Assembly (NCBI RefSeq): GCF_023498005.1
Contig: NZ_CP097289.1
Span: 9,548,001-9,612,000, forward strand
Origin: Streptomyces durmitorensis
GTDB lineage: Bacteria > Actinomycetota > Actinomycetes > Streptomycetales > Streptomycetaceae
Direction: 5' to 3'
Length of the DNA stretch: 64,000 nucleotides
The notes below the pieces were generated by a model, which was given only the letters and a program-made list of their open reading frames with translations, did not search any database and was not told the origin of the DNA. Within the stretch, counting starts at the first letter, position 1. Each line of letters begins with the position of its first letter. Below, in pieces: positions 1-64,000 of the stretch. Made by a program: the position numbers and the translations under genes.

Positions 1-186
1 CGTGGTCAGCGCGCGGGCTGCGGCGTTGGGCTGGAAACCGAGCCGGTCGGCCGCCTCCCGGACGCGAAGTCGCGTGCTCTCGGCGACCAGTTCGGGGCGC
101 TGCAGTGCCCGCGAGGCGGTGGCCTTGGACACCCCCGCCGCACGCGCCACGTCCAAGAGCGTCGCCAATGCCGTCCCCTGCCTCAT
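1..186 (-). CDS. LacI-family transcriptional regulator, N-terminal part (runs off the window)
   Basis: The minus strand from an ATG at 184-186 reads without a stop to the window edge. The first 62 residues contain the LacI-type helix-turn-helix: TLLDVARAAGVSKATASRAL, then a hinge-helix region near LGFQPNAAARAL. Proteins of this family bind operators with a central CG, bend DNA through the hinge helix, and respond to a small ligand in the C-terminal domain, which lies outside the window. The gene diverges from the purine permease, and the space between them holds several ACCGGT boxes of the kind this family binds. I infer that it controls itself and the permease/deaminase genes. The ligand cannot be told from this fragment. 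Confidence 0.85.
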   Translation of the reverse strand, partial: MRQGTALATLLDVARAAGVSKATASRALQRPELVAESTRLRVREAADRLGFQPNAAARALTT

Positions 187-260
187 GGGCCCGGCACGGA
201 TCGAAGATCCGTCCGAGGCCAGTGTTCACTTTCGCCTGACGCCGTGCCATGATACCCGCA

Positions 261-334
261 ACCGGTCTCTGCAACCGGTTTCATAGACCGGTTGCAGAGA
301 CCGTGCCAAGTTGCAGAGACCGTGCCAAACCGGT
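261..334. promoter_or_regulatory. Operator array with four ACCGGT boxes
   Basis: ACCGGT occurs at 261-266, 274-279, 287-292 and 329-334; the first three are spaced exactly 13 bp. The box contexts (GCAACCGGTTTCA, CCAAACCGGTTCC) resemble LacI-family operators in actinomycetes. A perfect inverted repeat with 17-bp arms (263-279 and 287-303) and a 7-nt centre spans two boxes. The array sits between the divergent LacI-type gene and the permease, so it is probably where that regulator acts. Confidence 0.7.
291..328. repeat. 19-bp perfect tandem repeat
   Basis: GTTGCAGAGACCGTGCCAA occurs twice head to tail (291-309 and 310-328). The first copy forms part of the right arm of the operator inverted repeat, so the duplication may have changed the number or spacing of regulatory elements in front of the permease. 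Confidence 0.9.
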
Positions 335-402
335 TCCCCGCGCGCCCGCACTCTGACACGCCGACAACCGCGTGCCCGCCCTTCACCCCGCCCGAGGTCC
401 CC

Positions 403-1767
403 ATGCCCACCACCGCTCCGCCGCCCGGCGAGCAGACCGACGCCGCCACCCCGCCGCCCGCCTCGCCCGTCGAGCGGCTCTTCGGCGTCCGTGACCGCGG
501 CAGCAGCCACCGCACGGAACTCGTGGCGGGCGCCTCGATGTTCATGGCCGCCGCCTACGCCGTCGTCGTGGTGCCCGGCCAGCTGGCCTCCGCCGGTGTG
601 CCGCACGGCGCCGCGACGACCGCCGTCATCATCGCCATCGCCCTCGCGACGCTGGCCATGGGCCTGATCGCCAACCTGCCGTTCGTCGTCGCCCCGGGCC
701 TCGGCGGCGTGGCCCTGATCGCGTTCACCATCGTCGGACAGGACCATGTCCCCTGGGACACGGCACTCGGCATGGTCTTCTGGTCCGGCGTCGCCTTCCT
801 GCTCCTCACCCTCTTCGGCATCCGCGACCTCGTCACGCGGCTCATGCCGATGAACCTCAAGTACGCCATCAGCGGCGGCCTTGGCCTCTACATCGCCCTC
901 ATCGGATTCCGCGACGCCGACCTCGTCGTCGGCAACGCCGACAAGGCGGCCCTCGCGGTCGGCGACCTGTCCGAGCCCACCGCGCTCCTCGCCCTGGCCG
1001 GCCTGCTGCTGCTCACAGCCCTCGCCGCACGCAAAGTACCGGGCGCCTTCCTCATCACCATCGCAGCCGTCACGGTCGTCGGCGTGCCGCTGGGCGTGAC
1101 CGATGTCCCCGACAGCCTCCTCTCGGCCCCCGACTCACCCGGCCCCCTCCTCTTCAACATCGACATCCTCGGCGCACTCAAGCCCGAATACTTCCCCTAC
1201 ATCTTCGCGTTCTTCGTGTCCGAGTTCTTCTCCATGACCGGCACCCTCCTTGCCGTCTCCGGACGCGCCGGTCTCCTCGACAAGGACGGCAACATCCCCG
1301 GCTCCCGCCGCCCCTTCCTTGTCGACTCGGTCTCCGTGATGGGTGGTTCAGCCGTGGGCGCGCCCTCGATGACCGCCTACCTGGAGTCGTCGGCCGCCGC
1401 CGACGCCGGCGGCAAGACCGGCCTGGCATCGGTATGGGCCGCGTGTGGCTTCGCACTGCTGCTGCTCGTCACGCCGTTCGCCACCCTGATCCCCTCCGCG
1501 GCCACCGCATCCGCGCTGATGTTCATCGGTCTGAACATGCTCGGCGCGCTCAAGAACGTCGACTTCAAGGACCCCACGAACGCCATCCCGGCCGCCCTGA
1601 CCGTCGCCACCACGCTGTTCTTCGGCAACTTCGGCACCGGCATCGCGACCGGCCTCGCTGCCCACGTCCTGGTGAAGACCGTCAGCGGCCGGATCCGCGA
1701 GGTGCCCTGGCCGCTGTGGATCGTCATGATCCCGCTGGGCTACTACTTCTACACACTCGTCCCCTGA
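403..1767 (+). CDS. NCS2-family purine permease (AzgA/adenine-guanine-hypoxanthine type)
   Basis: This is a 454-residue polytopic membrane protein with about 12-14 hydrophobic segments. It matches the AzgA branch of the nucleobase:cation symporters: an early VERLFGVRDRGSSHRTELVAG segment, a GLGGVALIAFTIVGQ region, NLKYAISGGLGLYIALIGFR, FVSEFFSMTGTLLAVSGRAG, and SAVGAPSMTAYLESSAA near residue 315. AzgA proteins import hypoxanthine, adenine or guanine with protons. The ATG at 403 was chosen over an upstream in-frame start because GAGG sits five bases before it and the family consensus starts there. It is followed by adenine deaminase, which fits uptake and use of adenine. The LacI operator array lies just upstream. 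Confidence 0.9.
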   Translation: MPTTAPPPGEQTDAATPPPASPVERLFGVRDRGSSHRTELVAGASMFMAAAYAVVVVPGQLASAGVPHGAATTAVIIAIALATLAMGLIANLPFVVAPGLGGVALIAFTIVGQDHVPWDTALGMVFWSGVAFLLLTLFGIRDLVTRLMPMNLKYAISGGLGLYIALIGFRDADLVVGNADKAALAVGDLSEPTALLALAGLLLLTALAARKVPGAFLITIAAVTVVGVPLGVTDVPDSLLSAPDSPGPLLFNIDILGALKPEYFPYIFAFFVSEFFSMTGTLLAVSGRAGLLDKDGNIPGSRRPFLVDSVSVMGGSAVGAPSMTAYLESSAAADAGGKTGLASVWAACGFALLLLVTPFATLIPSAATASALMFIGLNMLGALKNVDFKDPTNAIPAALTVATTLFFGNFGTGIATGLAAHVLVKTVSGRIREVPWPLWIVMIPLGYYFYTLVP

Positions 1768-1857
1768 CCGCCCCGTCAGCCCGAGCCGACAACCCTTCTC
1801 CAGGGCGGGCCGCGCCCGCCCACGCGTGACGACACCCTTCGCAAGGAGCACGACCAC

Positions 1858-3576
1858 ATGAGTGAGCAGCACGACCTCCGGATCAGCGGCGGGCGCGTGA
1901 TGTCCACCTTCACCGGTGAGGAGTTCGCCGCGGACATACTGGTACGGGGCGACCGCATCACCGCGGTGCTCCCGCCCGGCACCCCGGCCACGGCAGGGGA
2001 GGAGGTCGACGCGACCGGCATGCTGATCGTCCCCGGCTTCGTGGACGCCCACATGCACATCGAGAGCGCGTTCCTGACGCCTCAGGAGTTCGCCGCCGTG
2101 ACGCTGGCCCGCGGCACGACGACGGTCCTCGCCGACCCGCACGAGATCGTCAACGTCGCCGGCCGGGACGCCATGCGCTGGATGATCGACGCGGGCCGCG
2201 AGACCGCCCAGACCCAGCTGTGGGGCGTTCCCTCGTGCGTGCCCGCCCTTGAGGGCCTGGAGCACGCCGGAGCGGCCCTCTCCGCCGACGACATCGCGGA
2301 CATGCTGGGGTGGCCGGGTGTCGTCGCGCTCGGCGAGGTCATGGACTACCGCGCAGTCGTCGCCGGTGACCGCCGCATGCACGAGATCACCGCGGTGGCC
2401 CGCGCGCACGACGCGATCCTCGACGGCCACTGCCCGAACCTGACCGGCGCGGAACTGAGCGCGTACCTGGCCACCGGCGTGGACTCCGACCACACCAAGA
2501 ACCGCACCGAGGTGGTCCTGGAGAAGGCACGCCTGGGCATGACGATGATGCTCCAGGAGAAGTGCCTCACCGCGGACGTGGCGACAGCCTTGCTGTCCTT
2601 GCCCCAACTCCCGCCGCTGTGCCTGGTCACGGACGACCTCGCGGCCGACCACATCGTCGAGCGAGGCCACCTGGACCACATCGCGCGGGTCGCCGTGGCC
2701 GCCGGGTTCCCGCCCCACGCCGTCCTCAAGGCCCTGACCTGGACGCCGGCCCAGCGCCTGCGGCTCCACGACCGAGGCGTGGTCTCCCCGGGCAAGCGCG
2801 CCGACCTGGTCCTGCTGCGGGGCGAACTCGCCGCGTTCGAGCCCGCGTTGGTGCTGGCGGGTGGCCGCATCGTGGGCCGCGACGGCGTGCCCGAACAGGC
2901 GGCACCCGCCTCGGAGACCCTTGCCGTGCCACCCCTGGACAGCCGCGTGGACGTAGAAGCCCAGGAGGAGGACGGATACCGCTGGCGCGTGGACCTGCCG
3001 GACGGCACGCACCGCTTCCGGGCGATGAGCGTCAACCCGCGCGACACCTACACTGAAGCGACCGAGGTCGAACTCCCGGTCTCCGGCGGCGAGGTGCACT
3101 GGGAGGGCCGGACCACACTGGTCCGCGTACGCAACCGCTACGGACGCCCCGGCATGGTCTTCGCCCCGCTGGTGGGCCGGGATCTGGGTGCGGGCGCCGT
3201 GGCGTCGACGTACGCCCACGACAGCCACAACCTCCTGACGATCGGTACCTCACGCGCGGCGATGGCCGCAGCCGCCGCGACAGTCGTCGCCGACGGGGGA
3301 GGGGTGGCCGTCGTCAGGGGTGCCGCGGGCGAGACCGTGGCGGCGCGCATGCCGCTGCCCGTGGGCGGCGTCCTTTCCGCCCGCCCGGCCCACGACGTCG
3401 CCGCCCAGGCGGCCGCGGTGCGAACGGCTCTGGAGACCTGGGGCTGGAACCACCTCAACCCGTTCATGAGCGTGTCGACCCTGACGCTCGCCGTCTCACC
3501 CGCCCTCAAAATCACCGACCGCTCGCTGGTGGACGTGGCACGCCGCGAACCGGTGGCGGCGACGGTGGGGGACTGA
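1858..3576 (+). CDS. ade: Adenine deaminase
   Basis: This 572-residue protein matches bacterial adenine deaminase, which hydrolyses adenine to hypoxanthine and ammonia in the cytoplasm. Visible family features are the metal-binding GFVDAHMHIES near residues 62-72, the GTTTVLADPHEI segment near 86-97, DGHCPNL near 188, GVDSDHTKN near 206 and CLVTDDLAADHI near 255. The C-terminal half carries the usual adenine deaminase domain ending with NPFMSVSTLTLAVSPALKIT. Length is normal for the family. The start has AAGGAG nine bases upstream. It lies 90 bp after the purine permease on the same strand, so the two probably form a salvage operon. Confidence 0.93.
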   Translation: MSEQHDLRISGGRVMSTFTGEEFAADILVRGDRITAVLPPGTPATAGEEVDATGMLIVPGFVDAHMHIESAFLTPQEFAAVTLARGTTTVLADPHEIVNVAGRDAMRWMIDAGRETAQTQLWGVPSCVPALEGLEHAGAALSADDIADMLGWPGVVALGEVMDYRAVVAGDRRMHEITAVARAHDAILDGHCPNLTGAELSAYLATGVDSDHTKNRTEVVLEKARLGMTMMLQEKCLTADVATALLSLPQLPPLCLVTDDLAADHIVERGHLDHIARVAVAAGFPPHAVLKALTWTPAQRLRLHDRGVVSPGKRADLVLLRGELAAFEPALVLAGGRIVGRDGVPEQAAPASETLAVPPLDSRVDVEAQEEDGYRWRVDLPDGTHRFRAMSVNPRDTYTEATEVELPVSGGEVHWEGRTTLVRVRNRYGRPGMVFAPLVGRDLGAGAVASTYAHDSHNLLTIGTSRAAMAAAAATVVADGGGVAVVRGAAGETVAARMPLPVGGVLSARPAHDVAAQAAAVRTALETWGWNHLNPFMSVSTLTLAVSPALKITDRSLVDVARREPVAATVGD

Positions 3577-3733
3577 CCAGCTACGGCGACGGCTCCCGAG
3601 GGTGTGACCGCCCGCTGATCGTGCTGACGTCCATGACGCAGACGACGGTGACCATTATGCGGACATGCGTACGGACGATTTCCGGCCGGTGCGACGATTC
3701 GCCGGTACGTCCGCACCACCCCGGAAGGCGCTC

Positions 3734-5227
3734 GTGAGCTCCACCTCCCCCTCGTCCGGCAGCACGACCCTGGCGACCGCGCCGGGCACGGTACTGATCC
3801 GCTCCGCAGCGGACATCTCCGACCTGGTCAACTCGGGCACGGCGCGCGGCCAGCACGCCAAAATGATCGTGATCATCGCGCTCGGCGGCATCTTCCTCGA
3901 CGCCTACGACCTGAGTTCCCTCGCCTACGGGCTTCCCGACATCACGGAACAGTTCGGCCTCAGCTCCGCCATGGCCGGCACGGTCACCGCCTCGATCAGC
4001 GTGGGATCCCTCGTCGGCGCTCTCGTCGGCGGCTGGCTGGTGGACCGGATCGGCCGCTACCGGGTCTTCATGGCGAACATGCTCTTCTTCGTCGTCACCG
4101 CGCTCGTGTGCGCGCTGGCGCAGGACGTGTGGACCCTGATCGCGGCGCGCTTCGTGATGGGCGTCGGCGTCGGCATGGACATCCCCGTCGCCATCGCGTT
4201 CCTCGCCGAATTCTCCCGGCTGCGCGGCAAGGGCAGCAAGGGCTCACGCACGGCTGCCTGGTCGCCCGCCTGGTACACCGCGACCAGCGGCTGCTACCTG
4301 GTGATCATGCTCCTCTACTTCGTCCTGCCCGACGCCCAACTGGGCTGGCTGTGGCGCTTCACCGTCGGCTTCGGCGCCATACCCGCGCTGCTGGTACTGC
4401 TGCTGCGCCGGCGCTACATGAACGAGTCCCCGACCTGGGCCGCCGACCAGGGCGACCTGGAAGGCGCGGCGCGCATCCTTCGCCAGTCCTACGGCGTCGA
4501 CGCGCGCGTCGCCGACGATGTGCCCGCGCAGGCGCCCCGCCCGCCCAGGCCCGGCCTCGCCGCGTACGCACGGCTCTTCACCCCTCCGTACCGCACGCGC
4601 ACCATCCAGTCGGTGACGGTCGGTCTGGCGGAGACCTTCGGCTACAACGCGGTCGCGTTCGGGCTGCCGATCATCATCGCCACCCTGATGACCCAGGGCC
4701 CGCTGACCACGATCGCCTCCTCCTTCGCCCTGAACCTCCTCTTCGCCCTGACCGGCGGACTGCTCGGCATCCGCTGGGCATCGACCCGCGGCGCCTGGCC
4801 GATGATGACGCTGGGCTTCGCGATCCAGTTCGTCGCCATCACGGTGCTCGGCCTCATCGCAGCCCCCTCCGGGACGGCCGCCGTCACGGCGGGGATCCTG
4901 ATGCTCGGCGCGTTCATGTTCGCCCAGGGCTTCGGCCCCGGCGCGCACATCATGAGCTACGCCTCGCTGGGCTTCCCCACATCGATGCGCGGCGTCAGCA
5001 TCGGCTTCAACCAGGCGGTCCTACGCCTCGGTTCGACGCTGACCCTGTTCTTCTTCCCCATCCTCAGCAGCGGCCTGGGCACCGACGTCTACTGGGTCAT
5101 CCTCGCCGCCCCCGTACTGGGTCTGATCGCACTCCTGGCCAAGCGCTGGGAACCGGTCGGCTTCGACGCGGACGCAGAGGAACGGAGCTCTTCAGCCCGG
5201 CTCGCGGCCGGTCAGTGCCAGAACTGA
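3734..5227 (+). CDS. MFS transporter
   Basis: A 497-residue major facilitator with about 12 membrane helices. The loop 2-3 signature is GGWLVDRIGRYRVF, and a second MFS-type basic patch (LLLRRRYMNESP) follows the sixth helix. The N-terminus has about 35 polar residues before the first helix (AKMIVIIALGGIFLDAYDLSSL), as in the sugar-porter-like and metabolite:H+ symporter groups. The GTG at 3734 is preferred because GGAAGG lies five bases before it; an upstream ATG at 3665 would add 23 residues. It follows adenine deaminase by about 150 bp and could carry a related substrate, but nothing in the sequence fixes the substrate. Its 3' end overlaps the convergent gene by 16 bp. Confidence 0.85.
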   Translation: MSSTSPSSGSTTLATAPGTVLIRSAADISDLVNSGTARGQHAKMIVIIALGGIFLDAYDLSSLAYGLPDITEQFGLSSAMAGTVTASISVGSLVGALVGGWLVDRIGRYRVFMANMLFFVVTALVCALAQDVWTLIAARFVMGVGVGMDIPVAIAFLAEFSRLRGKGSKGSRTAAWSPAWYTATSGCYLVIMLLYFVLPDAQLGWLWRFTVGFGAIPALLVLLLRRRYMNESPTWAADQGDLEGAARILRQSYGVDARVADDVPAQAPRPPRPGLAAYARLFTPPYRTRTIQSVTVGLAETFGYNAVAFGLPIIIATLMTQGPLTTIASSFALNLLFALTGGLLGIRWASTRGAWPMMTLGFAIQFVAITVLGLIAAPSGTAAVTAGILMLGAFMFAQGFGPGAHIMSYASLGFPTSMRGVSIGFNQAVLRLGSTLTLFFFPILSSGLGTDVYWVILAAPVLGLIALLAKRWEPVGFDADAEERSSSARLAAGQCQN

Positions 5228-6000
5228 GCGAGTACGCCCTCCTTGAAGGGCGCAGGCGAAACGGCGAGCTCGCCCGCGAACGGATGGTCCAACGTCAAGC
5301 ACAGCAGCAGACTCACGCCGATCAGTGCGGCGACCGACACGACGAACATCAAATTCGCACGCACGCTCCTGATGCCGTAGAGCAAGGTCAGGGGAAGCAT
5401 GACGAGTGCGCCGCCGTAGACGAGGACGTTGAGGAGCGACGGCAGGGACTGCTCCGAGTCGGCGAGCCGAGTACGGCGTGCGCCCGCGATCTCGCCGAGC
5501 GTCGAGACGGACTGTGCGTAGTAGGTCTTCTCGGCCTCGGTCTGCGGCTCGTACTCCTGGAACACCTCGTACAGCGCGGTCACTTCGGGATTGGTGATCT
5601 CGGGGTCGGGCTCTCCCGCGCGCATCAGCGGCCATTGCTCGTCGACGACGACACGCACGTACGCCCCGACGGCGTTGGTCACCCGGCGCTCCTGGTCGGC
5701 CGGGAACGCAGAGGCATCACGCAGTACCTCGGCGGTCTGGCTGGCCTCGAGCGCGACGTTTGTCCTCGCCTCGTTGAGGCCCTCCCACTCGGCCACGACG
5801 ACGAAGGCCAGGATGATGCCGTAGATCGCGGCGTACATGCCGAGCACAACGCCGATCATCTCGTTGTGCGTGCCGTTCGCGTGGTGAGGAAAACTGCGTC
5901 TCAGTACGAGCGTGCCGGCCACGGCAGCCAGTACGGCGCCGCCACCGAGCAGCCCGGCAAGCGCGACAGTGGTGAAATTGTTCAGCAGCCAGATACCCAC
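5212..6000 (-). CDS. Bestrophin-like (DUF4239) membrane protein
   Basis: The 262-residue protein has hydrophobic segments near residues 8-30 and 48-68, a polar central region (about 75-185), and two more near 190-205 and 215-235. This is the layout of the DUF4239 or bestrophin-like family found in many actinomycetes. Segments such as HNEMIGVVLGMYAAIYGIILAF and the following EWEGLNEARTNVALEAS match what is usual there. Function of the bacterial family is not settled; relatives of bestrophins are anion channels. It stands alone between two convergent or divergent neighbours and shares 16 bp with the end of the MFS gene. Confidence 0.8.
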   Translation of the reverse strand: MGIWLLNNFTTVALAGLLGGGAVLAAVAGTLVLRRSFPHHANGTHNEMIGVVLGMYAAIYGIILAFVVVAEWEGLNEARTNVALEASQTAEVLRDASAFPADQERRVTNAVGAYVRVVVDEQWPLMRAGEPDPEITNPEVTALYEVFQEYEPQTEAEKTYYAQSVSTLGEIAGARRTRLADSEQSLPSLLNVLVYGGALVMLPLTLLYGIRSVRANLMFVVSVAALIGVSLLLCLTLDHPFAGELAVSPAPFKEGVLAQFWH

Positions 6001-6089
6001 GGCCTCATAACGCCGGGCCCCCGTTCGGGTTACCCCTCGGCTGGGACGAGTCAGATGGCGACCGCCGACGCGAGCCCGCTGCCGGATGG

Positions 6090-7055
6090 TCAGCGCTTTC
6101 GCACCGCACCGAGCTGAGGCCGGTCAAGGCCGGGGTCGGTGAACCCTCGCGCGACGGCGTGCAGGACGCGGGCCATCGCCTGGGCCGCGGGCGTGGCGGC
6201 GCGCTGGGCGGACCCGGCCAGGAGGATGCGGCGGACCGGTGGGACGGCGTCGGGGGACTGGTCGTGGGACAGGGGGAGAAGGCGTACGTCACTGCGCCGG
6301 TTGGTCAGGGCCAGTCGGGGCGCAAGAGCCAGGCCGAGGCCGGCGGCGACCATCGCCTGCGCTTCCTGGTAGTCGTGGGAGGTGTAGGCGATGCGCGGTT
6401 CGAAGCCCGCCTGATGACAGGCGCGCCGGAGCACGTCCGCGACCGGGTGGTTCTCGGCGCGGATGATCCACTCCTGGGCGGCGAGCTCGGACAGTCGGAC
6501 ACGGTCGGAGGCGACCAGCGGTGAACTGGCCGGTACGACAAGGACCGTGGGGTCTTCGAGGAGCGGTGTGAGGATCAACTGGTCGTCGTCGACGCGGTTC
6601 CAGTCGTAGTCCCACAGCAGCGACAGCTCCACCTCACCGGTGTGCAGCATCTCCCGCAGCTGGGCCAGGACCCCGGCCCGCACGACCGTGCGTACCTGCG
6701 GGTGGGCGCGGCGGAAGCGGGTCAGGGCCAACGGCAGCAGTGAGGCGCTGGCCGTCGGGAAGGAGCCGAGGGTCACGACGCCACGGTCCAGATGCCCGAA
6801 CGCCTCCAAGTCGGCCTCCGCTGCCTGGAGTTCACGGCGGATGACGCGCCCCCGTTCAGCGAGCGCCGCGCCGGCCGCGGTGGTGCGCACGCCGCGGGGC
6901 AGCCGCTCGATCAGCGGCTGCCCGGCCTCGCGCTCGAGCAGGGACATCTGCTGGGAGGCGGCGGACGTGGTCATGGACAGGGCCTCGCCGGCGGCGGTGA
7001 GCGAGCCGCGCTCGGCGACCTCGGCGAGCAGCAGCAGTCGGCGGACATTGAGCAT
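6090..7055 (-). CDS. LysR-family transcriptional regulator
   Basis: A 321-residue LysR-type protein. The winged helix-turn-helix occupies roughly residues 1-60 (LLLLAEVAERGSLTAAGEAL, then AASQQMSLLEREAGQPLIER). A linker helix and a periplasmic-binding-protein-like effector domain follow (about 90-295, with PTASASLLPLALTRFRRAHP and the QAMVAAGLGLALAPRLAL segment). It diverges from the PrpF-family gene, and a perfect TTTAGC-N3-GCTAAA palindrome lies nine bases upstream of its start. LysR proteins usually repress themselves and activate the divergent gene with a metabolite, so I infer control of the isomerase and permease. The inducer is probably a carboxylic acid, but this is not shown. Confidence 0.9.
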   Translation of the reverse strand: MLNVRRLLLLAEVAERGSLTAAGEALSMTTSAASQQMSLLEREAGQPLIERLPRGVRTTAAGAALAERGRVIRRELQAAEADLEAFGHLDRGVVTLGSFPTASASLLPLALTRFRRAHPQVRTVVRAGVLAQLREMLHTGEVELSLLWDYDWNRVDDDQLILTPLLEDPTVLVVPASSPLVASDRVRLSELAAQEWIIRAENHPVADVLRRACHQAGFEPRIAYTSHDYQEAQAMVAAGLGLALAPRLALTNRRSDVRLLPLSHDQSPDAVPPVRRILLAGSAQRAATPAAQAMARVLHAVARGFTDPGLDRPQLGAVRKR

Positions 7056-7063
7056 GCAGTGAC

Positions 7064-7078
7064 TTTAGCCCAGCTAAA
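7064..7078. promoter_or_regulatory. LysR-type palindrome (TTTAGC-N3-GCTAAA)
   Basis: A perfect 6-bp inverted repeat with a 3-nt centre lies between the divergent LysR gene (start 7055) and the PrpF-family gene (start 7183). Its AT-rich arms stand out in this GC-rich DNA, and its location matches a LysR recognition site. Confidence 0.6.
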
Positions 7079-7182
7079 CCTGCCTCAAGAAACGAGACAT
7101 TGTGCTCAAGCCAAAGGCTCTGCGAGAGTCTGCGCAACGCAGCGGTCCCGCACCCGATGCGCTAAGAGAAAGACGCTCTGAC

Positions 7183-8292
7183 ATGCACGTTCCCGCAACT
7201 CTCGTACGCGGTGGGACCAGCAAATGCTGGCTTTTCCCCCAAGTACACATGCCCGCCGACCGCGACCGGATCGAACGCATCCTGGTCGACGCCTACGGCG
7301 CGGCGGACCCCGTTCAGCTCGACGGCATCGGCGGCGCCACCCCCACCACGTCCAAGGCGGCCGTGGTCGGCGCCAGCGCCCATGACGGCGTCGACATCGA
7401 CTACCTCTTCGCGCAGGTCGGCATCGGGACCGGCACGGTCGAGTGGGGCAGTAACTGCGGCAACTGCGCCACAGCCATTGCCCTTTACGCCGTGGCCGAG
7501 GGACTGGTACCGCTGAGGCACGACCGCACCCCCGTGGTCATGCGCAACACCAACACGGGCGCCGTCCTCGAAGCCGAGGTCGACACTCCGGGCGGCCGAG
7601 TCCAGGAGTTCGGGGACCGTACGGTTCCGGGCACGTTGGCCGGAGGCGTGCCGGTAGGTCTCGCCTTCCGTCACCCATCGGGCGCCGCGACAGGCCGCCT
7701 CCTGCCGACCGGCCGCCCCGCCGACGTACTCCAGGTCGGCGAGCGGTCGTTGGCCGTGAGCATGGTGGACGCCGGTGCCCCGGTGGTCCTGGTGGACGCA
7801 CTGCGCGCCGATCGGACCGGAGCCGAGACGCTGGAGCAGATGCGCACGGAGGTGCCCTGGCTGCGCGCGGCCCGGCATGCGTCCGCGGTCCGCATGGGCC
7901 TGGCCGAACCCGGGGCGGCGCCCGGTGACGCGGTGCCCAAGGTCGGCCTCGTCGGCCCTCCCGCCGCCTACACCACCACCCTCGGCGAACACGTGGCCGC
8001 GCACGAGTACGACGTGTCCGTGCGGATGCTGTCGATGAACTCCCCGCACCCGGCCATCGGCCTCACCTCCGCGGTCGCCGTGGCCGCGGCCAACCTCACC
8101 GAGGGCACCGTGGTCGCCGAGGCGTCCACCGCCGCCGGCCGCGGTGTCCTGCGCATCGGCACCCCCGCAGGGGTGCTGGCCGTGGAAGCCTCGGGCAGCG
8201 GACCTGACCGGGTCACCGTCGCCCGGGCCGCGCGTGTGCTGTGCCAGGCCCGCATCCTCGTACGCGATCCCGCACTGCCGGCCGCCGCCTGA
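7183..8292 (+). CDS. PrpF-family isomerase (methylaconitate/oxalomesaconate type)
   Basis: This 369-residue protein matches the PrpF family. It opens with PATLVRGGTSKCWLF, and has LDGIGGATPTTSKAAVV, the GIGTGTVEWGSNCGNCATAI region with the active-site cysteine neighbourhood, and MLSMNSPHPAIGLTSAV near the end. Members move double bonds in tricarboxylates such as 2-methylaconitate, aconitate or 4-oxalomesaconate. The ATG at 7183 fits the family start; upstream in-frame codons lie in the LysR promoter region. The next gene, on the same strand, is an SLC13/MatC-like carboxylate permease, so the pair may import and isomerise an unsaturated polycarboxylate. The exact substrate is open. Confidence 0.87.
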   Translation: MHVPATLVRGGTSKCWLFPQVHMPADRDRIERILVDAYGAADPVQLDGIGGATPTTSKAAVVGASAHDGVDIDYLFAQVGIGTGTVEWGSNCGNCATAIALYAVAEGLVPLRHDRTPVVMRNTNTGAVLEAEVDTPGGRVQEFGDRTVPGTLAGGVPVGLAFRHPSGAATGRLLPTGRPADVLQVGERSLAVSMVDAGAPVVLVDALRADRTGAETLEQMRTEVPWLRAARHASAVRMGLAEPGAAPGDAVPKVGLVGPPAAYTTTLGEHVAAHEYDVSVRMLSMNSPHPAIGLTSAVAVAAANLTEGTVVAEASTAAGRGVLRIGTPAGVLAVEASGSGPDRVTVARAARVLCQARILVRDPALPAAA

Positions 8293-8373
8293 CCCCTGCC
8301 GCCCCTCCCCGGTGAGCCGCAGCCACCGGGCCCTCTCGCTCGCCCCGCCCCCTTCCGCAGGACAAAGAGGACA

Positions 8374-9633
8374 ATGATGTCTCCTGAGCTGGTATCCGTC
8401 GGCGCGCTGCTCGTCATGTTCGTCGTCGGCACCGTCCTGCCGATCAACATCGGCATCCTGGCCTTCGTCGCGTCGTTCGCGATCGGTACGACCGCACTGA
8501 ACATGACGGAGGATCAGATATTTGAGGGCTTCCCCGTGGAGCTCTTCCTCACCATCGTCGGCGTCACCTATCTGTTCGCCGTGGCCCGCCGCAACGGCAC
8601 GGTCGATCTGCTGGTCGCCGCCGGAGTCCGCCTGGTGAGGGGTCGTACGTCCCTGATCCCCTGGGTGCTGTTCCTTCTTGCCGGTGTGCTGACGTCGCTG
8701 GGCACCTTCACCCCTGCCGCCGTGGCGATCCTCGTACCCATCGCGATGAACTTCGCCTTCCGCTACGACATCAACCCGCTGATGACCGGAATGATGGTGA
8801 TCAGCGGAGCCCACGCCGGAGCCTTCTCGCCCATGGCCGTCTCCGGGGCGCTGGTGCTCGGCATGGTCGACGACACCGAGCTGTCCGTCGCCCCTGCGAC
8901 GCTCTTCTTCGCCAGCTTCGCCGTCAATCTCCTGCTGTCCGTGCTGACCTTCGCCGCCCTGCGGCGCCGCACGATGACGACGGACCCGACCACGCCGCCC
9001 GAACAGGAGGCGACGAACGGCGACACGGAAGCACAGCGGGCAACCGGGCACCAGTGGGCCACGCTCGCCGCCCTCGCTGCCATGGTGGTGTGTGCTCTCG
9101 GCTTCCAGATGCAGATCGGTGTCCTCGCCCTGGCCGCCGGAGCGCTGCTTGCCCTGCTGGACATGAAGCGCCAGGAGAAGGCGGTGGACGGCATCAGCTG
9201 GCACACCCTCCTGCTGGTCGGCGGCATGATGACCTACATCGCGATGCTGGAGCACGCCGGGATCATCGAGAAGATCTCCCAGCACGCGGCCGACTTCGGG
9301 GCCCCGCTCGTCGTAGCCCTCCTCCTGTGTTTCACGGTCGCCGTCACCTCCGCCTTCGCCTCATCGACCGCGATCCTCACCGCGATCATCCCGATCGCCG
9401 TTCCGCTGCTGCTGACCAGCCACCTCAGCTCGACGGGCCTGATAGCCGCTCTCGCCGTCTCCACGACGATCGTCGACGTCTCTCCGTTCTCGACGAATGG
9501 CGCGCTAGTGCTGAGCAACGCACGGGGAGTGGAACGACGCGGCTTCTACCGCCAGGTCCTCGGCTACACCTGCGGCATCGTCGCAGCGGGGCCCGTTGTG
9601 GCCTGGGGCGCTCTCGTCCTGCCCTGGTCCTGA
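8374..9633 (+). CDS. SLC13/MatC-like dicarboxylate permease
   Basis: A 419-residue polytopic membrane protein with about 11-12 helices. LLAGVLTSLGTFTPAAVAIL and TSAFASSTAILTAIIPIAV look like the paired re-entrant segments of the ion-transporter superfamily that includes SLC13 and MatC carriers. Residues about 200-225 form a polar cytoplasmic loop. Two adjacent ATGs occur at 8374 and 8377; AAGAGG lies three and six bases before them, so 8377 may be the true start. It is separated from the PrpF-family gene by about 80 bp on the same strand, which suggests a carboxylate substrate for both. LysR control from the shared divergent promoter is likely. Confidence 0.8.
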   Translation: MMSPELVSVGALLVMFVVGTVLPINIGILAFVASFAIGTTALNMTEDQIFEGFPVELFLTIVGVTYLFAVARRNGTVDLLVAAGVRLVRGRTSLIPWVLFLLAGVLTSLGTFTPAAVAILVPIAMNFAFRYDINPLMTGMMVISGAHAGAFSPMAVSGALVLGMVDDTELSVAPATLFFASFAVNLLLSVLTFAALRRRTMTTDPTTPPEQEATNGDTEAQRATGHQWATLAALAAMVVCALGFQMQIGVLALAAGALLALLDMKRQEKAVDGISWHTLLLVGGMMTYIAMLEHAGIIEKISQHAADFGAPLVVALLLCFTVAVTSAFASSTAILTAIIPIAVPLLLTSHLSSTGLIAALAVSTTIVDVSPFSTNGALVLSNARGVERRGFYRQVLGYTCGIVAAGPVVAWGALVLPWS

Positions 9634-9671
9634 AACCGGACGTCGCGACCGGCGGCGTCTGCCCCCTGGGG

Positions 9672-10712
9672 TCACAACCTCTCCCGGCCGGGTGCGGCCC
9701 GCTTCCGGGCAGGCCACGGAAACCACCGGGGACCCAGCTGCTTGCGCGGTGCCTGTTTCTCAGGGATGGACGCCGCAGGCGCTCCGGCGCCGACCGCTGC
9801 AGTCTCGGCCGGGGCGACGCGGCGCAGCAGGAATCCAGCGGTCAGGGCCATGACGAACATCCCCACCGCATACACCGCCGAGGGAATGGCCATCCTGGTG
9901 CTGTCCAGGAGCGAGGGGCTGAGGGCGATCGCCATCGACAGGGTGGTGTTGTGCATGCCGATCTCGAAGCAGGTGGCGACGGACTGTCGGTGGTCGCCGC
10001 GGGCCAGCCGGGTCGCGCCGTAGCCGATGGTGAGGGAGATCGCGCCGAAGAGGAAGACGACGAGGCCGACGTCGGCGAGATAGCCGAGCACGTTCTCCCG
10101 CTCGGCGGCAAGCGCGGCGATGATGATGCCGACGAGCGCGGCAATCGCCGTCACCTTGACGATCCCCGTGGAGCGCTCGGCGAAGTCCGGGCGGCGGTGT
10201 CGGGCCAGCATCCCCGCCGCGACCGGCACCAGCACGACGAGGAAGACCTGCAGTGTCTTGTCGAAGCGCAGTCCCAGCGCCTCGTCCGTGCCGGTCATGA
10301 AGTGGTCGAGGGAGAGGTTCACGACGATCGGCAGCGTGACGACCGCGATGACCGAATTGATGGCGGTCAGCGAGATGTTGAGGGCGACGTCGCCGCCGAA
10401 GAGATGGCTGAAGATATTGGCCATCGTGCCGCCGGGAGAGGCCGCGAGCAGCATCATGCCGACGGCCAGCGTGGGACTCAGGTCGAAGGCCAGCACCAGG
10501 CCCAGACAGACAGCGGGCAGCAGCACCAGCTGGCAGACGAGCGCGACGGCCACAGGCCGCGGATACGCCGCGATCCTGCGGAAGTCGGCCACGGACAGGC
10601 CGAGTCCGAGACCGAACATGATCACGGCGAGAACGGCAGGCAGCAGATAGGTGGTCAGCGGCGAGTCCACGGGAACAGCCTCCGGGAGGCTGGTCGAAAA
10701 GTCCACGGCCAT
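9672..10712 (-). CDS. Bile acid:sodium symporter (BASS) family transporter
   Basis: The 346-residue protein has nine to ten hydrophobic helices and the BASS hallmarks: LPAVLAVIMFGLGLGLSVADF near residue 20, AASPGGTMANIFSHLFGGDVAL near 90, and CFEIGMHNTTLSMAIA near 240. Bacterial members import sodium with organic acids such as pantoate, pyruvate or sterol acids. The ATG at 10712 has GGGAG nine bases before it and is preferred to a start 25 codons further upstream, which lacks such a site. It is convergent with the SLC13-like permease, so it is not in that operon, although both may handle organic acids. The C-terminal 45 residues are polar and basic. Confidence 0.87.
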   Translation of the reverse strand: MAVDFSTSLPEAVPVDSPLTTYLLPAVLAVIMFGLGLGLSVADFRRIAAYPRPVAVALVCQLVLLPAVCLGLVLAFDLSPTLAVGMMLLAASPGGTMANIFSHLFGGDVALNISLTAINSVIAVVTLPIVVNLSLDHFMTGTDEALGLRFDKTLQVFLVVLVPVAAGMLARHRRPDFAERSTGIVKVTAIAALVGIIIAALAAERENVLGYLADVGLVVFLFGAISLTIGYGATRLARGDHRQSVATCFEIGMHNTTLSMAIALSPSLLDSTRMAIPSAVYAVGMFVMALTAGFLLRRVAPAETAAVGAGAPAASIPEKQAPRKQLGPRWFPWPARKRAAPGRERL

Positions 10713-10806
10713 GCAGAACGGCTCCCGCAGTGTGAAGACGGATGGCGCCGAGTCGGAGGCCCTGGGCAAGTAGCAGGTGGGTCGCACGAGGCGTCGCAGC
10801 GCAGCG

Positions 10807-10826
10807 TGGCTGGCTGGCTGGCTGGC
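10807..10826. repeat. TGGC tetranucleotide repeat (five copies)
   Basis: Five perfect TGGC copies lie in the intergenic DNA between the divergent BASS transporter and SDR genes. There is no sign that they are translated in either neighbour. Confidence 0.85.
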
Positions 10827-10971
10827 TCAGCGAAGTCGATGGCCTGCGCGTGAGCGACGCTGGTGAGGATCTCCAAGCTCGCCCTCGCGGTGCCGCCTAC
10901 GCCTGTCATCTGCCGCGCCGTCGCGGGAATTTGATTGACGCTGCGGAGCCCTTCGTGAACCATTCCGGACC

Positions 10972-11775
10972 GTGACGATGAACACCGCTCGTGAACAGCC
11001 TGCCCACGAACAAAGCCCTCCGGCCAACCGTCCACTCGCCCTGATTACCGGGGTGGGCCGCACCGTTGGTATCGGCGCGGGCATTGCCCGGCGGCTAGCC
11101 GCATCGGGCTGGGACATCGCCTTCACCTACTGGACGCCCTACGACGACCGTATGAGCTGGGGGAGCGAGCCCGGCGCGACCGAAGTGATCAGCCAGACCC
11201 TGGCCGAACAGGGTGCGTCCACCGCCGCAATCGAGGCGGATCTCGCCGACCCAGATACCCCGGCACGCGTCTTCGACGAGGTCGAACAACGGATGGGCAG
11301 TGTCACCGCACTGGTGATGAGCCACTGCGAGTCTGTCGACTCTGGGCTCCTCGACACCACGTTGGAGAGTTTCGACCGGCACTTCGCCGTCAACGCGCGC
11401 GCCCCCTGGCTGCTCATCCGCGAGTTCGGACGCCGGTTCGCCGCAGAGCGGGGAACCGGACGGATCGTCAGCCTCACCAGCGATCACACCGTTGGCAACC
11501 TGCCCTACGGAGCGAGCAAGGGAGCCCTGGACCGCATCACCCTGGCCGCCGCCCACGAACTCGCCCACCTCGGCGTCACCGCCAACGCGATCAATCCCGG
11601 ACCGGTTGACACCGGCTGGATGCCCGAGGAAGTCCGGGAGCACTGCATCCGCAGCGCCCCGCTCGGTCGGTTGGGTACTCCGCAGGACACCGCGCACCTC
11701 GTCGACTTCCTGTGCTCCAGGGAAGGCGAGTGGATCAACGGTCAGCTGCTGATGAGTAACGGCGGCCTTGCATAG
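10972..11775 (+). CDS. Short-chain dehydrogenase/reductase
   Basis: A 267-residue SDR. The cofactor motif is slightly unusual (ALITGVGRTVGIGAGIARRL, rather than TGxxxGxG), and resembles the enoyl-reductase-like subgroup. The catalytic region reads SLTSDHTVGNLPYGASKGAL, giving Tyr-x3-Lys with an upstream Ser. Classic C-terminal segments INPGPVDTGWM and FLCSREGEWINGQLLMSNGG are present. GTG at 10972 or ATG at 10978 may start it. It is a single gene after the divergent BASS gene and about 100 bp before the next convergent gene. The oxidised substrate cannot be told; an antibiotic-modifying or general carbonyl reductase role are both possible. Confidence 0.85.
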   Translation: MTMNTAREQPAHEQSPPANRPLALITGVGRTVGIGAGIARRLAASGWDIAFTYWTPYDDRMSWGSEPGATEVISQTLAEQGASTAAIEADLADPDTPARVFDEVEQRMGSVTALVMSHCESVDSGLLDTTLESFDRHFAVNARAPWLLIREFGRRFAAERGTGRIVSLTSDHTVGNLPYGASKGALDRITLAAAHELAHLGVTANAINPGPVDTGWMPEEVREHCIRSAPLGRLGTPQDTAHLVDFLCSREGEWINGQLLMSNGGLA

Positions 11776-11889
11776 ACCCCTTGAACCGGTGACCTGGAGA
11801 AACCGCCGAGTGGGGGGTGTGCCCAGGCGTGTGTCCGGCATCGTGGCAGCACGGCCCAAATAGCCTCGCCCTGCAGAGGAAGCGACCTC

Positions 11890-12390
11890 TTAGCTCTCGA
11901 CCATGTCGCCGTTGCTCCAGGCGTAGACCTTGTCTCCCTTGACTGCCACCCGCAGCTGGTACTGCCCGGAACAGTCGGGCTGTCCGTCATCGGCCCCCAC
12001 GTCTTGTGGCCACCAGCTCGCTGCCAGCGTGGGCCCGTCGGTGAAGGCGCCTTCCAAGCAGCTCTTCTCTCCGGTCAGCTTCAGCGGGGTGTCGGCGAGG
12101 GTGAAGCGCATGAGCTTGGCGTTGCCGGTGGTCTGCGCCTTGATCGTGATGTCCGTGGCGTCCCTGGGCACCCACTTGGGGAGCCGGAAGATGAGTTCAC
12201 CGTCGGCGGACTTTCGGGCCTCGTGCTCAGTGGGGAAGGTCTTGACGCGTTCGTGGAGCACATGGTCGTTGAACACGTCCGGGAAGCCGTCGTTGTGTTC
12301 CTTCAGCAGGGGCGTCACGGCCGAGCCGACGGCCCAGAGACCTACTACGCAGGCTGCGCTGATGATCAGAGTTTTCTTCTGCATACCCAT
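11890..12390 (-). CDS. Conserved hypothetical protein with N-terminal membrane anchor
   Basis: A 166-residue protein if begun at the ATG at 12390; an ATG two codons later is equally possible. Residues about 5-25 are hydrophobic (KTLIISAACVVGLWAVGSAV) with a basic start, which suggests a signal anchor or uncleaved signal. The rest is soluble and probably beta-rich, with two cysteines (EKSCLEGAF and QPDCSGQY) that could form an extracytoplasmic disulfide. I recognise no domain. GC at third codon positions is high, as in real genes here. It is convergent with the SDR gene. Confidence 0.6.
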   Translation of the reverse strand: MGMQKKTLIISAACVVGLWAVGSAVTPLLKEHNDGFPDVFNDHVLHERVKTFPTEHEARKSADGELIFRLPKWVPRDATDITIKAQTTGNAKLMRFTLADTPLKLTGEKSCLEGAFTDGPTLAASWWPQDVGADDGQPDCSGQYQLRVAVKGDKVYAWSNGDMVES

Positions 12391-12420
12391 CCAGGCCCGG
12401 TAGGGGCCGCTCGCTTCCAC

Positions 12421-12981
12421 GCCGACCGGGCGAACGTGTGTCGCCCACGAGAGAGACGGAGGCGGAGAGGAGACGGTTCAGTCCCGCGGTCCAGGAAAAT
12501 CTACGGTCAACGTGCCCGTCGTCGGCCTGATGCGGTCGCAGGACATGCTCTGCAAGGAGACCGACGGCTGGTGAGCGGACCACGTCTCGGTGCTGACCAC
12601 AGCGCCGTATTTCGAGAACCTGCGGGACCGGCTCGCCCCTCCCGACCGGGCGGCCGGGGCGGCCCGACCTTCACATTGCCCCTCGGCGCCGCCCACTACC
12701 CGCTCGTCGCTCTCGACCTTCGCCCAGGTCACGGGCCCCCAGCACTGCCTGATGACCTTCAAGAACTGGCTGCGCCACACCAGATGGACGGCATGCCCAC
12801 CCACCACGACGTCAACTCCGCACGCGGGCACGTAGAACAGGGCTCGTCGCTCCGGACCGGGAGGGTGATCGGTCCGCTCCTCTGAAATGAAGCATTGGGT
12901 GACCGCCGTACACCTGGTGCGTGTCATGCAACGGTCCGGTGTCGGATTCACTGCAATGTACGTGGGCAGGGGAAGTGACAC
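12421..12981. other. Stretch without a convincing gene
   Basis: Short open frames on both strands carry stops and lack ribosome sites. Two plus-strand pieces (about 12487-12573, ending in KETDGW and a stop, and 12590-12835) have partly gene-like codon use and may be a worn-out coding sequence, but I cannot name it. Confidence 0.4.
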
Positions 12982-13317
12982 ATGACATCGTCCAAGCGAG
13001 GAGCCGACATGACCACGTTCGTCATCACTGTCCCTGGCACTTTCCTCAGCGACATCAATGACTCGGCATGCATGGCTCTCGAGCGGGAGCTGGCTTCTCG
13101 GCACACTGACGTCAGCGAGAGTGAAGGCGTTGACCTGCTGACGTTGAACGAAGGCGGTACTTTCTCGGTTCGCCTCGAAGTGGAAGCTGCCGACCGCTAC
13201 GAGGCTGAACTGCAGGCCACCAGGCTTGTCGTGGCTGCGTTGAAGGAAGCGGGAATCAACGAAGCTGATGCCCCACTCGGCCCACCGGCAGTCACCGGCA
13301 TTGACAGTGAGCTGTAG
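12982..13317 (+). CDS. Small conserved hypothetical protein
   Basis: A 111-residue soluble protein with a charged, mixed alpha/beta composition (TTFVITVPGTFLSDIND, then SVRLEVEAADRYEAELQATR). Two starts are plausible: the ATG at 12982 has GGGGAAG about seven bases before it, and the ATG at 13009 has GAGGAG five bases before it. I recognise no family. Its base composition is less GC-rich than the neighbours, with several A/T third positions. Both flanks are intergenic, so it seems to be a single-gene unit. Confidence 0.65.
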   Translation: MTSSKRGADMTTFVITVPGTFLSDINDSACMALERELASRHTDVSESEGVDLLTLNEGGTFSVRLEVEAADRYEAELQATRLVVAALKEAGINEADAPLGPPAVTGIDSEL

Positions 13318-13517
13318 AGATGTAATCGAGCGGGGCAGCGGCATGGCCGTGGCCGCTGTGGGTTCTCAATTCACGTAAGGCATTCGTAGCGCATCTTGGT
13401 AGGCGCTCCCCCTCGGCGATAGGAGTTCCCACGCCTGCCTGTCCCCAGCTCACAGGGCTACCGACCAGCTCCGATCCCTTGGCGGGCAGCGTGCGCCGCA
13501 TCCGTATGATCCCTGCC

Positions 13518-14348
13518 ATGAGATTCTTCCGGCCGCGCGGCCGTAGCGATGCCAGGCGGATGACGGGAACGCCTGTGGCTCAGGCCAAAGCGCTCTACGA
13601 AGCCAAGCGTTACGCCGAGGCGGAGGCCGAGGCGCGTGCCGTGGCCCGGTCGCGGCCACGCAACGACGAGTACGCAGCGGTGGCGCTGAACATCGCCGCG
13701 ATCGCGACTGGCGCTCAGGGACGCCACGCCGAGGCGCTCGCCACGTACGACGAAGCGCTGCCAGCGTTCAGCAGGATATTCGGAGCCGGTCACTGGCTCA
13801 CCCTGAAGCTGCGCTCGGACCGTGCTCAGCAGATGACCTCGCTCGGCAGGTACGCCGAGTGCGAGGCGGAGTGTGCGGCCGTCGCCGAGGCCGCGAACCG
13901 CGGTACCGGCCCGGAGATGTCACTTCTGGCGACGGCCGCACGCAATGGACTGGTCTTCGCCCTCAACGCGCAGGGGCGCCACGAGGAAGCCGAGGCGCTC
14001 GCCCGCGAGGCCTTGGCCGTCCATCGCGCTCCCGACCGGGCGTCCTTGGTCCTGCGGCTCGGCCTGGCACGCAGCCTGAACGGACAAGCCCGCCACGAAG
14101 AGTCCCTGGCCGAGGCGCAGGTCGCCGACGAGCTGTACCACGGCCTGTCCGAGGACCAGCGCCATCCAGATGCAGGCGCCGTCGAACTGGCCTTTGGCAC
14201 GGCCCTGTTGGGGCTGCGCCGTGATTCCGAAGCCCGCCTCCAGGCCGCAGCTGCTCACAACGCCTGTCTGGCCTCCTTCGGTCCAGGCCACTACCGCACG
14301 GTCGAAGCCCAAGGCTTGCTCGACCGCATCGACGGCGCTCGACCGTAA
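13518..14348 (+). CDS. Tetratricopeptide-repeat protein
   Basis: The 276-residue protein is built of alanine-rich helical repeats with TPR spacing, for example QAKALYEAKRYAEAEAEARA, GRHAEALATYDEAL, GRYAECEAECAAVAEAA and GRHEEAEALAREALAV. This layout makes a solenoid for protein-protein binding. No enzyme or DNA-binding domain is present. The ATG at 13518 is chosen because the N-terminus before it is not repeat-like. It stands alone, with about 440 bp of empty DNA after it. Actinomycete proteins of this shape often relate to regulators that carry the same repeats, but a partner cannot be named. Confidence 0.75.
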   Translation: MRFFRPRGRSDARRMTGTPVAQAKALYEAKRYAEAEAEARAVARSRPRNDEYAAVALNIAAIATGAQGRHAEALATYDEALPAFSRIFGAGHWLTLKLRSDRAQQMTSLGRYAECEAECAAVAEAANRGTGPEMSLLATAARNGLVFALNAQGRHEEAEALAREALAVHRAPDRASLVLRLGLARSLNGQARHEESLAEAQVADELYHGLSEDQRHPDAGAVELAFGTALLGLRRDSEARLQAAAAHNACLASFGPGHYRTVEAQGLLDRIDGARP

Positions 14349-14788
14349 GCGCAACGAGTCAGTCCGAACGAGCCACAGACACACCGTGGGCACTCATCCA
14401 GAATCCACGACGGCCTGGGCCAAGCCCCGGGACCGCTGTTGTGACGTGCTGTGCGCATCAGTTGGCCAATCGAGCCAACTACAGCGCTCAGGCACACGCT
14501 TGTGGCACGGCGACAACACACCGACGACGAACATCTCGAACGCGTCCTGCGTCGCGGTCTGCGCCGGATCCAGCGCCATCCGAAACCATCGACGGCTGCC
14601 TCACAGGCACCGGCTTCCGCCTGACCCGCCGTCCGGCGAACCTCTCGATGGACGACACCACTGCACGTCCGTTCCGGACGCGAGGTCGCCTCCGTGTGGA
14701 TGGCCCCGGGCCGTTGCCGCGCCCTCGGCGTAGATGAGATGGGGCGGAGGGCTGCGCCCGGCTGAGTTTCTCGTAGATCCTGCGGGGT
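14349..14788. other. Stretch without a convincing gene
   Basis: No open frame here has both a ribosome site and gene-like codon use. It separates the TPR gene from the repeat-rich membrane protein and may hold the latter's promoter; I see no clear -35/-10 pair. Confidence 0.4.
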
Positions 14789-16027
14789 GTGATCCGAAAT
14801 CTGATACGCCGCCGGGAGCGGCGCGGCCTGCGTCTGTGGAACGTCGGCGTCGTCCTTGCCCTGACCTTTGTCACCGCGATCGCGATCGCGGCCGGGGTGT
14901 TCTTCGCCGGGTGGGACCTGCTCGGCGCCCGCGGGCTGAAGACGCAGCGCCGCCTGGACGCCTCGACGCTGTTCGACCTGGTGAAGCTGGCCTTCGGGGT
15001 GGTGGCCGGGGCCGGTGCGCTGGTCGCCCTGGTGGTGGCCTACCGGCGCCAGCGGGTGGATGAGGAAGGCGCGCTGCGCGAGGCGACCCGGCTGCACACC
15101 GAGCGTTTCACCACCGCCGTCTCCCAGCTCGGCGATGACCAGACGCCGGTCCGGCTGGGCGGGGTGCACGCGCTGGCCGGGCTCGCCGACGATGCGCCCA
15201 CCGACCTCCTGCGTCAGACGTGCATCGACGTGCTGTGCGCGTATCTGCGCCTGCCCTACATTGCCGAGTCCGATCTCCCGCCGGATGACGCCGCGGCCCG
15301 GCGTATCTACCTGGCGATGCGGGAGGTGCGCCACACCATCATCCGCGTCATCCGGGACCGCATGTCGGTCGGCCCCGAGGAAACGCACCTCTCCTGGCAG
15401 GGGCACGACTTCGACTTCACCGGGGTCGTCTTCGACGGCGGCGACTTGTCCGGTGCCGTGTTCTCCACCGGTGGCACGGTCTCCTTCCGTGATGCTGTGT
15501 TCTCCGGCGGTGCGGTCTCCTTCGACCGCACGTGGTTCTCCGGTGGCACGGTCTCGTTCGACGGCGCGCGGTTCGTCGGTGGCACGGTCGACTTCACCTT
15601 GGCGGAGTTCTCCGGCGGCAGGGTTTCCTTCCTCGGCGCGCGGTTCTCCGGCGGCACGGTCAGCTTCCGCCGCGCGCGGTTCTCCGGCGGCACGGTTGGC
15701 TTCAGCGAGTCGGAGTTCGCCGGCGGCGAGGTCGACTTCGTGGCTGCGGTGTTCTCCGGGGGCGCGGTCAGCTTCCGCAGGGCGCTGTTCTCCGACGGCG
15801 CGGTCAGCTTCCGCAGGGTGGTGATCTCCGGGGGCGAGGTCGACTTCGTCGGTGCGGTGTTCTCCGGCAGCATGGTCGATTTCACCCACGCGGAGCTCTC
15901 CGGGGGCGACGTCGGCTTCCCCGACGGGGTGGTCGGCCCCGCACCGATTGGACTGGTGCCCTCTACCGGACAGCCGCTGCCACCGGGGCTGCGCCTGCCC
16001 GAGCGGTGGCTGACGCCGGAGCCCTGA
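14789..16027 (+). CDS. Membrane protein with pentapeptide-like 12-residue repeats
   Basis: The 412-residue protein has two membrane helices near residues 18-42 and 62-86, then a soluble helical part (about 90-205, with ATRLHTERFTTAVSQLGDD and GGVHALAGLADDAP). This N-terminal layout is common in streptomycete pentapeptide-repeat proteins. The C-terminal half is a regular repeat of exactly 12 residues (consensus F-S-G-G-x-V-x-F-x-x-A-x, twelve units from residue 238 to 381). Pentapeptide proteins usually repeat every five residues with A(D/N)LxX, so this is a variant; it probably still folds as a beta-helix. The start is GTG with GGGG close by. The function is unknown, and the Imm49 gene converges on it. 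Confidence 0.8.
   Translation: MIRNLIRRRERRGLRLWNVGVVLALTFVTAIAIAAGVFFAGWDLLGARGLKTQRRLDASTLFDLVKLAFGVVAGAGALVALVVAYRRQRVDEEGALREATRLHTERFTTAVSQLGDDQTPVRLGGVHALAGLADDAPTDLLRQTCIDVLCAYLRLPYIAESDLPPDDAAARRIYLAMREVRHTIIRVIRDRMSVGPEETHLSWQGHDFDFTGVVFDGGDLSGAVFSTGGTVSFRDAVFSGGAVSFDRTWFSGGTVSFDGARFVGGTVDFTLAEFSGGRVSFLGARFSGGTVSFRRARFSGGTVGFSESEFAGGEVDFVAAVFSGGAVSFRRALFSDGAVSFRRVVISGGEVDFVGAVFSGSMVDFTHAELSGGDVGFPDGVVGPAPIGLVPSTGQPLPPGLRLPERWLTPEP
15500..15931 (+). repeat. Twelve tandem 36-bp coding repeats
   Basis: Units begin every 36 bases from 15500 (TTC TCC GGC GGC and close variants), coding for F-S-G-G-x-V-x-F-x-x-A-x. One longer unit of 39 bases precedes them at 15461. Copies differ mostly in the last four residues, so the array has diverged but its period has been kept perfectly. 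Confidence 0.9.
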
Positions 16028-16200
16028 GTCCGCGCCCGCCTCCCGTCCCGGACTCCAACACCCGTCGCGTTCGCCTCCCGGCCCTCGTCGGCCTCGAAGT
16101 GGTCCTCCACCGCGGGGAAACACAGTCTCTCCATACCAGGACCCAACTGCGGCTCTGCCGACGGGGATTCCATGAGGCGGACGCTGACGGTCACCCGGCG

Positions 16201-17073
16201 TCACGTGGGGAACTCGCCCAACCAGCTGCGCTGCAGCAGATGCTTCGGCAGGTACTCCGACTCGACGTCAATCGGAATTCCCCCGTCGTAGGCAAGGCAA
16301 GCGATAGCCAGCGGCCCCAAGGCGATGCTTCCATCAATGTCCGCTTCCCGAACCTCGTTCAGCGTCCAGTAGGTCTTGTGCAGCTTCAAGGCTTCCCATA
16401 GGGCGGGACTGAACCCCTCCTCATTCTTGCGTACGAAGTGGTAGAAGAGGCTGATCGGTGGGTACAGCAGACCATCCAGGAGGTCGCGCGGGGCGATTCG
16501 CGCGACGGCAGGATCCGACGCCTGGAACGTAGCGGTGAGTTTCTCCACCAACCCGGCCCGGCGCAGCCAGTACGTCTGCAGGGTGTCTATCCAGTGATAG
16601 ATGTACTCGTCATACTGTCCCTCGGGTGCACGCAGTCGCTCCAAGGGGATCTCGCACAGCTGCGTCATCCGCGCCTGATCACGGCAGATGACGGCCAGCC
16701 AGAACGCCGTCAGCCATTTTCCCGCATCGGCAGTTGACATCAGGCCCACGGCTGGAAGCGTCCGCATCTTCCGGTTGATGCGGCACTCGACGGAGCCCTC
16801 GCCCGTCGCGGTCACGGCGAACAAGGCTGATCCCAGTTGCATCGCGTTAACGGTGGCCTCCCATGTCTCCAACGCCGCCGCTCGGGGATCGACGACACAG
16901 CGAGCGCCCAACACCAGCAGCCCGGTGTCGAAATGTGAGTCGATCAAGCTCGCGGAACCAGCGGAGTCCGCAAGGTGATCGATGCCGTTCACCAAGTGTG
17001 CGCTGAGGCGCTCCGCCAACTGCCCGGCGTCAGGTCCTGCCGACAGGTCATGCCGGGCCATGTGTTCGCTCAC
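16201..17073 (-). CDS. Imm49-family immunity protein
   Basis: A 290-residue protein closely resembling the Imm49 family of streptomycetes, with DPRAAALETWEATVNAMQLG, KWLTAFWLAVICRDQARM, LCEIPLERLRAPEGQYDEYI, and the C-terminal YLPKHLLQRSWLGEFPT. Imm49 proteins were defined by their place beside polymorphic toxins and are thought to neutralise them. The GTG at 17073 has AAGGGAA about seven bases before it; a later ATG at 17061 is also possible. No toxin gene adjoins it, so it is an orphan copy, perhaps protecting against toxins from related strains. It is convergent with the repeat protein. Confidence 0.85.
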   Translation of the reverse strand: MSEHMARHDLSAGPDAGQLAERLSAHLVNGIDHLADSAGSASLIDSHFDTGLLVLGARCVVDPRAAALETWEATVNAMQLGSALFAVTATGEGSVECRINRKMRTLPAVGLMSTADAGKWLTAFWLAVICRDQARMTQLCEIPLERLRAPEGQYDEYIYHWIDTLQTYWLRRAGLVEKLTATFQASDPAVARIAPRDLLDGLLYPPISLFYHFVRKNEEGFSPALWEALKLHKTYWTLNEVREADIDGSIALGPLAIACLAYDGGIPIDVESEYLPKHLLQRSWLGEFPT

Positions 17074-17338
17074 GGAAGGGTTCCCTTGCTGATATCGAAG
17101 TGTTGATGCGACCGGGGACGCCGCGTCGTGGCGTCGTGTCGCTTCCTTCATTTATGTCACGCATCGGCGCGTGACAGGAGCCAGTGGTTATGAAGGCCAA
17201 GCACAGCGAAGCCCAGCAAGGGGACGCCAACATGAGTCGCAGAGCGGACAGTCACACCGAACCCCTCTGGAGTCGAACTGCGCTGCGGCGGGCTGCATGT
17301 AACCGTGCAGCGTGTGCCTGTCTGGCTCGTCTCGCTGA

Positions 17339-17530
17339 TCACCACGGCCGCACTGGGAGTACGACCGCGAACGTATCGATGGCTTCGACTACGACATGGG
17401 CGCGGCCCTCATCGGATCCGCTGACGCCGCGAACGCGTCGGAGCTGATGACGGTGCTCAAGGCATGGGGCGTGTGGGTCGACCTCTTCGCCCAGCCCTGG
17501 GACACCGACGATCCCAAGCAGACAAAGGTC
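17339..17530 (+). pseudogene. Fragment of an unknown gene
   Basis: One plus-strand frame after a TGA at 17336 reads like a real protein for about 60 residues (EYDRERIDGFDYDMGAAL, then ELMTVLKAWGVWVDLFAQPW) but has no start codon with a ribosome site, and later becomes arginine/proline-rich noise. I take it as the remaining piece of a gene lost at both ends. No family is recognised. It lies between Imm49 and a TetR gene. Confidence 0.4.
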
Positions 17531-17788
17531 ACCTGCTGGGGCTGTCAGCTCGTGCAGCCGCTCGGCAGGGGTTGCCCATCCCGGTGTGGTAGCGGGCCGT
17601 TGGTGTTCTCGTTCGAGCAAGAGCGTCGACCAGGGTTCCGACGGCGGAGCCGTTGTCCTTCGGCCCTGAGCCACTGTCCAGATCTCCCGGATCTTGAAGT
17701 TCATAGCGTCCCCTGAACTGGGGTGTTGTGACGGCCACTAGAACGGAAGCCAAAGCGCCTCTGGCCTGAGTGCAGTTCCATTGAGGCC

Positions 17789-18379
17789 CTAACGGTCGGC
17801 CTTGGCGTCGAGGCTGCCCAGGATGAGGTCGGTCAGCGCGGTGACCGCTTCGCCGTCGGTTGCCCGTTCTCGGTTCAGCTCGGCGGCAATCGCCTCGGCC
17901 GCGCCCAGTATGCCGACGCAGCGCAGCCGGAGGGCTTGGGGCGGGAGGCCGGAGTACGGCAGCAGCGCTGTGGCCATCAAGTCCGTGTAGCTGTCCGTCA
18001 ACTCGTGCTGGACCGCCTCCATTTCCGGGTTCCCTTTGAGCGCGGCGGAAATGGCGCTGAGCTCCGGCATGTCAGTGGCGCAGGCGAAGTAGGCGGCGCT
18101 GATGACGCGTGCGACCTCGCCGATGTTGGGTGCGGCATCCTGCAACGCCTGTGTGATCGCGGCCCGGTGGTGTTCGTCCAGCCGTCGGTAGAGCGCGAGC
18201 AGCAGGCCCGGGCGGGTGGCGAAGTGGCCGTATGTGATCGGTCTGCTCACCCCGGCTGCTTCCGCGAGGGTGACCAGCGTCAGACCGTCCGTCCCGTGGG
18301 TACGCACGATCGCCACCGCGGTGTCGAGCAGTTGCTCCCGCCTGGCCTGCTTGGACAGGCGGGTCGGTGTGGTGGCCAT
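17789..18379 (-). CDS. TetR-family transcriptional regulator
   Basis: The 196-residue protein has a TetR helix-turn-helix in residues about 10-55 (REQLLDTAVAIVRTHG, then LVTLAEAAGVSRPITYGHFA) and a helical ligand-binding domain. The pattern resembles other repressors that guard a divergent enzyme. It diverges from the saccharopine-dehydrogenase-like gene, and two overlapping-type operators lie between them at 18412-18438. I infer that the regulator represses both. The inducer is not known. Confidence 0.9.
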   Translation of the reverse strand: MATTPTRLSKQARREQLLDTAVAIVRTHGTDGLTLVTLAEAAGVSRPITYGHFATRPGLLLALYRRLDEHHRAAITQALQDAAPNIGEVARVISAAYFACATDMPELSAISAALKGNPEMEAVQHELTDSYTDLMATALLPYSGLPPQALRLRCVGILGAAEAIAAELNRERATDGEAVTALTDLILGSLDAKADR

Positions 18380-18408
18380 GGTCCTCCCTTGCGTTCGCGT
18401 CCGAATCT

Positions 18409-18441
18409 AAGCTACAAAACGTAGGTTACAAAATGTAGCTT
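18409..18441. promoter_or_regulatory. Twin TetR operators inside a 33-bp inverted repeat
   Basis: CTACAAAACGTAG (18412-18424) and TTACAAAATGTAG (18426-18438) are two similar palindromes with starts 14 bp apart. They lie between AAGCTAC (18409-18415) and GTAGCTT (18435-18441). The position between divergent TetR and enzyme genes, and the AT-rich sequence, make it the likely binding site for the TetR protein, possibly as two dimers. Confidence 0.7.
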
Positions 18442-18469
18442 CACGGATGTGATGTGAGGGGAACCCACA

Positions 18470-19483
18470 GTGGGACAGTCGGAATCGGTACTGATATTGG
18501 GCGGTACGGGACAGGCGGGCGCGGGGGCCGCTGCCTTCCTGCGCCAATGGCACCCGGCATTGCCGCTGACGATCGCGGGCCGTGACCTCGAGCGTGCGCA
18601 GCGGGTGGCCGACGAACTGGGCGCCGCAACGGCCGTGACCACCGATCTGCTGCGCGCCGATCTCGGCCTCCCTGCCGATCACCACTACTCCGCGGTGGTC
18701 GCCGCGCTATGGGACGACCACTTGCACGGGCTGCGGTACGCGCAGCATCGCGGGCTGCCCTACCTCAGCATCTCCAGTGGTCTGACAGACATCGCGCCGG
18801 AGGTCGTCGCGGGCGCCCAACGGGCAGGCGCCGCACCGATCCTGGTGGCCAGCCACTACTGCGCCGGTACCGTCGTCCTCGCGGCACTGCACTCGGCCCG
18901 GCAGTTCGACCGGATCGACACCATCCGGATCGGTGCCGTCCTGGACGAACTGGACACCGGCGGACCGGCGGGAAGAGCGGATCTGCAGAGATGGTCCACC
19001 GCCACCTCGGCGGGACTGGTGCGCCGAGACGGCGTCTTCACCTGGATCAACGGCCCCGACGCACAGACGGATGTACGCAGTACCGACGGCACGGTCCTGC
19101 CCGGCCAGAGCATCGCCATCCTCGACGTACCAAGTCTCGCCCTCGCGACGGACGCGCCGAACGTCCGCTTCGACTTCGCCGTCGGCGAATCCGCGGGCCG
19201 GCGCCGCGGCGAGCCCGCTTCCTTCGAGGTCCGGCTCGACCTCGAAGGAGCGCACCGAGGCGGTGCACCGATCAGTACGAGCAGCTACCTGGTCCACCCG
19301 ACAGGGCAGCGCCCCTTGACCGCAGTCGGCATCGCACTCGGCATCGAGCGATTGCTCGCGCTGCGCGGCGACGCCGTCACGCCGGGCATCCACACTCCTG
19401 AGGCACTCATCGACCCGGCCTATGCGGTCGAGCGGATGGCCGAGACCGGCGCCGTCTTCATCGATGCACCCGGCGACAGCTGA
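18470..19483 (+). CDS. Saccharopine-dehydrogenase-like NAD(P)-binding oxidoreductase
   Basis: The 337-residue protein starts with a Rossmann motif (VLILGGTGQAGAGAAAFL) and continues as the saccharopine dehydrogenase NADP-binding fold (LTIAGRDLERAQRVADELG, then AVVAALWDDHLHGLRYA). The C-terminal half contains the family's second domain but no diagnostic catalytic residues that I can place. Relatives include saccharopine reductases, trans-acting enoyl reductases and uncharacterised dehydrogenases; the substrate is open. Start is a GTG preceded by GAGGGGAA. It diverges from the TetR gene and is followed by an 11-bp hairpin terminator. Confidence 0.8.
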   Translation: MGQSESVLILGGTGQAGAGAAAFLRQWHPALPLTIAGRDLERAQRVADELGAATAVTTDLLRADLGLPADHHYSAVVAALWDDHLHGLRYAQHRGLPYLSISSGLTDIAPEVVAGAQRAGAAPILVASHYCAGTVVLAALHSARQFDRIDTIRIGAVLDELDTGGPAGRADLQRWSTATSAGLVRRDGVFTWINGPDAQTDVRSTDGTVLPGQSIAILDVPSLALATDAPNVRFDFAVGESAGRRRGEPASFEVRLDLEGAHRGGAPISTSSYLVHPTGQRPLTAVGIALGIERLLALRGDAVTPGIHTPEALIDPAYAVERMAETGAVFIDAPGDS

Positions 19484-19513
19484 CCTTCCCTTCAGAGGAT
19501 CCGCACCCGGCTC

Positions 19514-19539
19514 GGCTTTTGCGGTCAGCCGCAAAAGCC
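19514..19539 (+). terminator. Hairpin terminator
   Basis: GGCTTTTGCGG (19514-19524) and CCGCAAAAGCC (19529-19539) pair perfectly around a TCAG loop, 30 bp after the oxidoreductase stop. Confidence 0.75.
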
Positions 19540-19648
19540 TGGCTGGGCACGGCGCCGCCGGACAACAGTGGAACCCGCCAAGCACGGCGGCGAGATTCCG
19601 CGGTCCGACCGTGGCCGTCCGTGAACGACCTGTCCAAGGGGGAATCGT

Positions 19649-20077
19649 ATGAAGCTCAAGCTGGCATCGCTGGGAGCCACTGCCGTCATGCTCGTCGGTG
19701 GCGGCCTGGCAGCGGGGGCGGCCGCACCCGCCGTCGCCGACTCACAGGCTGCTCAGGCGTCTTTGGAGAAGGAACGGGTCCTCGTGGCCTCCAGCGGTGA
19801 CTTCACCGCCCAGGGCACCTGGAGCAAGGCCACGAGCTGGGGCGAGTCGGAGGGCAACATCTACAGCACGTACGCGGGTGGATGGGTCAAGGACCTGACA
19901 GCCGACGGCTACTGCGCCCAGGTGGTCATCGAGTGGTACGGGACCAACGGGAAGAAGGACACCGACTACTCGCCCGAGGCATGCCCCAAGGGCGACAAGG
20001 ACGACTTCTCCAAGAAGCCCGGCGACTCAACCCATTGGACAGCCACCGGCTGGGCGGTCTACATGCAGAGGGTGTGA
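19649..20077 (+). CDS. Secreted hypothetical protein
   Basis: A 142-residue protein with a clear Sec signal peptide: basic start (MKLKLAS), hydrophobic core, and a likely cut after APAVADS or AVA near residue 30. The mature part is about 110 residues, with a cysteine pair (GYCAQVV and EACPKGD) likely to be disulfide-bonded outside the cell. It has aromatic residues spread along a beta-type sequence. I recognise no family. The ribosome site AAGGGGG lies a few bases before the ATG. It stands alone after the oxidoreductase terminator. Confidence 0.75.
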   Translation: MKLKLASLGATAVMLVGGGLAAGAAAPAVADSQAAQASLEKERVLVASSGDFTAQGTWSKATSWGESEGNIYSTYAGGWVKDLTADGYCAQVVIEWYGTNGKKDTDYSPEACPKGDKDDFSKKPGDSTHWTATGWAVYMQRV

Positions 20078-20090
20078 CGCCCTGGCGGCC

Positions 20091-20339
20091 TCACGGCCCG
20101 CTCGATTCCGTCTTGAGTGGAACGCGGTCTGGGGGTGTCGACTCCACCTGCGGTGCGGAGACTCCGCCGAGGGGCTCGAAGCCGCACGCGGTCAGCAGGC
20201 TCAGGGACAGTAAGGCGGCAGTGGCCACCCCGGCCATGCGGCGGCGCGAGCTGATGGTGGAACGGGTCGTGAGGCGACTCTCTGAGCTGTCGGCGCTCGA
20301 GCGGTCGACGGCAGGCCGGGATCTTTCCCCGGTGCTCAC
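20091..20339 (-). CDS. Possible small lipoprotein
   Basis: An 82-residue frame contains SRRRMAGVATAALLSLSLLTACGFEP, that is, basic residues, a hydrophobic core and an LTAC lipobox. If begun at the internal methionine, the precursor would have only 48 residues. The mature part is short and lacks recognisable structure. It is convergent with the secreted protein. The lipobox argues that it is real, but its short length and absence of a clear ribosome site leave doubt. Confidence 0.35.
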   Translation of the reverse strand: MSTGERSRPAVDRSSADSSESRLTTRSTISSRRRMAGVATAALLSLSLLTACGFEPLGGVSAPQVESTPPDRVPLKTESSGP

Positions 20340-20955
20340 CCGTCAACGGCTGCGTGTGTTGGACGACTTGAGCCTGCGAGCTGGCCAGTCCCAGCCACCA
20401 CAGTAGGCGGGCAGAATGGCAAGCTGGGACGCACTGTCCCTCGCTGAGCAGGTGAAACGAAGCACGGATGCAACGCTGGAAGGGGACGCCCACGGGGGCG
20501 CGCAAGACCAGGGTCGGCGGGCGCGCCCCCTCGCGCCCCCTCCAGCAGAGGAGCCGCACTCCGACTGACATCGGCGCCTCTGCTATGTCCGCGGCTGCGT
20601 ACGGCCGGGGCGCAGGGGATGTCGGCCCGGGTGGTGAGGTGTGTCTTCCACGACCGCGGTGCCGAGCACGACACCCGCCCGCGCCGGAAGCGGTCGGCTC
20701 CCACTTCGGGACCGGGACGGGCAACAAAGTAGCTACTCGCGCCCAAGCGAAGCGCGGTGCAGGCTGCCTTACGCGATCAGTAGAGGTTCAATGGTGGGCT
20801 CTGGGAGCGCACACGGTCAAGTGGGCGGCTGCCTCAGGGCTCGTCCGGCGGGTCATGGGCCGATCCAGGGCCGATCCAGGGCCGGACCGAGGTGAGGACC
20901 GGCCGGTGCCCTAATCGTGTTGACCGCTCCTGGCAGGCAGTGCTGGAGTCGGCGC
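20340..20955. other. Stretch without a convincing gene
   Basis: Open frames on both strands here are arginine/proline-rich and lack ribosome sites. I see no repeat arrays or strong hairpins that would explain the length. The end of the stretch holds the promoter region of the methyltransferase gene. Confidence 0.4.
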
Positions 20956-21714
20956 GTGGACAGCATCCCCGCCAACCGGCGGCTCTGGAACCAGATCAGC
21001 AGCGCCTACCAGCACGAGCACGATCCGCAGATCGGTGCCATGCCCCGGCTGTGGGGCATGTACTCCGTCCCCGACGCGCACCTGCACGCGCTGGGTGACG
21101 TCACGGGCAAGCGCGTCCTTGAGCTCGGCTGCGGCGCCGGCCAGTGGTCAAGGGCGCTGGCCGCCGAGGGCGCGGACGTGGTCGGGCTCGACCTGTCCGA
21201 AGCCCAACTCGCGGCAGCGGGCCGCGCGATGGGAGCGGGCCGCGCGATGGGGGCGTCCCGCTACGCGCTGGTGCAAGGCGCCGCCGAGCAACTCCCGTTC
21301 GCCGCCGGGAGCTTCGACCTGGTGTTCTGCGATTTCGGTGGGCTCAGCTGGGCGCCCGCGCATCTGGCCGTCCCGCAGGCCGCACGGGTCCTGGGCCGAG
21401 GTGGGCGGCTGGTGTTCAACGTCGCCAGCCCATGGTTCGAAGCTTGCTACGACGAAGCTGCCAGCCGCGTGACCACGACGCTGCGGCAGGACTACTTCGG
21501 GCTGAACACCATCGCCGAAGACGACGGCGCGAGCAGCTATCAGCTCACCTACGGCGACTGGGTCAAGGTCCTGCGCGGCGCGGGCCTCATCATCGACGAC
21601 CTCATCGAGCCGCGGCCCGAACTCGAAACACCCAACGGCTACAACGAAACCGACCCACCCGACTGGGCACACCGCTGGCCGGCGGAACTGCTCTGGGTAA
21701 CCCACAAACCCTAA
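20956..21714 (+). CDS. Class I SAM-dependent methyltransferase
   Basis: A 252-residue protein with the SAM-binding motif I VLELGCGAGQWSRALAAEG near residue 55, the acidic motif after beta 2 (VVGLDLSEAQL), motif II-like DLVFCDFGGLSWAP, and ARVLGRGGRLVFNVASPWFE. The methyl-acceptor substrate is unknown; small-molecule methyltransferases of the Methyltransf_11 type look like this. The GTG at 20956 has GGAG upstream and gives the usual N-terminus. An 18-bp tandem duplication inserts six residues (AGRAMG twice) right after the acidic motif. It is a single-gene unit. Confidence 0.85.
   Translation: MDSIPANRRLWNQISSAYQHEHDPQIGAMPRLWGMYSVPDAHLHALGDVTGKRVLELGCGAGQWSRALAAEGADVVGLDLSEAQLAAAGRAMGAGRAMGASRYALVQGAAEQLPFAAGSFDLVFCDFGGLSWAPAHLAVPQAARVLGRGGRLVFNVASPWFEACYDEAASRVTTTLRQDYFGLNTIAEDDGASSYQLTYGDWVKVLRGAGLIIDDLIEPRPELETPNGYNETDPPDWAHRWPAELLWVTHKP
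21216..21251 (+). repeat. 18-bp tandem duplication inside the methyltransferase
   Basis: AGCGGGCCGCGCGATGGG occurs twice in direct succession (21216-21233 and 21234-21251). It keeps frame and duplicates six residues (GRAMGA) in the helix after the acidic SAM-contact motif. Confidence 0.9.
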
Positions 21715-21846
21715 GTTCCGCCGCGCCGAGACGTGAAGGCATCTCCTCGCCGGCCGGGGAGAAGCCCTCCTGGAGCGTTTCGCCTGCCGGCACCGTCGGT
21801 AACGAGTGTCTCTCAAGCACCGGCGGACAGACGCTCCTGCATGGCG

Positions 21847-21879
21847 AAGGCCCCGGTCGCTGCCAGCGGCCGGGGCCTT
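21847..21879. terminator. Bidirectional hairpin terminator
   Basis: AAGGCCCCGG (21847-21856) pairs with CCGGGGCCTT (21870-21879), and CGCT/AGCG continue the stem. It lies between the convergent methyltransferase and 62-residue genes, and could end both. Confidence 0.8.
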
Positions 21880-21892
21880 GACGTCAGCGGAC

Positions 21893-22081
21893 CTAGTAGT
21901 CGGTATCGTCGCCGATGTCCACGCCTACTTCTTTGATCTTCCCGCTGGTGCTCAGGACCGCGTACACATAGCTGGTTCCCTTGGCCCCGGCGTTGCGCGC
22001 GTGATGGATGGCGTCCTCAAGCTCGTCGAGAGTGATGTCCTTCTCGGCGCCGCTGAACTTGATTCTGGATGGCATACGCAC
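21893..22081 (-). CDS. Small conserved hypothetical protein (62 residues)
   Basis: A compact acidic protein (ITLDELEDAIHHARNAGAKG, YVYAVLSTSGKIKEVGVDIG) with gene-like composition and a well-formed alpha/beta pattern. No domain is recognised. The stop is immediately followed by a hairpin that would terminate it. No clear ribosome site is visible before the ATG, though a second methionine follows closely at residue 3. Confidence 0.6.
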   Translation of the reverse strand: MRMPSRIKFSGAEKDITLDELEDAIHHARNAGAKGTSYVYAVLSTSGKIKEVGVDIGDDTDY

Positions 22082-22367
22082 ATCCTGTCGGGCACGGCAG
22101 AAGCCGGTAGGGGTTTCGCGAACCTGACCAGGAGCCGTGCGTCACCATCAAGTTCCACTTGTTCGCCCGCGCCCTTATCGGCGGGCGCCGGGATGGTCCG
22201 GCCCGTCCACGACGGCTTCGTCCCAGGACGGGGGATCCGGCACGCGGAGCGCGATGCCGTCGGGGCGCAGTTCGAGCGAGCTTCCTCCAGCAGCTCCCGA
22301 TCCCGTCGCTCTCACCCTTGGGGGAGAGGCCCGTGCCGGGGCAGCGGCAGTTCGCACGCCGGCCCGT

Positions 22368-22940
22368 TTAGTGGACGACGTCGAAGATCTGCTTCTGCAT
22401 GCCGTTGGCGTACGTCTTGTGCTCGACGAGCTTGAGCTTCTGGGTGTCCTTGTCGGTGGTGGAGAAGAGTCGCTTGCCCGCGCCGAGGAGGAGAGGGAAC
22501 ACGAGCAGGTGGTAGCGGTCGATCAGGCCCGCGTCGGAGAGGTTGCGGTTGAGGGTGGCGCTGCCGTGCATGATGATCGGGCCGCCCTCGCTCTCCTTGA
22601 GCGCCGCGACCTCATCCAGTGAGCGGAGGATGGTGGTCTCGGCCCAGTTGTCGACCAGGTCGTTCTCCGTGAGAGTGGTGGAGACGACGTACTTGGGCAG
22701 CGGTCTGTAGCCGGCGAACTCCGCCATGTCCGGCCACACGGGGCTGAACGCCTCGTAGCTGGTGCGGCCGAACAGCATCGCCGTGGCCTCCTCCTGCTCA
22801 TGCCCCTTGAGTTCGTACGCCTCCTCCACGAACTCGACCTCCTTGAAGGTCCAACCGGAGTTGCGGTAGCCGGGCTCGCCGCCGGGGGCCTCCATGACGC
22901 CGTCGAGTGAGACGAAGGCGGAGCTGATCAGGGTGCGCAT
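22368..22940 (-). CDS. Dihydrofolate-reductase-like (RibD C-terminal domain) protein
   Basis: The 190-residue protein is the single-domain RibD C-terminal/dihydrofolate reductase fold common in actinomycetes. It begins MRTLISSAFVSLDGVMEAPGG, has AMLFGRTSYEAFSPVWP, YVVSTTLTENDLVDNW, GPIIMHGSATLNRNL, and LVFPLLLGAGKRLF. Such proteins probably reduce a pterin-like or flavin-like small molecule with NADPH; the substrate is unknown. It diverges from the HxlR gene, and the shared region contains a 9-bp inverted repeat, which suggests direct HxlR control. Confidence 0.87.
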   Translation of the reverse strand: MRTLISSAFVSLDGVMEAPGGEPGYRNSGWTFKEVEFVEEAYELKGHEQEEATAMLFGRTSYEAFSPVWPDMAEFAGYRPLPKYVVSTTLTENDLVDNWAETTILRSLDEVAALKESEGGPIIMHGSATLNRNLSDAGLIDRYHLLVFPLLLGAGKRLFSTTDKDTQKLKLVEHKTYANGMQKQIFDVVH

Positions 22941-23008
22941 CTCAAGTCTCCTGAGTTTTCTGGTGTCTGCGGGCCGGACCCCCGGCCTGCGTGGATCAAC
23001 CTAGAGGT

Positions 23009-23052
23009 GCTACTTCTGTTTTGCAAGCATTAAATTTCGAAGAAGAAGTAGC
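23009..23052. promoter_or_regulatory. Inverted repeat between the divergent reductase and HxlR genes
   Basis: GCTACTTCT (23009-23017) and AGAAGTAGC (23044-23052) are perfect inverted copies around an unusually AT-rich 26-bp centre that likely contains promoter elements. Its place suggests an HxlR binding site. Confidence 0.55.
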
Positions 23053-23070
23053 GTGGGTTAGAGTGGTGCC

Positions 23071-23808
23071 ATGGCAACGAAGCGGAGCTATCAAGACGCC
23101 TGCGGGATCGCCCACGGGCTCGATCTGGTCGGTGAACGCTGGGCGCTGCTCGTGGTGCGTGAGCTGCTCCTTGGGCCCAAGAGATACGGTCAACTGCGCG
23201 CGGACCTGCCCGGGATCGGGACGAACGTGCTCGCCCAGCGCCTGAGTGAGCTGGAGGCATCCCGTCTTCTGCGCAAGCGCCGTCTCCCGCCGCCCACGAG
23301 CGCGACGGTCTACGAACTCACCGAGTGGGCCTACGAGTTGGAGCCCGTGTTGCGCGCGCTCGGCCGCTGGGCCGTCCGTTCCCCCGACCACGACGCCGCG
23401 GCGTACCTTAGCGCGACCTCGTTCCTGCTCTCCCTGCGCACGAACTTCGATCCTGCCCGCGCCGAAGGCGTGCGCGCAAGGGTCGAGCTGCGCGTGGGTG
23501 CGGAGGTCGCCCGCGCGGTCCTGGAGGACGGGAAGCTCCTGGTCGAGAGGGGCCCGCAGGAGGCTCCGGACGCCGTGCTCACCGGACCGCCCGAGATCCT
23601 CGCCGGTGTGGTCTACGGCGGACACGACCTCGGCGCGACAGTCGCCGCGGGGCACATCCAGGCAGAGGGCGACCTCGCCGCCGCCGGGCGAATCCTGGGC
23701 GCGTTCAGCCTGCCCACACCCGTCGACCCCGCCGTGAGAACCGCGTATCCGGTGCCCAGCAGGGCCAGGTCGTGGATCGACGCGGAGCCGGGGTCGGTGC
23801 CGAAGTAG
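23071..23808 (+). CDS. HxlR-family regulator with an SCP2-like tail; 3' end replaced
   Basis: The 245-residue frame begins with an HxlR winged helix (ACGIAHGLDLVGERWALLVV, then KRYGQLRADLPGIGTNVLAQ). A second domain (about 130-222; ALLEDGKL-type strands, DAVLTGPPEILAGVVYGG, then IQAEGDLAAAGRILGAFSLP) resembles the sterol-carrier-like tail of related regulators. After about residue 222 the frame reads the opposite strand of a decayed oxidoreductase gene, so the last 23 residues are foreign. The protein probably still works, because both domains are complete. It diverges from the reductase gene and likely controls it. Confidence 0.8.
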   Translation: MATKRSYQDACGIAHGLDLVGERWALLVVRELLLGPKRYGQLRADLPGIGTNVLAQRLSELEASRLLRKRRLPPPTSATVYELTEWAYELEPVLRALGRWAVRSPDHDAAAYLSATSFLLSLRTNFDPARAEGVRARVELRVGAEVARAVLEDGKLLVERGPQEAPDAVLTGPPEILAGVVYGGHDLGATVAAGHIQAEGDLAAAGRILGAFSLPTPVDPAVRTAYPVPSRARSWIDAEPGSVPK

Positions 23809-24290
23809 TGGGTCGGCGCCATCACTTCAAGCTCGCGCCGGTAGGTGGTGAAGGCATGCCGGGAACCGCGCCGGGAACCGCTGTAGAGGAAGAAGCCCTC
23901 TGGGGTGGCGACGGTCTCGGGGAGGGCCAGCATGGCGCCGTCGGGTAGTCGGCGCCGTGCCCGGCGGCCCAGGCGGCCAGCTCACGGGCGTGGTCGGGGG
24001 GTGCTGTTGGCGAGGTTGACCAGGGTGCGGCCGCGCAACGCGGAGGCGTTGGGGGCGAGGGCCTGCCGGACCGCGACGTGGTCGAGGAGCGAGGCGATCA
24101 CCAGTGAGCCGGCCGCGACCGCATCGGCGGTCGTCCTCGCGCCGGTGGCGCCTTGTGCCACGAGCGCGTCGGCCTTGGCCGCGGTGCGGTTCCAAACAGT
24201 GACCGGGTAGCCGGTGTTGAGGAACGCGGAGGCAATCGGGGCGCCCATGCGGCCAAGGCCCAGGACGTGGGGCTTCGCCTGGTCAGGCAT
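23742..24290 (-). pseudogene. Decayed imine-reductase-like NAD(P) oxidoreductase (copy B)
   Basis: Starts at an ATG at 24290 (VLGLGRMGAPIASAFLNTGY, VTVWNRTAAKADALVAQGA, RGRTLVNLANSTP), then loses frame. An extra C in a run near 23996-24001 and a missing base near 23945 shift it; the original frame resumes as MLALPETVATPEGFFLYSGS and THYFGTDPGSASIHDLALLG. A 12-bp duplication adds four residues. Homology ends near GYAVL at about 23742, where the inverted end of the HxlR gene begins, so the C-terminal third is missing. Family members reduce imines or act on beta-hydroxyacids using a Rossmann domain. It was translationally coupled to copy A (8-bp overlap). Confidence 0.75.
23858..23881. repeat. 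12-bp tandem duplication in the decayed oxidoreductase
   Basis: GCCGGGAACCGC is present twice (23858-23869 and 23870-23881). It adds four residues where copy A has none. Confidence 0.85.
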
Positions 24291-25178
24291 TCCGCTCGCC
24301 CTTCGTGATCGTCTCGATGACGCTGGCGATGCCGCTGGAGCCGTGGCCGGTGGCCGCCGCGCGATCCAGCAGGCTCCCGATCAGCTCTGGAACGTCAGTG
24401 CCGAGGCCGCGGGCCCGGCTGGTGTCCAGGAGGTGCTCCATCGCTGCCGCGTGCACCTCCACGGTGCCGTCGTCGTCCGGGAAGCGGCCGTCCTTGATCT
24501 GGCGGGCGTGGTCGGCCATCAGCGAGGTGACGAACGGCATGTGTTCCGTCGCCACCGTCGCGAAGGCCGACGGGTCGACGCCTGCCGCGCCCACCAGCGC
24601 GACGGCGTGGTAAAGCCCGCCAGCGCACCCCAGGCCATGCCGAACAGCGCGGTGTCGTACACCGGGGCCAGCGCCGGATCGGCTCCTAGGTGGACGGAGT
24701 TACCCAAGCGGGCCAACACCGTCCGGTGGGTGGCGAAAGCATGCAGGGAACCACTGAAGACGAACAGCGCCTCTGGCCGCCCGACAAGCCGTGTGCCGCT
24801 CATGGCAGCACCGTCGAGGTAGGCGGCGCCGTGCCCGCCCGCCCAGCCGGCCATCTGGGCCGCATCTTCCGGGGGTGCCGGAGGTCAGGTTCACCAGGGT
24901 CCGCCCGCGCGGGCGCGTCGCCACCGGCCGAGCAGATCGCTCACGGTCGCGTAGTCCGGCAGGCAGACCACGACCAGGGGACTCGCGGCGACCGCCTCTT
25001 CAACGGTCGCCGCACGGACGGCGCCCTGGGTGACGAGTGCGTCGGCCTTCGCGGCGGAGCGGTTCCATACGGTGGTGGCATGGCCGGTGGTGAGGAATGC
25101 CTGGGCGAGCCGGGTCCCCATCTGCCCCAGGCCGATCACCGACACCGTGGACTGCTGGTTGTTCTCGTACTCCGACAT
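24283..25178 (-). pseudogene. Decayed imine-reductase-like NAD(P) oxidoreductase (copy A)
   Basis: From the ATG at 25178: STVSVIGLGQMGTRLAQAFL, then TTVWNRSAAKADALVTQGA and VVVCLPDYATVSDLL. The frame breaks between about 24905 and 24945 and resumes as RGRTLVNLTSGTP. One extra base in a G/C run near 24870 breaks it again; MAGWAGGHGAAYLDGAAMSG follows. A missing base near 24622 (LAGF to HAVALVGAAGVDP) makes the third break. The last part (THMPFVTSLMADHARQIKDG type, ending TKGERNA) is intact to 24283. Three single-base lesions in one gene could be decay or sequencing error. Without them it would be a full-length family member of about 295 residues. Confidence 0.75.
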
Positions 25179-25233
25179 GCAATGACTCCTGGTTCTTTGC
25201 TACTTCGGCTGACCGCACCGGACAGTTCGTTCG

Positions 25234-25733
25234 GTGTGTCCTCAGTGTGTCGACCGGCGCTGGCGGAACTCTGTCGGTGCGCACCGCGCTGAGAAGCACC
25301 TCCGCAGAACCCTCACTTGGCACCGCGAAGTCGACTTCGGCCCCGGCCCCGCACTCCTCCTCGCCGAACTCGGCTTCCTCGCTGAACAACGCGGTGACGC
25401 GTCCGAGGCCCTGTCCCTGCACTACCAGGGCCTCTCCGTCGCCCGTGACAGCGGAGACCCCCGGTCCCTGGCTCTCGCCCACGAGGGCCTCGCCGGGGCC
25501 TACGCCCTCGCGGGTCAACCCGCGCAGGCCGCCCGCTTCCTGGGCACAGCTACCGGGCCCGTGAGTCAGCCGGCGCTCCACTCCCGGAGGCCGAGCGCGG
25601 CGATGTCGAACGCATCACCGCCAAGACCCTCGCGGCGCTGGGCACAGACATGTTCGCTGCTGAGTTCTCTGCCGGCATTGATGAGGAGACCGACCTAGGA
25701 CGCCATGGCGGGGCGACGAGTAGCGAGGGCTGA
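25234..25733 (+). pseudogene. C-terminal relic of a BTAD/AfsR-type regulator
   Basis: A plus-strand frame reads like the last TPR part of a large regulator: LLLAELGFLAEQRGDASEAL, GDPRSLALAHEGLAGAYALA, then GQPAQAARFLGTA. A missing base near 25550 shifts the frame; the correct continuation is YRARESAGAPLPEAERGDV and ITAKTLAALGTDMFAAEFSAG, ending at TGA 25731-25733. The DNA-binding and ATPase parts are absent. Similar ends close many streptomycete SARP-like or NB-ARC regulators. Confidence 0.65.
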
Positions 25734-26015
25734 GGGACGGTCAGCGCGAGGGTCAGGCGAAGCTGGTTCGCTGGCCCGAAGAGGGGGGTCGGGACGCTTC
25801 CTGGGACGAAGGACCGGTGGTCGGGCGCGGGAGTTGAGCGTCCGGTCCGGTGTGGGGACGCGTCGAGGAACGCGAATGTGATCTTCGTTTGCTTGGTTCC
25901 AGTGATCCTTACCCCTCGATGGCATGCTCAATGCGGCTTATATCCATGGAATGATCATTTATGACCTACCGTCACCTCTCGATCGCAGTGACGGCTGAAC
26001 ATCCCATGGGGGGAC

Positions 26016-26975
26016 ATGATGAAGCTTTCCGTTGACAAAGCATCGGCGCTGGCCGGTATGGCGGCGGTGGCCGCCTCCGCCATGCTGGTCACCACGGTTC
26101 CGGCGTTCGCCGGCACGGGCATGCCCGCGCCCGGTGCGGACGTCGCGGCGTCCGTCGTGGAAAGCGCCACTGGCACCACCCACCTGACCACCCCGCGGAC
26201 AGGTGGGGGCAACCTGATCGCGGACGTGGCGGGAACGCGCGTGGAGATGCCTGCCACCAGCTCCGGCAAGATCGCCGTGACTGATCCTGAAGGGACTCGG
26301 GTGGCCATTGGCCTGCCGGGCTCGGCTGCCGCATCGGCAAGCGCCACGGCCAACGGCACCGTGATGTACACCCAGCCCGACGGACCCGTCGACATTGCCG
26401 CTCAGGTCAGCCGGGACGGCAGCGCGAGTGCTCTGATCACGCTGAAGAACGCGTCGGCGCCCACCGAGTACCGCTTCCCGCTGGACCTGCCCAGTGGCGC
26501 CCACGCCGCGCTCCTGGAAGAGGGAGGCGTAGTGGTGGGCGACAGCGCCGGCGAGGTGGTCGGTCTCTTCGAAACCCCCTGGGCCAAGGACGCCAACGGC
26601 AAGCCGGTGCCCACCACTTACCGGCTTGAGGGGGACAAGGGGGACACCCTCATCCAGACCATCCAGACGGACAAGTCCACCGCCTGCCCCGTCGTCGCCG
26701 ACCCCAAGTGGTGGGACAAGACCAAGGAGATCGCAGGCGGGATGGTCAGCGACACCTGGAATTCCATGAAGTGCGGTGCCGCCCTCGCCGCGGCATTCGC
26801 CCCGGGAAAGGCCGCCTTCAAGGTGATCAAGAACGCCGGTGGCGTCAAGAAGGTACTTGCCACCCTCGCCAGCGTGGACACCAAGAAGGGCGCCATGGCC
26901 GCACTCGGATCCGGCGGATCTACGCTGTTCGGCATCAAATCCATCAAGAAGGCCTGCTATGACGGCCTGAAGTAG
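26016..26975 (+). CDS. Secreted protein with conserved exported domain and variable cationic C-terminus
   Basis: The 319-residue protein has a signal peptide cut near AFA (residue 32) and a beta-rich acidic domain (about 35-220). The motif CPVVADPKWW near residue 222 is followed by a distinct 95-residue C-terminal domain, rich in lysine, glycine and alanine, with two cysteines (MKCGAALAAAF and KKACYDGL). In streptomycetes many exported proteins share the (Y/C)PVVADP boundary but differ after it; that pattern comes from my knowledge of the group, not from a search. Start is ATG 26016 or 26019 after GGGGGG. The next gene encodes a three-helix membrane protein. Confidence 0.75.
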   Translation: MMKLSVDKASALAGMAAVAASAMLVTTVPAFAGTGMPAPGADVAASVVESATGTTHLTTPRTGGGNLIADVAGTRVEMPATSSGKIAVTDPEGTRVAIGLPGSAAASASATANGTVMYTQPDGPVDIAAQVSRDGSASALITLKNASAPTEYRFPLDLPSGAHAALLEEGGVVVGDSAGEVVGLFETPWAKDANGKPVPTTYRLEGDKGDTLIQTIQTDKSTACPVVADPKWWDKTKEIAGGMVSDTWNSMKCGAALAAAFAPGKAAFKVIKNAGGVKKVLATLASVDTKKGAMAALGSGGSTLFGIKSIKKACYDGLK

Positions 26976-27016
26976 ACGTCATCTCTTCCCCTGTTTTCTT
27001 CCCCTGAGGGATTGCT

Positions 27017-27289
27017 GTGAACACCCAGAACACTGACGCCGCGGGCCGACGGACCGTCCCCTGGCGCGGGGCGGCGATGCTCGCCTTCGGCTACGCCGTC
27101 TTCTACATGCCTCTGGCCTACTTTATCGACCACCCGATCAGCCTGCACTGGTTGATATGGCCTGTTGTGGCAGTGGCCGGCCTGACATTCGCTGCCGACT
27201 GGAAGGGCATCGGCGACCGCCCCTGGTTCGTCAGGACGATGTTCCTGCTCATCGTCGTGGTCGCGATCATCGGCGCCGTCCTGTCCTGA
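27017..27289 (+). CDS. Small three-helix membrane protein
   Basis: A 90-residue protein with hydrophobic segments near residues 18-36, 43-59 and 71-89 (MLAFGYAVFYMPLAYF, LIWPVVAVAGLTFA, MFLLIVVVAIIGAVL). It starts with GTG, with GAGG upstream. It is 41 bp after the secreted protein and ends before a hairpin terminator, so the two form a bicistronic unit. Size and topology are those of a membrane partner, such as an immunity or export helper, but this is only inferred. Confidence 0.7.
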   Translation: MNTQNTDAAGRRTVPWRGAAMLAFGYAVFYMPLAYFIDHPISLHWLIWPVVAVAGLTFAADWKGIGDRPWFVRTMFLLIVVVAIIGAVLS

Positions 27290-27330
27290 CATCAGAAGTT
27301 TCCTGCGGCTCGACTGCCGAGCAAGATGAA

Positions 27331-27359
27331 GCCCGGAGGTAATTCGACTGTCTCCGGGC
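27331..27359 (+). terminator. Hairpin terminator
   Basis: GCCCGGAG (27331-27338) pairs with CTCCGGGC (27352-27359) across a 13-nt loop, 40 bp after the membrane gene. It lies between convergent genes. Confidence 0.65.
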
Positions 27360-27451
27360 CTCACCCTGTGCGAAGCCGACACTCAGCGCTCGCGGGCCAG
27401 TTCGCTGAGTGAGGGCACTGTCAGTGAGGGCGCAGCTTCCGTAGGGCGCGG

Positions 27452-28921
27452 TCAGTGGCTGTTCAGCGGCTTGCCGTAATTCTGAGCCGTGGAGAGGTAC
27501 GGGAGGCCGAGCGTGCGAGGCGAGAAGGCCGCCGAGTCGCGGGCCGAGCCGCGGGGGAGGACCCAAACGGCGCCCAGGGAGGCGTTCTCGCCAGGGGAGC
27601 CGACCGTGACATCCGGTACGCCGTCGGCGTTGTAGTCGCCCGTGGCGGCCGCCGCGCCGAAGGTGTCGCCCGTCTCGGCGACGCCCGGGACGCCGGACGT
27701 GTCCTGGTTCCAGGCGACGGACCTGGCTGCGCCGCCTGCGTCGAGCAGGCCCTGCGCGCCTCCGTGGAGCAACCAGGCGGCGCCCGCCCCCGCCTTGCTC
27801 GAGATGGCCTCACCGGGAGCGCCCGCGATCAGGTCGTCGCGGCCGTCGCGGTTGACGTCGGCGACGGCGAGGGCGGCGCCGAAGCGGTCGCCGTCTTCGG
27901 CCACCCCGGGGACGCCCGCCGTGTCCTGGTTGAGGGTCTGGGCGCGGCTGCCGAACGAGCCGGCCTCGGGACTTCCGTAGTGGAGGTGGATGCCTCCCCC
28001 CTTGGCGAGCTTTTCGGGGCCGCACGGGTCGTCGATGTTCTCGTCGGCGATCTCACGGCATTCGCCGAGCGCCAGGTCGTCGTGACCGTCACCGTCGAAG
28101 TCGCCGGCGGCCAGCGCGGTCACGCCGGCGCTGTCCGTGTTCCAGAAGTTGGCCATCTCGGCCCGGTCGGCGTCCCACTTCCACAGGCGCACGTGGGACT
28201 GCGTGTTGGGGTCGCCCGCGGTCCAGTACGCCACGGCCAGGTCGTCGCGGCCGTCGCTGTCGAAGTCGCCGGTGGTCAGGATGGGGGCGCGGCCTCCCAT
28301 GGGGGCGGTGACGACGGTGGTGATCATGCTGTCTTCACCCTGGATGACACGAGCGACGACCTTGTCCGTGCCGCCGATCACGATCACCTTGTTGTCGCCG
28401 CCGGTCAGGTCGGCTGCCGCGACCGATTTGCCGTACGCAGCTGCCGGCGCAGGCCCGGTCAGGACCGTCGACGCCGGCCCCGGCCCGTCCTTCGAGCCGC
28501 CCACAGCGATGACCATGCCCGCGTCCGCACCGCGGTCGGTGACGTCCTCGCCGGGGACACCGACGAGCAGTTCCGCGATGTCGTCGCCGTTGAGGTCCGT
28601 CAGGGTCACGGACGCGCCGAAGCGGTCGCCCGCCTCCGGGGCGCCGGGAACCTCGGGAGTGGCCTGGGTGACACGGATGCTTCCGTGGGCGCCGACGCCC
28701 TTCGGACCGCCCCAGACGACGTTCACGTACCCGGCCTTGGCCTGGCCGTCGACGGTCCCGTCCGGTACGCCGACGGCGAGGTCCGCGTAGCCGTCGCCGT
28801 TGAAGTCGCTCGTGGTGGCCGTGGGTGCGGCGGCGGTGGCACCGGACGGGAGCACGAGCCCGGCGGTGACCGCAGCGGCGGTTGCGATGGCGTATGTCAG
28901 GATGCGGCGGCTGTGTGGCAT
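27452..28921 (-). CDS. Secreted FG-GAP/integrin-alpha-like repeat protein
   Basis: The 489-residue protein begins with a signal peptide (MPHSRRILTYAIATAAAVTA, cut near ATAA) and holds about seven beta-propeller blades. Each has a calcium-type DxNxDGxxD loop: DFNGDGYADLAVG, DLNGDDIAELLVG, DFDSDGRDDLAVAY, DFDGDGHDDLALG, DVNRDGRDDLIAG and DYNADGVPDVTVG. Such proteins bind calcium and often carbohydrate or protein outside the cell; an enzyme activity is not evident. The ATG at 28921 was chosen because GAGAG precedes it and the upstream 34 residues of the open frame lack signal character. Single-gene unit. Confidence 0.87.
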   Translation of the reverse strand: MPHSRRILTYAIATAAAVTAGLVLPSGATAAAPTATTSDFNGDGYADLAVGVPDGTVDGQAKAGYVNVVWGGPKGVGAHGSIRVTQATPEVPGAPEAGDRFGASVTLTDLNGDDIAELLVGVPGEDVTDRGADAGMVIAVGGSKDGPGPASTVLTGPAPAAAYGKSVAAADLTGGDNKVIVIGGTDKVVARVIQGEDSMITTVVTAPMGGRAPILTTGDFDSDGRDDLAVAYWTAGDPNTQSHVRLWKWDADRAEMANFWNTDSAGVTALAAGDFDGDGHDDLALGECREIADENIDDPCGPEKLAKGGGIHLHYGSPEAGSFGSRAQTLNQDTAGVPGVAEDGDRFGAALAVADVNRDGRDDLIAGAPGEAISSKAGAGAAWLLHGGAQGLLDAGGAARSVAWNQDTSGVPGVAETGDTFGAAAATGDYNADGVPDVTVGSPGENASLGAVWVLPRGSARDSAAFSPRTLGLPYLSTAQNYGKPLNSH

Positions 28922-29303
28922 GGCGGCTCTCACTCGGTCGACGGGGCGCGGGTCTGCCTGGTGTGACCGCCGAAGGGCGGAGCTGGTTGTATGGACTTCA
29001 CCGCTGGTTGGTGCCGGGTTCAAGATGGGCGAGCGAGACCTCCGGTGTTACGGGCGCCTCCGCAGAAGCACGGGGGATGTTCCGCCACTTGCGGGACATC
29101 TGATGCGTCAGCTGGGCGTGGCCCGCGAACGCAGTCTGTCGGCAACGGTGAGCAGTCTTCCGGCGAGGGCGCGCAGGGTGAGGGCGCGGAAGCCCGGTGA
29201 CGCGCTCGTGCAAGCCACGACGGAGGGTGCGATGCGGGGCGCAACCCCCGCAACGCTCAGCTTCTGGCAGACCGGCTGAAGACCGATCGCAAACTCCGCC
29301 CGG
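28922..29303. other. Intergenic stretch without a gene
   Basis: It holds the FG-GAP promoter region and the 3' end of the 2H gene region. I see no real gene and no strong repeat. Confidence 0.4.
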
Positions 29304-29828
29304 TCAAGTGGTGAGTGGGAACTCCGCGAGAACCTGCCAACCGTCGGGCGTGAGAGCGACCACGTGCACAGCGGACACCTCAGTGCGGATGGGCAGACGG
29401 CCGGTGACTCGGCGCGCGATGTCGGCTGCCGTGCGGGCAGTTGCGTCCAGCGATACGGTGACGTGCACCTGCGGGTCCTGTCCGAACCGGCCGCCGTAGG
29501 GGACCTGTTCGGGGAACGCGGTGCGAACGGCGGTGGCCAGGGAGCGCAGTTCGGGCACCGGGATGCCGATGAACGCGCCGGCCTGCTCGACCTCGGCCAG
29601 CCGCAGGGGAATCCGGCCGGCTTCCGGCGCGGCCCGCACCAGTACGGCCCGCAACCGCTCCAGCTCCCTCGCGTCGACCTCCTCGGCGGGCAGCCACGGG
29701 TAGAGCAGCGTCGCATGTGCGGGCACACCCGGCCGAACCACCCGCGTGTCCACCTGGGAGGCCAGCTCCAGCAGCGGTTCGGCGTCCGGCAGCAGTGCCA
29801 GGACAGCCGTCGTTCCCGGCGCAGGCAT
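29304..29828 (-). CDS. 2H phosphoesterase (2'-5' RNA ligase-like)
   Basis: The 174-residue protein has the two H-x-T/S motifs of the 2H family: HATLLYPW near residue 42 and HVTVSL near 124. The fold pattern of LigT-like proteins is present (PELRSLATAVRTAFPEQVPY, LTPDGWQVLAEFPL). The family hydrolyses or makes 2'-5' or cyclic phosphodiesters on RNA or small nucleotides. Two starts are possible: GTG at 29840 and ATG at 29828; the latter has GAGGG five bases before it. It is a single-gene unit and no tRNA- or nucleotide-related partner is near. Confidence 0.83.
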   Translation of the reverse strand: MPAPGTTAVLALLPDAEPLLELASQVDTRVVRPGVPAHATLLYPWLPAEEVDARELERLRAVLVRAAPEAGRIPLRLAEVEQAGAFIGIPVPELRSLATAVRTAFPEQVPYGGRFGQDPQVHVTVSLDATARTAADIARRVTGRLPIRTEVSAVHVVALTPDGWQVLAEFPLTT

Positions 29829-30183
29829 CGTCGCCCTCACCCCGTCTCTCGCATCGAGTTGCGCCGCACCAGCCTGAGACGGAGAGCCCCGCGTCCCTTC
29901 AGGCGTGACGACGTTCGTGACCGGGCGCTTCGCGTGCTCGAAGCGATCTTCGGCACCGGTCGCTGAGGAGAAGTGTCACCGACAGCGCGCATCTGTGTCA
30001 CCAGCGCATGCCCATCGCTCCCACCCCAGCCGTTGCGAGTGAACCGACCGTCCGAGGCCTTCGCCCCGTCGTCGGGACGGTGCGGGCCCACCACGGCGGC
30101 CTGGCGGCGCAACGTCGGCTGCACGGCCACCGGTCGGTAGCGTGCCCATTGCGCACGCTGGTCGGCTGAGCGATGGCCCTTCC
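29829..30183. other. Intergenic stretch without a gene
   Basis: About 350 bp between the 2H gene and the P450 end. One minus-strand frame crosses it but is arginine/serine-rich and without a ribosome site. I see no relics that I can name. Confidence 0.4.
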
Positions 30184-31551
30184 TTATGGCTCCGGACACG
30201 GCTGGCCCGGGGTGCGTGGGTGGAGTGTCATGTGGATGTCGTCCTCCGCCCAGAGGACGAACCGTTCGATGGGCGTCACCTCGTGACCTGGCACGGGCCT
30301 GAAGCGGAAGCGTTTGAGCAGTACGGCCAGGACGAGTTCTGCCTCGACCATGGCCAGGGCCGCACCCTCGCAGCTACGGGGGCCGAGCCCGAAGGGGATG
30401 TAGGCCAGCCTCGGCCGCTTGGCCACCTCGTCCGGGGTGAACCTCTCGGGCGTGAACTTCTCGGGTTCGGGCCAGTAGTCGGGGTTCATGTGGACGGCCC
30501 AGAAGGGATAGAAGACCGTGGCCCCCGCCGGGACGTGATAGTCGCCCAGGACGAGTTCCTCGGTCGTCTCCCGCGCGCCGTACGGGCCGGGCGGGTAGAG
30601 CCGCATTGACTCCTTGAGCGTCATGTCGAGAAGGGTGAGTTCGCGCAGGTCGGCGTAGTCGGGCGCCGGGCGATCGCCGAGCACGCGGTCCAGCTCGTCC
30701 GCGACCCGATCGGCGATCTCCGGGTGGCGGCCCAGCAGATGCAGCGTCCAGGAGACGGCGACCCCGGTGGTGTGGTGCGCTGCCAGCATCGTCACCATGA
30801 CGGTGTCGCGGATGCGCACGGGGCTCTCACCGGCCTCGACGAGCGCCCCGATCAGATCGCTCTTGTCCGCACGGCCGCCCGAACCGTGCGCGGCGATCAC
30901 CTCGTCGACCGTCGCACGCAGATAGGTGAGGGCCTCGTCGGCCTGCCTGGCCCGCTCCTCTTGGGTGCCGGGGACGGGCACATGGTAGAGGCGTCCGAGA
31001 TATTCGGTCAGCACGTCTTCGAACGCGGCGATGACGCGGTCAGGGTCCGGGGCGGCGCCGCCCAGCGAGAACTGGCAGATCATACGGAGCGCCAGCGCGG
31101 TGAGGTCCTTCTGCAACGCGACCGGCTTGCCGGGCCTCTTGCGCTCTGAGGTCTCCCGCACTGCCTGCTGGGCCCATTGGTCGGCGAGAGCCGTGGCCAT
31201 TGCCGTGAACTGCGCGAAGTGCCGCTCGTGGGAAGGGCGTCCGGCCAGCACCGACAGCAGCACGCGCCGCCACGGGGCGTGCTGCTCGGCGTCGAGCACC
31301 TGCAGGTTGTCCGCCTCGCACAGCGGGGCCAGAAACTCGAAGAGCTGCTCCGGGCGCTTGTTGATATGAGCCGTGGCCTCCAGCAGTACGGGGTCGGCCA
31401 CTGATACGGCTGTTTCGGCGCCCGGCAGTTGGAACCGTACGACGGGCCCGTACTCGGCGTGCAGGCGTAACTGGTAGTTGTGCAGTCCCCCTGCTGCCGA
31501 GACGGCGCCGACCCCGCCGTCCGCGCGGGGCTCAGGACCGGGAATACGCAT
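30184..31551 (-). CDS. Cytochrome P450
   Basis: The 455-residue protein has the heme-binding FGLGPRSCEG with the cysteine ligand near residue 394, the K-helix ExxR as LKESMR, and PERFTPDEV before it. The I-helix reads LAAHHTTGVAVSW: the acid that usually precedes the conserved threonine is a histidine here. It resembles the CYP families with AGHETT-type I-helices (longer, fatty-acid/terpene-like) rather than typical streptomycete class I P450s. The ATG at 31551 has GAGGAGG seven bases upstream. No ferredoxin or reductase gene is adjacent, so electrons must come from elsewhere. The substrate is unknown. Confidence 0.88.
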   Translation of the reverse strand: MRIPGPEPRADGGVGAVSAAGGLHNYQLRLHAEYGPVVRFQLPGAETAVSVADPVLLEATAHINKRPEQLFEFLAPLCEADNLQVLDAEQHAPWRRVLLSVLAGRPSHERHFAQFTAMATALADQWAQQAVRETSERKRPGKPVALQKDLTALALRMICQFSLGGAAPDPDRVIAAFEDVLTEYLGRLYHVPVPGTQEERARQADEALTYLRATVDEVIAAHGSGGRADKSDLIGALVEAGESPVRIRDTVMVTMLAAHHTTGVAVSWTLHLLGRHPEIADRVADELDRVLGDRPAPDYADLRELTLLDMTLKESMRLYPPGPYGARETTEELVLGDYHVPAGATVFYPFWAVHMNPDYWPEPEKFTPERFTPDEVAKRPRLAYIPFGLGPRSCEGAALAMVEAELVLAVLLKRFRFRPVPGHEVTPIERFVLWAEDDIHMTLHPRTPGQPCPEP

Positions 31552-31679
31552 GGCCGTACCTCCTCGGTGACGGATGCTCACGGACGAAGCCTAGATGCGT
31601 AAGGCCGGTGTCTGAACTGGTGGCTGTTGGAGCGGGTGGCTCTTTGGTGTGCTTCGGGTCCTGGGCGTTGAGCCCGCCG

Positions 31680-31712
31680 CAGCCAGCAGCCAGCAGCCAG
31701 CAGCCAGCAGCC
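31680..31712. repeat. 7-bp tandem repeat (CAGCCAG, almost five copies)
   Basis: Four perfect CAGCCAG units and a fifth partial one. The 7-bp period would change frame if translated, so it is most likely non-coding. Confidence 0.9.
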
Positions 31713-31823
31713 GTAGTCGGGAGACCTGCGGTGGCTGCCGCGCCAGTGCCGCCAGATGGCCTTGTTCTGTCGGGCCAAGGAGTGGTGGGGGATGGTCACA
31801 TCGAGTGGCCTCACCGTAGAAGT

Positions 31824-31853
31824 CTCAACCTCAACCTCAGCTTCAGCTTCAGC
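31824..31853. repeat. Hexanucleotide repeat (CTCAAC/CTCAGC/TTCAGC)
   Basis: Five hexamers in sequence, CTCAAC twice, CTCAGC once, then TTCAGC twice. No gene uses it. Confidence 0.8.
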
Positions 31854-32193
31854 ACAGCGGCACGGCAGGCAAACTGCCCGGGCCGGCAGGTCACGCCGGG
31901 ACGGGGACAACCCACAGGACGGGTCCGCCCGCCCCTGTGGCCAAGTACACTCACTCCATCCCCAGCCGAGCCGGCCCGGCCGCTGGCGCTCTCCGAAGAC
32001 CCGGCCTGATGTCGGGAGGCGGAAACTTGGTGTGCGGGGCCGAGGGAACCGGGTAACGTCATGGGCATGTTCTTCCAGACGCTGATTTACGAGTGAGAGC
32101 GTGATGGGCCCCTGCTGACGTCCTTCGACGTCGCCGCGCCCGTCACCCCGCCGATGAATCCGTAGAGCACTTCACATCATTTCGGGAGAACCC

Positions 32194-32403
32194 GTGAGCA
32201 AGAACATCAACAACCCCGTGGGCATGGGCGGCGGCAAGCGCAAGAAGCTGTCCCGCACCGAACGGCAGAACAACGGCCCGCACCGCAACCTCGACCGCCA
32301 GGGTGCCGCCGAGCAGAAGGCGGAGCTGGTGCGCAAGATGCGCGAGAAGACAGGCGCAGCCGAGGCCGCCGGACAGACGGGCGACGACAGCGCACAGAGC
32401 TGA
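32194..32403 (+). CDS. DUF6243-family small basic protein
   Basis: A 69-residue, highly charged protein matching the DUF6243 family of actinomycetes: NNPVGMGGGKRKKLSRTERQ then GAAEQKAELVRKMREKTG. It begins with GTG preceded by GGGAGAA. Members are widespread and short, with no known function; the helical lysine/arginine/glutamate content suggests nucleic acid or ribosome contact, which is only inferred. It is followed by a strong 17-bp terminator hairpin and stands alone. Confidence 0.8.
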   Translation: MSKNINNPVGMGGGKRKKLSRTERQNNGPHRNLDRQGAAEQKAELVRKMREKTGAAEAAGQTGDDSAQS

Positions 32404-32435
32404 CGCGGCGCCGCCGCCGGGCGGCACCGCACGGG

Positions 32436-32474
32436 GCAGGGGCCCGGACCGCGACACGCGGTCCGGGCCCCTGC
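32436..32474 (+). terminator. Strong hairpin terminator
   Basis: GCAGGGGCCCGGACCGC (32436-32452) pairs perfectly with GCGGTCCGGGCCCCTGC (32458-32474) around a very small loop. It follows the DUF6243 stop by 33 bp. Confidence 0.85.
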
Positions 32475-32541
32475 TGCCGTACCGGGGTCTGCTGCCGTTC
32501 CCCCGGGGACATTCCGTACTGCGCAGCGCAGGTAGCAGTCG

Positions 32542-33147
32542 TCAGGCCTTGATCTGAACCCGAATATTTCCCTCCCTCACGGGGTTCCCCGGTTTAGGCT
32601 CCTGACTTTCGATCTCCGCGGTGTCCGCGGCTTCTTTAGGGAAATCGAGTCGCAAATTCATGCCGTCAAGAACTTTCCGCGCTTGCGCAATGGTGATGCC
32701 CGTGACGTCGGGCGCTGATGGGTAGTCCTTGATGGCCTGGATGATGTCTTGCCGTGCCGAGTCGGAACTCTTCGAGGAGAAGTAGAAGGCCGTGATCGCC
32801 GCTGTTATGGTGATGAGCGCCGTCTTCAATTCGTTGTCGCCGACTGCTCCCGTGTACAGGGAGAGAACCGTCAGGATGACCAGGGCGCTGATTGAGATCA
32901 GTGCCATGGCGGCACGGACTATCCCCCCGTCGATCGACCTTCTGACAGTTGGATTGTCTCTGCGGGCAACCATCTGGTACCACTTCGCGATGAGCACGGC
33001 GACTACCGCGAAAACAAGCAGGAAGATGAGAACCCAGATAACACCGCCAGTGCCGTTGTCGTTAAGGTTCTTGGGCGTTCCAGGATCTGAAGGACTGGGG
33101 GTAGGGTCGACGGCGAGAGCCGCGAAAACAAGCTCGGGGAACGTCAT
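32542..33147 (-). CDS. Membrane protein with PASTA-like C-terminal domain
   Basis: The 201-residue protein has helices near residues 33-53 (GGVIWVLIFLLVFAVVAVLI) and 75-95, and a third near 105-125. A C-terminal segment (about 145-201) matches a PASTA domain: DVTGITIAQARKVLDGMNLR, then EIESQEPKPGNPVREGNIRV. PASTA domains bind cell-wall fragments or beta-lactams when outside the cell. The kinase usually joined to them is absent. The ATG at 33147 has AAGGGAG before it. Third-position GC is lower than in the neighbours, which hints at transfer. It stands alone. Confidence 0.7.
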   Translation of the reverse strand: MTFPELVFAALAVDPTPSPSDPGTPKNLNDNGTGGVIWVLIFLLVFAVVAVLIAKWYQMVARRDNPTVRRSIDGGIVRAAMALISISALVILTVLSLYTGAVGDNELKTALITITAAITAFYFSSKSSDSARQDIIQAIKDYPSAPDVTGITIAQARKVLDGMNLRLDFPKEAADTAEIESQEPKPGNPVREGNIRVQIKA

Positions 33148-33283
33148 TATGGCTCCCTTGAAAGAAGCTGACGTTGAAGCGCCCCGAGGGCTCAAAGTGG
33201 CCTAACTGAAAACGTAACCCTGTAGCGGGCAGGATGCAATTCGTCGGTTATGGGCCAGGCGCCCGTGGGCAACAGCTCGCACC

Positions 33284-33689
33284 TCGCAGAGCGGATTAGC
33301 CGCCGACAACCTGGCAACCGCCTGGAAGCGTGCCTTCGGGCGGGATCCCGATCCCTCCGAGTCGTACAGCGAAGCGATCAAGGGCGTGGAGTCGGCATCC
33401 CAGTCCCTCATCGAACCGAAACGACGCCAAGGCGACGCTCGGAACGATGCTGGGCGTGATTCGGATTTCGCCGCGGCGGTTCTCCATGGCGATCCCAGCA
33501 GGTGGGGGTTGGGACGACATCGCACTGGTGGTCGACATGATGCGGCGCCTGTGGCAGGGCCAGACCGCCCGGCACGGATCCCAGAGCCCGACGAGGCTTG
33601 AGAATCAGCGCGGGGCCGAGATGGCGGTGCACCTGGCTGCCACCCACGTGCGGTGGTTCACCACCGGTCTGGTCCAGCGAACACCGTAA
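33284..33689 (+). pseudogene. Relic of a conserved hypothetical gene (C-terminal part)
   Basis: One frame reads ADNLATAWKRAFGRDPDPSE and YSEAIKGVESASQSLIEPK, then shifts by one base near 33418; the next frame gives NDAKATLGTMLGVIRISP, MAIPAGGGWDDIALVVDMMR, LWQGQTARHGSQSPT and AAEMAVHLAATHVRWF-type ends, stopping at 33689. This C-terminal block is common in actinomycete hypothetical proteins with a variable first half. No start codon or ribosome site exists. So it is a truncated, frameshifted copy. Confidence 0.6.
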
Positions 33690-34044
33690 GCAGGGCACCC
33701 AGCAGCGGTGCCACGGCCTCGCGCCGCTGCCGCCGTCGTAGCCCGCGCAGACTGGCTCTGCCCGGCCGCACCATGATGGAAAGACAGACGTGATGGCCGA
33801 TCTGACGGCCAGTCTCTCCCCGGAGTAGACCGTGCTCCTGGCGAGGAGGCCCTCGCCCTCTGAGGCCCCTGCCGCCCTACAACGTCCGCTTCGCCTGCGC
33901 GACCACCGTCGCCTACATGCACGCCTCCGGACAGGGCCTCGACGCCCCCTTCGGGGAATTCGTTGACCTCACCCAGCAGTTGATGACCGCCAAGACGTAC
34001 GTCTTCACCGCGGCCGACCAGATCCGGATGAACAGGCCACGTAA
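33690..34044. other. Relic-rich intergenic stretch
   Basis: Between about 33850 and 34044 one plus frame has protein-like sequence (FACATTVAYMHASGQGLD, then LTQQLMTAKTYVFTAADQIR) that ends where the insertion-sequence fragment begins. No family is recognised. The rest shows no gene. I read it as a gene cut by insertion. Confidence 0.35.
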
Positions 34045-34320
34045 AGGGGCGGGCTCAATTTCTGGATCACTCGACAGGCCGTCGCTGACGAGACCCCGAA
34101 CAGCGGCGCCAGCTGCCGCATCGTGAGGTTCGTGCGGTAGTACACCGTCACCAGCACCACGCGCTCGGCCAGCGCCAGACACCACGGCCGCCCCATCATC
34201 GTCCCGTTGCCGCCCCGCTCACGCACCACCCTCAGCAGCCGCTGAAGGGTAGCCATCTGCAGCTCAGTGAACGTCTCCACCCACAACACCTCAGCCCGCA
34301 ACACCGCGACTCGAGCACCG
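34045..34320 (-). mobile_element. IS5-type transposase, N-terminal fragment
   Basis: The minus strand from an ATG at 34304 codes for the first part of a transposase: MLRAEVLWVETFTELQMATL, then RPWCLALAERVVLVTVYYRT and NLTMRQLAPLFGVSSATACR, the helix-turn-helix of this group. Sequence similarity stops near VIQKLSP at about 34045, before any DDE catalytic domain. It is therefore a dead fragment. Terminal inverted repeats were not found. Confidence 0.7.
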
Positions 34321-34351
34321 CCCGGTTACATCATCCGGTGACAGGTGCCGA

Positions 34352-34376
34352 CGACCACGGCTGCGGGCCGTGGTCG
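34352..34376. terminator. Hairpin terminator
   Basis: CGACCACGGC (34352-34361) pairs with GCCGTGGTCG (34367-34376) around TGCGG. It lies just after the stop of the SDR operon, which is transcribed leftwards. Confidence 0.7.
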
Positions 34377-34402
34377 CCAGATATGTGCTGCCTGATGCGT
34401 CG

Positions 34403-35197
34403 TTAGATCGCGGTGAAACCTCCGTCGGCGGCGACCACGGCTCCCGTGACGAAACTGGAGCGGGGCGAGATGAGGAAGCACAGGACCTCGGCGATTTCCT
34501 GGGGCTGCGCGACTCGGCCCAGTGGTTGCGCGGCGGCGAAGGATGCCAGGTAGGCGCGGCTGTCGGGGCGGATCGTGTCGAGGAAGTCCGTCTCGATGAC
34601 GCCCGCGGCCACGAGGTTGGCGCGGATGCCCAGTGGTCCGCCCTCGACGGCGAGTACCTTGGTCAGTTGGGCCAGAGCGCCCTTCGACGCGCTGTAGGCG
34701 ACGCCTTCGGGCAGGGCGACGGTGGAGGCGTACGAGCCGGTGCTCACGATGGCGCCGCCGGCGCGGCTCTTCATGGCCCGGAATGCCTCGCGGGCGCAGA
34801 AGAAGGAGCCGCGGGCGTTGACCGCCATCACGGTGTCCCAGTCCTCGGCCGTGGTTTCGGTGACGGGCTTGTTCTGGGTGCGCCCGGCATTGTTCACGAG
34901 GATGTCCAGGCCGCCGAAGGCGTCCAGGGCCATTGCCACCGCGCGGTGGGCGGTCTCCTCCTGGGTGATGTCACCGTTTGTTGTGATGACGCCGGGAAAC
35001 TGCTCCGCCAGGTTCGTGACGTCGGGGCGGAGGTCGAGGGCGACGACCTGGGCGCCGCGGGCGTGGAGGAGCGCCACGGTCTCCCGGCCCACCCCTCGCG
35101 CGGCTCCAGTGACGAGGGCGATCTTCCCAGCGAACTCAGTGGATTCGGATGTTGCTGCGGATGCGGATGCGGATGCGGATGCGGTTGCAGGTGTCAT
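34403..35197 (-). CDS. Short-chain dehydrogenase/reductase (operon gene 3)
   Basis: A 264-residue SDR with the cofactor motif ALVTGAARGVGRETVALL (TGxxxGxG), NNAGRTQNKPVTET, SYASTVALPEGVAYSASKG (Tyr-x3-Lys), and the ending SSFVTGAVVAADGGFTAI. The first 18 residues are a low-complexity alanine/serine stretch encoded by a hexanucleotide repeat; an earlier start would add 18 codons but has no ribosome site. It lies about 90 bp downstream of another SDR gene on the same strand and probably shares its promoter and XRE regulator. The substrate is unknown. Confidence 0.85.
   Translation of the reverse strand: MTPATASASASASAATSESTEFAGKIALVTGAARGVGRETVALLHARGAQVVALDLRPDVTNLAEQFPGVITTNGDITQEETAHRAVAMALDAFGGLDILVNNAGRTQNKPVTETTAEDWDTVMAVNARGSFFCAREAFRAMKSRAGGAIVSTGSYASTVALPEGVAYSASKGALAQLTKVLAVEGGPLGIRANLVAAGVIETDFLDTIRPDSRAYLASFAAAQPLGRVAQPQEIAEVLCFLISPRSSFVTGAVVAADGGFTAI
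35157..35180 (-). repeat. Hexanucleotide repeat at the SDR N-terminus
   Basis: GCGGAT occurs four times perfectly, with a degenerate copy on each side. Read on the minus strand it codes for alternating alanine and serine in the flexible N-terminal tail, so copy-number change would alter length without shifting frame. Confidence 0.85.
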
Positions 35198-35290
35198 GGT
35201 GCGGTCCTGGAGTGGAGAAGGTGAGTGTGAGTGCGGGCGCCGTTGACGCATTCACGGCAGGCCCACGTGGACCTCGTAGGGCTGGGTGGT

Positions 35291-36049
35291 TCAGTGCGCG
35301 GTGAGGCCGCCGTCGACCACCAGCTCCGTGCCGGTGACGAACGAGGAGTCGTCGCAGGCCAGGAAGAGGATCGCGGGTGCGACCTCGTCGGCGCGGCCTG
35401 CCCGGCGCATGGGGGTGCGTTGGATGTCCGGCTGCTGGTCGCCTTGGTCGTCCAGGAGGTCCTGGATCATCGGCGTGGCGATCACCCCAGGATGCACCGA
35501 GTTGATCCGTACTCCCTGCCGGGCGTACTCGACCGCGGCGGTCTTGCTCAACAGGCGCACAGCCCCCTTGGACGCCTGGTAGGCCGCAGCCGCACCGCTT
35601 CCCACCAGGCCGAGTACGGACGACGTATTGATCACCGACGCGTTGCCGCTCGCACGCAGGAGCGGCATCGCCGCCTTCATGCCGAGCCAGGTGCCTTTTT
35701 GGTTCACGTCAATGACGCGGTCCCACGCCTCTTCCCGTGTGTCCTCGATACCTGGCCAGTCCACGATGCCGGCGAGGTTCACGAGCACGTCCAGCGTTCC
35801 GAACCGGTCGCGTACGACGGTGATCACTTCGTCCCACTCCCGCGCGGAGGAGACATCGAGGCGGGCAGCGACGACCTCCGCACCGCGTGCCTCGATCCGG
35901 CGGGACAGCTCCCGCAGCGGGCCTTCGGCGACGTCGGTGATCACCAGCCGGGCGCCTTCGTCGGCGAAGAGCTCGGCGGTCGCCGCGCCGAGGCCGCCGG
36001 TCGCGCCCGTGATCAGCGCGACCTTGCCGTCAAGTCGTTGTCCTGTCAT
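35291..36049 (-). CDS. Short-chain dehydrogenase/reductase (operon gene 2)
   Basis: The 252-residue protein is a classical SDR: ALITGATGGLGAATAELF, NLAGIVDWPGIEDT, SSVLGLVGSGAAAAYQASKG with Tyr-x3-Lys, INSVHPGVIATPMI, and SSFVTGTELVVDGGLTAH. It resembles 3-alpha-(20-beta)-hydroxysteroid or glucose-1-dehydrogenase-type enzymes, though these names often cover other alcohols. It sits between the Atu4866-domain gene and the other SDR gene on one strand. Control by the divergent XRE regulator is likely. Confidence 0.87.
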   Translation of the reverse strand: MTGQRLDGKVALITGATGGLGAATAELFADEGARLVITDVAEGPLRELSRRIEARGAEVVAARLDVSSAREWDEVITVVRDRFGTLDVLVNLAGIVDWPGIEDTREEAWDRVIDVNQKGTWLGMKAAMPLLRASGNASVINTSSVLGLVGSGAAAAYQASKGAVRLLSKTAAVEYARQGVRINSVHPGVIATPMIQDLLDDQGDQQPDIQRTPMRRAGRADEVAPAILFLACDDSSFVTGTELVVDGGLTAH

Positions 36050-36164
36050 GGATGTGGTCCTTGATCCTCGTTGATGTTGACTGCCGTTGTGTCGGAACTT
36101 CCTGGTCCGCCGACGGCGGAGTCGGCCCCCGCTACCAGGGCGGCGGTCACGGGCCCGGCCTTCT

Positions 36165-36431
36165 CTACGCCTGCTTCTGCTCCCGGTAGAGCACGAGGTG
36201 CTCGTGATAGAGCACTCCGTCCCGGATGTCGCCCGTGGCGGTAAAGCCGGTGTCGTCGACGTAGTCCAGGTGGCTGTCGATCACCGTGTACCGGCCGGTG
36301 TACGCGCTGGCCCGCTCGCCGCGGGCTTCGTCGTACCGGCCGTCCGGCAGCAGCTCCTGCCGGATGTGACCATCCGCGGTCACCCACATCCCGACCACGT
36401 CGACCTGGTCGCCTTCAACGGTCCCGGTCAT
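36165..36431 (-). CDS. Atu4866-domain protein (operon gene 1)
   Basis: An 88-residue protein that matches the small Atu4866 fold: VVGMWVTADGHIRQELLPDG, then GERASAYTGRYTVIDSHLDY and DTGFTATGDIRDGVLYHEHL. It is a beta-barrel family with no known activity, often found near SDR genes in actinomycetes. The ATG at 36431 has GAGGAG seven bases before it. It heads the leftward operon with two SDR genes, and the XRE regulator diverges from it across 139 bp. Confidence 0.8.
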   Translation of the reverse strand: MTGTVEGDQVDVVGMWVTADGHIRQELLPDGRYDEARGERASAYTGRYTVIDSHLDYVDDTGFTATGDIRDGVLYHEHLVLYREQKQA

Positions 36432-36570
36432 GGCGGACTCCTCTCCTCGCACGATGTGGTCCTTCCGGCTCCACCGAGTCTGGGCAGGCCACCGGCCATC
36501 AACCAGGACGCGTGCTGGCTGGGCATGGCACACCCAGGCAGCACACCGAGCCCTCGCCTAGCCTGAACAC

Positions 36571-37419
36571 ATGGACGACAACCACTTGGGGGGCTTCCTG
36601 CGCGCACGCCGCGCCGGCCTGCGGCCGGAGGCCGTCGGCATGGCGAGTTACGGGCCCCGCAGAGTCGCCGGACTGCGCCGCGAGGAGGTCGCCGTCCTGG
36701 CCGGAGTCAACGCCGACTACTACACCCGCCTGGAACAAGGCCGTGAGCGCAACCCCTCACCCCAGGTGATCGACGCACTCAGCCGCGCATTGCACCTCGA
36801 TACGGAGGCCCGCGCGCACTTGTACCGGCTGGCCGGGGCCACGCCGAACGACAGGCCCTCCGCCCATGCCACCGAGCAGGTGAGCCCGGCGCTGCGACAG
36901 CTGATGGACGGCTACCCGAACACTCCAGCGTTCGTCATGAACCGGACCCTGGACCTCCTCGCATCCAACACCCTGGCCGATGCCCTCTACGCCCCGTTCG
37001 AACCGGCGGACAACCTGGCCCGCATGACCTTCCTCGACCCCGCAGGCCGCACCTTCTACACCGACTGGGACCGGGCAGCACAGGCCACCGTCGCCAACCT
37101 CCGCGAGGCAACCGGATTCGACCCGGACAACCCACGGCTGCGCGAACTCGTCCGCACCCTCACCGAGGACAACGCGGACTTCACCCGCCTCTGGAACTCC
37201 CACACCGTGCGCGGCAAGACCCAGGACGCGAAACACCTTCTCCACCCGGACGTCGGCCCCCTCACCCTCACCTACCAGACTTTCGACGTACGCGACGCCC
37301 CCGGCCAGCAGCTCGTCATCTACCACGCCGAACCAGGCAGCCCCAGCGCCCACTCCCTCGATCTGCTCGGTTCCATCCACGCCACCCGCCGCTGGCCCGC
37401 CCCTCGGTCCCACCGCTAA
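36571..37419 (+). CDS. XRE-family regulator with MmyB-like ligand domain
   Basis: A 282-residue protein. Residues about 1-80 form an XRE helix-turn-helix (LGGFLRARRAGLRPEAVGM, GLRREEVAVLAGVNADYYTR, LEQGRERNPSPQVIDALSRA). The rest matches the MmyB-like ligand-binding domain (QLMDGYPNTPAFVMNRTLDL, AQATVANLREATGFDPDNP, LTYQTFDVRDAPGQQLVIYH). Regulators of this sort usually control a divergent SDR operon in actinomycetes, which is the arrangement here. The effector is thought to be a small hydrophobic molecule. Confidence 0.9.
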   Translation: MDDNHLGGFLRARRAGLRPEAVGMASYGPRRVAGLRREEVAVLAGVNADYYTRLEQGRERNPSPQVIDALSRALHLDTEARAHLYRLAGATPNDRPSAHATEQVSPALRQLMDGYPNTPAFVMNRTLDLLASNTLADALYAPFEPADNLARMTFLDPAGRTFYTDWDRAAQATVANLREATGFDPDNPRLRELVRTLTEDNADFTRLWNSHTVRGKTQDAKHLLHPDVGPLTLTYQTFDVRDAPGQQLVIYHAEPGSPSAHSLDLLGSIHATRRWPAPRSHR

Positions 37420-37915
37420 TCAGCCGACAGAGCATGGAGATCGGCGGCGATAGTGCCCGGTCGTTCTTCCTCCACGTGTTTCATTGGCGACTCATGAACC
37501 GGATCGCCGTGGGTGGACCGCCGGGCGGCGGGGTGTGACGACTTTATGCGCGTGGAATCGCACGCCTGCCCGATGTCCACCTGCGCTGCCCCGGCGGGCT
37601 CGTCCTGCCGCACCGGGAGGAGCAAGAGGGCCACCCCGTACCACGCCGCCGGCTTCCGCCTCGTGCCCCAACTCGCCAAGGTTCTCAACGTGTCGACCCC
37701 TGCCGTGCGCAAGCCGGGGTCGGTGGGGGCCGAACTGCCGCGGCCGGTGAGTACCGGCGCCGAACCGGTCGGGCACGTCCGCCTTGGCTATGCCCGCGTA
37801 TCGACCACCCGGCAGTCCCTCGACGTACAGCTCCAGAATGACGGCGCCCCGAGCCGCTTGTGCTTGTGGACGTGTTCGCCGCGCGGCCGAACGACAGCAC
37901 GTCGCCGGAAACGCT
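37420..37915. other. Intergenic stretch with a recombinase fragment
   Basis: No complete gene. The only recognisable part is a serine-recombinase N-terminus at 37771-37850; the rest is arginine/proline-rich or interrupted. Confidence 0.4.
37771..37850 (+). pseudogene. Serine recombinase (resolvase) N-terminal fragment
   Basis: GHVRLGYARVSTTRQSLDVQ carries the conserved Tyr-x-Arg-Val-Ser of the resolvase catalytic domain, with the nucleophile serine. The next residues (LQND) fit, then the sequence leaves the family. It has no start codon in place. It is a small relic of a mobile element. Confidence 0.6.
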
Positions 37916-38491
37916 CTACCGGCGGGGTGACGTGCCACGTTGCACCAGGACTCGTGCCAGGTCAGTGCTCTCCTGAAGGGTGTCGAGCGAGAGGGGCTGC
38001 GTGGCGACAGCGCCCTCGTGCAGCACGAGGAGTTGAGTGGCGAGGGTGGCCGGGTGCGAGCAGCCCGCTGCGGCGGCGAGTTCCTTGAACAGGGTCAGCA
38101 GCCAGAGCTTCTGGTTCGCGGCGATGCGGTGTGCGGGATGTGAGGGGTCCGGGAGTTCGGCCAGCGCGTTGATGAAGGCGCATCCGCGGGTGTTGGTCCC
38201 GCTCCAGGCCCGCAGGGCCTCGAAGGGGGCGGTGACTGCCTCGGCCGGAGTGTCGGCGGCGTCAACGGCGGCACCGACGAGTGACCGCCAGCGCTGGTCG
38301 CGTTCCGTGAGACAGGCCGCCACGAGGTGGTCCTTCGAACCGAACTGGTTGTACAGGGTCCGCTTGGTCACGCCCGAGTGCTCGGCGATCAGATCCACAC
38401 CGACCGCTGTGATGCCGCGGTTGTAGAACAACTCCTCGGCGGCCGCCACGATACGGCGGCCGGCCGGCGTCATAGGCCGCGCCTCCTGCAC
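37916..38491 (-). CDS. TetR-family transcriptional regulator
   Basis: A 191-residue TetR protein with the DNA-binding domain near residues 10-55 (RRIVAAAEELFYNRGITAVG, DLIAEHSGVTKRTLYNQFGS) and a helical C-terminal ligand domain. It diverges from the quinone-reductase-like gene; an 18-bp imperfect palindrome lies between them. TetR proteins of this layout commonly repress an adjacent redox enzyme and release it on binding a reactive compound. That role is inferred. Confidence 0.9.
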   Translation of the reverse strand: MQEARPMTPAGRRIVAAAEELFYNRGITAVGVDLIAEHSGVTKRTLYNQFGSKDHLVAACLTERDQRWRSLVGAAVDAADTPAEAVTAPFEALRAWSGTNTRGCAFINALAELPDPSHPAHRIAANQKLWLLTLFKELAAAAGCSHPATLATQLLVLHEGAVATQPLSLDTLQESTDLARVLVQRGTSPRR

Positions 38492-38530
38492 GACGGACCC
38501 CCTTCACAGAGCGGTGTACGGTGGATGATG

Positions 38531-38548
38531 TTTACAGATCAGTATACC
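38531..38548. promoter_or_regulatory. TetR operator-like palindrome
   Basis: GTTTACAGATCAGTATAC is an imperfect inverted repeat centred on GATC, between the divergent TetR gene and the quinone-reductase-like gene. It overlaps the region where the promoter of the enzyme gene should be. Confidence 0.6.
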
Positions 38549-38564
38549 CGAGGAGGTTCAAACG

Positions 38565-39614
38565 ATGGGTGTGTCCGATTCCATGCGAGCGGTGCGCATC
38601 TCCAGGCACGGTGGACCGGAGGTCCTTGAGCTGACGGAGGTCGCCGTCCCCGCCCCTCAGGCGGGGGAGGTGCTGGTCCGCGTCGGCGCGGTAGCGCTGA
38701 ACAACACCGACCTGTGGACCCGGGAGGGCGCCTATGGCCGTCCGGACGACCCGAAGGCACTGTCGGGATGGCGAGGCCCGATCGACTTCCCGCGCATCCA
38801 GGGCGCCGACGTGGCCGGACGGGTCGTGGCCGTCGGGACCGGCGTACCGGAGGACCTCGTAGGACGCCGAGTGGTCGTCGACCCCGCGATCTACGACACC
38901 GAAGGGCCGGACGCCAACCCCGTGGGCCTGATGGGCAGCGAACGCGATGGCGGATACGCCGAGTACGTGACGGCGCCGGTGAAGCGTGTGCACGACGTGA
39001 CGGAATCTCCGCTCACGGACGAGCAGCTCGCGACGTTGCCGACCGCCTACGGCACGGCACTGGGCATGATCGAGCGAGGCCGCCTGCGCAAGGGGGAAAC
39101 CGCCCTGGTCTCGGGAGCGTCCGGCGGCGTCGGCATCGCGCTGGTGCAGATCGCCCGTGCACGCGGCGCAAGGGTGCTCGCCATCAGCAGTGGACCCAAG
39201 ATCGACGCCGTCCGCGAAGCGGGCGCGCACGAAGTCATCGACCGCTCAGGAGACATCGCCGAGCAAATCCGTGCCGCCGCATCGGAGGGCATCGACATCG
39301 CACTCGACGTCGTGGCCGGCGAACTGGTCAGCGAGGGACTGCCGTTGCTGCGCGAAGGGGGCCGCTGGGTCATCGCCGGCGCGCTCGGTGGATACGCCGT
39401 GACCCTTGATGTGCGCCGTCTCTACCTCCACAACGCCCAGGTCATCGGTTCCGCGATGCACACGCCCACCCACTTCGACCTGCTCATGGACCTGGCCCGG
39501 CGGGCAGAGGTCCACCCCGTCATCGCCGCGACTTTTTCGCTGGACGAGGCCGCTCAGGCGCAGGAAGAACTCTCCCGCAGGGGGCACGTGGGAAAGATCG
39601 TCATGCGTCCCTGA
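38565..39614 (+). CDS. Zinc-type alcohol dehydrogenase-like quinone/enone reductase
   Basis: The 349-residue protein belongs to the MDR superfamily: GroES-like N-terminus (MRAVRISRHGGPEVLELTEV, APQAGEVLVRVGAVALNNTD), a nucleotide fold with SGASGGVGIALVQIARARGA, and EEL-type ending (SRRGHVGKIVMRP). It lacks the catalytic-zinc cysteine and histidine pattern, so it is more like an NADPH-dependent quinone or enone reductase than an alcohol dehydrogenase. GAGGAGG lies eight bases before the ATG. The divergent TetR gene and the operator suggest it is induced by a reactive compound. Confidence 0.87.
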   Translation: MGVSDSMRAVRISRHGGPEVLELTEVAVPAPQAGEVLVRVGAVALNNTDLWTREGAYGRPDDPKALSGWRGPIDFPRIQGADVAGRVVAVGTGVPEDLVGRRVVVDPAIYDTEGPDANPVGLMGSERDGGYAEYVTAPVKRVHDVTESPLTDEQLATLPTAYGTALGMIERGRLRKGETALVSGASGGVGIALVQIARARGARVLAISSGPKIDAVREAGAHEVIDRSGDIAEQIRAAASEGIDIALDVVAGELVSEGLPLLREGGRWVIAGALGGYAVTLDVRRLYLHNAQVIGSAMHTPTHFDLLMDLARRAEVHPVIAATFSLDEAAQAQEELSRRGHVGKIVMRP

Positions 39615-39773
39615 GTCGACGGTGCACATCTCCCGACAGCAGTCGTGGAACTCGGCGGCCAGCTGCAGGTCGGAAGGCCGACGTACGACAGCTACGCTGC
39701 GCAGGGTCATCAGCCCCTAGGCATTCCGTCGCTCCAGGAGACGTTTTTCGTCCGTTCACTCATGGGGCGGGTC

Positions 39774-40172
39774 TCAAGACGCGCAATCCACCTCGGATCC
39801 GCCATCGTGGAAGGTGCTGTTGCGAACCCAGCCGTGCCGGACGTCGCTGCCGTTGAAGAACCTGGTGTAGGTGTAGCGACGGCCGTCGCCTCCTTTCCTC
39901 GAGCAGTGGTAGTCGGCCGTGTGGTCCGGGCCGATGTAGCTGTGGGTGCAGGCGCTGTTCGGGTTTCCGTAGATCTTTGAGCCGGACGGGAGGGGGTTCT
40001 GGATGTAGCTCTGGCCGTCCTTGTCGCTGGCGCCCATGACGTTGCACGCCAGGGCTTTCTGGTCCTGCGTTTGTCGTCCGTCGCTGTAGCCCGACGCTGG
40101 TGCAGCGCTCAGCCCCAGTGCCAGTGACGCTCCGACCACCGCCATGATCGTGGCCTTGATTCCGCTGTGCAT
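39774..40172 (-). CDS. Small secreted cysteine-containing protein
   Basis: A 132-residue protein with signal peptide (MHSGIKATIMAVVGASLALG, cut near APASG) and a mature domain of about 105 residues. Four cysteines (LACNVM, SACTHSY, YHCSRK, VDCAS) probably form two disulfides. Tyrosine/glycine content is that of an exported beta-structure. The family is not recognised. GGGGAGG lies five bases before the ATG. It follows the convergent quinone reductase and is separated from the next gene by about 120 bp. Confidence 0.72.
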   Translation of the reverse strand: MHSGIKATIMAVVGASLALGLSAAPASGYSDGRQTQDQKALACNVMGASDKDGQSYIQNPLPSGSKIYGNPNSACTHSYIGPDHTADYHCSRKGGDGRRYTYTRFFNGSDVRHGWVRNSTFHDGGSEVDCAS

Positions 40173-40294
40173 GTGTCCTCCCCGTTCGTAGGACGTGGGC
40201 GTCGGCGAGGCCCAGTTCGTCGGCGCCGGTGGGCAGGGCGGCGGCCTCCCGGCCCGATGACCGGCCCTGGGCACAGCGCACGGAGCTGGGGCGT

Positions 40295-41509
40295 TTACAG
40301 GTCGTGGAAGTCCTTGGCGGTGGGGTAGGTGACGTGGGTGCAGCCGCGTCGGGTGGTGATGTCGTCGACGTAGGCGCGGAACATCGAGCGGCGCGCCTTG
40401 TGACCGAGGACGTCGCTGTAGAGGCGGTCGGCGGTGAGGGCGTGCAGGGCCGGTTTGCCGTTGCAGATCGAGGACGCCCACCAGATGCCGTCACCGCCTC
40501 CCGCCGTTCCCGGTTTGAGCCTCTGGTCGTCGCCCGTCGCGTCGTAGCCCACGGAGTTGGCGTCGGCGCCGAAGTAGGACACCGTGCGCAGCCACCAGGG
40601 CGAGTACCTGAGGGCACCCTCGGCGTAGTCGCGCTGATCGCCGTCCAGGCCGCCGGCAATGGCTCGGACCCGGGCGGGGCCGACCGCCAGCAGGCAGCCT
40701 TCGACGGGGTTCGCCTCACGGGCGGGGATCGTCAGAGCGCGGTCGGGCAGCCGGCCTGCCCCCTGTTCCTTGCCCAGTTGGCCGGCCCAGCGGCAGGAGC
40801 CGGTGGCCGAGGCAGCCGGGCGCAGCTTCAAGGGGACCGTGGTCATCTGATCGGGCAGGGAAGGTATTTGGGTCCGGCAGCCGATCCGTTGGGTGAGCTG
40901 CTGCGTGGCCGAGCGGGCGAGGCGGGCCAGGCGCTGGCGGTCCTCTGCGGAGACTTCCGGGTACCGGCCCACGGCGGTCACGTGCAGCAGCCCCGGCACC
41001 GCTTTGCCACTGCCGGGGCCGCACTCGGCACGGATGGTAGTGCGGATGTTCGTGTAGGAGCCCAGCGTGCCGTCGCCCAGCGGCCACGCTTCAGGCTCGC
41101 GGTCGGCGGCCGCGGTGACGTCATCCTTCGGGTAGGAGCCCTCGCGGGTGAAGAAGGGGGAGCCGTCGCTGATCATGTTCACCGGCTCGGCATCGTCGCT
41201 GCTCTCGACGATCAGCCGGAACAGATCGGTCTTGCGCGAGCCACTCACCTTGTAGATGGTGCAGGCACTGGGCAGATGCCGTGCATCGAGCCGGTAGTCG
41301 TCATCGTCGTCGGACTGCGCGCGGACCATTCCGCCCTGCAGATCCATCACCTGTGCCCCCGTCACCAAGTGGTCGCAGGCAGCGGCGATGTCCCGTTCGC
41401 TGGAAGCCCGGTCGCGGAACTCATCGACGGTCAGCCAGAGCGCGTACAAGCTCAGCCCGATCCCGCCCACGGCCATCGTCAGCCACAGCCTGCGCCAGCC
41501 CGCACCCAT
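40295..41509 (-). CDS. Conserved hypothetical protein with N-terminal membrane anchor
   Basis: A 404-residue protein with a hydrophobic segment near residues 8-28 (LWLTMAVGGIGLSLYALWLT) and a large soluble part that would lie outside the membrane. Cysteines at about ten positions (for instance AACDHL, AECGPGSG, GSCRWA, EGCLLAV, SICNGK, RGCTHV) suggest disulfides. Recurring ATP-like sites are absent; I recognise no enzyme motif. A version of it is common in streptomycetes, judged from memory. The ATG at 41509 has GGGGAGAG before it. Confidence 0.7.
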   Translation of the reverse strand: MGAGWRRLWLTMAVGGIGLSLYALWLTVDEFRDRASSERDIAAACDHLVTGAQVMDLQGGMVRAQSDDDDDYRLDARHLPSACTIYKVSGSRKTDLFRLIVESSDDAEPVNMISDGSPFFTREGSYPKDDVTAAADREPEAWPLGDGTLGSYTNIRTTIRAECGPGSGKAVPGLLHVTAVGRYPEVSAEDRQRLARLARSATQQLTQRIGCRTQIPSLPDQMTTVPLKLRPAASATGSCRWAGQLGKEQGAGRLPDRALTIPAREANPVEGCLLAVGPARVRAIAGGLDGDQRDYAEGALRYSPWWLRTVSYFGADANSVGYDATGDDQRLKPGTAGGGDGIWWASSICNGKPALHALTADRLYSDVLGHKARRSMFRAYVDDITTRRGCTHVTYPTAKDFHDL

Positions 41510-41646
41510 CACGTTCTCTCCCCCCGCCACGCCCGGCCGCGGCGGCCACCGCGTCGATCATCGAGCGTAGAGGGGGTGCGCCTGAGCGCCGTCGTCGGCA
41601 TCGCTGTAGGGGGACGTCACTCGCCTGCATCGGCCATCCGTTTCAC

Positions 41647-41961
41647 CTACTCGCGCACGGTCACTGCTCGTTCGATGCGGCTGACAATGTCCTTCTCGGA
41701 CGCCGTGTCCAGGGTCTCCGGGATCTTGTCGAAGGTGCCGGGAAGGATGTCGAGGAGACCCCAGATCTGTTCGCCGGTGCTGACGGTCATCAACTTCTGG
41801 GACCTCCACTGCCGCGGCACCTCGGTGCGGTGCGTCAGCCGCTGCACGAGGGCCAGGTCCAGGAGCTGATCGGTGTCGACGGCTCGGACGGTGCGGGGGA
41901 GGGGCGGGGCATGTCGAGATGATGCCAAGAGGGCTCGGACAGCGACTGCACCGCACTGTTC
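41647..41961 (-). pseudogene. Possible C-terminal relic of an unknown gene
   Basis: The last 85-90 residues of a minus-strand frame look like protein (TDQLLDLALVQRLTHRTEVP, QWRSQKLMTVSTGEQIWGLL, DILPGTFDKIPETLDTASEK) up to a TAG at 41647. Upstream the frame becomes proline/serine-rich and overlaps a different relic. No start or ribosome site was seen. Function unknown. Confidence 0.35.
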
Positions 41962-42097
41962 AGCGGCGACGAACTCTGATGGCGTGAGACGAGCAGGGGA
42001 GGGCCTCGCGAGAGCCGAGCCTCTGGCAAGATCGCGAAAGGGCGCCCTCGCCTCCAGACCGGAGCGGGGCTGCGGAGCGAGCGCCCCAACTTCCGCG

Positions 42098-42705
42098 TCA
42101 TCCAGCGAGGCGTTCTCGGGCGTACGCGTGCAGCTCGGCCATGGGCCGCTCGCTTCGGTCCTCCAGACGGCGGATGAATGTGGAGACGAGGTCGACACAG
42201 CGTCTGGCTCCTGAGTCGAGCGCGGTTCGGTCATCAGTGGCGGCAGCCGAGACGTCGTGGCTGCGGAGCGAGCCTTGGGCGCGGTAGGTCAGGAACACCG
42301 TCTTGGTGCGGGAGCGGCGGGGGTCGAGTTCGCCGAGTCCGGCGCCGATCGCGGCGGCGGCACGGTGTGGGTTGCCGAGGTCGAGCCAGCACCGCCCGGC
42401 GTCGGCGTTGACGTCTGCCATCGACATTCAGGAGACCACCGGGGGTGTGTCCTTGGGGTGTGCGCGTTCGAGTTCCTTCCCCGCTGATGCCAGGGCTTCT
42501 TGGGTTCCTGAGCGGTCTTGGAGCACTGCGCAGGCGCGTGCGCGGCGTACGTCGAGCAGGGAGCGGGCGGCCGGTGTGCGGTTCCATGACGCGGATCGCA
42601 TCGTCGGGTCGGGAGAGCCAGGTGGCCCGGTAGGCGAGATCAGAAAGTGCGACAGAGGCCAGGTCGTGGTCGCCGGCCATAGCCGGGTGTAAGGTCTTGC
42701 CGCTC
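42098..42705 (-). pseudogene. Frameshifted C-terminal relic of a TPR/XRE-type regulator
   Basis: Three consecutive minus-strand frames together give a TPR end typical of streptomycete XRE regulators: LHPAMAGDHDLASVALSDLA with RATWLSRPDDAIRVME, then (shift near 42578) ARSLLDVRRARACAVLQDRS and EALASAGKELERAHPKDT, then (shift near 42430) ADVNADAGRCWLDLGNPHRA and CVDLVSTFIRRLEDRSERPM, ending at 42098. No DNA-binding domain remains. The 5' end meets a small plus-strand frame at about 42697. Confidence 0.6.
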
Positions 42706-42909
42706 GTGGCGCAGGCGGTGTTCGCTGACCGGCTGTGCGCTGCCGGCAGCCCCGAGTGCGCCGAGTACATCGCAGACATGGAGAGGCAGTTGGCCAAGGC
42801 TGAGCAGGAGGGTGAGGAAGACGGGGTGCTGGGCTTCTCGCGAGTCCGGGTCGGCAGCGAGGACGATTGCCGTGACGAGTTCCGCAACCACTTCGGCGGC
42901 GATCGGTGA
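42697..42909 (+). CDS. Small hypothetical protein, perhaps truncated at its start
   Basis: A 70-residue acidic frame (VFADRLCAAGSPECAEYIAD, MERQLAKAEQEGEEDGVLGF) from a TTG codon, in good codon use, ending by overlapping the next gene. No ATG or GTG with a ribosome site lies at the start, so the true beginning may have been lost. No family recognised. Possibly part of a mobile-element operon, but that is only a guess from the small overlapping layout. Confidence 0.4.
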   Translation: MPLVAQAVFADRLCAAGSPECAEYIADMERQLAKAEQEGEEDGVLGFSRVRVGSEDDCRDEFRNHFGGDR

Positions 42910-43088
42910 GCCGGGGCTGGCTCGTCGCGATGGCAGGGCTGACCGTGGTCGGTGCCGGGCTGGTCATCGTCGCCGGCGCCACGTCAGAATCGGAGCTGCG
43001 GCCCACGCCGCCGCGGGTGTACTCCTCCTGCCTGGCGGCGGACACCAAGCCGATGCCTGCGGATGCTGACCGGTGCGGCGGCCGCTGA
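42906..43088 (+). CDS. Small membrane protein overlapping the previous gene
   Basis: A 60-residue frame starting GTG that overlaps the stop of the previous frame (GTGA, four bases). It has one membrane helix (GWLVAMAGLTVVGAGLVIVAG), then a polar tail with two cysteines. The four-base overlap suggests translational coupling with the gene before it. Function unknown; size is near the lower limit for confidence. Confidence 0.45.
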   Translation: MSRGWLVAMAGLTVVGAGLVIVAGATSESELRPTPPRVYSSCLAADTKPMPADADRCGGR

Positions 43089-43327
43089 AGCCCGCCTGTG
43101 CGACTGTCCGCCGCAGGACGGCAGGACACCCAAACCGCAGCAGGGCTTCGAGCTCACGGTGGTCGACTTCACCCGACTTCCCCGTGTTCCATCGATGTTC
43201 GACCCCGAGCGCGGCCACCAGCGGCGCACCTTACTGTTTCTGCTTCTGCACCAGTTCGTTGAGCAGATGGCCGAGTTGGTTCGCGACGGCTACGACCAGA
43301 CGCGTGGAGGGGGAGCGGTCCGCGAGG

Positions 43328-43709
43328 TCAGGCGGCTCGGATACGGATAATCGCGGACTTGTCGAGCTCTGCGGAGAAGCCCAGTTCCTTGGCGGCCTGC
43401 ACCGGAGCTCCAAAGAGCTGGCAGATCATCTCTCCCGCGCCATTGATCGCCTCAGTCATGCTTCTGCCGAAGCTGGCCTCGCTCAAGTAGCCGGCGGTGG
43501 CGGAGAAGTAGCCGTCCGACCAGCTGACGCGGAGCCGGATCGGCGTCAGCTCGAGGTACTTCCACGAGTCCACGCTCGACATCTCGAGAAGAGTGGCACG
43601 TGGCTTGCGCGCGGTCTCCTCGCGCCCGTCCAGCGTGGTACCGCAGGTGCTCGTTCACGTAAATGGCGAGCTGACACTCGCCGACGACGCCGATACTACC
43701 GACCGCCAT
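43328..43709 (-). pseudogene. Frameshifted hypothetical gene
   Basis: A minus-strand reading starts MAVGSIGVVGECQLAIYVNE then HLRYH and shifts by one base near 43640. The other frame continues TTLDGREETARKPRATLLEM, WKYLELTPIRLRVSWSDGYF, SEASFGRSMTEAINGAGEMI and QAAKELGFSAELDKSAIIRI, ending at 43328. Joined, it would be a protein of about 127 residues. The family is not recognised. One indel separates it from an intact gene. Confidence 0.55.
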
Positions 43710-43914
43710 GGAGGCAGCCGGTCGAATCCGCCGCCGAAGGTGTCGCACCCGTTGTCGTAGTCACTGTTGGTGAAGTGCGTCCTGACGGACCGGTGCGCCG
43801 GGGTCAGTTCAATGAGCGGATCGGTGGAGAAGTTGGAGAAGTAGGGACGTCGGGTCCCCAAGGGCGGTGGAGAATTGCTTGGCCTGTGCTCGGCGGAGAG
43901 ATCATCATGGGGCC

Positions 43915-44451
43915 ATGTCTGAGAACCGACCCTCCGTGACACCGACTGTGATGCGGCTCCCTCAATACACCAAGGCGAACCAGGAAGAGATTCTTGGCGA
44001 CAGCGGTGATCCCTTCGGTGTCGCCTCGACCGGTCTGACCTGGCTGCCGAAAGAAGAACACTTCGGCATCAGACACGAGGACCGGCTCGTGGCACATGCC
44101 GGCCTGCTGCGACTGCCTGTCGCGATTGGTGGCGCCGCGACAGAGGTGGTGGGCGTCGGCGGGGTGGCCGTCGCACCCAGCATGCAAGGCCATGGCCTGG
44201 CTCGGCTCGTCGTCACAGCTGCCCTGGAGCACGCCCGCACAATGGGTCCTCAGCACGCACTCCTGTTCTGCCGCCCTCCCCTCGTGTCGCTCTACAGGCG
44301 CCTCGGATGGCACCCGCTCGACAACGTCGTACTGGTCGAACAACCCGAAGGCCGCCTGGTGACCATGCCACTGCGGACTATGGTGACGCCCCTGCGCGAC
44401 GACGCCCGCTGGCCCTCAGGGCCAGTGCGCCTGTTCTCGCTCCCCATGTGA
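43915..44451 (+). CDS. GNAT-family N-acetyltransferase
   Basis: A 178-residue GNAT protein: the acetyl-CoA pyrophosphate loop reads VAPSMQGHGLARLVVTAALE (R/Q-x-x-G-x-G/A variant), and RHEDRLVAHAGLL, VVGVGGVAVAP and LLFCRPPLVSLYRRLGWHPL give the usual strands and helices. It likely moves an acetyl group to a small amine; the acceptor is unknown. ATG 43915 is chosen because GGGG precedes it and upstream sequence is not GNAT-like. Neighbours are relics, so context gives no hint. Confidence 0.85.
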   Translation: MSENRPSVTPTVMRLPQYTKANQEEILGDSGDPFGVASTGLTWLPKEEHFGIRHEDRLVAHAGLLRLPVAIGGAATEVVGVGGVAVAPSMQGHGLARLVVTAALEHARTMGPQHALLFCRPPLVSLYRRLGWHPLDNVVLVEQPEGRLVTMPLRTMVTPLRDDARWPSGPVRLFSLPM

Positions 44452-44489
44452 TGGAGAGTCACCCAGTACGGCCGGGCGCCGGTGATCGC

Positions 44490-44640
44490 GAAGTCGTCGT
44501 CCAGAGGGCCACCATCCGCCCGACCAAGCTCGGGCAGCCTTTTACCCGCTGGTCACTCCGTAAACTCGCCGCCTACCTGCGCCGCGTACAGGGCCGTTTG
44601 ATCCGGATCGGCCGCGAGGCGTTCTGGGCGGTGGATATCT
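44490..44640 (+). mobile_element. IS630-type transposase fragment
   Basis: A plus-strand piece codes for TIRPTKLGQPFTRWSLRKLA with AYLRRVQGRLIRIGREA, the N-terminal helix-turn-helix region of IS630-like transposases. No start, catalytic domain or terminal repeats remain. It lies between the GNAT gene and the NB-ARC regulator. Confidence 0.6.
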
Positions 44641-44876
44641 GGCCGAGCCGCTGCTCGGCGCTCTCGTCGTAGTGACGATTGTCCGACAGTGCCTGCGCAT
44701 GCATACCGCGAGCGCGGGGCGGGGGTGGGCGTCCTTGACCCACGGCGGGCAACGACGGCCTCAGGTATGTCCCTGCCGGTGTGCGGGCGGCATATTACGT
44801 ACACAGCCGGGGGGTGGCCCGAGCGGGCGAGGAGGCGTGCGGCGCGGTCAGTTCGTTGTCTGCTGGGAGGGGAGGG

Positions 44877-47144
44877 GTGGGACTGTTGACCGGACAGCCT
44901 GGTTTCGGGGAAGCGTTGCGCGCTCACCGGCGCGCGGGACGTTTGACGTTGGAACAGTTGGCCGGGATGTCCGGGGTGAGCGCCCGGACATTGTCGGACT
45001 TGGAGCGCGGACACAGCAAGGGGCCTCAGCATCGCACCGTGACGGCGTTGGCGGATGCGCTCGCGTTGGGCGAAGGGGCCCGTCGGCAGCTGGTCGAGCT
45101 GGCGCGCAGCGGCCGGCTTCGGGATCACTGGTCACGTCCGGGCGGTCTGTGTGAACTGCCGCGGATGGTCGATGACTTCACCGGCCGCGGTACGGAGCTG
45201 ATCTGGCTGAGTGAGCTGGTCTACGCCGAAAGCACCCCGGGGGTCGGGGTGGTGGGACTCATCACCGGTGCGGCGGGCCTGGGCAAGACCTCCTTCGCGG
45301 TGCGGGCCGCGCACGCCGAGCGGCCGAGTTTCCCCGGCGGGGTGTTCTTCGTCAACCTCTTCGGCATGTCCCCGCACCCGGTCGGTGCGGGCGACGCCCT
45401 GCGGATGCTGCTGCGCGCGTTCGGCGTCGCCGACCAGCAGATCCCCGGCGACCTGCCGGAACGGGCCGCCCTGTATCGGTCGCTGCTGCGCGAGAATCGG
45501 ATCCTGGTCGTCCTCGACGACGCCGCGTCCGAGGAACAGGTGCGCCCGCTGCTGCCCGGTAGCGGCGTCGGCCGAGTATTGATCACCACTCGGCGGCTGC
45601 TGGCCGGACTGGAGGGCGTACGCCGACTCGTACTCGGCCCTCTCCCGCTGTCCCGGTCCATGCAGCTGCTCACCGGAATCCTGGGGGAGCGTGCCGCGTC
45701 CGACGACGAAGCGGCCCTGTCCCGGATCGCCGATCTGTGCGGCGGCCTGCCGCTGGCCCTGCGCATCATCGGAAACCGGCTCGCCAGCCGACCCGCTTGG
45801 GACGCGGACGAACTCGCCCGGCGGCTGGCCAGGGAGGAGAGCCGCCTCGACCAGTTCACGGCCGGCGACCTCAAGATCGCCAACGCGTTCGGCATGTCGT
45901 ACGAGCAACTCGCGGAGCGTGCCCGGAGGTTGTTCCGGCGCCTGGCGGTGATCCCGGGCCGGGACTTCGACGCCGCGCTGGCGGCGGTGGCCGGGGGGAT
46001 GCCGATCGAGGACGCCTGGCAGGCGCTGGACGACCTCGTCGACCTCGGCCTGCTGCACGACGGCACCGCGGGCCGCTACCGCTTCCACGACCTGGTCCGG
46101 CTGTTCGCCCGCGACCGTTTCCGCCACGACGAACCCTCGCCAGGCCGGGAGACCATCACCCCGACGGTGACCTCGTGGCTGTTACATACCGCCACCACGG
46201 CCGGGCGATGGTTCGAACCAGGCTACGGACGCCCCGACAGGCCCGCAGACCTCGCCGCCCTGTCCACGGCAGACGAGGCCGAGCAATGGTTACGCGCCAA
46301 CGTGGGCAACTGGATGGCCGCGATGCGCACCGCGGCCGACGACGGCCGGCACACTCTCGTCCTGGACTGCGCGGAGTCCATGCACTGGTTCTCCGACCGC
46401 TGGCTGCACGGTCCTCACTGGGGCGAAGTCTTCACCCGGGGAGCACAAGCCGCAGCCGCCCTCGACGACCTCCCGGCACAGGCAACTCAACTCAACTACC
46501 TGGCGTGGGTGCAGTCCGTACCACCCAGCGACCCGCACACCGTGCTGCGATACACCGCGCAGGCGCTGGAACTGGCCACACGCAGCGGGGCGGAGGTGCA
46601 AATCGCCTGGGCACACCATTACAGCCAGAAGGCCCTCAGCACGCTCGGCCGTCACGACGAGGCCCTCGACGCAGCCTCACGCGCGGCGGAGGCTTTCAAA
46701 GTGCTCGGCGACATCGACTCCCACGTCCAGGGCCTCGTCGGGATCGGCAACTGCCTGCGTGACCAAGAACGTTACGACGAAGCCCTGGAGCAGTACCGTC
46801 TCGCGCGCTCCCTGGTCGAGGACGAGAAATCCGGCATGACTCCCCACATCGCCGCCCTCGGCCGCCCGGTGGTGATCATCCGCATAGGCCAGATACTGGC
46901 CCTGCTGGGGCGACGGCCCGAAGCCCTCGCCACCCTCAACACGGCGATCGGCCTCCTGGACGACCTCCATGTCTCGAACTTCTGGCTGGCCCAGGCCCTG
47001 GAAGACGTGGCCGCCCTGCACGCAGAAGACGGCCGCACCGACCAGAGCCGGCACCTCTACACGCGGGCGGCGCAGGTGTACGCGGCGGCAGGTGACTCCG
47101 AAGCCCGCGACCGCTGCCACGCCCTGGCCACGGTCGGCGACTGA
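44877..47144 (+). CDS. XRE-HTH / NB-ARC / TPR signal-transducing regulator
   Basis: A 755-residue STAND-type regulator. An XRE helix-turn-helix comes first (FGEALRAHRRAGRLTLEQLA, MSGVSARTLSDLERG), then the NB-ARC ATPase (Walker A GAAGLGKTSF near residue 135, RENRILVVLDDAAS Walker B region, GRVLITTRR sensor, LCGGLPLALRIIGNRL), then about six TPR helices (GRHDEALDAASRAAEAF, ERYDEALEQYRLARSL, GRRPEALATLNTAIGLL). Such proteins sense an unknown ligand with the TPR end and switch with ATP. The GTG at 44877 has GGGAGG six bases before it; a TTG at 44886 is also possible. An alpha/beta hydrolase follows on the same strand. Confidence 0.9.
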   Translation: MGLLTGQPGFGEALRAHRRAGRLTLEQLAGMSGVSARTLSDLERGHSKGPQHRTVTALADALALGEGARRQLVELARSGRLRDHWSRPGGLCELPRMVDDFTGRGTELIWLSELVYAESTPGVGVVGLITGAAGLGKTSFAVRAAHAERPSFPGGVFFVNLFGMSPHPVGAGDALRMLLRAFGVADQQIPGDLPERAALYRSLLRENRILVVLDDAASEEQVRPLLPGSGVGRVLITTRRLLAGLEGVRRLVLGPLPLSRSMQLLTGILGERAASDDEAALSRIADLCGGLPLALRIIGNRLASRPAWDADELARRLAREESRLDQFTAGDLKIANAFGMSYEQLAERARRLFRRLAVIPGRDFDAALAAVAGGMPIEDAWQALDDLVDLGLLHDGTAGRYRFHDLVRLFARDRFRHDEPSPGRETITPTVTSWLLHTATTAGRWFEPGYGRPDRPADLAALSTADEAEQWLRANVGNWMAAMRTAADDGRHTLVLDCAESMHWFSDRWLHGPHWGEVFTRGAQAAAALDDLPAQATQLNYLAWVQSVPPSDPHTVLRYTAQALELATRSGAEVQIAWAHHYSQKALSTLGRHDEALDAASRAAEAFKVLGDIDSHVQGLVGIGNCLRDQERYDEALEQYRLARSLVEDEKSGMTPHIAALGRPVVIIRIGQILALLGRRPEALATLNTAIGLLDDLHVSNFWLAQALEDVAALHAEDGRTDQSRHLYTRAAQVYAAAGDSEARDRCHALATVGD

Positions 47145-47226
47145 GGCGCGGAAGCCGGGCAGTGCGCAACTCTGCGTGCTGCTCTGCGTGTTCACCCGGT
47201 GCGCACACGACTTGTATGGGAGCCCT

Positions 47227-47249
47227 CGGACAGGCACCGGGCCTGTCCG
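47227..47249. promoter_or_regulatory. Inverted repeat upstream of the alpha/beta hydrolase
   Basis: CGGACAGG (47227-47234) and CCTGTCCG (47242-47249) are inverted copies with a 7-nt spacer, 20 bp before the hydrolase start. It could be an operator or the end of the regulator's transcript. Confidence 0.5.
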
Positions 47250-47268
47250 GCCAGAAGGGACACGGGCC

Positions 47269-47967
47269 ATGGCAACCCTCAGGAACATCGTGCTCGTCCA
47301 CGGCGGCTTCGTGGACGGATCCGGCTGGCAGGGCGTCTACGACCACCTCACCGCCGACGGCTACCGGGTGTCCGTCGTACAGAACCCGACCGAGTCCCTG
47401 GCCGGCGACGTCGCCGCCACCCACCACGTCCTCGACACCCTCGACGGCCCGGCCGTCCTGGTCGGCCACTCCTACGGGGGCGCCGTCATCACCGAGGCCG
47501 GCAACCACCCGAACGTCGCCGCCCTCGCCTACATCGCCGCGTTCGCCCCGGACAAGGGCGAGTCGGTCAGCACGCTGATCGCCGACCCGCCACCCGGCGC
47601 AGCCGTCCCGCCGATCCTGCCGCCCCAGAACGGGTTCCTGCTCCTGGACCGGGACAAGTTCGCGGCATCGTTCGCCGCCGACGTACCCGAGAAGCAGGCC
47701 GCGTTCATGGCCGACTCCCAGGTCCCGTGGGGCGTCGAGGCGCTCGGTGGAGCGGTCTCCGAACCGGCCTGGCAGTCCAAGCCGTCCTGGTACCTCGTCG
47801 CCACCGACGACCGCATGATCCCTCCGGCGGCGCAGCGGGGCATGTCCGAACGGGCCCGCGCGATCGTCACCGAAACCCCGGGCAGTCACGCCGTCTACGT
47901 CTCCCGCCCGGCCGTCGTGGCCGCCGTCATCGCGCAAGCCGCCGAGAGCCTGGGCGGTCGGTCCTAG
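47269..47967 (+). CDS. Alpha/beta hydrolase
   Basis: A 232-residue hydrolase: oxyanion region IVLVHGGFVDGSGW, nucleophile elbow VGHSYGG near residue 66, a likely acid in LVATDDRMIPP near 185, and the histidine in GSHAVYVSRP. This set resembles the small acyl-esterase/haloperoxidase-like branch. No signal peptide, so it is cytoplasmic. AAGGGA precedes the ATG. It follows the NB-ARC regulator by about 125 bp and is followed by a strong terminator; the regulator may control it. Confidence 0.87.
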   Translation: MATLRNIVLVHGGFVDGSGWQGVYDHLTADGYRVSVVQNPTESLAGDVAATHHVLDTLDGPAVLVGHSYGGAVITEAGNHPNVAALAYIAAFAPDKGESVSTLIADPPPGAAVPPILPPQNGFLLLDRDKFAASFAADVPEKQAAFMADSQVPWGVEALGGAVSEPAWQSKPSWYLVATDDRMIPPAAQRGMSERARAIVTETPGSHAVYVSRPAVVAAVIAQAAESLGGRS

Positions 47968-47980
47968 CAGTCGCGCGCCC

Positions 47981-48019
47981 GCGTCTGGTCCGGGCGGCAT
48001 TTCCGCCCGGACCAGACGC
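47981..48019 (+). terminator. Strong hairpin terminator
   Basis: GCGTCTGGTCCGGGCGG (47981-47997) pairs perfectly with CCGCCCGGACCAGACGC (48003-48019) around CATTT, 14 bp after the hydrolase stop. Confidence 0.85.
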
Positions 48020-48061
48020 CTCTTACCCGCCTGCTCTGTCCACCACCTCAGGAGTATCCGC

Positions 48062-48639
48062 GTGTCCGTCCGCCCTAGGTTCACCCGTCGCAGAGCCATC
48101 GCCACCGGCGCGGCCGCTGCGGCGTCGGCCGCGATCCTCACCTCGAGCGGCGCCACGGCCGCAACCGGCAGCCGCCCCGCGCCGGGTGCCAAGCCGACCG
48201 TCGTGCTGGTCCACGGCGGCTACGCCGATTCGTCTTGCTGGAACGGAGTCATACGGGAGCTGCAGAGCAGGGGTTACATCACGATCGCGGGGTCGAACCC
48301 GCTGAGGGGTATCCCCACCGACGCTCCGTACATCGGGAGTCTGCTGGACTCCATCAGCGGGCCGGTCGTGCTGGTCGACTCCTGCAGGCCACTCAGCGGC
48401 CCTTCGACGCGGACGCCTTCACCTACCCGACTCAGGCCTCCGCGTGGCGGACGATTCCGTCGTGGGGACTGGTCGCAGGACGGGACAAGACGATCCCGCC
48501 CGCGGCCGAACGCTGGATGTACCGCCGTGCGAAATTCCGCAAGGTCGTCGATGTGCCGACCTCGTCCCACGTCGTGATGATCAGCCACCCGAAGACCACC
48601 GCGAAGCTGATCGAGGACGCCGCCGAAGCCACCAGGTGA
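48062..48639 (+). pseudogene. Tat-type exported alpha/beta hydrolase with internal deletion
   Basis: From GTG 48062 the frame gives a twin-arginine signal (PRFTRRRAIATGAAAAASAA), then PTVVLVHGGYADSSCWNGVI and YIGSLLDSISGPVVLVD. At about 48381 it changes frame to ATQRPFDADAFTYPTQASAW, PSWGLVAGRDKTIPPAAERW and VPTSSHVVMISHPKTTAKLI. The part that should carry the nucleophile elbow (GHSYGG) and following helices, roughly 80-100 residues, is missing. The remaining gene is inactive. It resembles the intact hydrolase next to it, so it may be a duplicate that was exported. Confidence 0.75.
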
Positions 48640-48741
48640 CTTGATCAGGCAAGCCGACGGCAACTGACCATCTGGCCACTGTGCCGGGCGTGGTGGGAAC
48701 GGCCCATCCCGCCGGCAACCGCCGCAGGAATCGGAGGACGA

Positions 48742-50148
48742 ATGAAACCCAGGCGCAAGGAACACACTCGCGCGCTGTCCGGTCTAGCTACGGCCATCAC
48801 GCTGGCCGTAGCCGTGATGCTCGCAGCCGCCAGGTCAGCCGGCCATGGTGCGAGCACAGCATCTCTGAAGCAGAGTCAAAGAGCCGCCCTACGGACGGCT
48901 CGCGGCGGTCTGTTACGTCGCCTGGGGGCCGTCCTGGCCACCACGCTGATGCTCTGCACCTTCCTGGTGACGGGCGCGGGCACCGCACAGGCGGCCAACC
49001 CGGACACGCACCGCACGGCGACCTGGAACATGCAGAACGGACGCGACCGGTGGGCCGGCGCCTACGCCCTGGCGCAGACGAACTCCGTGGTGGCGCTCCA
49101 GGAAGTCCCCGACACCCAGCCCGCCGCCTCCACGTACATCGGCATGCGCGGCGGCGCACGCGTCTACGAGTGGCGGGAGTCCAGCCGTCACCCGGTTCGC
49201 TACCTGCACATCCTCGATCAGCAGTCCCAGAACGTCGGGATCGTCACGTCCTGGTGGCCCGATGATGTGCGTGAGGTGGCGGGTGTCTACCGCTCGGCTC
49301 TGGCGGTCGGCAACCGCGCCGACAACGTCCTGTTCGCCTCGATCCACGCCTCCGCCAACGGAGGCAGCGACGCCGCCTCGCTGGTGGGCCGGGTCTCCCG
49401 GGACGCGGCAACCGCCACGTACCAGAACTGGGCCGTCCTCGGTGACTTCAACCGCAACCCGTACGCGCTGCACAACCAGTACCTGCCGCAGGGCACGCGC
49501 ATCTACAACCCCGGCCAGGCCACTCAGCGCAGCGGCGGCGAGCTGGACTACCTGGTCTCGAACGTCGACACGGACAACTGGCAGGCCACCGTCGGCGTGA
49601 ACGCGGGCAGTGACCACTGGCCCGTCCACTTCGGTTCGATGCGCGGCGGAGCCGAGCCACGGGAGCTGACCATCCACCCGGAGAACTCCGACACCCGCGT
49701 GCTTGACGTATATGAGGGCCAGGACCGCAACGGCAGCCACGTCATCATCTACGACCCCAACGGCGCCTCGAACCAACGCTGGCGTCTCTTCCACGTCGGT
49801 ACCGGCAGCAACGGCAAGCCCATGTACCGCGTCGTCAGCTCGGACAGCAACAAGTGCCTGGACGTCCAGAACGGCCTGGCCAGCAGGCCCGGCAACTACC
49901 TCAACATCTGGGAGTGCCACAACGTCAACGGCACTCCCGACCCCCAGCGCGACACCCAGAACTTCACCCTGGAGCACCCCAACGCCGCGCTGCCCAACAT
50001 GACGATGCTCCGCAACAACGCCACCGGCCTGTACGCCAACATCAACGGCGGCCGCACCGGTAACGGCACCTGGGTCATCCAATGGCCCGACCAGATCGGC
50101 CAGTACCCCGTCGCCAACGAAACCTTCTACCTCCACCCAACCATCTGA
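48742..50148 (+). CDS. Secreted CdtB/DNase-I-like protein with ricin-type lectin domain
   Basis: A 468-residue exported protein. After a long basic/hydrophobic leader (two hydrophobic stretches, near 12-33 and 62-82, cut near GTAQA) a DNase-I-fold domain follows (about 88-300). Catalytic features of the CdtB branch are visible: TATWNMQNG, VVALQEVP, ASIHAS, AVLGDFNRNP and GSDHWPVHF. The remainder (about 305-468) is a beta-trefoil of ricin B type (RVVSSDSNKCLDVQNG, NYLNIWECHN, TGNGTWVIQWP). The family cuts DNA or phosphoesters, and a lectin tail would target glycans. The ATG has GGAGGA just before it. Single-gene unit. Confidence 0.85.
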   Translation: MKPRRKEHTRALSGLATAITLAVAVMLAAARSAGHGASTASLKQSQRAALRTARGGLLRRLGAVLATTLMLCTFLVTGAGTAQAANPDTHRTATWNMQNGRDRWAGAYALAQTNSVVALQEVPDTQPAASTYIGMRGGARVYEWRESSRHPVRYLHILDQQSQNVGIVTSWWPDDVREVAGVYRSALAVGNRADNVLFASIHASANGGSDAASLVGRVSRDAATATYQNWAVLGDFNRNPYALHNQYLPQGTRIYNPGQATQRSGGELDYLVSNVDTDNWQATVGVNAGSDHWPVHFGSMRGGAEPRELTIHPENSDTRVLDVYEGQDRNGSHVIIYDPNGASNQRWRLFHVGTGSNGKPMYRVVSSDSNKCLDVQNGLASRPGNYLNIWECHNVNGTPDPQRDTQNFTLEHPNAALPNMTMLRNNATGLYANINGGRTGNGTWVIQWPDQIGQYPVANETFYLHPTI

Positions 50149-50389
50149 CCCACCTCCCCAGCCCGGCCCTATGGACACCGACAGCCTCTGCCCGGGGGCG
50201 CAGGCAGCAGCCCCGTGCTCCCGGCAGAGCCCGCCCAGCTGCTCCCTACTTGGGCGCATCGACGAGTCGGCCTGGTGCGTGCAGCCGGGCCGAACCCGTG
50301 ATCGCCCCTGCCCTCCTAGCGCCTTGACCGAGTCCCCTCGTACCTCGGACACCGCATCCCGCAGGCGCGCCAAGCCGAGGTCGCGCACG

Positions 50390-50996
50390 GACGGCGACCT
50401 GCCCATCGGCATGGGGATGGCCACCGCCAGCTACCACAACAACCGACGCGACTCCAGCGCACGGGCCCGGATCCGCGCCGACGGCACCGCCGAAGTCTTC
50501 GCGGCCACCGCGGACATGGGCCCCGGCACCACCACCTCGGTTATGCAGGTCGCCGCGGACGCCCTGGGGCTGCCGGCCTCGGCGGTCACCTTCAGGCCGG
50601 GCGACTCCAGCTACCCCGCCGCGCCCCTGCACGCGGCGGCCTGCACCATGGCGAGCGTGGGCTCGGCCGCGCACACGCCGCGTCGGTCTGCCCGGCCTCG
50701 AAACCACCGGCAACTGGGGTCCGGGCGAAGCCGATTCAGAGATCTCCACCTACGGCTACGGAGCCGTCTTCGCCGAAGTTTCCGTCGACCCCCTCCTGGG
50801 CCTTGTCCGCGTACGGCGGAGCTTCGCGGCGTACGACGTGGGGAGGGCGATCAGCCCCAAACTCGCCCACAGCCAGGCCATCGGCCGCATCGTCAACGCG
50901 AGCCTCGCCGTCTCTCTTGTGCCGGTGAACGCGGATGTCCCCGACCTCGACGCCGCGTTCATCAACACCGAGGACCCGAAGGCCGATCCGTCCTGA
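50390..50996 (+). pseudogene. Xanthine/aldehyde oxidoreductase molybdenum-subunit relic
   Basis: Frame one reads LPIGMGMATASYHNNRRDSS, FAATADMGPGTTTSVMQVAA and ALGLPASAVTFRPGDSSYPA, then loses the family at about 50680. Another frame continues NWGPGEADSEISTYGYGAVF, SVDPLLGLVRVRRSFAAYDV, GRAISPKLAHSQAIGRIVNA and LVPVNADVPDLDAAFINTED, ending at TGA 50994-50996. Between QAIG and GRIVN about 20-30 residues are missing, and the first two thirds of the protein are absent. It is the remaining part of a molybdopterin-binding subunit. Confidence 0.75.
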
Positions 50997-51034
50997 GGCG
51001 CTAAGGCCGAAGTGGCGTGCGACGGCTTCGATAG

Positions 51035-51103
51035 GTGATCAAGGCTCAGATCGCCGAGATCGACCAGATGAACAAGATGCACAAGATTCTCGGAAAGAGC
51101 TGA
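51035..51103 (+). pseudogene. Possible DUF305 C-terminal relic
   Basis: Twenty-two residues (VIKAQIAEIDQMNKMHKILG then KS) end with a stop and resemble the last helix of DUF305 copper-related proteins. A stop codon is immediately upstream in frame, so the gene is gone. In streptomycetes a DUF305 gene is often beside a DUF6153 gene, and a DUF6153 gene follows here; this is a weak supporting point. Confidence 0.4.
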
Positions 51104-51126
51104 CGTCGGGAACCGGACAAGGTCCA

Positions 51127-51173
51127 GACACCGGTGCACCCGGCGGAACCACTCAGCCGGGTGCACCGGTGTC
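51127..51173 (+). terminator. Strong hairpin terminator
   Basis: GACACCGGTGCACCCGGC (51127-51144) and GCCGGGTGCACCGGTGTC (51156-51173) pair perfectly around 11 nt. It would end the transcript of the preceding (now decayed) gene. Confidence 0.85.
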
Positions 51174-51339
51174 GGTCCTGTGCCGTGTGCTCAAGCGGTC
51201 GATTGCGTATCGCGAATACCCTGACCTGAGGGTGACCTCGGGCGCCGTATGCGGTAGGCAAGGGGCCCAGGTGGCTTGTTCATTCGCTGTTCGCACAGCC
51301 CTTTACGCCAGCCAGACAGACAGAGGCTAGGATCACGAC

Positions 51340-51840
51340 GTGATTACGGCCTGGTCTCCTTCCGGTGCACAGCGGACTCGCGCAACTGCGATTCCGCTGC
51401 GCCTGCTGGGCCTTGGTCTGCTCCTCTTCGGCGTTCTGTACACGCACGCGGCCAGCCCCGAGAGCACAGCGGGTCACGTCGCGTCGGGCAGCGGGGCCTC
51501 GACTGCGATCGCCGGCCACGCTGAACTCGGGCCGGAGCAGCCTGATGCCACTGCCACTGCCACTGCCACTGCCACTGCCACTGCCACTGCCACGCACGAC
51601 CCGGCCGAGGCGCCGGTCAATCACCATGGCGGCGACAGCCACGGGCAGGAGCACGCCCTCGACGAATGCGGTCTTGGCCAGCCGTCACAGAGCCCCGCGC
51701 TCGGGCTGCCATGCCTCACTTCGATGAATTCGTCAGCGGACACATTGGTGCCGCCGCTCGTGCACGTCCGCCCATCAGCCGTGCGGGGCTTCGTCGTTCC
51801 GATACCGCACGCGGCGGAGTCTCCAGTTCTACGCATCTAG
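51340..51840 (+). CDS. DUF6153-like small membrane protein with Ala-Thr repeat
   Basis: The 166-residue protein has one membrane helix near residues 20-38 (LRLLGLGLLLFGVLYTHA), a low-complexity linker of alternating alanine and threonine (residues about 70-86), then a histidine-rich stretch (NHHGGDSHGQEHALDECGLG) and a conserved-looking end. The pattern matches DUF6153, found in streptomycetes near copper-related genes. Histidines and cysteines could bind metal outside the cell; this is inferred. Start is GTG with AGGAT eight bases upstream. The linker is coded by a hexanucleotide repeat. Confidence 0.65.
   Translation: MITAWSPSGAQRTRATAIPLRLLGLGLLLFGVLYTHAASPESTAGHVASGSGASTAIAGHAELGPEQPDATATATATATATATATHDPAEAPVNHHGGDSHGQEHALDECGLGQPSQSPALGLPCLTSMNSSADTLVPPLVHVRPSAVRGFVVPIPHAAESPVLRI
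51547..51593 (+). repeat. Hexanucleotide repeat GCCACT (seven copies plus partial)
   Basis: Seven perfect GCCACT units and five further bases, in frame, coding for alternating alanine and threonine in the DUF6153-like protein. Copy change would alter the linker length without frameshift. Confidence 0.92.
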
Positions 51841-52090
51841 GTCAGCGCCCCCTTCTCCATCGGCCGACACCTCGCTGAGGTCTACCGACGCGGCCCGAGG
51901 CCGTCGTCGCGCCTCCTCCCGTCCCGGCCGGTGCCCGGCGTCTGACCTTCCCTTGCGTGCCCTCCTGCGGGTGGCTCGGGGATGGTTTCGACGGCTCGTC
52001 GCCCCCCCACTCATTGCTGCCCTGCCGTGGACGATCCGGCAGGGAAAGCCGCCGCACGGAGGATCTGTGCCGCCCTGCTCTGCTGAACTG

Positions 52091-52534
52091 ATGTCCTCTC
52101 CCGCATGGGCGAGTTCGCCTTCGGGACGTTGGTCCCTTTCGTGTGCCCAGGCGTTGTGGAAGCGCCGACTCGTATGGACCGCGGTGGCCGTTCTCCTGCT
52201 CACGCTGGTGCAGTGCGGCGCCCAGACCGCGCACGCCGGTGAGCAGTCGATGGCCCGCGTCAGTGCCGTGTCGCGAACACTGCCCCCGCCCGAGGGAGGG
52301 CCCACGACGGAGGTGCTCGACGGACCTGAGTCACCATCAGGCTGTTCCGTCTCCGATCCCGGCTCCGTCGGAACCGCTCCTGCGTCCGTACGCGGCCTGC
52401 CGTACGCGAGTGCGCTCGCGAACCCGACGGCCCCTGTCACACCGCTCATCGCTGAGCACCTCCGAGCTGTGCCCAGCCGGATACCAGGTGGCAGCCATGC
52501 CACACCGGCTGTCCTGTGCAGGTGGCTGATCTAG
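52091..52534 (+). CDS. Putative secreted or membrane-anchored protein
   Basis: A plus frame with strongly gene-like third positions. It has a signal-type segment [20 protein letters not shown] followed by [10 protein letters not shown], where cleavage could occur after AHA. The mature part is proline/serine-rich with no recognised fold. Start is uncertain: ATG 52091 gives 147 residues, while an earlier ATG at 51953 is possible and a start just before the helix cannot be excluded. It lies about 100 bp before the cysteine-synthase-like gene and may be co-transcribed. Confidence 0.5.
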
Positions 52535-52629
52535 GAGCCGCCTTCGCGGTCGGCCGCGGTCGACCGCCGCGCTGCTCGCCTGACGGGCGTGCCGTGCGAG
52601 ACGAGCACCCGCGCAGCTTCTACAGCGAA

Positions 52630-53754
52630 ATGAGAGCGAATCAGATGCACTCTCTGACCACGAGTGACTTCACTCCTGCCGGCTCAAGCCTGCCAGGGCT
52701 GGTCGGCAATACACCTGTCCTTCGGGTGGCCCAGCCGTTCACCCCCTCCGACCGTGGCTTCTGGGCCAAGTTGGAGGGCTTCAACCCGGGTGGCATCAAG
52801 GACCGCCCGGCACTGCACATGGTCGAACGGGCGCGTGCCCGCGGCGAATTGCTGCCGGGCTGCCCGATCGTCGAGTCGACCAGTGGCACCTTGGGGCTCG
52901 GCCTTGCCCTCGCCGGAATGGTCTACGGGCATCCCGTCACCCTTGTCACCGACCCGGGTCTGGAACCGTCCATGGCCCGTCTCCTTGCTGTGTACGGTGC
53001 CAGGGTCGACACGGTGACCGAAGCGCACCCCTCCGGAGGCTGGCAGCAGGCCCGCCGGGACCGGGTCGTCGAACTGCTTGCGCGGGAGCCCGGAGCTTGG
53101 TGCCCCGATCAATACGGCAATCCCGACAACGTCTCCGCCTACACTCCGCTGGGCCTCGAACTCGCCTCCCAGATCGGCCACATCGACGTACTCGTATGCA
53201 GTGTCGGTACCGGGGGCCACTCCGCGGGCATCTCAAGGGCGCTTCGCCAGCTCTACCCGGACATGCGCCTGGTGGGGGTGGACACCGTCGGCTCGACCAT
53301 CTTCGGGCAGCCCGCCCGGCCCAGGCTCATGCGCGGGCTCGGATCCAGCATCTACCCGCGCAACGTCGCGTACAAGAACATCAGCGAGGTGCACTGGGTG
53401 GCACCAGCCGAATCCGTCTGGTCCTGCAGGCAGTTGGCGACCTCGCACTACGCCACGGGTGGCTGGAGCGTCGGCGCGGTCGCGCTCGTGGCCGGGTGGC
53501 TGGCGCGTACGCAGCCTCGGGACACGCGCATCGTCGCGATCTTCCCCGACGGGCCTCAGCGTTATCTGGAAACCGTCTACGACGACGAGTACTGCGCCGC
53601 GAAGGGGCTGTTGGGAGTGGTCCCGGCCCCCGAACCGGATGTGGTGGGCCGCTCCGACGAGAAGGAAGTGACCCGCTGGACCCGCTGCACCGAGGTCGCA
53701 GATCCGCTCTCCCAGCCGACCGAGTCCGGCGTGCTCGAAGGAGGGGGCCGGTGA
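52630..53754 (+). CDS. PLP-dependent cysteine-synthase-like enzyme
   Basis: A 374-residue fold-type II PLP protein. It opens [10 protein letters not shown], has the Schiff-base lysine in [14 protein letters not shown] (canonical members read P-x-x-S-x-K-D), then [20 protein letters not shown] and [17 protein letters not shown] for phosphate binding. Relatives make cysteine, O-phosphoserine- or diaminopropionate-type amino acids. The serine before the lysine is replaced by isoleucine, so its natural substrate may differ from O-acetylserine. Start is uncertain between ATG 52630, ATG 52645 and one further upstream. Its stop overlaps the MFS start by four bases. Confidence 0.83.
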
Positions 53755-55049
53755 AGGCCACGATCGCGCAGGTTCGCTCCTATGACCGGAGCGTGCAGCT
53801 CCTGTTCGCCAATCAGTTCACCATCAATCTCGGCTTCTACATGCTGATGCCTTACCTGGCACAGCATCTGTCGGGATCGCTCGGGCTCGCGGGGTGGCTG
53901 GTCGGTCTCGTGCTGGGGGTGCGGAACTTCAGCCAGCAGGGCATGTTCCTCATCGGCGGCACCCTCGCCGACCGGTTCGGCTACAAGCCGCTGATCGTCG
54001 CCGGATGTGTTCTGCGCACAGCCGGTTTCGCGACGCTCGGTCTGGTCGACTCGGTCGTGGCGTTGATCGCGGCCTCGGCGGCCACCGGCTTCGCGGGCGC
54101 TCTGTTCAACCCCGCCGTGCGGGCCTACCTCGCGGCGGACGCGGGGGAGCGCAGGGTCGAGGCATTCGCCCTGTTCAACGTCTTCTACCAGGCGGGCATC
54201 CTGCTCGGCCCGCTCGTCGGGATGCTGCTCACAGGAGTCGACTTCCGTATCACCTGCCTGGTTTCTGCAGCGATTTTCGCTCTGTTGAGCGTGGTGCAGA
54301 TCCGCGCGCTGCCTGCCCGCAGGGGCGACGATCGCGCAAGCGGCGGCACCGGTGAGCGGGAGAGTGTGCTGGCGCAGTGGCGCGGCGTGATCGCCAACCG
54401 GGCGTTCCTGCTCTTTTCAACCGCGATGATCGGCTCGTACGTCCTGTCCTTCCAGGTCTATCTCGCGCTGCCGCTCGAAGTGCGGCGCCTGGGTGGCGAC
54501 GGCGAGTTCGGAACCGTTGCCGTGGCACTGCTGTTCGCCGCCTCCGGCCTGACCACGATTCTCTGCCAGACCCGGGTGACTGCTTGGTGCAAGGAGCACT
54601 TGGAACCCGGCCGCGCCCTGGCCTGGGGCCTGCTGATCATGGGAGCCGCATTCATACCGCTCCTGGCCGCGACCGCCGTCCCGGTGCCGGACACCGGCAT
54701 CGGACTGTGGCTGCTCGCCTCCGTACCGCCTACGCTGGCCGCACTCATGCTGGCGCTGGGCACGATGATCGCGTACCCCTTCGAGATGGACACCATTGTC
54801 CGGCTCGCGGGCAACCGCCTCGTCGCCACCCACTACGGCCTCTACAACACCATCTGCGGAATCGGCATCACGCTCGGCAACCTGCTCACCGGCGCAGCCC
54901 TCGACGCTGCCCGGGCCGCCGGAATGTCCGCGCTGCCCTGGCTCGCGTTGCTCGGGCTCGGTCTGGCCTGCTCGGCGTCCCTCTACGGCCTGCACCGGAC
55001 CGGACGCCTGACACGCCCCACGCCCGAACCGCAGCCCGCGACGGCCTGA
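53751..55049 (+). CDS. MFS transporter coupled to the PLP enzyme
   Basis: A 432-residue major facilitator with 12 helices and the loop 2-3 motif [29 protein letters not shown] and [19 protein letters not shown] are typical of drug/metabolite exporters of the MdtH/YdeE branch. It begins with the GTG in GTGA that overlaps the stop of the PLP gene, with GGAGGG before it, so translation is coupled. The likely job is export of, or resistance to, the amino-acid-like product of the partner enzyme. A strong bidirectional terminator follows. Confidence 0.87.
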
Positions 55050-55066
55050 CCGACCCCGCACTCAAC

Positions 55067-55106
55067 CGGTGGGGACGGGCGGTTACCAACCCGCCCGTCC
55101 CCACCG
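55067..55106. terminator. Bidirectional hairpin terminator
   Basis: CGGTGGGGACGGGCGG (55067-55082) pairs perfectly with CCGCCCGTCCCCACCG (55091-55106) around TTACCAAC. It lies between convergent MFS and NCS2 genes and can serve both. Confidence 0.87.
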
Positions 55107-55280
55107 CAGCGGCGCGTCGGCGAGTTCGCCGGTCGTGGTCAGGCTGACGCGCTTGGGCTGGCGGGCGGTTGAGGGCTCGCCGCTCCGGTGTTGGCAACCG
55201 CGGTGGGAAGGACCGGGACGAGCCGGGCTTCGGGCAAGGTCACCGACTTGACGGCTCTCAACGGCCCTTTCGGAACCTCC

Positions 55281-56600
55281 CTAGGCTGGTACGTCGACTG
55301 GTTCCGCGCCTCGAACGAGCTTGGGTCCCCTTCCGTTGAACGCCAGATTCAACCCGAAGGCCACCAACGTCGCACTCGTGACCGGAGATCCCAGCACGAT
55401 CCCCACCCCCTCCGGGAGCTTGCTGTACAGGTCGGGGGCCACCTCCGGGGCCATACCGGCGCCGATCGCCACGGCCACGATCAGCAGGTTGTGCGTGCCG
55501 TCGAAGTCCACGGTGCGCAGCGTGCCGATGCCGACGGCAGCGACCGTCGCGAACATCACCAGGCCTGCCGCACCGACCACGGGCTGTGGCAATCCGGCGA
55601 CCAGCGCGCCCAGTTTGGGGACCAGGCCGAGTACCAGGAGCATGCAGCCCGCGACGGTCGCGACATGCCGGCTGCGGACCTTCGTCATGGTCACCAGGCC
55701 GACGTTCTGCGCGAACACGGTGTCCAGGAAGGCGTTCATGACGCCGCCGAGGACACCCGAGAGGCCGTCCGCCGCCAGGCCACGTGCCATGTCCGCGGTC
55801 GTCAGCTTCCTTCCGGTGAGTTCCGCGACCGCGAGGAGGTCCGCCGTCGACTCGGCGAACAGCACCAGCATCACCACGCACATCGAAAGCACCGCGACCG
55901 CGGGGAACTGCGGTGCCCCGAAGTGGAAGGGAGCGCTGACCCCGACCCAGTCCGCCGCCCGCGCGGTCGATACGTCGACCAGACCGAACGGCACCGCGAC
56001 CGCCGTGCCCGCCAACACGCCCAGAAGGACGCCGGTTTGGGCGAGGAAGCCACGGCCGAAGCGGGCGACGAGGAGGATCACGATCACCACGAAGGCGGCG
56101 AGGGCGAGCCGTGAGGGCGCGGCATGGTCGGGGGCCTTCGGGTCGCTGCCGACGACCAGGTTCACCCCGACCCCGATCAGCGCGAGCCCCACCACCGTGA
56201 TCACCACACCGCTCACCAGCGGCGGGAAGAAGCGCACCGCTTTCGCGAACGGGTAAGCCACCAGCAGGCCGAAGACGCCTGCGGCCAGCATCGACCCGTA
56301 CACCGCCTGCAGGCCGTACTCTCCGGCGATCAGGATCATGGGCGTCACCGCGGTGAACGCCGCCCCCGCCATCACCGGCATCCGCACACCCAGGATCCGG
56401 CCGACCCCGGCCCCCTGGATGATCGTGACGATGCCCGCCACGAGCAGATCGGCGTTGATGAGCACGGCGACCGTCGCGGCGTCGAGGCCGGCCGCCGCAC
56501 CGAACACCAGCGGTACCGTCACACACCCGGTGTACATCACGATCACGTGTTGCAGACCGAGCACCGCGAGCCGCCCGAAACCGGCGCTCCTCATGGGCAT
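55281..56600 (-). CDS. NCS2-family nucleobase:cation symporter (uracil/xanthine type)
   Basis: The 439-residue membrane protein shows the NCS2/NAT pattern: LAVLGLQHVIVMYTGCVTVP, INADLLVAGIVTIIQGAGVG, VMLVLFAESTADLLAVAELT, and NAFLDTVFAQNVGLVTMTKV with RSRHV, the NAT signature region. It has about 14 helices including short half-helices. Members import uracil, xanthine or uric acid. The ATG at 56600 has AGGAGG seven bases before it; GTG at 56606 is possible. The dioxygenase gene lies 18 bp upstream on the same strand, so they form one unit. Confidence 0.9.
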   Translation of the reverse strand: MPMRSAGFGRLAVLGLQHVIVMYTGCVTVPLVFGAAAGLDAATVAVLINADLLVAGIVTIIQGAGVGRILGVRMPVMAGAAFTAVTPMILIAGEYGLQAVYGSMLAAGVFGLLVAYPFAKAVRFFPPLVSGVVITVVGLALIGVGVNLVVGSDPKAPDHAAPSRLALAAFVVIVILLVARFGRGFLAQTGVLLGVLAGTAVAVPFGLVDVSTARAADWVGVSAPFHFGAPQFPAVAVLSMCVVMLVLFAESTADLLAVAELTGRKLTTADMARGLAADGLSGVLGGVMNAFLDTVFAQNVGLVTMTKVRSRHVATVAGCMLLVLGLVPKLGALVAGLPQPVVGAAGLVMFATVAAVGIGTLRTVDFDGTHNLLIVAVAIGAGMAPEVAPDLYSKLPEGVGIVLGSPVTSATLVAFGLNLAFNGRGPKLVRGAEPVDVPA

Positions 56601-56618
56601 CGTCACGTCACTCCTCCT

Positions 56619-57605
56619 CTAGCGTGCGAAGTTGGCGGCGATGCGCTGCTGGATGTAGTCCGCGGCCGTGATCGGCGGATAACGGCCCGCCGGCCCCTCG
56701 ATCACCACGTCACGGTCGGCCTGCGCGAAGAATGCGATGCTGTGGCGGGCCGACCGGTCGTCACCGGGGCCCGGTGACTTGACCCGGTGGAAGTTCGACG
56801 GCAGCCGGTCGTCGCTCCAGCGCATCAGCATGTCCCCGATGTTGCAGGTGATCACGTTGTCGGCCGGCTCGACCGGTGTCCACTCCTGCGCCTCGGCCTC
56901 CTTGCCCGGGCACACCTGGAGCCCGCCCTGTCCGTCGCGCTGGAACAGCAGCGTCAGACAGTCGAAGTCCGTGTGCGCGCCCGCCCGCCAGACGTCGGTC
57001 GGGATCTCGACGTCCTCGGGTACCGCGAAGTAGTGCAGCATCCTCAGTGTCGACTGGTACTGCTCACTGGCCGGGTCGTGGGCGCGCGCGAAGAACCCGT
57101 CGGGCAGACCCAGCTTGTCGGCGAAGCAGGACAGCACACGCATGGCCAGCTCCCGGCAGCGTGCCTCGAACGCGAGCGTGCGCACTTGGAATCCGGGCAG
57201 TGCGTCGTCCGGCCACAGCCCGTCCATGTGCGGCCGGGTCAGCTGGTACGACTCCTTCTGGTCGGGCGTCCCGATCGACGGACGGACCTGGGTCATGGAC
57301 TCCCAGCCCGAGTTGAGTCCCTTCTTCAGGGCGTGCCGCGCTTTGGTCTCCTGCGGCAGGGCGAAGAACCGCTCGGCGTCGGCGAACGCCGTGTCCACGG
57401 CGTCCTGGTCGATGCCGTGGTGCACGAGCTGGAAGAAGCCGATGTCGGTGGCGGCGGCCCACAGCTCCTCGGTGATCTCGGCCTTGCGGGCGTCGAAGTC
57501 GCTGAGGTCGATCCGGCGGATCTCCCGGGCGGAGGTCTCCGTGCCGGTCCCGCCCATGCGCGTCTCCTTGGCCAACTCGGCCAGGCTGTACGTCGTTTCA
57601 GTCAT
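56619..57605 (-). CDS. Isopenicillin-N-synthase-like 2-oxoglutarate/Fe(II) dioxygenase
   Basis: The 328-residue protein has the DIOX_N region (IDLSDFDARKAEITEELWAA, GFFQLVHHGIDQDAVDTAFA) and the jelly-roll core with the Fe(II) triad: HTDFD (His-x-Asp) near residue 213 and HRVKSPGPG near residue 272, followed by an arginine (RHSIAFFA) that would bind 2-oxoglutarate. Products of the family range from penicillins to hydroxylated or demethylated small molecules. Its place between an NCS2 permease and an amidohydrolase/permease pair suggests a nucleobase or similar heterocycle as substrate. Start ATG 57605. Confidence 0.87.
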   Translation of the reverse strand: MTETTYSLAELAKETRMGGTGTETSAREIRRIDLSDFDARKAEITEELWAAATDIGFFQLVHHGIDQDAVDTAFADAERFFALPQETKARHALKKGLNSGWESMTQVRPSIGTPDQKESYQLTRPHMDGLWPDDALPGFQVRTLAFEARCRELAMRVLSCFADKLGLPDGFFARAHDPASEQYQSTLRMLHYFAVPEDVEIPTDVWRAGAHTDFDCLTLLFQRDGQGGLQVCPGKEAEAQEWTPVEPADNVITCNIGDMLMRWSDDRLPSNFHRVKSPGPGDDRSARHSIAFFAQADRDVVIEGPAGRYPPITAADYIQQRIAANFAR

Positions 57606-57819
57606 CGCGGCTGTCGCTCCTCGAAGCGATGGTGGCTTCTCGGGATGCAGTCACCGCCCCTGCGCTCCCCACCGCGGACACTCAGAGGCCCGCGGGCACG
57701 GTCGTGGCGGACCCCTTCGTGGGTCCGGCGCCGTGAGCTGGCGCGGGGCCCGGTGACCCAGGCCCCGCACGCGATGCGTTCAGCCTGCCCGGCGTGTGTT
57801 TCCACCGGCGATCATGGTG

Positions 57820-59145
57820 TTACGCGGCAGTAAATCCGAGCCCGGCCGCCAACTCCGCGGAGGGGAGACGGACATGTTCTCCATCGCGCATCAGGACCTC
57901 GCCGCCGACCATGACCACGGCTACGGTCCGGTTGCTCGCACATGTCAGGAGCGTGGCCCCTGGATCGCGTACGGGAAGGCAGGCGTAGTCCTTCTCGAAG
58001 CGGTGCAGGACCAGGTCTGCCTGCATGCCGACCTGTATGCCGTCCGGGCGTTCCTCCAGGCCGAGAACCTGGTTCGCGCCGTTCGTGGCGAGCTCGAACA
58101 TCTCGGGGAATCCGAGCAGATCGGCCTTGCGGTGCGCGGCCCGCTGCAGGTACGCGCCGATGCGCAGCGCCTCCAGCATGTCCTGGGTGTCGTTGCTGGC
58201 CGCGCCGTCGACGCCGAGCCCGACCCGCAGCCCGGCGGCCAGCATGTCCGGCACGGGAGCGATTCCGCTGCCCAGGCGCATGTTGCTGAGCGGGTTGTAC
58301 GAGATGCCGACCCCGGTCCGGGCGAGCGTCGCGCGGCCCGCGGCGTCGAGCTCCACGCAGTGCACGGCGAGCAGCCGCTCCCACAGGAACCCCGCTCGCT
58401 CCAGATAGTCCACGGCGCCGACTCCCGCGTGTGCGCGGCACATTGCGTCGTCCGTTGTCGTCTCCAGGAGATGCAGCGAGACGGACAGCCCGCGCTCGTC
58501 TGCGTAGTCGCGCACAGTGGCCATCCCCTCCGGGGTCAGACACCGCGGATTGGGCACGGCGACCCCGATTCCGACCCTGCTGCCGCGCGCCGCTGCGATC
58601 AGCTCGTCGGTGTGCGCGAGCGCCTCCTTCAGGGGCTGCATCAGACGCGGGTCGAAGCCCCACTTGCGGCCACGGTCCGCACGGTCGGCCACGCCCCGGC
58701 ACAGCAACGCCCGCACTCCACTGTCGCGCAGCGCCCGCAGCACCGCGTCATGCACCTCGGAGGACGGGTGCGGCCACATGTGCTCGACGAGTGTGGTGGT
58801 GCCGCTGCGCAGCGCCTCGGCTGCGGCTGCGGCCGCGGTCGCGTAGGCCCGCTCGGGGGTGAGCAGCGCGGCTTCCTCGCCGACGGCACTGAGCCACGCG
58901 AGCAGCGGCAGGCCCTCGCCGATGCCTCGCAGGCCCGCCTGGAAGAGGTGCGTGTGCGTGTTCACCAAGCCGGGGGTGAGATGGCCGCCGGGACCCTCCA
59001 GAACCCGCGGCCCATGGGGGAGTTGACCGGCTGGTACGACAGCGCTGATCCGCCCGTCGGACAGGTGGACGTCCATCCCGGCGTGCCAGTTGCCCTCGCT
59101 CAGGACGGTGACGTCGGTGATCGTGTCGATGTCGGGCGTCGTCAT
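57820..59145 (-). CDS. Amidohydrolase (8-oxoguanine/guanine deaminase or TrzN-like)
   Basis: A 441-residue metal hydrolase of the ATZ/TRZ group: LTPGLVNTHTHLFQAGLRGI (metal His-x-His), GTTTLVEHMWPH, SLHLLETTTD, AVHCVELDAAG and GLGVDGAASNDTQDMLEAL with the catalytic aspartate. Near relatives deaminate guanine, 8-oxoguanine, cytosine or triazines. The ATG at 59145 overlaps the stop of the NCS2 gene by four bases (ATGA), so these two are translationally coupled: the permease imports and this enzyme hydrolyses. No signal peptide is present. Confidence 0.88.
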   Translation of the reverse strand: MTTPDIDTITDVTVLSEGNWHAGMDVHLSDGRISAVVPAGQLPHGPRVLEGPGGHLTPGLVNTHTHLFQAGLRGIGEGLPLLAWLSAVGEEAALLTPERAYATAAAAAAEALRSGTTTLVEHMWPHPSSEVHDAVLRALRDSGVRALLCRGVADRADRGRKWGFDPRLMQPLKEALAHTDELIAAARGSRVGIGVAVPNPRCLTPEGMATVRDYADERGLSVSLHLLETTTDDAMCRAHAGVGAVDYLERAGFLWERLLAVHCVELDAAGRATLARTGVGISYNPLSNMRLGSGIAPVPDMLAAGLRVGLGVDGAASNDTQDMLEALRIGAYLQRAAHRKADLLGFPEMFELATNGANQVLGLEERPDGIQVGMQADLVLHRFEKDYACLPVRDPGATLLTCASNRTVAVVMVGGEVLMRDGEHVRLPSAELAAGLGFTAA

Positions 59146-60476
59146 CGGGCGTGGTCCTTCCGGAGCCGGGGCGCGTGGTGGAACAGCAGGTTGAGGGCGA
59201 AGGCGATGATGCCGGTGACCGCGATGCCGCTGTCCAGAACCGTGCGTGCGTACGGGGGGAGTGGCGCGTAGAAGTCCGGAGAGCCGACCGGGATCATCCC
59301 GAGACCGAAGGCGAGCGCCGCGGTCAGCAGATTGCGGGAGTCGGTGAGGTCGGCACGGGCCAGGATGCGCAGGCCGACGGCGCCGACCATGCCGAACATG
59401 ACGAGTGAGACTCCGCCGAGGACCGGCCCCGGAACGGCTGCGACGGCCGCCCCGAACACCGGAACGAACGCCAGCACCACCATGAACAGGCCGGACAGCG
59501 CCACGACATGACGACTGCGCACCCGCGTCACGCTGACCAGGCCCACCGACTGCCCGAACGTCACAATGGGGAAGGAGGCGAGAGCTCCCGAAGCCGCGGT
59601 CGCCACGCCGTCCGCGCGCAGCGCCCGCACGACGGTGGGCGCGTCGTCCCCGCGCTCGACGATCTGCCCGACGGCGAGCGTGTCCCCGACGGACTCGACC
59701 ATGTTCACGAGCTGCACGACGAGCATCGCCGCGATCGCCGGGACAACGAACGTGGGTGCTCCGAAGGCGGTCGGGTCCGGCGCCGTCACCGCGTGCGCGT
59801 CCGTCATGCCCGAACCGTCGAACAGGCCGAGCGGCAAGGCGAGCACGGTCCCCGCAGCCATCGCGACGAGCACCGAGAACCGGGCCAGAGAGGGCGGCGC
59901 GAGCCACTCCACCAGCACCACGAGCAACACCGTTACCCCGGCCAGAGCAAGCCCGCGCCCACCGCCGGCACCGTGGCCACCGCTGATGAGCCCGGCCGCC
60001 GACGGCACCAGCGAGAAACCGATCACAGCGATGACGGTCCCGGTCACCAACGGCGGAAACAGATGCAGCCCTCGTCCGAACCACGGTGCGACGGCCACGG
60101 TCACCAGACCTGAGACGATCGTCGCCCCGAACACGGCGGCGAGCCCATGCTCCTTGCCGATCAGCACAGCGGGCGTGATCGCGGTGAACGTCGACCCCAT
60201 CACGATCGGCAACCGGGCCCCGACCTGCTTCACGCCGAGCGACTGCAGCAGTGTGGCGAGCCCGCTCACCAGCAGATTGGCGCTGATGAGCAGCCGTATC
60301 CGGTCCTCGGGCAAGTTCAGCGCGTTGCCCACCAGCAACGGCATCGTCGCCATGCCCGCGTAGGCGACGAGCAGATGCTGCAGGCTCAGAGGCACCAGGC
60401 GGCGCATTGGCGGCCGGACATCAACGGGGTGTGGTCCCGTCTCGGGTGCGACGGCATGCGTGGGTACAGCCATCAT
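59142..60476 (-). CDS. NCS2-family nucleobase:cation symporter (operon head)
   Basis: The 444-residue membrane protein resembles its downstream relative (LVPLSLQHLLVAYAGMATMP, ISANLLVSGLATLLQSLGVK, MVESVGDTLAVGQIVE, FGQSVGLVSVTRVRSRHVV). The NAT-type signature is varied at QSVGL, where the other copy has QNVGL, so its substrate may differ. It heads a leftward unit with the amidohydrolase, overlapping by four bases. Start is ATG 60476, near a GAGG-type site (GGGAGGA). Transport by proton symport is the family norm. Confidence 0.88.
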   Translation of the reverse strand: MMAVPTHAVAPETGPHPVDVRPPMRRLVPLSLQHLLVAYAGMATMPLLVGNALNLPEDRIRLLISANLLVSGLATLLQSLGVKQVGARLPIVMGSTFTAITPAVLIGKEHGLAAVFGATIVSGLVTVAVAPWFGRGLHLFPPLVTGTVIAVIGFSLVPSAAGLISGGHGAGGGRGLALAGVTVLLVVLVEWLAPPSLARFSVLVAMAAGTVLALPLGLFDGSGMTDAHAVTAPDPTAFGAPTFVVPAIAAMLVVQLVNMVESVGDTLAVGQIVERGDDAPTVVRALRADGVATAASGALASFPIVTFGQSVGLVSVTRVRSRHVVALSGLFMVVLAFVPVFGAAVAAVPGPVLGGVSLVMFGMVGAVGLRILARADLTDSRNLLTAALAFGLGMIPVGSPDFYAPLPPYARTVLDSGIAVTGIIAFALNLLFHHAPRLRKDHAR

Positions 60477-60539
60477 TCCTCCCTGAAAGCTCGGCGGAAG
60501 ACGGCTGGTTAGCGCCGAGACCGGTGAGCACCTCCGCGC

Positions 60540-60568
60540 ACACCGGCCGTTGCAGCCATGACCGGTGT
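60540..60568. promoter_or_regulatory. Inverted repeat upstream of the NCS2/amidohydrolase unit
   Basis: ACACCGG (60540-60546) and CCGGTGT (60562-60568) are inverted copies 64 bp before the permease start. It could be an operator; no regulator gene is adjacent. Confidence 0.4.
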
Positions 60569-61507
60569 AGAGGAGACCGTAGGGAGGGAGTGTTTCCCAC
60601 AGGTTGCCGTCAGGGATCGGGTGCAGGACTGCGTTCCCTGCTCACCTCCTACGGCACCGAAGTCCTCGGGGTGTCCCGTGGGGCCGCGGGTGGTCTTGTG
60701 CTGCTCGGTGGGTGGAGCCGGTGTTCACCTCCGAACTGGAGATGGCCGAGCTGATCCCGTACGTCTCCTGCTGGCGCCTGGTCCCGTTGGGCGCGCTGTC
60801 GGCTCGCGTCGGCCGGATTTTGGTCCGGCCGCCGTGCGAGAGAGCTTCCCGCGCGGCCCAAGGACGGGGTGACGTCCGCAGGTGCTGGGACAGGACGCTG
60901 CTACTGCGGACACCTGTGGCCGTAGGTCCGGCAAACGCCAACGAGCCGATGTACTGCTGAACAACCGATCTGCCCTCCGCCAGCCCGGTCACCAACGCAC
61001 CATCACGCTCGTCTCATCACCGCCGCCAGGAGACGGGCGGGATGAGCCGTACTCCATCGCCATTAGTCCGTTGCGTTCAACGGGTTTCGTGTCATGGAAG
61101 CGAACGCTTGATCGTTGAGGATGAACAGCGCCTACACAAAGTTGATGACCATCAGGCCCACGTAGCAGACGAGTACCCCGATACCCACGGCATCAAGGTG
61201 GACGGGTCCTCGGCCCCTGCAGTGAAGGGCTCACTGACCACTTCGACATCGAACCGTTGCCCCTGGCCTGACTTGTCGGCGAGCCGAGCAGGAAGGGCCG
61301 CCCTGCGACGACGCCTGCATGACTGGATCCTTCTCGGTGTCTGTCCCCGCGACCGCTCGTGCCCACAGAATGGCCCCCGGAGTGGCGTCGGCGCTGCGAT
61401 GACACGCTGGCTCCAGTCGGCCGGTGCAGGCGGCGCGGCTGGATCTCCTCGCTCTCCCAGTACGGGGTCTGCTCCCTGTGGCCGGTGCTCAGTCCCTCGC
61501 GCCGTCG
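60569..61507. other. About 940 bp without a convincing gene
   Basis: One plus-frame has short protein-like parts near 60640-60720 and, in another frame, at 60720-60850 (FTSELEMAELIPYVS), which could be an interrupted relic. A minus-strand piece near 61130-61200 (VGIGVLVCYVGLMVINF) looks like a membrane-protein end. Neither is enough to name. The rest looks empty. Confidence 0.4.
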
Positions 61508-63976
61508 TCAGGAGCCCGCGAGCCTGGCCGCGAGATGGGGCGCGGTGGCGCTGCGGCGGGCCCTTGCCACCTTGGCCGGTGGGCCCGCCGCGATCACCCG
61601 CCCGCCCGCGTCGCCGCCGCCCGGCCCGAGGTCGATGACCCAGTCGGCGGTAACGATCGTGTCCAGGTCGTGCTCGACGAGGACGACCGTGTTGCCCGCG
61701 TCGACGAGCCGGTGCAGCTGTCGCAGCAGCAGCGCGATGTCCGAGGGGTGCAGCCCCGCCGTCGGCTCGTCGAGCAGGTAGAGCGCGTGGCCGCGGCGGG
61801 CTCGCTGCAGTTCGGTGGCCAGCTTGATGCGTTGCCCCTCACCACCGCTGAGTTCCGTCGCGGGCTGGCCCAGTCGCAGGTACCCCAGTCCCACCTCGCG
61901 CAACGTCTCCAGACTGCGGGAGGCGGCCGGGACGGCAGACAGGAACGTGGCGGCGGCGTCGACGGACAGCGCCAGCACTTCCGCGATGTTCTTGCCGCGG
62001 TAGGTGACTTCCAGCGTTTCGGCGTTGTACCGGGCGCCCCGGCAGGTCGGGCACGGCGCGTAGGTGCCGGGCAGGAACAGCAGTTCCACCGCGACGAATC
62101 CTTCGCCCTGGCAGGTCTCGCACCGCCCTTGGGGCACGTTGAAGGAGAACCGTCCGGCCGAGTAGCCGCGCGCCCTGGCCTCGTCCGTCGCCGCGTACAG
62201 CTTGCGCACCGCGTCGAACATCCCCGTGTACGTGGCCAGGTTGGACCGGGGAGTTCGGCCGATGGGCCGTTGGTCGACCCGGACCAGCCGGTCGAACGAC
62301 TCGATGCCCGACGCGTCCTGGACGTCGACCTCCAGCTGCGCCTCGTCGGGCTCCTCGGGTACGAGTCCGAGGTGGCTGCGGACGACCTCGGCGAGGACCT
62401 GCGTCACCAGTGTCGATTTTCCGGAGCCGGACACGCCTGTTACCGCGGTCAGTACGCAGAGCGGTACGTCGACGGAGACGTCGTGCAGATTGTGGCGGGA
62501 GACGCCGCTCAGGTGCAGCCAGCCGTGCGGTGTGCGTGGGCGGTGATCGAGCGGCTTGGCGCGCCCGAACAGGTGCTGGCTCGTGGCCGACTCCCTCACC
62601 TGCTCAAGACCGGCGACCGGGCCGCTGTACAGCACGCGCCCACCGCCCTCGCCCGCGCCGGGGCCGATGTCGACCACCCAGTCCGCCCGCCGTACGACGT
62701 CCATGTCGTGCTCCACGACGAACAGCGAGTTGCCCGCCGCCTTGAGGCGGTCCAGCACGTCCAGCAGCGGTTCCGCGTCAGCCGGGTGCAGGCCTGCGGA
62801 GGGTTCGTCGAGGACGTAGACGACGCCGAACAGCCCCGAGCGCAGCTGGGTGGCGATCCGCAGGCGCTGCGCCTCGCCGGGCGACAGGGTTGTCGAGCGG
62901 CGCCCGAGGCCGAGATACCCGAGGCCCAGGTCGAGCAGTACGTCGACCCGTGCGACCAGGTCACCGCAGATCCGGACCGCGACCTCGGTCGTCTCCCCGG
63001 ATCGGGCGGTCGACGTGGTGGCGTCGGCCTTGGACCGCCCCGCGACGGGCCGCAGCAGTGCCGCGACTTCGGTGAGCGGCATCGCGTTGATCTCGGCGAT
63101 GGAATGTCCGGCGAAGGTCACGGCGAGTCCCTCGGGTCGCAGTCCGCTGCCGTGACACTCGGGGCAGGGCACACTCCTGACGAACCGGAGTGTCCGTTCG
63201 CGCATCTTCTCGCTCTTTGAGTCGGCGAGGACGTGCATGACGTGCTTGCGGGCGCTCCAGAACTTGCCTTGGTAGCCGTAGTCGACGCGGCCCTCCTCCG
63301 GCTCGATGTACACGGAGGGCTGTTCGTCCGTGTACAGCAGCCAGTCCCGGTCCTTCTTCCTGAGCCTGCGCCACGGTCGGTCGATGTCGATCCCCAGGCC
63401 GCTCACGACGCTGCGCAGGTTGGCGCCCTGCCAGGCGCCCGGCCAGGCGGCGATCGCCCCCTCGCGGATGCTCAGCGAGGGGTCCGGGACGAGCAGGTCC
63501 TCGGCGACGTCGTGCACGACGCCCAGTCCGTGGCACTCCGGGCAGGCGCCGGCCGCGGTGTTGGGTGAGAACGACTCGGCTTCCAGCCGTGCGGCCCGGG
63601 GCGGATAGGTGCCGGCGCGGGAGTACAGCATGCGCAGCAGATTGGACAGCGTGGTGATGGTGCCGACCGTCGAGCGCGAACTGGGCGCCCCGCGTCGCTG
63701 CTGCAGGGCCACGGCGGGTGGCAATCCGGTGATGTCCTGCACGTGCGGCGCTGCGACCTGGTGCAGCAGCCTTCGGGCGTATGGTGCTACGGACTCGAAG
63801 TAGCGCCGCTGGGCCTCCGCGTAGAGCGTGCCGAACGCGAGCGAGGTCTTGCCCGAACCGGAGACGCCGGTGAAGGCGACCATCGCGTCCCGCGGAACGT
63901 CGACATCGATGTTCCGCAGGTTGTTCTCACTGGCGCCCCGGACATGCACGAAGGGGTCGCTCGCGTCCTTGTTCAC
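61508..63976 (-). CDS. UvrA-like excision/ABC ATPase (short UvrA2 type)
   Basis: An 822-residue double-ABC protein. Walker A sites are GVSGSGKTSLAFG near residue 37 and TGVSGSGKSTLVTQ near 500; signatures are LSPGEAQRLRIATQL and LSGGEGQRIKLATEL; two zinc-binding cysteine groups are visible (CPECHGLGVV, CPECHGSGL; CETCQGEGF, CPTCRGARY). It is shorter than the classical UvrA of about 950 residues and lacks most of the UvrB-binding insertion, as in UvrA2/drug-resistance types. Such proteins recognise damaged or drug-bound DNA. Start ATG 63976. It is a single-gene unit. Confidence 0.92.
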   Translation of the reverse strand: MNKDASDPFVHVRGASENNLRNIDVDVPRDAMVAFTGVSGSGKTSLAFGTLYAEAQRRYFESVAPYARRLLHQVAAPHVQDITGLPPAVALQQRRGAPSSRSTVGTITTLSNLLRMLYSRAGTYPPRAARLEAESFSPNTAAGACPECHGLGVVHDVAEDLLVPDPSLSIREGAIAAWPGAWQGANLRSVVSGLGIDIDRPWRRLRKKDRDWLLYTDEQPSVYIEPEEGRVDYGYQGKFWSARKHVMHVLADSKSEKMRERTLRFVRSVPCPECHGSGLRPEGLAVTFAGHSIAEINAMPLTEVAALLRPVAGRSKADATTSTARSGETTEVAVRICGDLVARVDVLLDLGLGYLGLGRRSTTLSPGEAQRLRIATQLRSGLFGVVYVLDEPSAGLHPADAEPLLDVLDRLKAAGNSLFVVEHDMDVVRRADWVVDIGPGAGEGGGRVLYSGPVAGLEQVRESATSQHLFGRAKPLDHRPRTPHGWLHLSGVSRHNLHDVSVDVPLCVLTAVTGVSGSGKSTLVTQVLAEVVRSHLGLVPEEPDEAQLEVDVQDASGIESFDRLVRVDQRPIGRTPRSNLATYTGMFDAVRKLYAATDEARARGYSAGRFSFNVPQGRCETCQGEGFVAVELLFLPGTYAPCPTCRGARYNAETLEVTYRGKNIAEVLALSVDAAATFLSAVPAASRSLETLREVGLGYLRLGQPATELSGGEGQRIKLATELQRARRGHALYLLDEPTAGLHPSDIALLLRQLHRLVDAGNTVVLVEHDLDTIVTADWVIDLGPGGGDAGGRVIAAGPPAKVARARRSATAPHLAARLAGS

Positions 63977-64000
63977 GGTTCCTGATTACCTGATTGCGCC

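Follow-up and report, generated by a model that had tools for sequence, protein, structure and literature searches.

The window analysed here is a 64,000-nucleotide stretch of the Streptomyces durmitorensis genome. Four genes, all on the minus strand, were confirmed in the order NCS2a, AHS, DIOX and NCS2b, together with a candidate RNA element:

59142..60476, minus strand: NCS2a, NCS2-family nucleobase permease, first gene, 444 aa (PF00860, 292.9 bits)
57820..59145, minus strand: AHS, amidohydrolase assigned to the GuaD (guanine-deaminase) type, 441 aa (PF01979, 174.5 bits)
57638..57735, minus strand: candidate structured leader RNA with three hairpins, 98 nt (alignments A5/A6, covariation, covariance-model search)
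56619..57605, minus strand: DIOX, Fe(II)/2-oxoglutarate oxygenase of the isopenicillin-N-synthase type, 328 aa (PF14226 and PF03171)
55281..56606, minus strand: NCS2b, NCS2-family permease of the PbuX (xanthine-permease) subfamily, 441 aa (PF00860, 301 bits)

The start of AHS overlaps the end of NCS2a by 4 bp, and the NCS2–amidohydrolase and dioxygenase–NCS2 pairs agree in order with an earlier sequence-only reading. Its spacing of 18 bp between DIOX and NCS2b is the count from an ATG start; a GTG start two codons earlier lies 12 bp from the DIOX stop codon. The gap between AHS and DIOX, absent from that reading, spans 214 bp and contains a conserved RNA structure.

NCS2b scored 442.9 bits against the xanthine permease model TIGR03173 (cut-off 414.15), while NCS2a fell slightly below this cut-off with 406.3 and reached 331.8 against TIGR00801 (cut-off 291.8). 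The 9.86-Mb S. durmitorensis genome holds nine NCS2 genes, none of them within 50 kb of any of the four other PF03171 genes. In AHS, the metal motif H64-x-H66 is accompanied by the catalytic residues Q69, E228, H262 and D313; mapped via an alignment with 3hpa, Q69, E228 and D313 are invariant in 22 rows and H262 almost so. A Gln after β-strand 1 combined with Glu, His and Asp places AHS, by its residues, in the GuaD type (PMC13054789, PMC12828455). The same four residues occur in the cluster of 8-oxoguanine deaminase and N2,N2-dimethylguanine hydrolase (AtzB) (PMC13054789), from which AHS differs in its score against the NCBIfam 8-oxoguanine deaminase model NF006055 (265.2 bits, cut-off 532); assignment to that family was rejected on this score. 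Its best solved relatives are 3hpa ('amidohydrolase'), 7ww2 (an 8-oxoguanine deaminase entry) and 4v1x (atrazine chlorohydrolase).

DIOX matches PF14226 with 72.6 bits and PF03171 with 68.6 bits. We compared it with its orthologues, which are 57–94% identical, in 98 rows. The Fe ligands H211, D213 and H273 and the 2-oxoglutarate residue R287 are identical in all 98 rows, and S289, which also binds 2-oxoglutarate, in 96; overall, 21 of 25 checked active-site and motif positions are identical throughout, the remaining four in 92–96 rows. By sequence, the best solved match is the thymine dioxygenase 5c3p (104.9 bits), and thymine 7-hydroxylase (T7H) is also the best match in Foldseek, at ranks 1–11, with 3oox and SpoC level with it in structural Z. 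T7H is a nucleobase oxygenase of the isopenicillin-N-synthase type, whose active-site residues are taken here from PMC4787775. DIOX shares with T7H (PDB 5c3p–5c3s) the fold, the Fe and 2-oxoglutarate ligands and the equivalents of R190, Y217 (or F/W) and F292 (R188, F214 and F293, in 98/98 rows), as well as, by prediction, a nucleobase as substrate class. The two differ in that they are only about 30% identical, T7H N87 maps into a loop that differs in DIOX, and DIOX has a conserved loop of its own (N98, W101, E102, R108). The T7H base contacts E122 and N294 are replaced by Q121 and Q295 in 98/98 rows, and membership of DIOX in the T7H family was rejected for this reason.

The fungal xanthine dioxygenase XanA is of the TauD type. 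Molybdenum-independent, 2-oxoglutarate-dependent purine oxidation would be common to XanA and DIOX; DIOX belongs to another Pfam family, with DIOX_N and 2OG-FeII_Oxy the only domains found at E ≤ 0.001, and its membership in the XanA family was rejected for lack of a TauD-family domain.

Among 150 Streptomyces genomes, DIOX is present in 11 (E ≤ 1e-40) and AHS in six (E ≤ 1e-60), each of the six also carrying DIOX less than 1 kb away. The two genes co-occur more than expected by chance. For a wider survey, the named DIOX loci comprised the best 80 of 587 confirmed, with 7 of 60 plasmid records taken in; 97 loci became 93 unique ones after four with identical DIOX were removed. Neighbours were labelled by BLAST assignment to clusters, of which only the representatives were annotated by Pfam or NCBIfam. 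In the resulting tree (disregarding four rows intended as paralogues from the window's own genome, which proved to be wrong reading frames with branch length 10), actinobacterial DIOX forms one clade (57 rows, support 100/96) nested among proteobacterial genes.

The importers beside DIOX are NCS2, NMT1-like ABC or other ABC systems, and the deaminases are of different descent (several AHS kinds, a CDA type and a CodA type). The best solved relatives of the CDA-type enzyme include guanine deaminases, and the DIOX-adjacent deaminases tested score as guanine, 8-oxoguanine or cytosine type. In this sample, which includes the best 80 of 587, such importers and/or deaminases occur within 6.5 kb of DIOX at 45 of the 53 loci from Actinobacteria and at 35 of the 40 from Proteobacteria, the opposite of the unrelated neighbours in most hosts that the sequence-only reading had named as evidence against its pathway. 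Importer, deaminase and riboswitch (see below) are all missing at 8/53 and 1/40 loci, respectively. The complete set of two NCS2 genes, AHS and DIOX, for which a search of other genomes had been proposed, recurs beyond the window at 8 of the 93 unique loci of the same sample.

Regulons of the xanthine riboswitch (NMT1, RF03054) contain 'pcbC' dioxygenases, one of the three main gene types under its control, for which purine substrates were predicted in 2020 and the actual substrate left open (Yu and Breaker, 2020; PMC7373994). This riboswitch is an OFF switch triggered by xanthine; its aptamer accepts xanthine and urate but neither N-methylxanthines nor the common pyrimidine bases (PMC7373994). 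RF03054 was found directly upstream of DIOX in six of seven proteobacterial loci scanned with Rfam, the exception being L047. Its core motif, which gave no matches in shuffled sequence, precedes DIOX itself at 32 loci and stands at the head of the DIOX operon at three more, together 35 of the 40 unique proteobacterial loci of the survey, among them four Cupriavidus loci (L056, L062, L078, L086) that have neither importer nor deaminase neighbours. The window DIOX shares 65–69% identity with the 32 proteobacterial genes that the riboswitch immediately precedes and, by sequence, is an orthologue of the 'pcbC' dioxygenases. These regulons resemble the window in their partners (NMT1-like ABC, PRK12393-type amidohydrolase, deaminases). 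Unlike them, the window is actinobacterial, has NCS2 importers and a different leader RNA, and lacks RF03054: Rfam gave no match at E ≤ 1 between 54900 and 61000, and the core motif is absent from the window. Two Rhodococcus DIOX loci differ from the regulons in being joined to uricase genes. We found no enzyme assay of the DIOX family in searches of the open-licence literature.

The leader before the Streptomyces gene carries GGGCGGUGA as the loop of its last hairpin and ends 32 nt ahead of the DIOX start codon. Of 30 Streptomycetaceae loci, 25 have it immediately before DIOX, and three of these 25 matches (L027, L101, L109) are independent of model building. In a MAFFT alignment of 22 sequences, from which the structure itself was derived, 9 of 15 pairs show double changes and 33 covarying cells were counted against 8.9 in shuffles (0/500); a model-fitted alignment of 25 sequences gave 36 against 8.9. 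No Rfam 15 family matches it at E ≤ 1, so that a covarying leader new to Rfam stands at this gene. No other covariance-model match below E 0.1 occurred in 1.33 Mb; six weak matches with E from 0.11 to 0.9 (L026, L031, L032, L038 twice, L066) were taken as chance. The 240 kb scanned around further NCS2, uricase or molybdenum-hydroxylase genes of the same genome gave no match either.

Of 97 loci (including the best 80 of 587), each spanning at most about 21 kb, seven contained urate genes of the kinds searched, one of the seven being a 48–49% uricase match. At the Rhodococcus triatomae locus L035, DIOX and AHS lead into a run of an OHCU decarboxylase/uricase fusion, HIUase, DUF6986 and allantoicase that ends with a polysaccharide-deacetylase-family gene; a second Rhodococcus locus (L055) has the same urate-gene run by similarity. 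In a Burkholderiales locus the order is HIUase, urate oxidase (PF06181), riboswitch, DIOX. Across the six species covered of that Rhodococcus genus, uricase occurs in exactly the two with DIOX. One of the two genomes, that of Rhodococcus sp. RD6.2, has a urate-gene run and no detected molybdenum hydroxylase. Genome G151, with DIOX and uricase, gave no MoCoBD_2 at E ≤ 0.001 and no match to two XDH models; MoCoBD_2 is likewise absent from G195, which lacks DIOX and uricase, and an XDH-like gene is retained in G150, the second Rhodococcus with DIOX.

PF01014 uricase is absent from 15 of 15 proteobacterial and 2 of 25 actinobacterial DIOX genomes tested. XDH (XdhB) scored above its curated cut-off in all 18 proteobacterial hosts tested, and the S. 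durmitorensis genome has several molybdenum-hydroxylase genes, with a uricase gene away from the cluster. Because of these hosts and of this genome's own genes, DIOX is no simple replacement of XDH. NF043082 was of no use as a presence test (0/32 above cut-off, 31/32 with matches at E ≤ 1e-30).

From these data we infer that the cluster serves to scavenge a purine base, a reading to which, as a whole, we give a probability of about 0.6. NCS2a and NCS2b would import the base, AHS would put oxygen in place of the 2-amino (or alkylamino) substituent on a guanine-type ring, and DIOX would hydroxylate the purine with Fe(II), O2 and 2-oxoglutarate. A purine base is a highly probable substrate of DIOX; most likely the enzyme acts between guanine and urate. 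C8 is the favoured position, tentatively: guanine would become 8-oxoguanine, which AHS would convert to urate, or deamination would come first and DIOX would take xanthine to urate. The OFF response to xanthine (PMC7373994) argues against xanthine itself as the substrate. Urate would enter the host uricase pathway, and the whole would be a molybdenum-independent counterpart of XDH, like XanA in function and built on the T7H type. Uptake, deamination and oxidation of a purine-like ring, as the sequence-only reading had proposed, gain support from the linkage, the xanthine riboswitch and the urate genes of some hosts. Its view that no nucleobase role was described for this oxygenase type is contradicted by T7H (PMC4787775) and the 2020 prediction (PMC7373994). 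Given these two precedents, the pathway it called possibly new, whose cluster is borne out, is the actinobacterial form of one already predicted but unproven. If right, a single oxygenase family of Actinobacteria and Proteobacteria would provide a bacterial molybdenum-free route from guanine/xanthine to urate; the actinobacterial clusters, chiefly the Rhodococcus sp. RD6.2 run, make the substrate question of 2020 (PMC7373994) testable.

DIOX could instead be an oxidative N-demethylase of methylated purines (N-methylguanines from RNA turnover, methylxanthines) that releases formaldehyde, with AHS removing a 2-(alkyl)amino group to give xanthine and XDH leading on to urate. With their XDH, the tested proteobacterial hosts already have a means of oxidising C8, N2,N2-dimethylguanine is hydrolysed to xanthine by relatives in the AHS cluster (PMC13054789), and a xanthine OFF switch whose aptamer rejects N-methylxanthines suits a xanthine-making enzyme (PMC7373994). 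However, the run in Rhodococcus G151 continues to uricase with no molybdenum hydroxylase detected, where demethylation alone would not reach urate, and we regard this reading as unlikely. Among those neighbour clusters that were annotated, no gene for handling formaldehyde was noticed. A uricase-containing run in such a genome is also left unexplained if DIOX oxidises hypoxanthine at C2 to xanthine, a step attributed to HpxDE in Klebsiella, with AHS handling guanine so that both end in xanthine. The product would then be the riboswitch ligand, and hypoxanthine oxidation by hpxDE is recounted in the same paper (PMC7373994), but the DIOX-adjacent deaminases tested score as the three types given above; this activity seems improbable. 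A T7H-like reaction on thymine or a 5-substituted uracil, supplied by deaminases from cytosine or isocytosine bases, appears more improbable still: sequence comparison and Foldseek both rank T7H first, the Fe, 2-oxoglutarate, R190 and F292 equivalents are conserved and CodA-type deaminases partner DIOX at some loci, but two base contacts differ, 3oox and SpoC equal T7H in structural Z, some loci contain urate genes, and the aptamer binds xanthine and urate rather than common pyrimidines (PMC7373994).

The leader raises a parallel choice. By analogy with the xanthine riboswitch of the proteobacterial orthologues, it probably sets DIOX expression and is a candidate second purine-sensing leader at this gene. 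That it forms an independently evolved class of riboswitches whose ligand is an oxidised purine (xanthine, urate, guanine or 8-oxoguanine), and that DIOX is at the same time a C8 hydroxylase making urate with AHS and without molybdenum, is a doubtful combination; for orthologous genes to carry two unrelated leaders would represent clear convergent RNA control. It is quite possible, at somewhat under even odds, that the element is a protein-binding RNA or site, or just a strong structure for processing or termination in the AHS–DIOX gap. The ligand side of a riboswitch role is putative, five of the 30 Streptomycetaceae loci lack the leader, and only 11 of 25 sequences have a local hairpin over the ribosome site, which also excludes universal sequestration of that site. 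Against such a non-riboswitch role stand the covariation, a conserved asymmetric loop, a position equal to that of the proteobacterial riboswitch, and leaders where AHS does not precede DIOX (for example L017, L037, L104).

A single copy of the 17-base leader core with two mismatches was found in L095, and a plasmid search matched the leader only in the known Streptomyces plasmid. The XDH-like genes that neighbour DIOX in Streptomyces (cluster c11) were rejected as a purine link, the two tested being PaoC-like and CODH-like and far below the XDH cut-offs; the sole XDH-like gene among three tested is that of a Rhodococcus locus (L038).

The four genes recognised in the sequence-only reading are all present, and all lie on the minus strand.

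Genes of the cluster (window positions)
60476–59142, minus strand: NCS2a, NCS2 permease (PF00860)
59145–57820, minus strand: AHS, guanine-deaminase-type amidohydrolase
57605–56619, minus strand: DIOX, Fe(II)/2-oxoglutarate oxygenase of the isopenicillin-N-synthase type (DIOX_N + 2OG-FeII_Oxy)
56606–55281, minus strand: NCS2b, NCS2 permease (PF00860)

The reported 4-bp overlap of NCS2a and AHS is right (59142 versus 59145), while the spacing between DIOX and NCS2b, given as 18 bp, becomes 12 bp with the GTG start. AHS and DIOX are separated by a gap of 214 bp. The cut-off for xanthine permeases is passed by NCS2b and narrowly missed by NCS2a. The Streptomyces host genome (9.86 Mb) encodes a uricase and several Mo hydroxylases elsewhere. 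Beside the cluster, on the opposite strand, a PLP-dependent SbnA/cysteine-synthase-like gene is followed by an MFS transporter (52516–55049). About 4 kb from the cluster, the Mo-hydroxylase domain MoCoBD_2 occurs in two pieces in different reading frames (50348–50894), apparently the remains of a decayed gene. A second purine-like module occupies the start of the window (292–3576), where an NCS2-family permease (PF00860, 114.6 bits) precedes an ORF that resembles adenine deaminase in a translation read by eye.

By sequence, the closest solved relative of DIOX is thymine 7-hydroxylase (T7H) from Neurospora (104.9 bits), followed by 3oox (99.8). T7H also took ranks 1–11 in a Foldseek search with the AlphaFold model of DIOX (pLDDT 86.7), and VIA-align Z values amounted to a tie between T7H (31.0), 3oox (30.9) and SpoC (30.7). 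Compared with the T7H features in PMC4787775, DIOX keeps both sets of ligands (Fe and 2OG) as well as the equivalents of R190 and F292, and has a permitted Phe in place of Y217, whereas E122 and N294 are replaced by Gln. Across an alignment of 98 rows, 21 of the 25 positions checked were identical in 98/98; the others (S289, L190, C216 and N271) were identical in 92 to 96 rows.

The actinobacterial DIOX genes form one clade (support 100/96) among proteobacterial genes. Directly upstream of DIOX, Rfam detected the xanthine riboswitch RF03054 (NMT1) in 6/7 proteobacterial and 0/7 actinobacterial loci scanned. A core-motif scan of 97 loci (the best 80 of 587 plus 17) located the riboswitch before DIOX itself in 32 loci; in another 3 it precedes the first gene of the DIOX operon, which gives 35/40 unique proteobacterial loci. 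Five proteobacterial loci lacked the motif (L047, L060, L110, L113 and L115; L numbers denote surveyed DIOX loci), and the same scan gave zero matches in shuffled sequence, actinobacterial loci and the window. The riboswitch on the orthologues, together with the tree placement, therefore supports the purine substrate proposed in the sequence-only reading. Its claim to novelty does not hold, since the family and likely substrate class of DIOX are already predicted in print (PMC7373994; Yu and Breaker, 2020); that paper expects purine substrates for dioxygenases with this riboswitch and describes their precise functions as not established.

The gene neighbourhood was surveyed in the best 80 of 587 DIOX loci plus 10 further Streptomyces and 7 plasmid loci, 93 of them unique; one genome and Streptomyces longisporoflavus have identical DIOX loci (L099 = L015). 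Counting NCS2, NMT1-like or other substrate-binding ABC genes as importers, an importer and/or a deaminase lay within 6.5 kb of DIOX in 45/53 actinobacterial and 35/40 proteobacterial loci of this set, and both together in 38/53 and 30/40. Where DIOX was at least 79% identical (22 loci of the set), NCS2 was found in 20, AHS in 15 and both in 14. The types of importer and deaminase are exchangeable: the importer is NCS2 in most Streptomyces and ABC in Nocardia, many Rhodococcus and many Proteobacteria, and the deaminase is AHS of several kinds, a CDA type, whose closest solved structures include guanine deaminases, or a CodA type. Among 150 Streptomyces genomes, DIOX was present in 11 and AHS in 6, adjoining DIOX in 6/6. 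Importer, deaminase and riboswitch were all absent within 6.5 kb at nine unique loci (L017, L032, L034, L037, L038, L046, L060, L066 and L104); farther from DIOX, L038 and L066 carry a uricase and a distant AHS, and L038 additionally a gene like xanthine dehydrogenase (XDH).

Two other gene groups recur in these loci. Another isopenicillin-N-synthase-type oxygenase, ~31% identical to DIOX, stands beside it with ABC/NMT1 genes (L035, L041, L049, L054, L089 and others), in Proteobacteria with a glyoxalase-like gene nearby as well; in several loci, such as L041 and L089, it is equipped with a xanthine riboswitch of its own, at the NMT1 gene. In Acidovorax and Rahnella, DIOX adjoins genes for a CodA-like amidohydrolase, RidA, a creatininase and an NMT1-like binding protein, which recur as a block (L041, L044, L048, L111 and others) and possibly form another heterocycle pathway.

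Urate genes occurred in 7/97 DIOX loci overall (best 80 of 587 plus 17). At locus L035 of Rhodococcus triatomae, the genes for a substrate-binding protein, DIOX and AHS precede an OHCU decarboxylase/uricase fusion, followed by HIUase, DUF6986, allantoicase and a polysaccharide-deacetylase-family gene. The same run, recognised by similarity (75–93% identity), occurs in Rhodococcus sp. RD6.2 (L055), where the fusion is split into two adjoining ORFs. DUF6986 (L035 14253–15503; also in L055), between HIUase and allantoicase, weakly resembles HpcH/HpaI aldolases and is a candidate for a ureidoglycolate or glyoxylate step. In the Burkholderiales MAG L091 (8125–10980), the riboswitch and DIOX are immediately preceded by HIUase and a PF06181 urate oxidase, and the opposite strand carries genes for OHCU decarboxylase and NCS2. 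PMC7373994 remarks that genes degrading oxidised purines are not seen with the xanthine riboswitch, whereas in L091 they adjoin the riboswitch–DIOX unit, the riboswitch lying 3′ of them.

Among six species examined in the genus of RD6.2, a uricase was found only in the two with DIOX. RD6.2 gave no MoCoBD_2 at E ≤ 0.001 and no match to two XDH models, although draft genomes may miss genes; another genome, G195, without DIOX and uricase, has no MoCoBD_2 either. The MoCoBD_2 gene of R. triatomae is ~85% identical to genes of uricase-less relatives and 50% to uricase-linked XDH. Should the RD6.2 run start from a substrate in a lower oxidation state than urate or 8-oxoguanine, DIOX or an unrecognised enzyme would be the expected source of its C8 oxidation. 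Counted against DIOX as this source are XdhB, above cut-off in 18/18 proteobacterial DIOX hosts tested, the PF01014 uricase, found in 0/15 proteobacterial DIOX genomes tested (23/25 actinobacterial), and the uricase and Mo hydroxylases elsewhere in the window's own genome.

DIOX is most likely a purine-base oxygenase acting between guanine and urate. Oxidation at C8 is favoured over the main rival, purine N-demethylation, because no other reaction considered accounts for a uricase gene run in a genome where no Mo hydroxylase was detected. From the OFF behaviour of the riboswitch, DIOX would be expected to act on a compound that precedes xanthine or urate. Conversion of guanine to 8-oxoguanine by DIOX and then to urate by AHS would fit both gene run and switch, while direct oxidation of xanthine to urate by DIOX would fit the run better than the switch. 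AHS itself is classed by sequence as guanine-deaminase type, and its closest solved structures include an 8-oxoguanine deaminase entry. It was not assigned to the 8-oxoguanine deaminase family because its score of 265 falls below the cut-off of 532. AHS residues Q69, E228, H262 and D313 align with the catalytic Q, E, H and D described for N2,N2-dimethylguanine hydrolase (PMC13054789, PMC12828455); in 22 aligned rows H262 is nearly invariant and the others invariant. What is new beside the published prediction is the actinobacterial DIOX cluster, its tie to urate genes and a candidate leader RNA.

This 98-nt element (57638–57735, minus strand) lies in the AHS–DIOX gap, which is strongly conserved. 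A 17-base core before DIOX is identical in many rows, even at 68–72% DIOX identity (L037, L104 and L106), and differs by 3 bases in L107 and L108. The predicted fold has three hairpins. The 5′ one is closed by CACGG/CCGUG in most rows, the second has 7 pairs, and the third combines a variable stem with the invariant loop GGGCGGUGA. A local hairpin over the ribosome site is present in only 11/25 leader sequences. Rfam returned no family at E ≤ 1 in window 54900–61000 and no match at gathering scores in L014 and L107. In hairpins 2 and 3, 94.2% of cells pair and 9/15 pairs show double changes; the 33 double-change cells compare with 8.9 in shuffles (0/500), every slid control was far lower, and a model-fitted alignment of 25 gave similar covariation. 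The leader was absent from 5/30 unique Streptomycetaceae loci, window counted (L020, L023, L031, L033 and L105). A covariance model built from 22 sequences and run against 65 sources (1.33 Mb) matched 24 of them at E ≤ 2e-5, always directly upstream of DIOX, the next-best matches being six weak ones (E 0.11–0.9); with L019 added, the leader RNA is found at 25 loci, three of them outside the model's 22.
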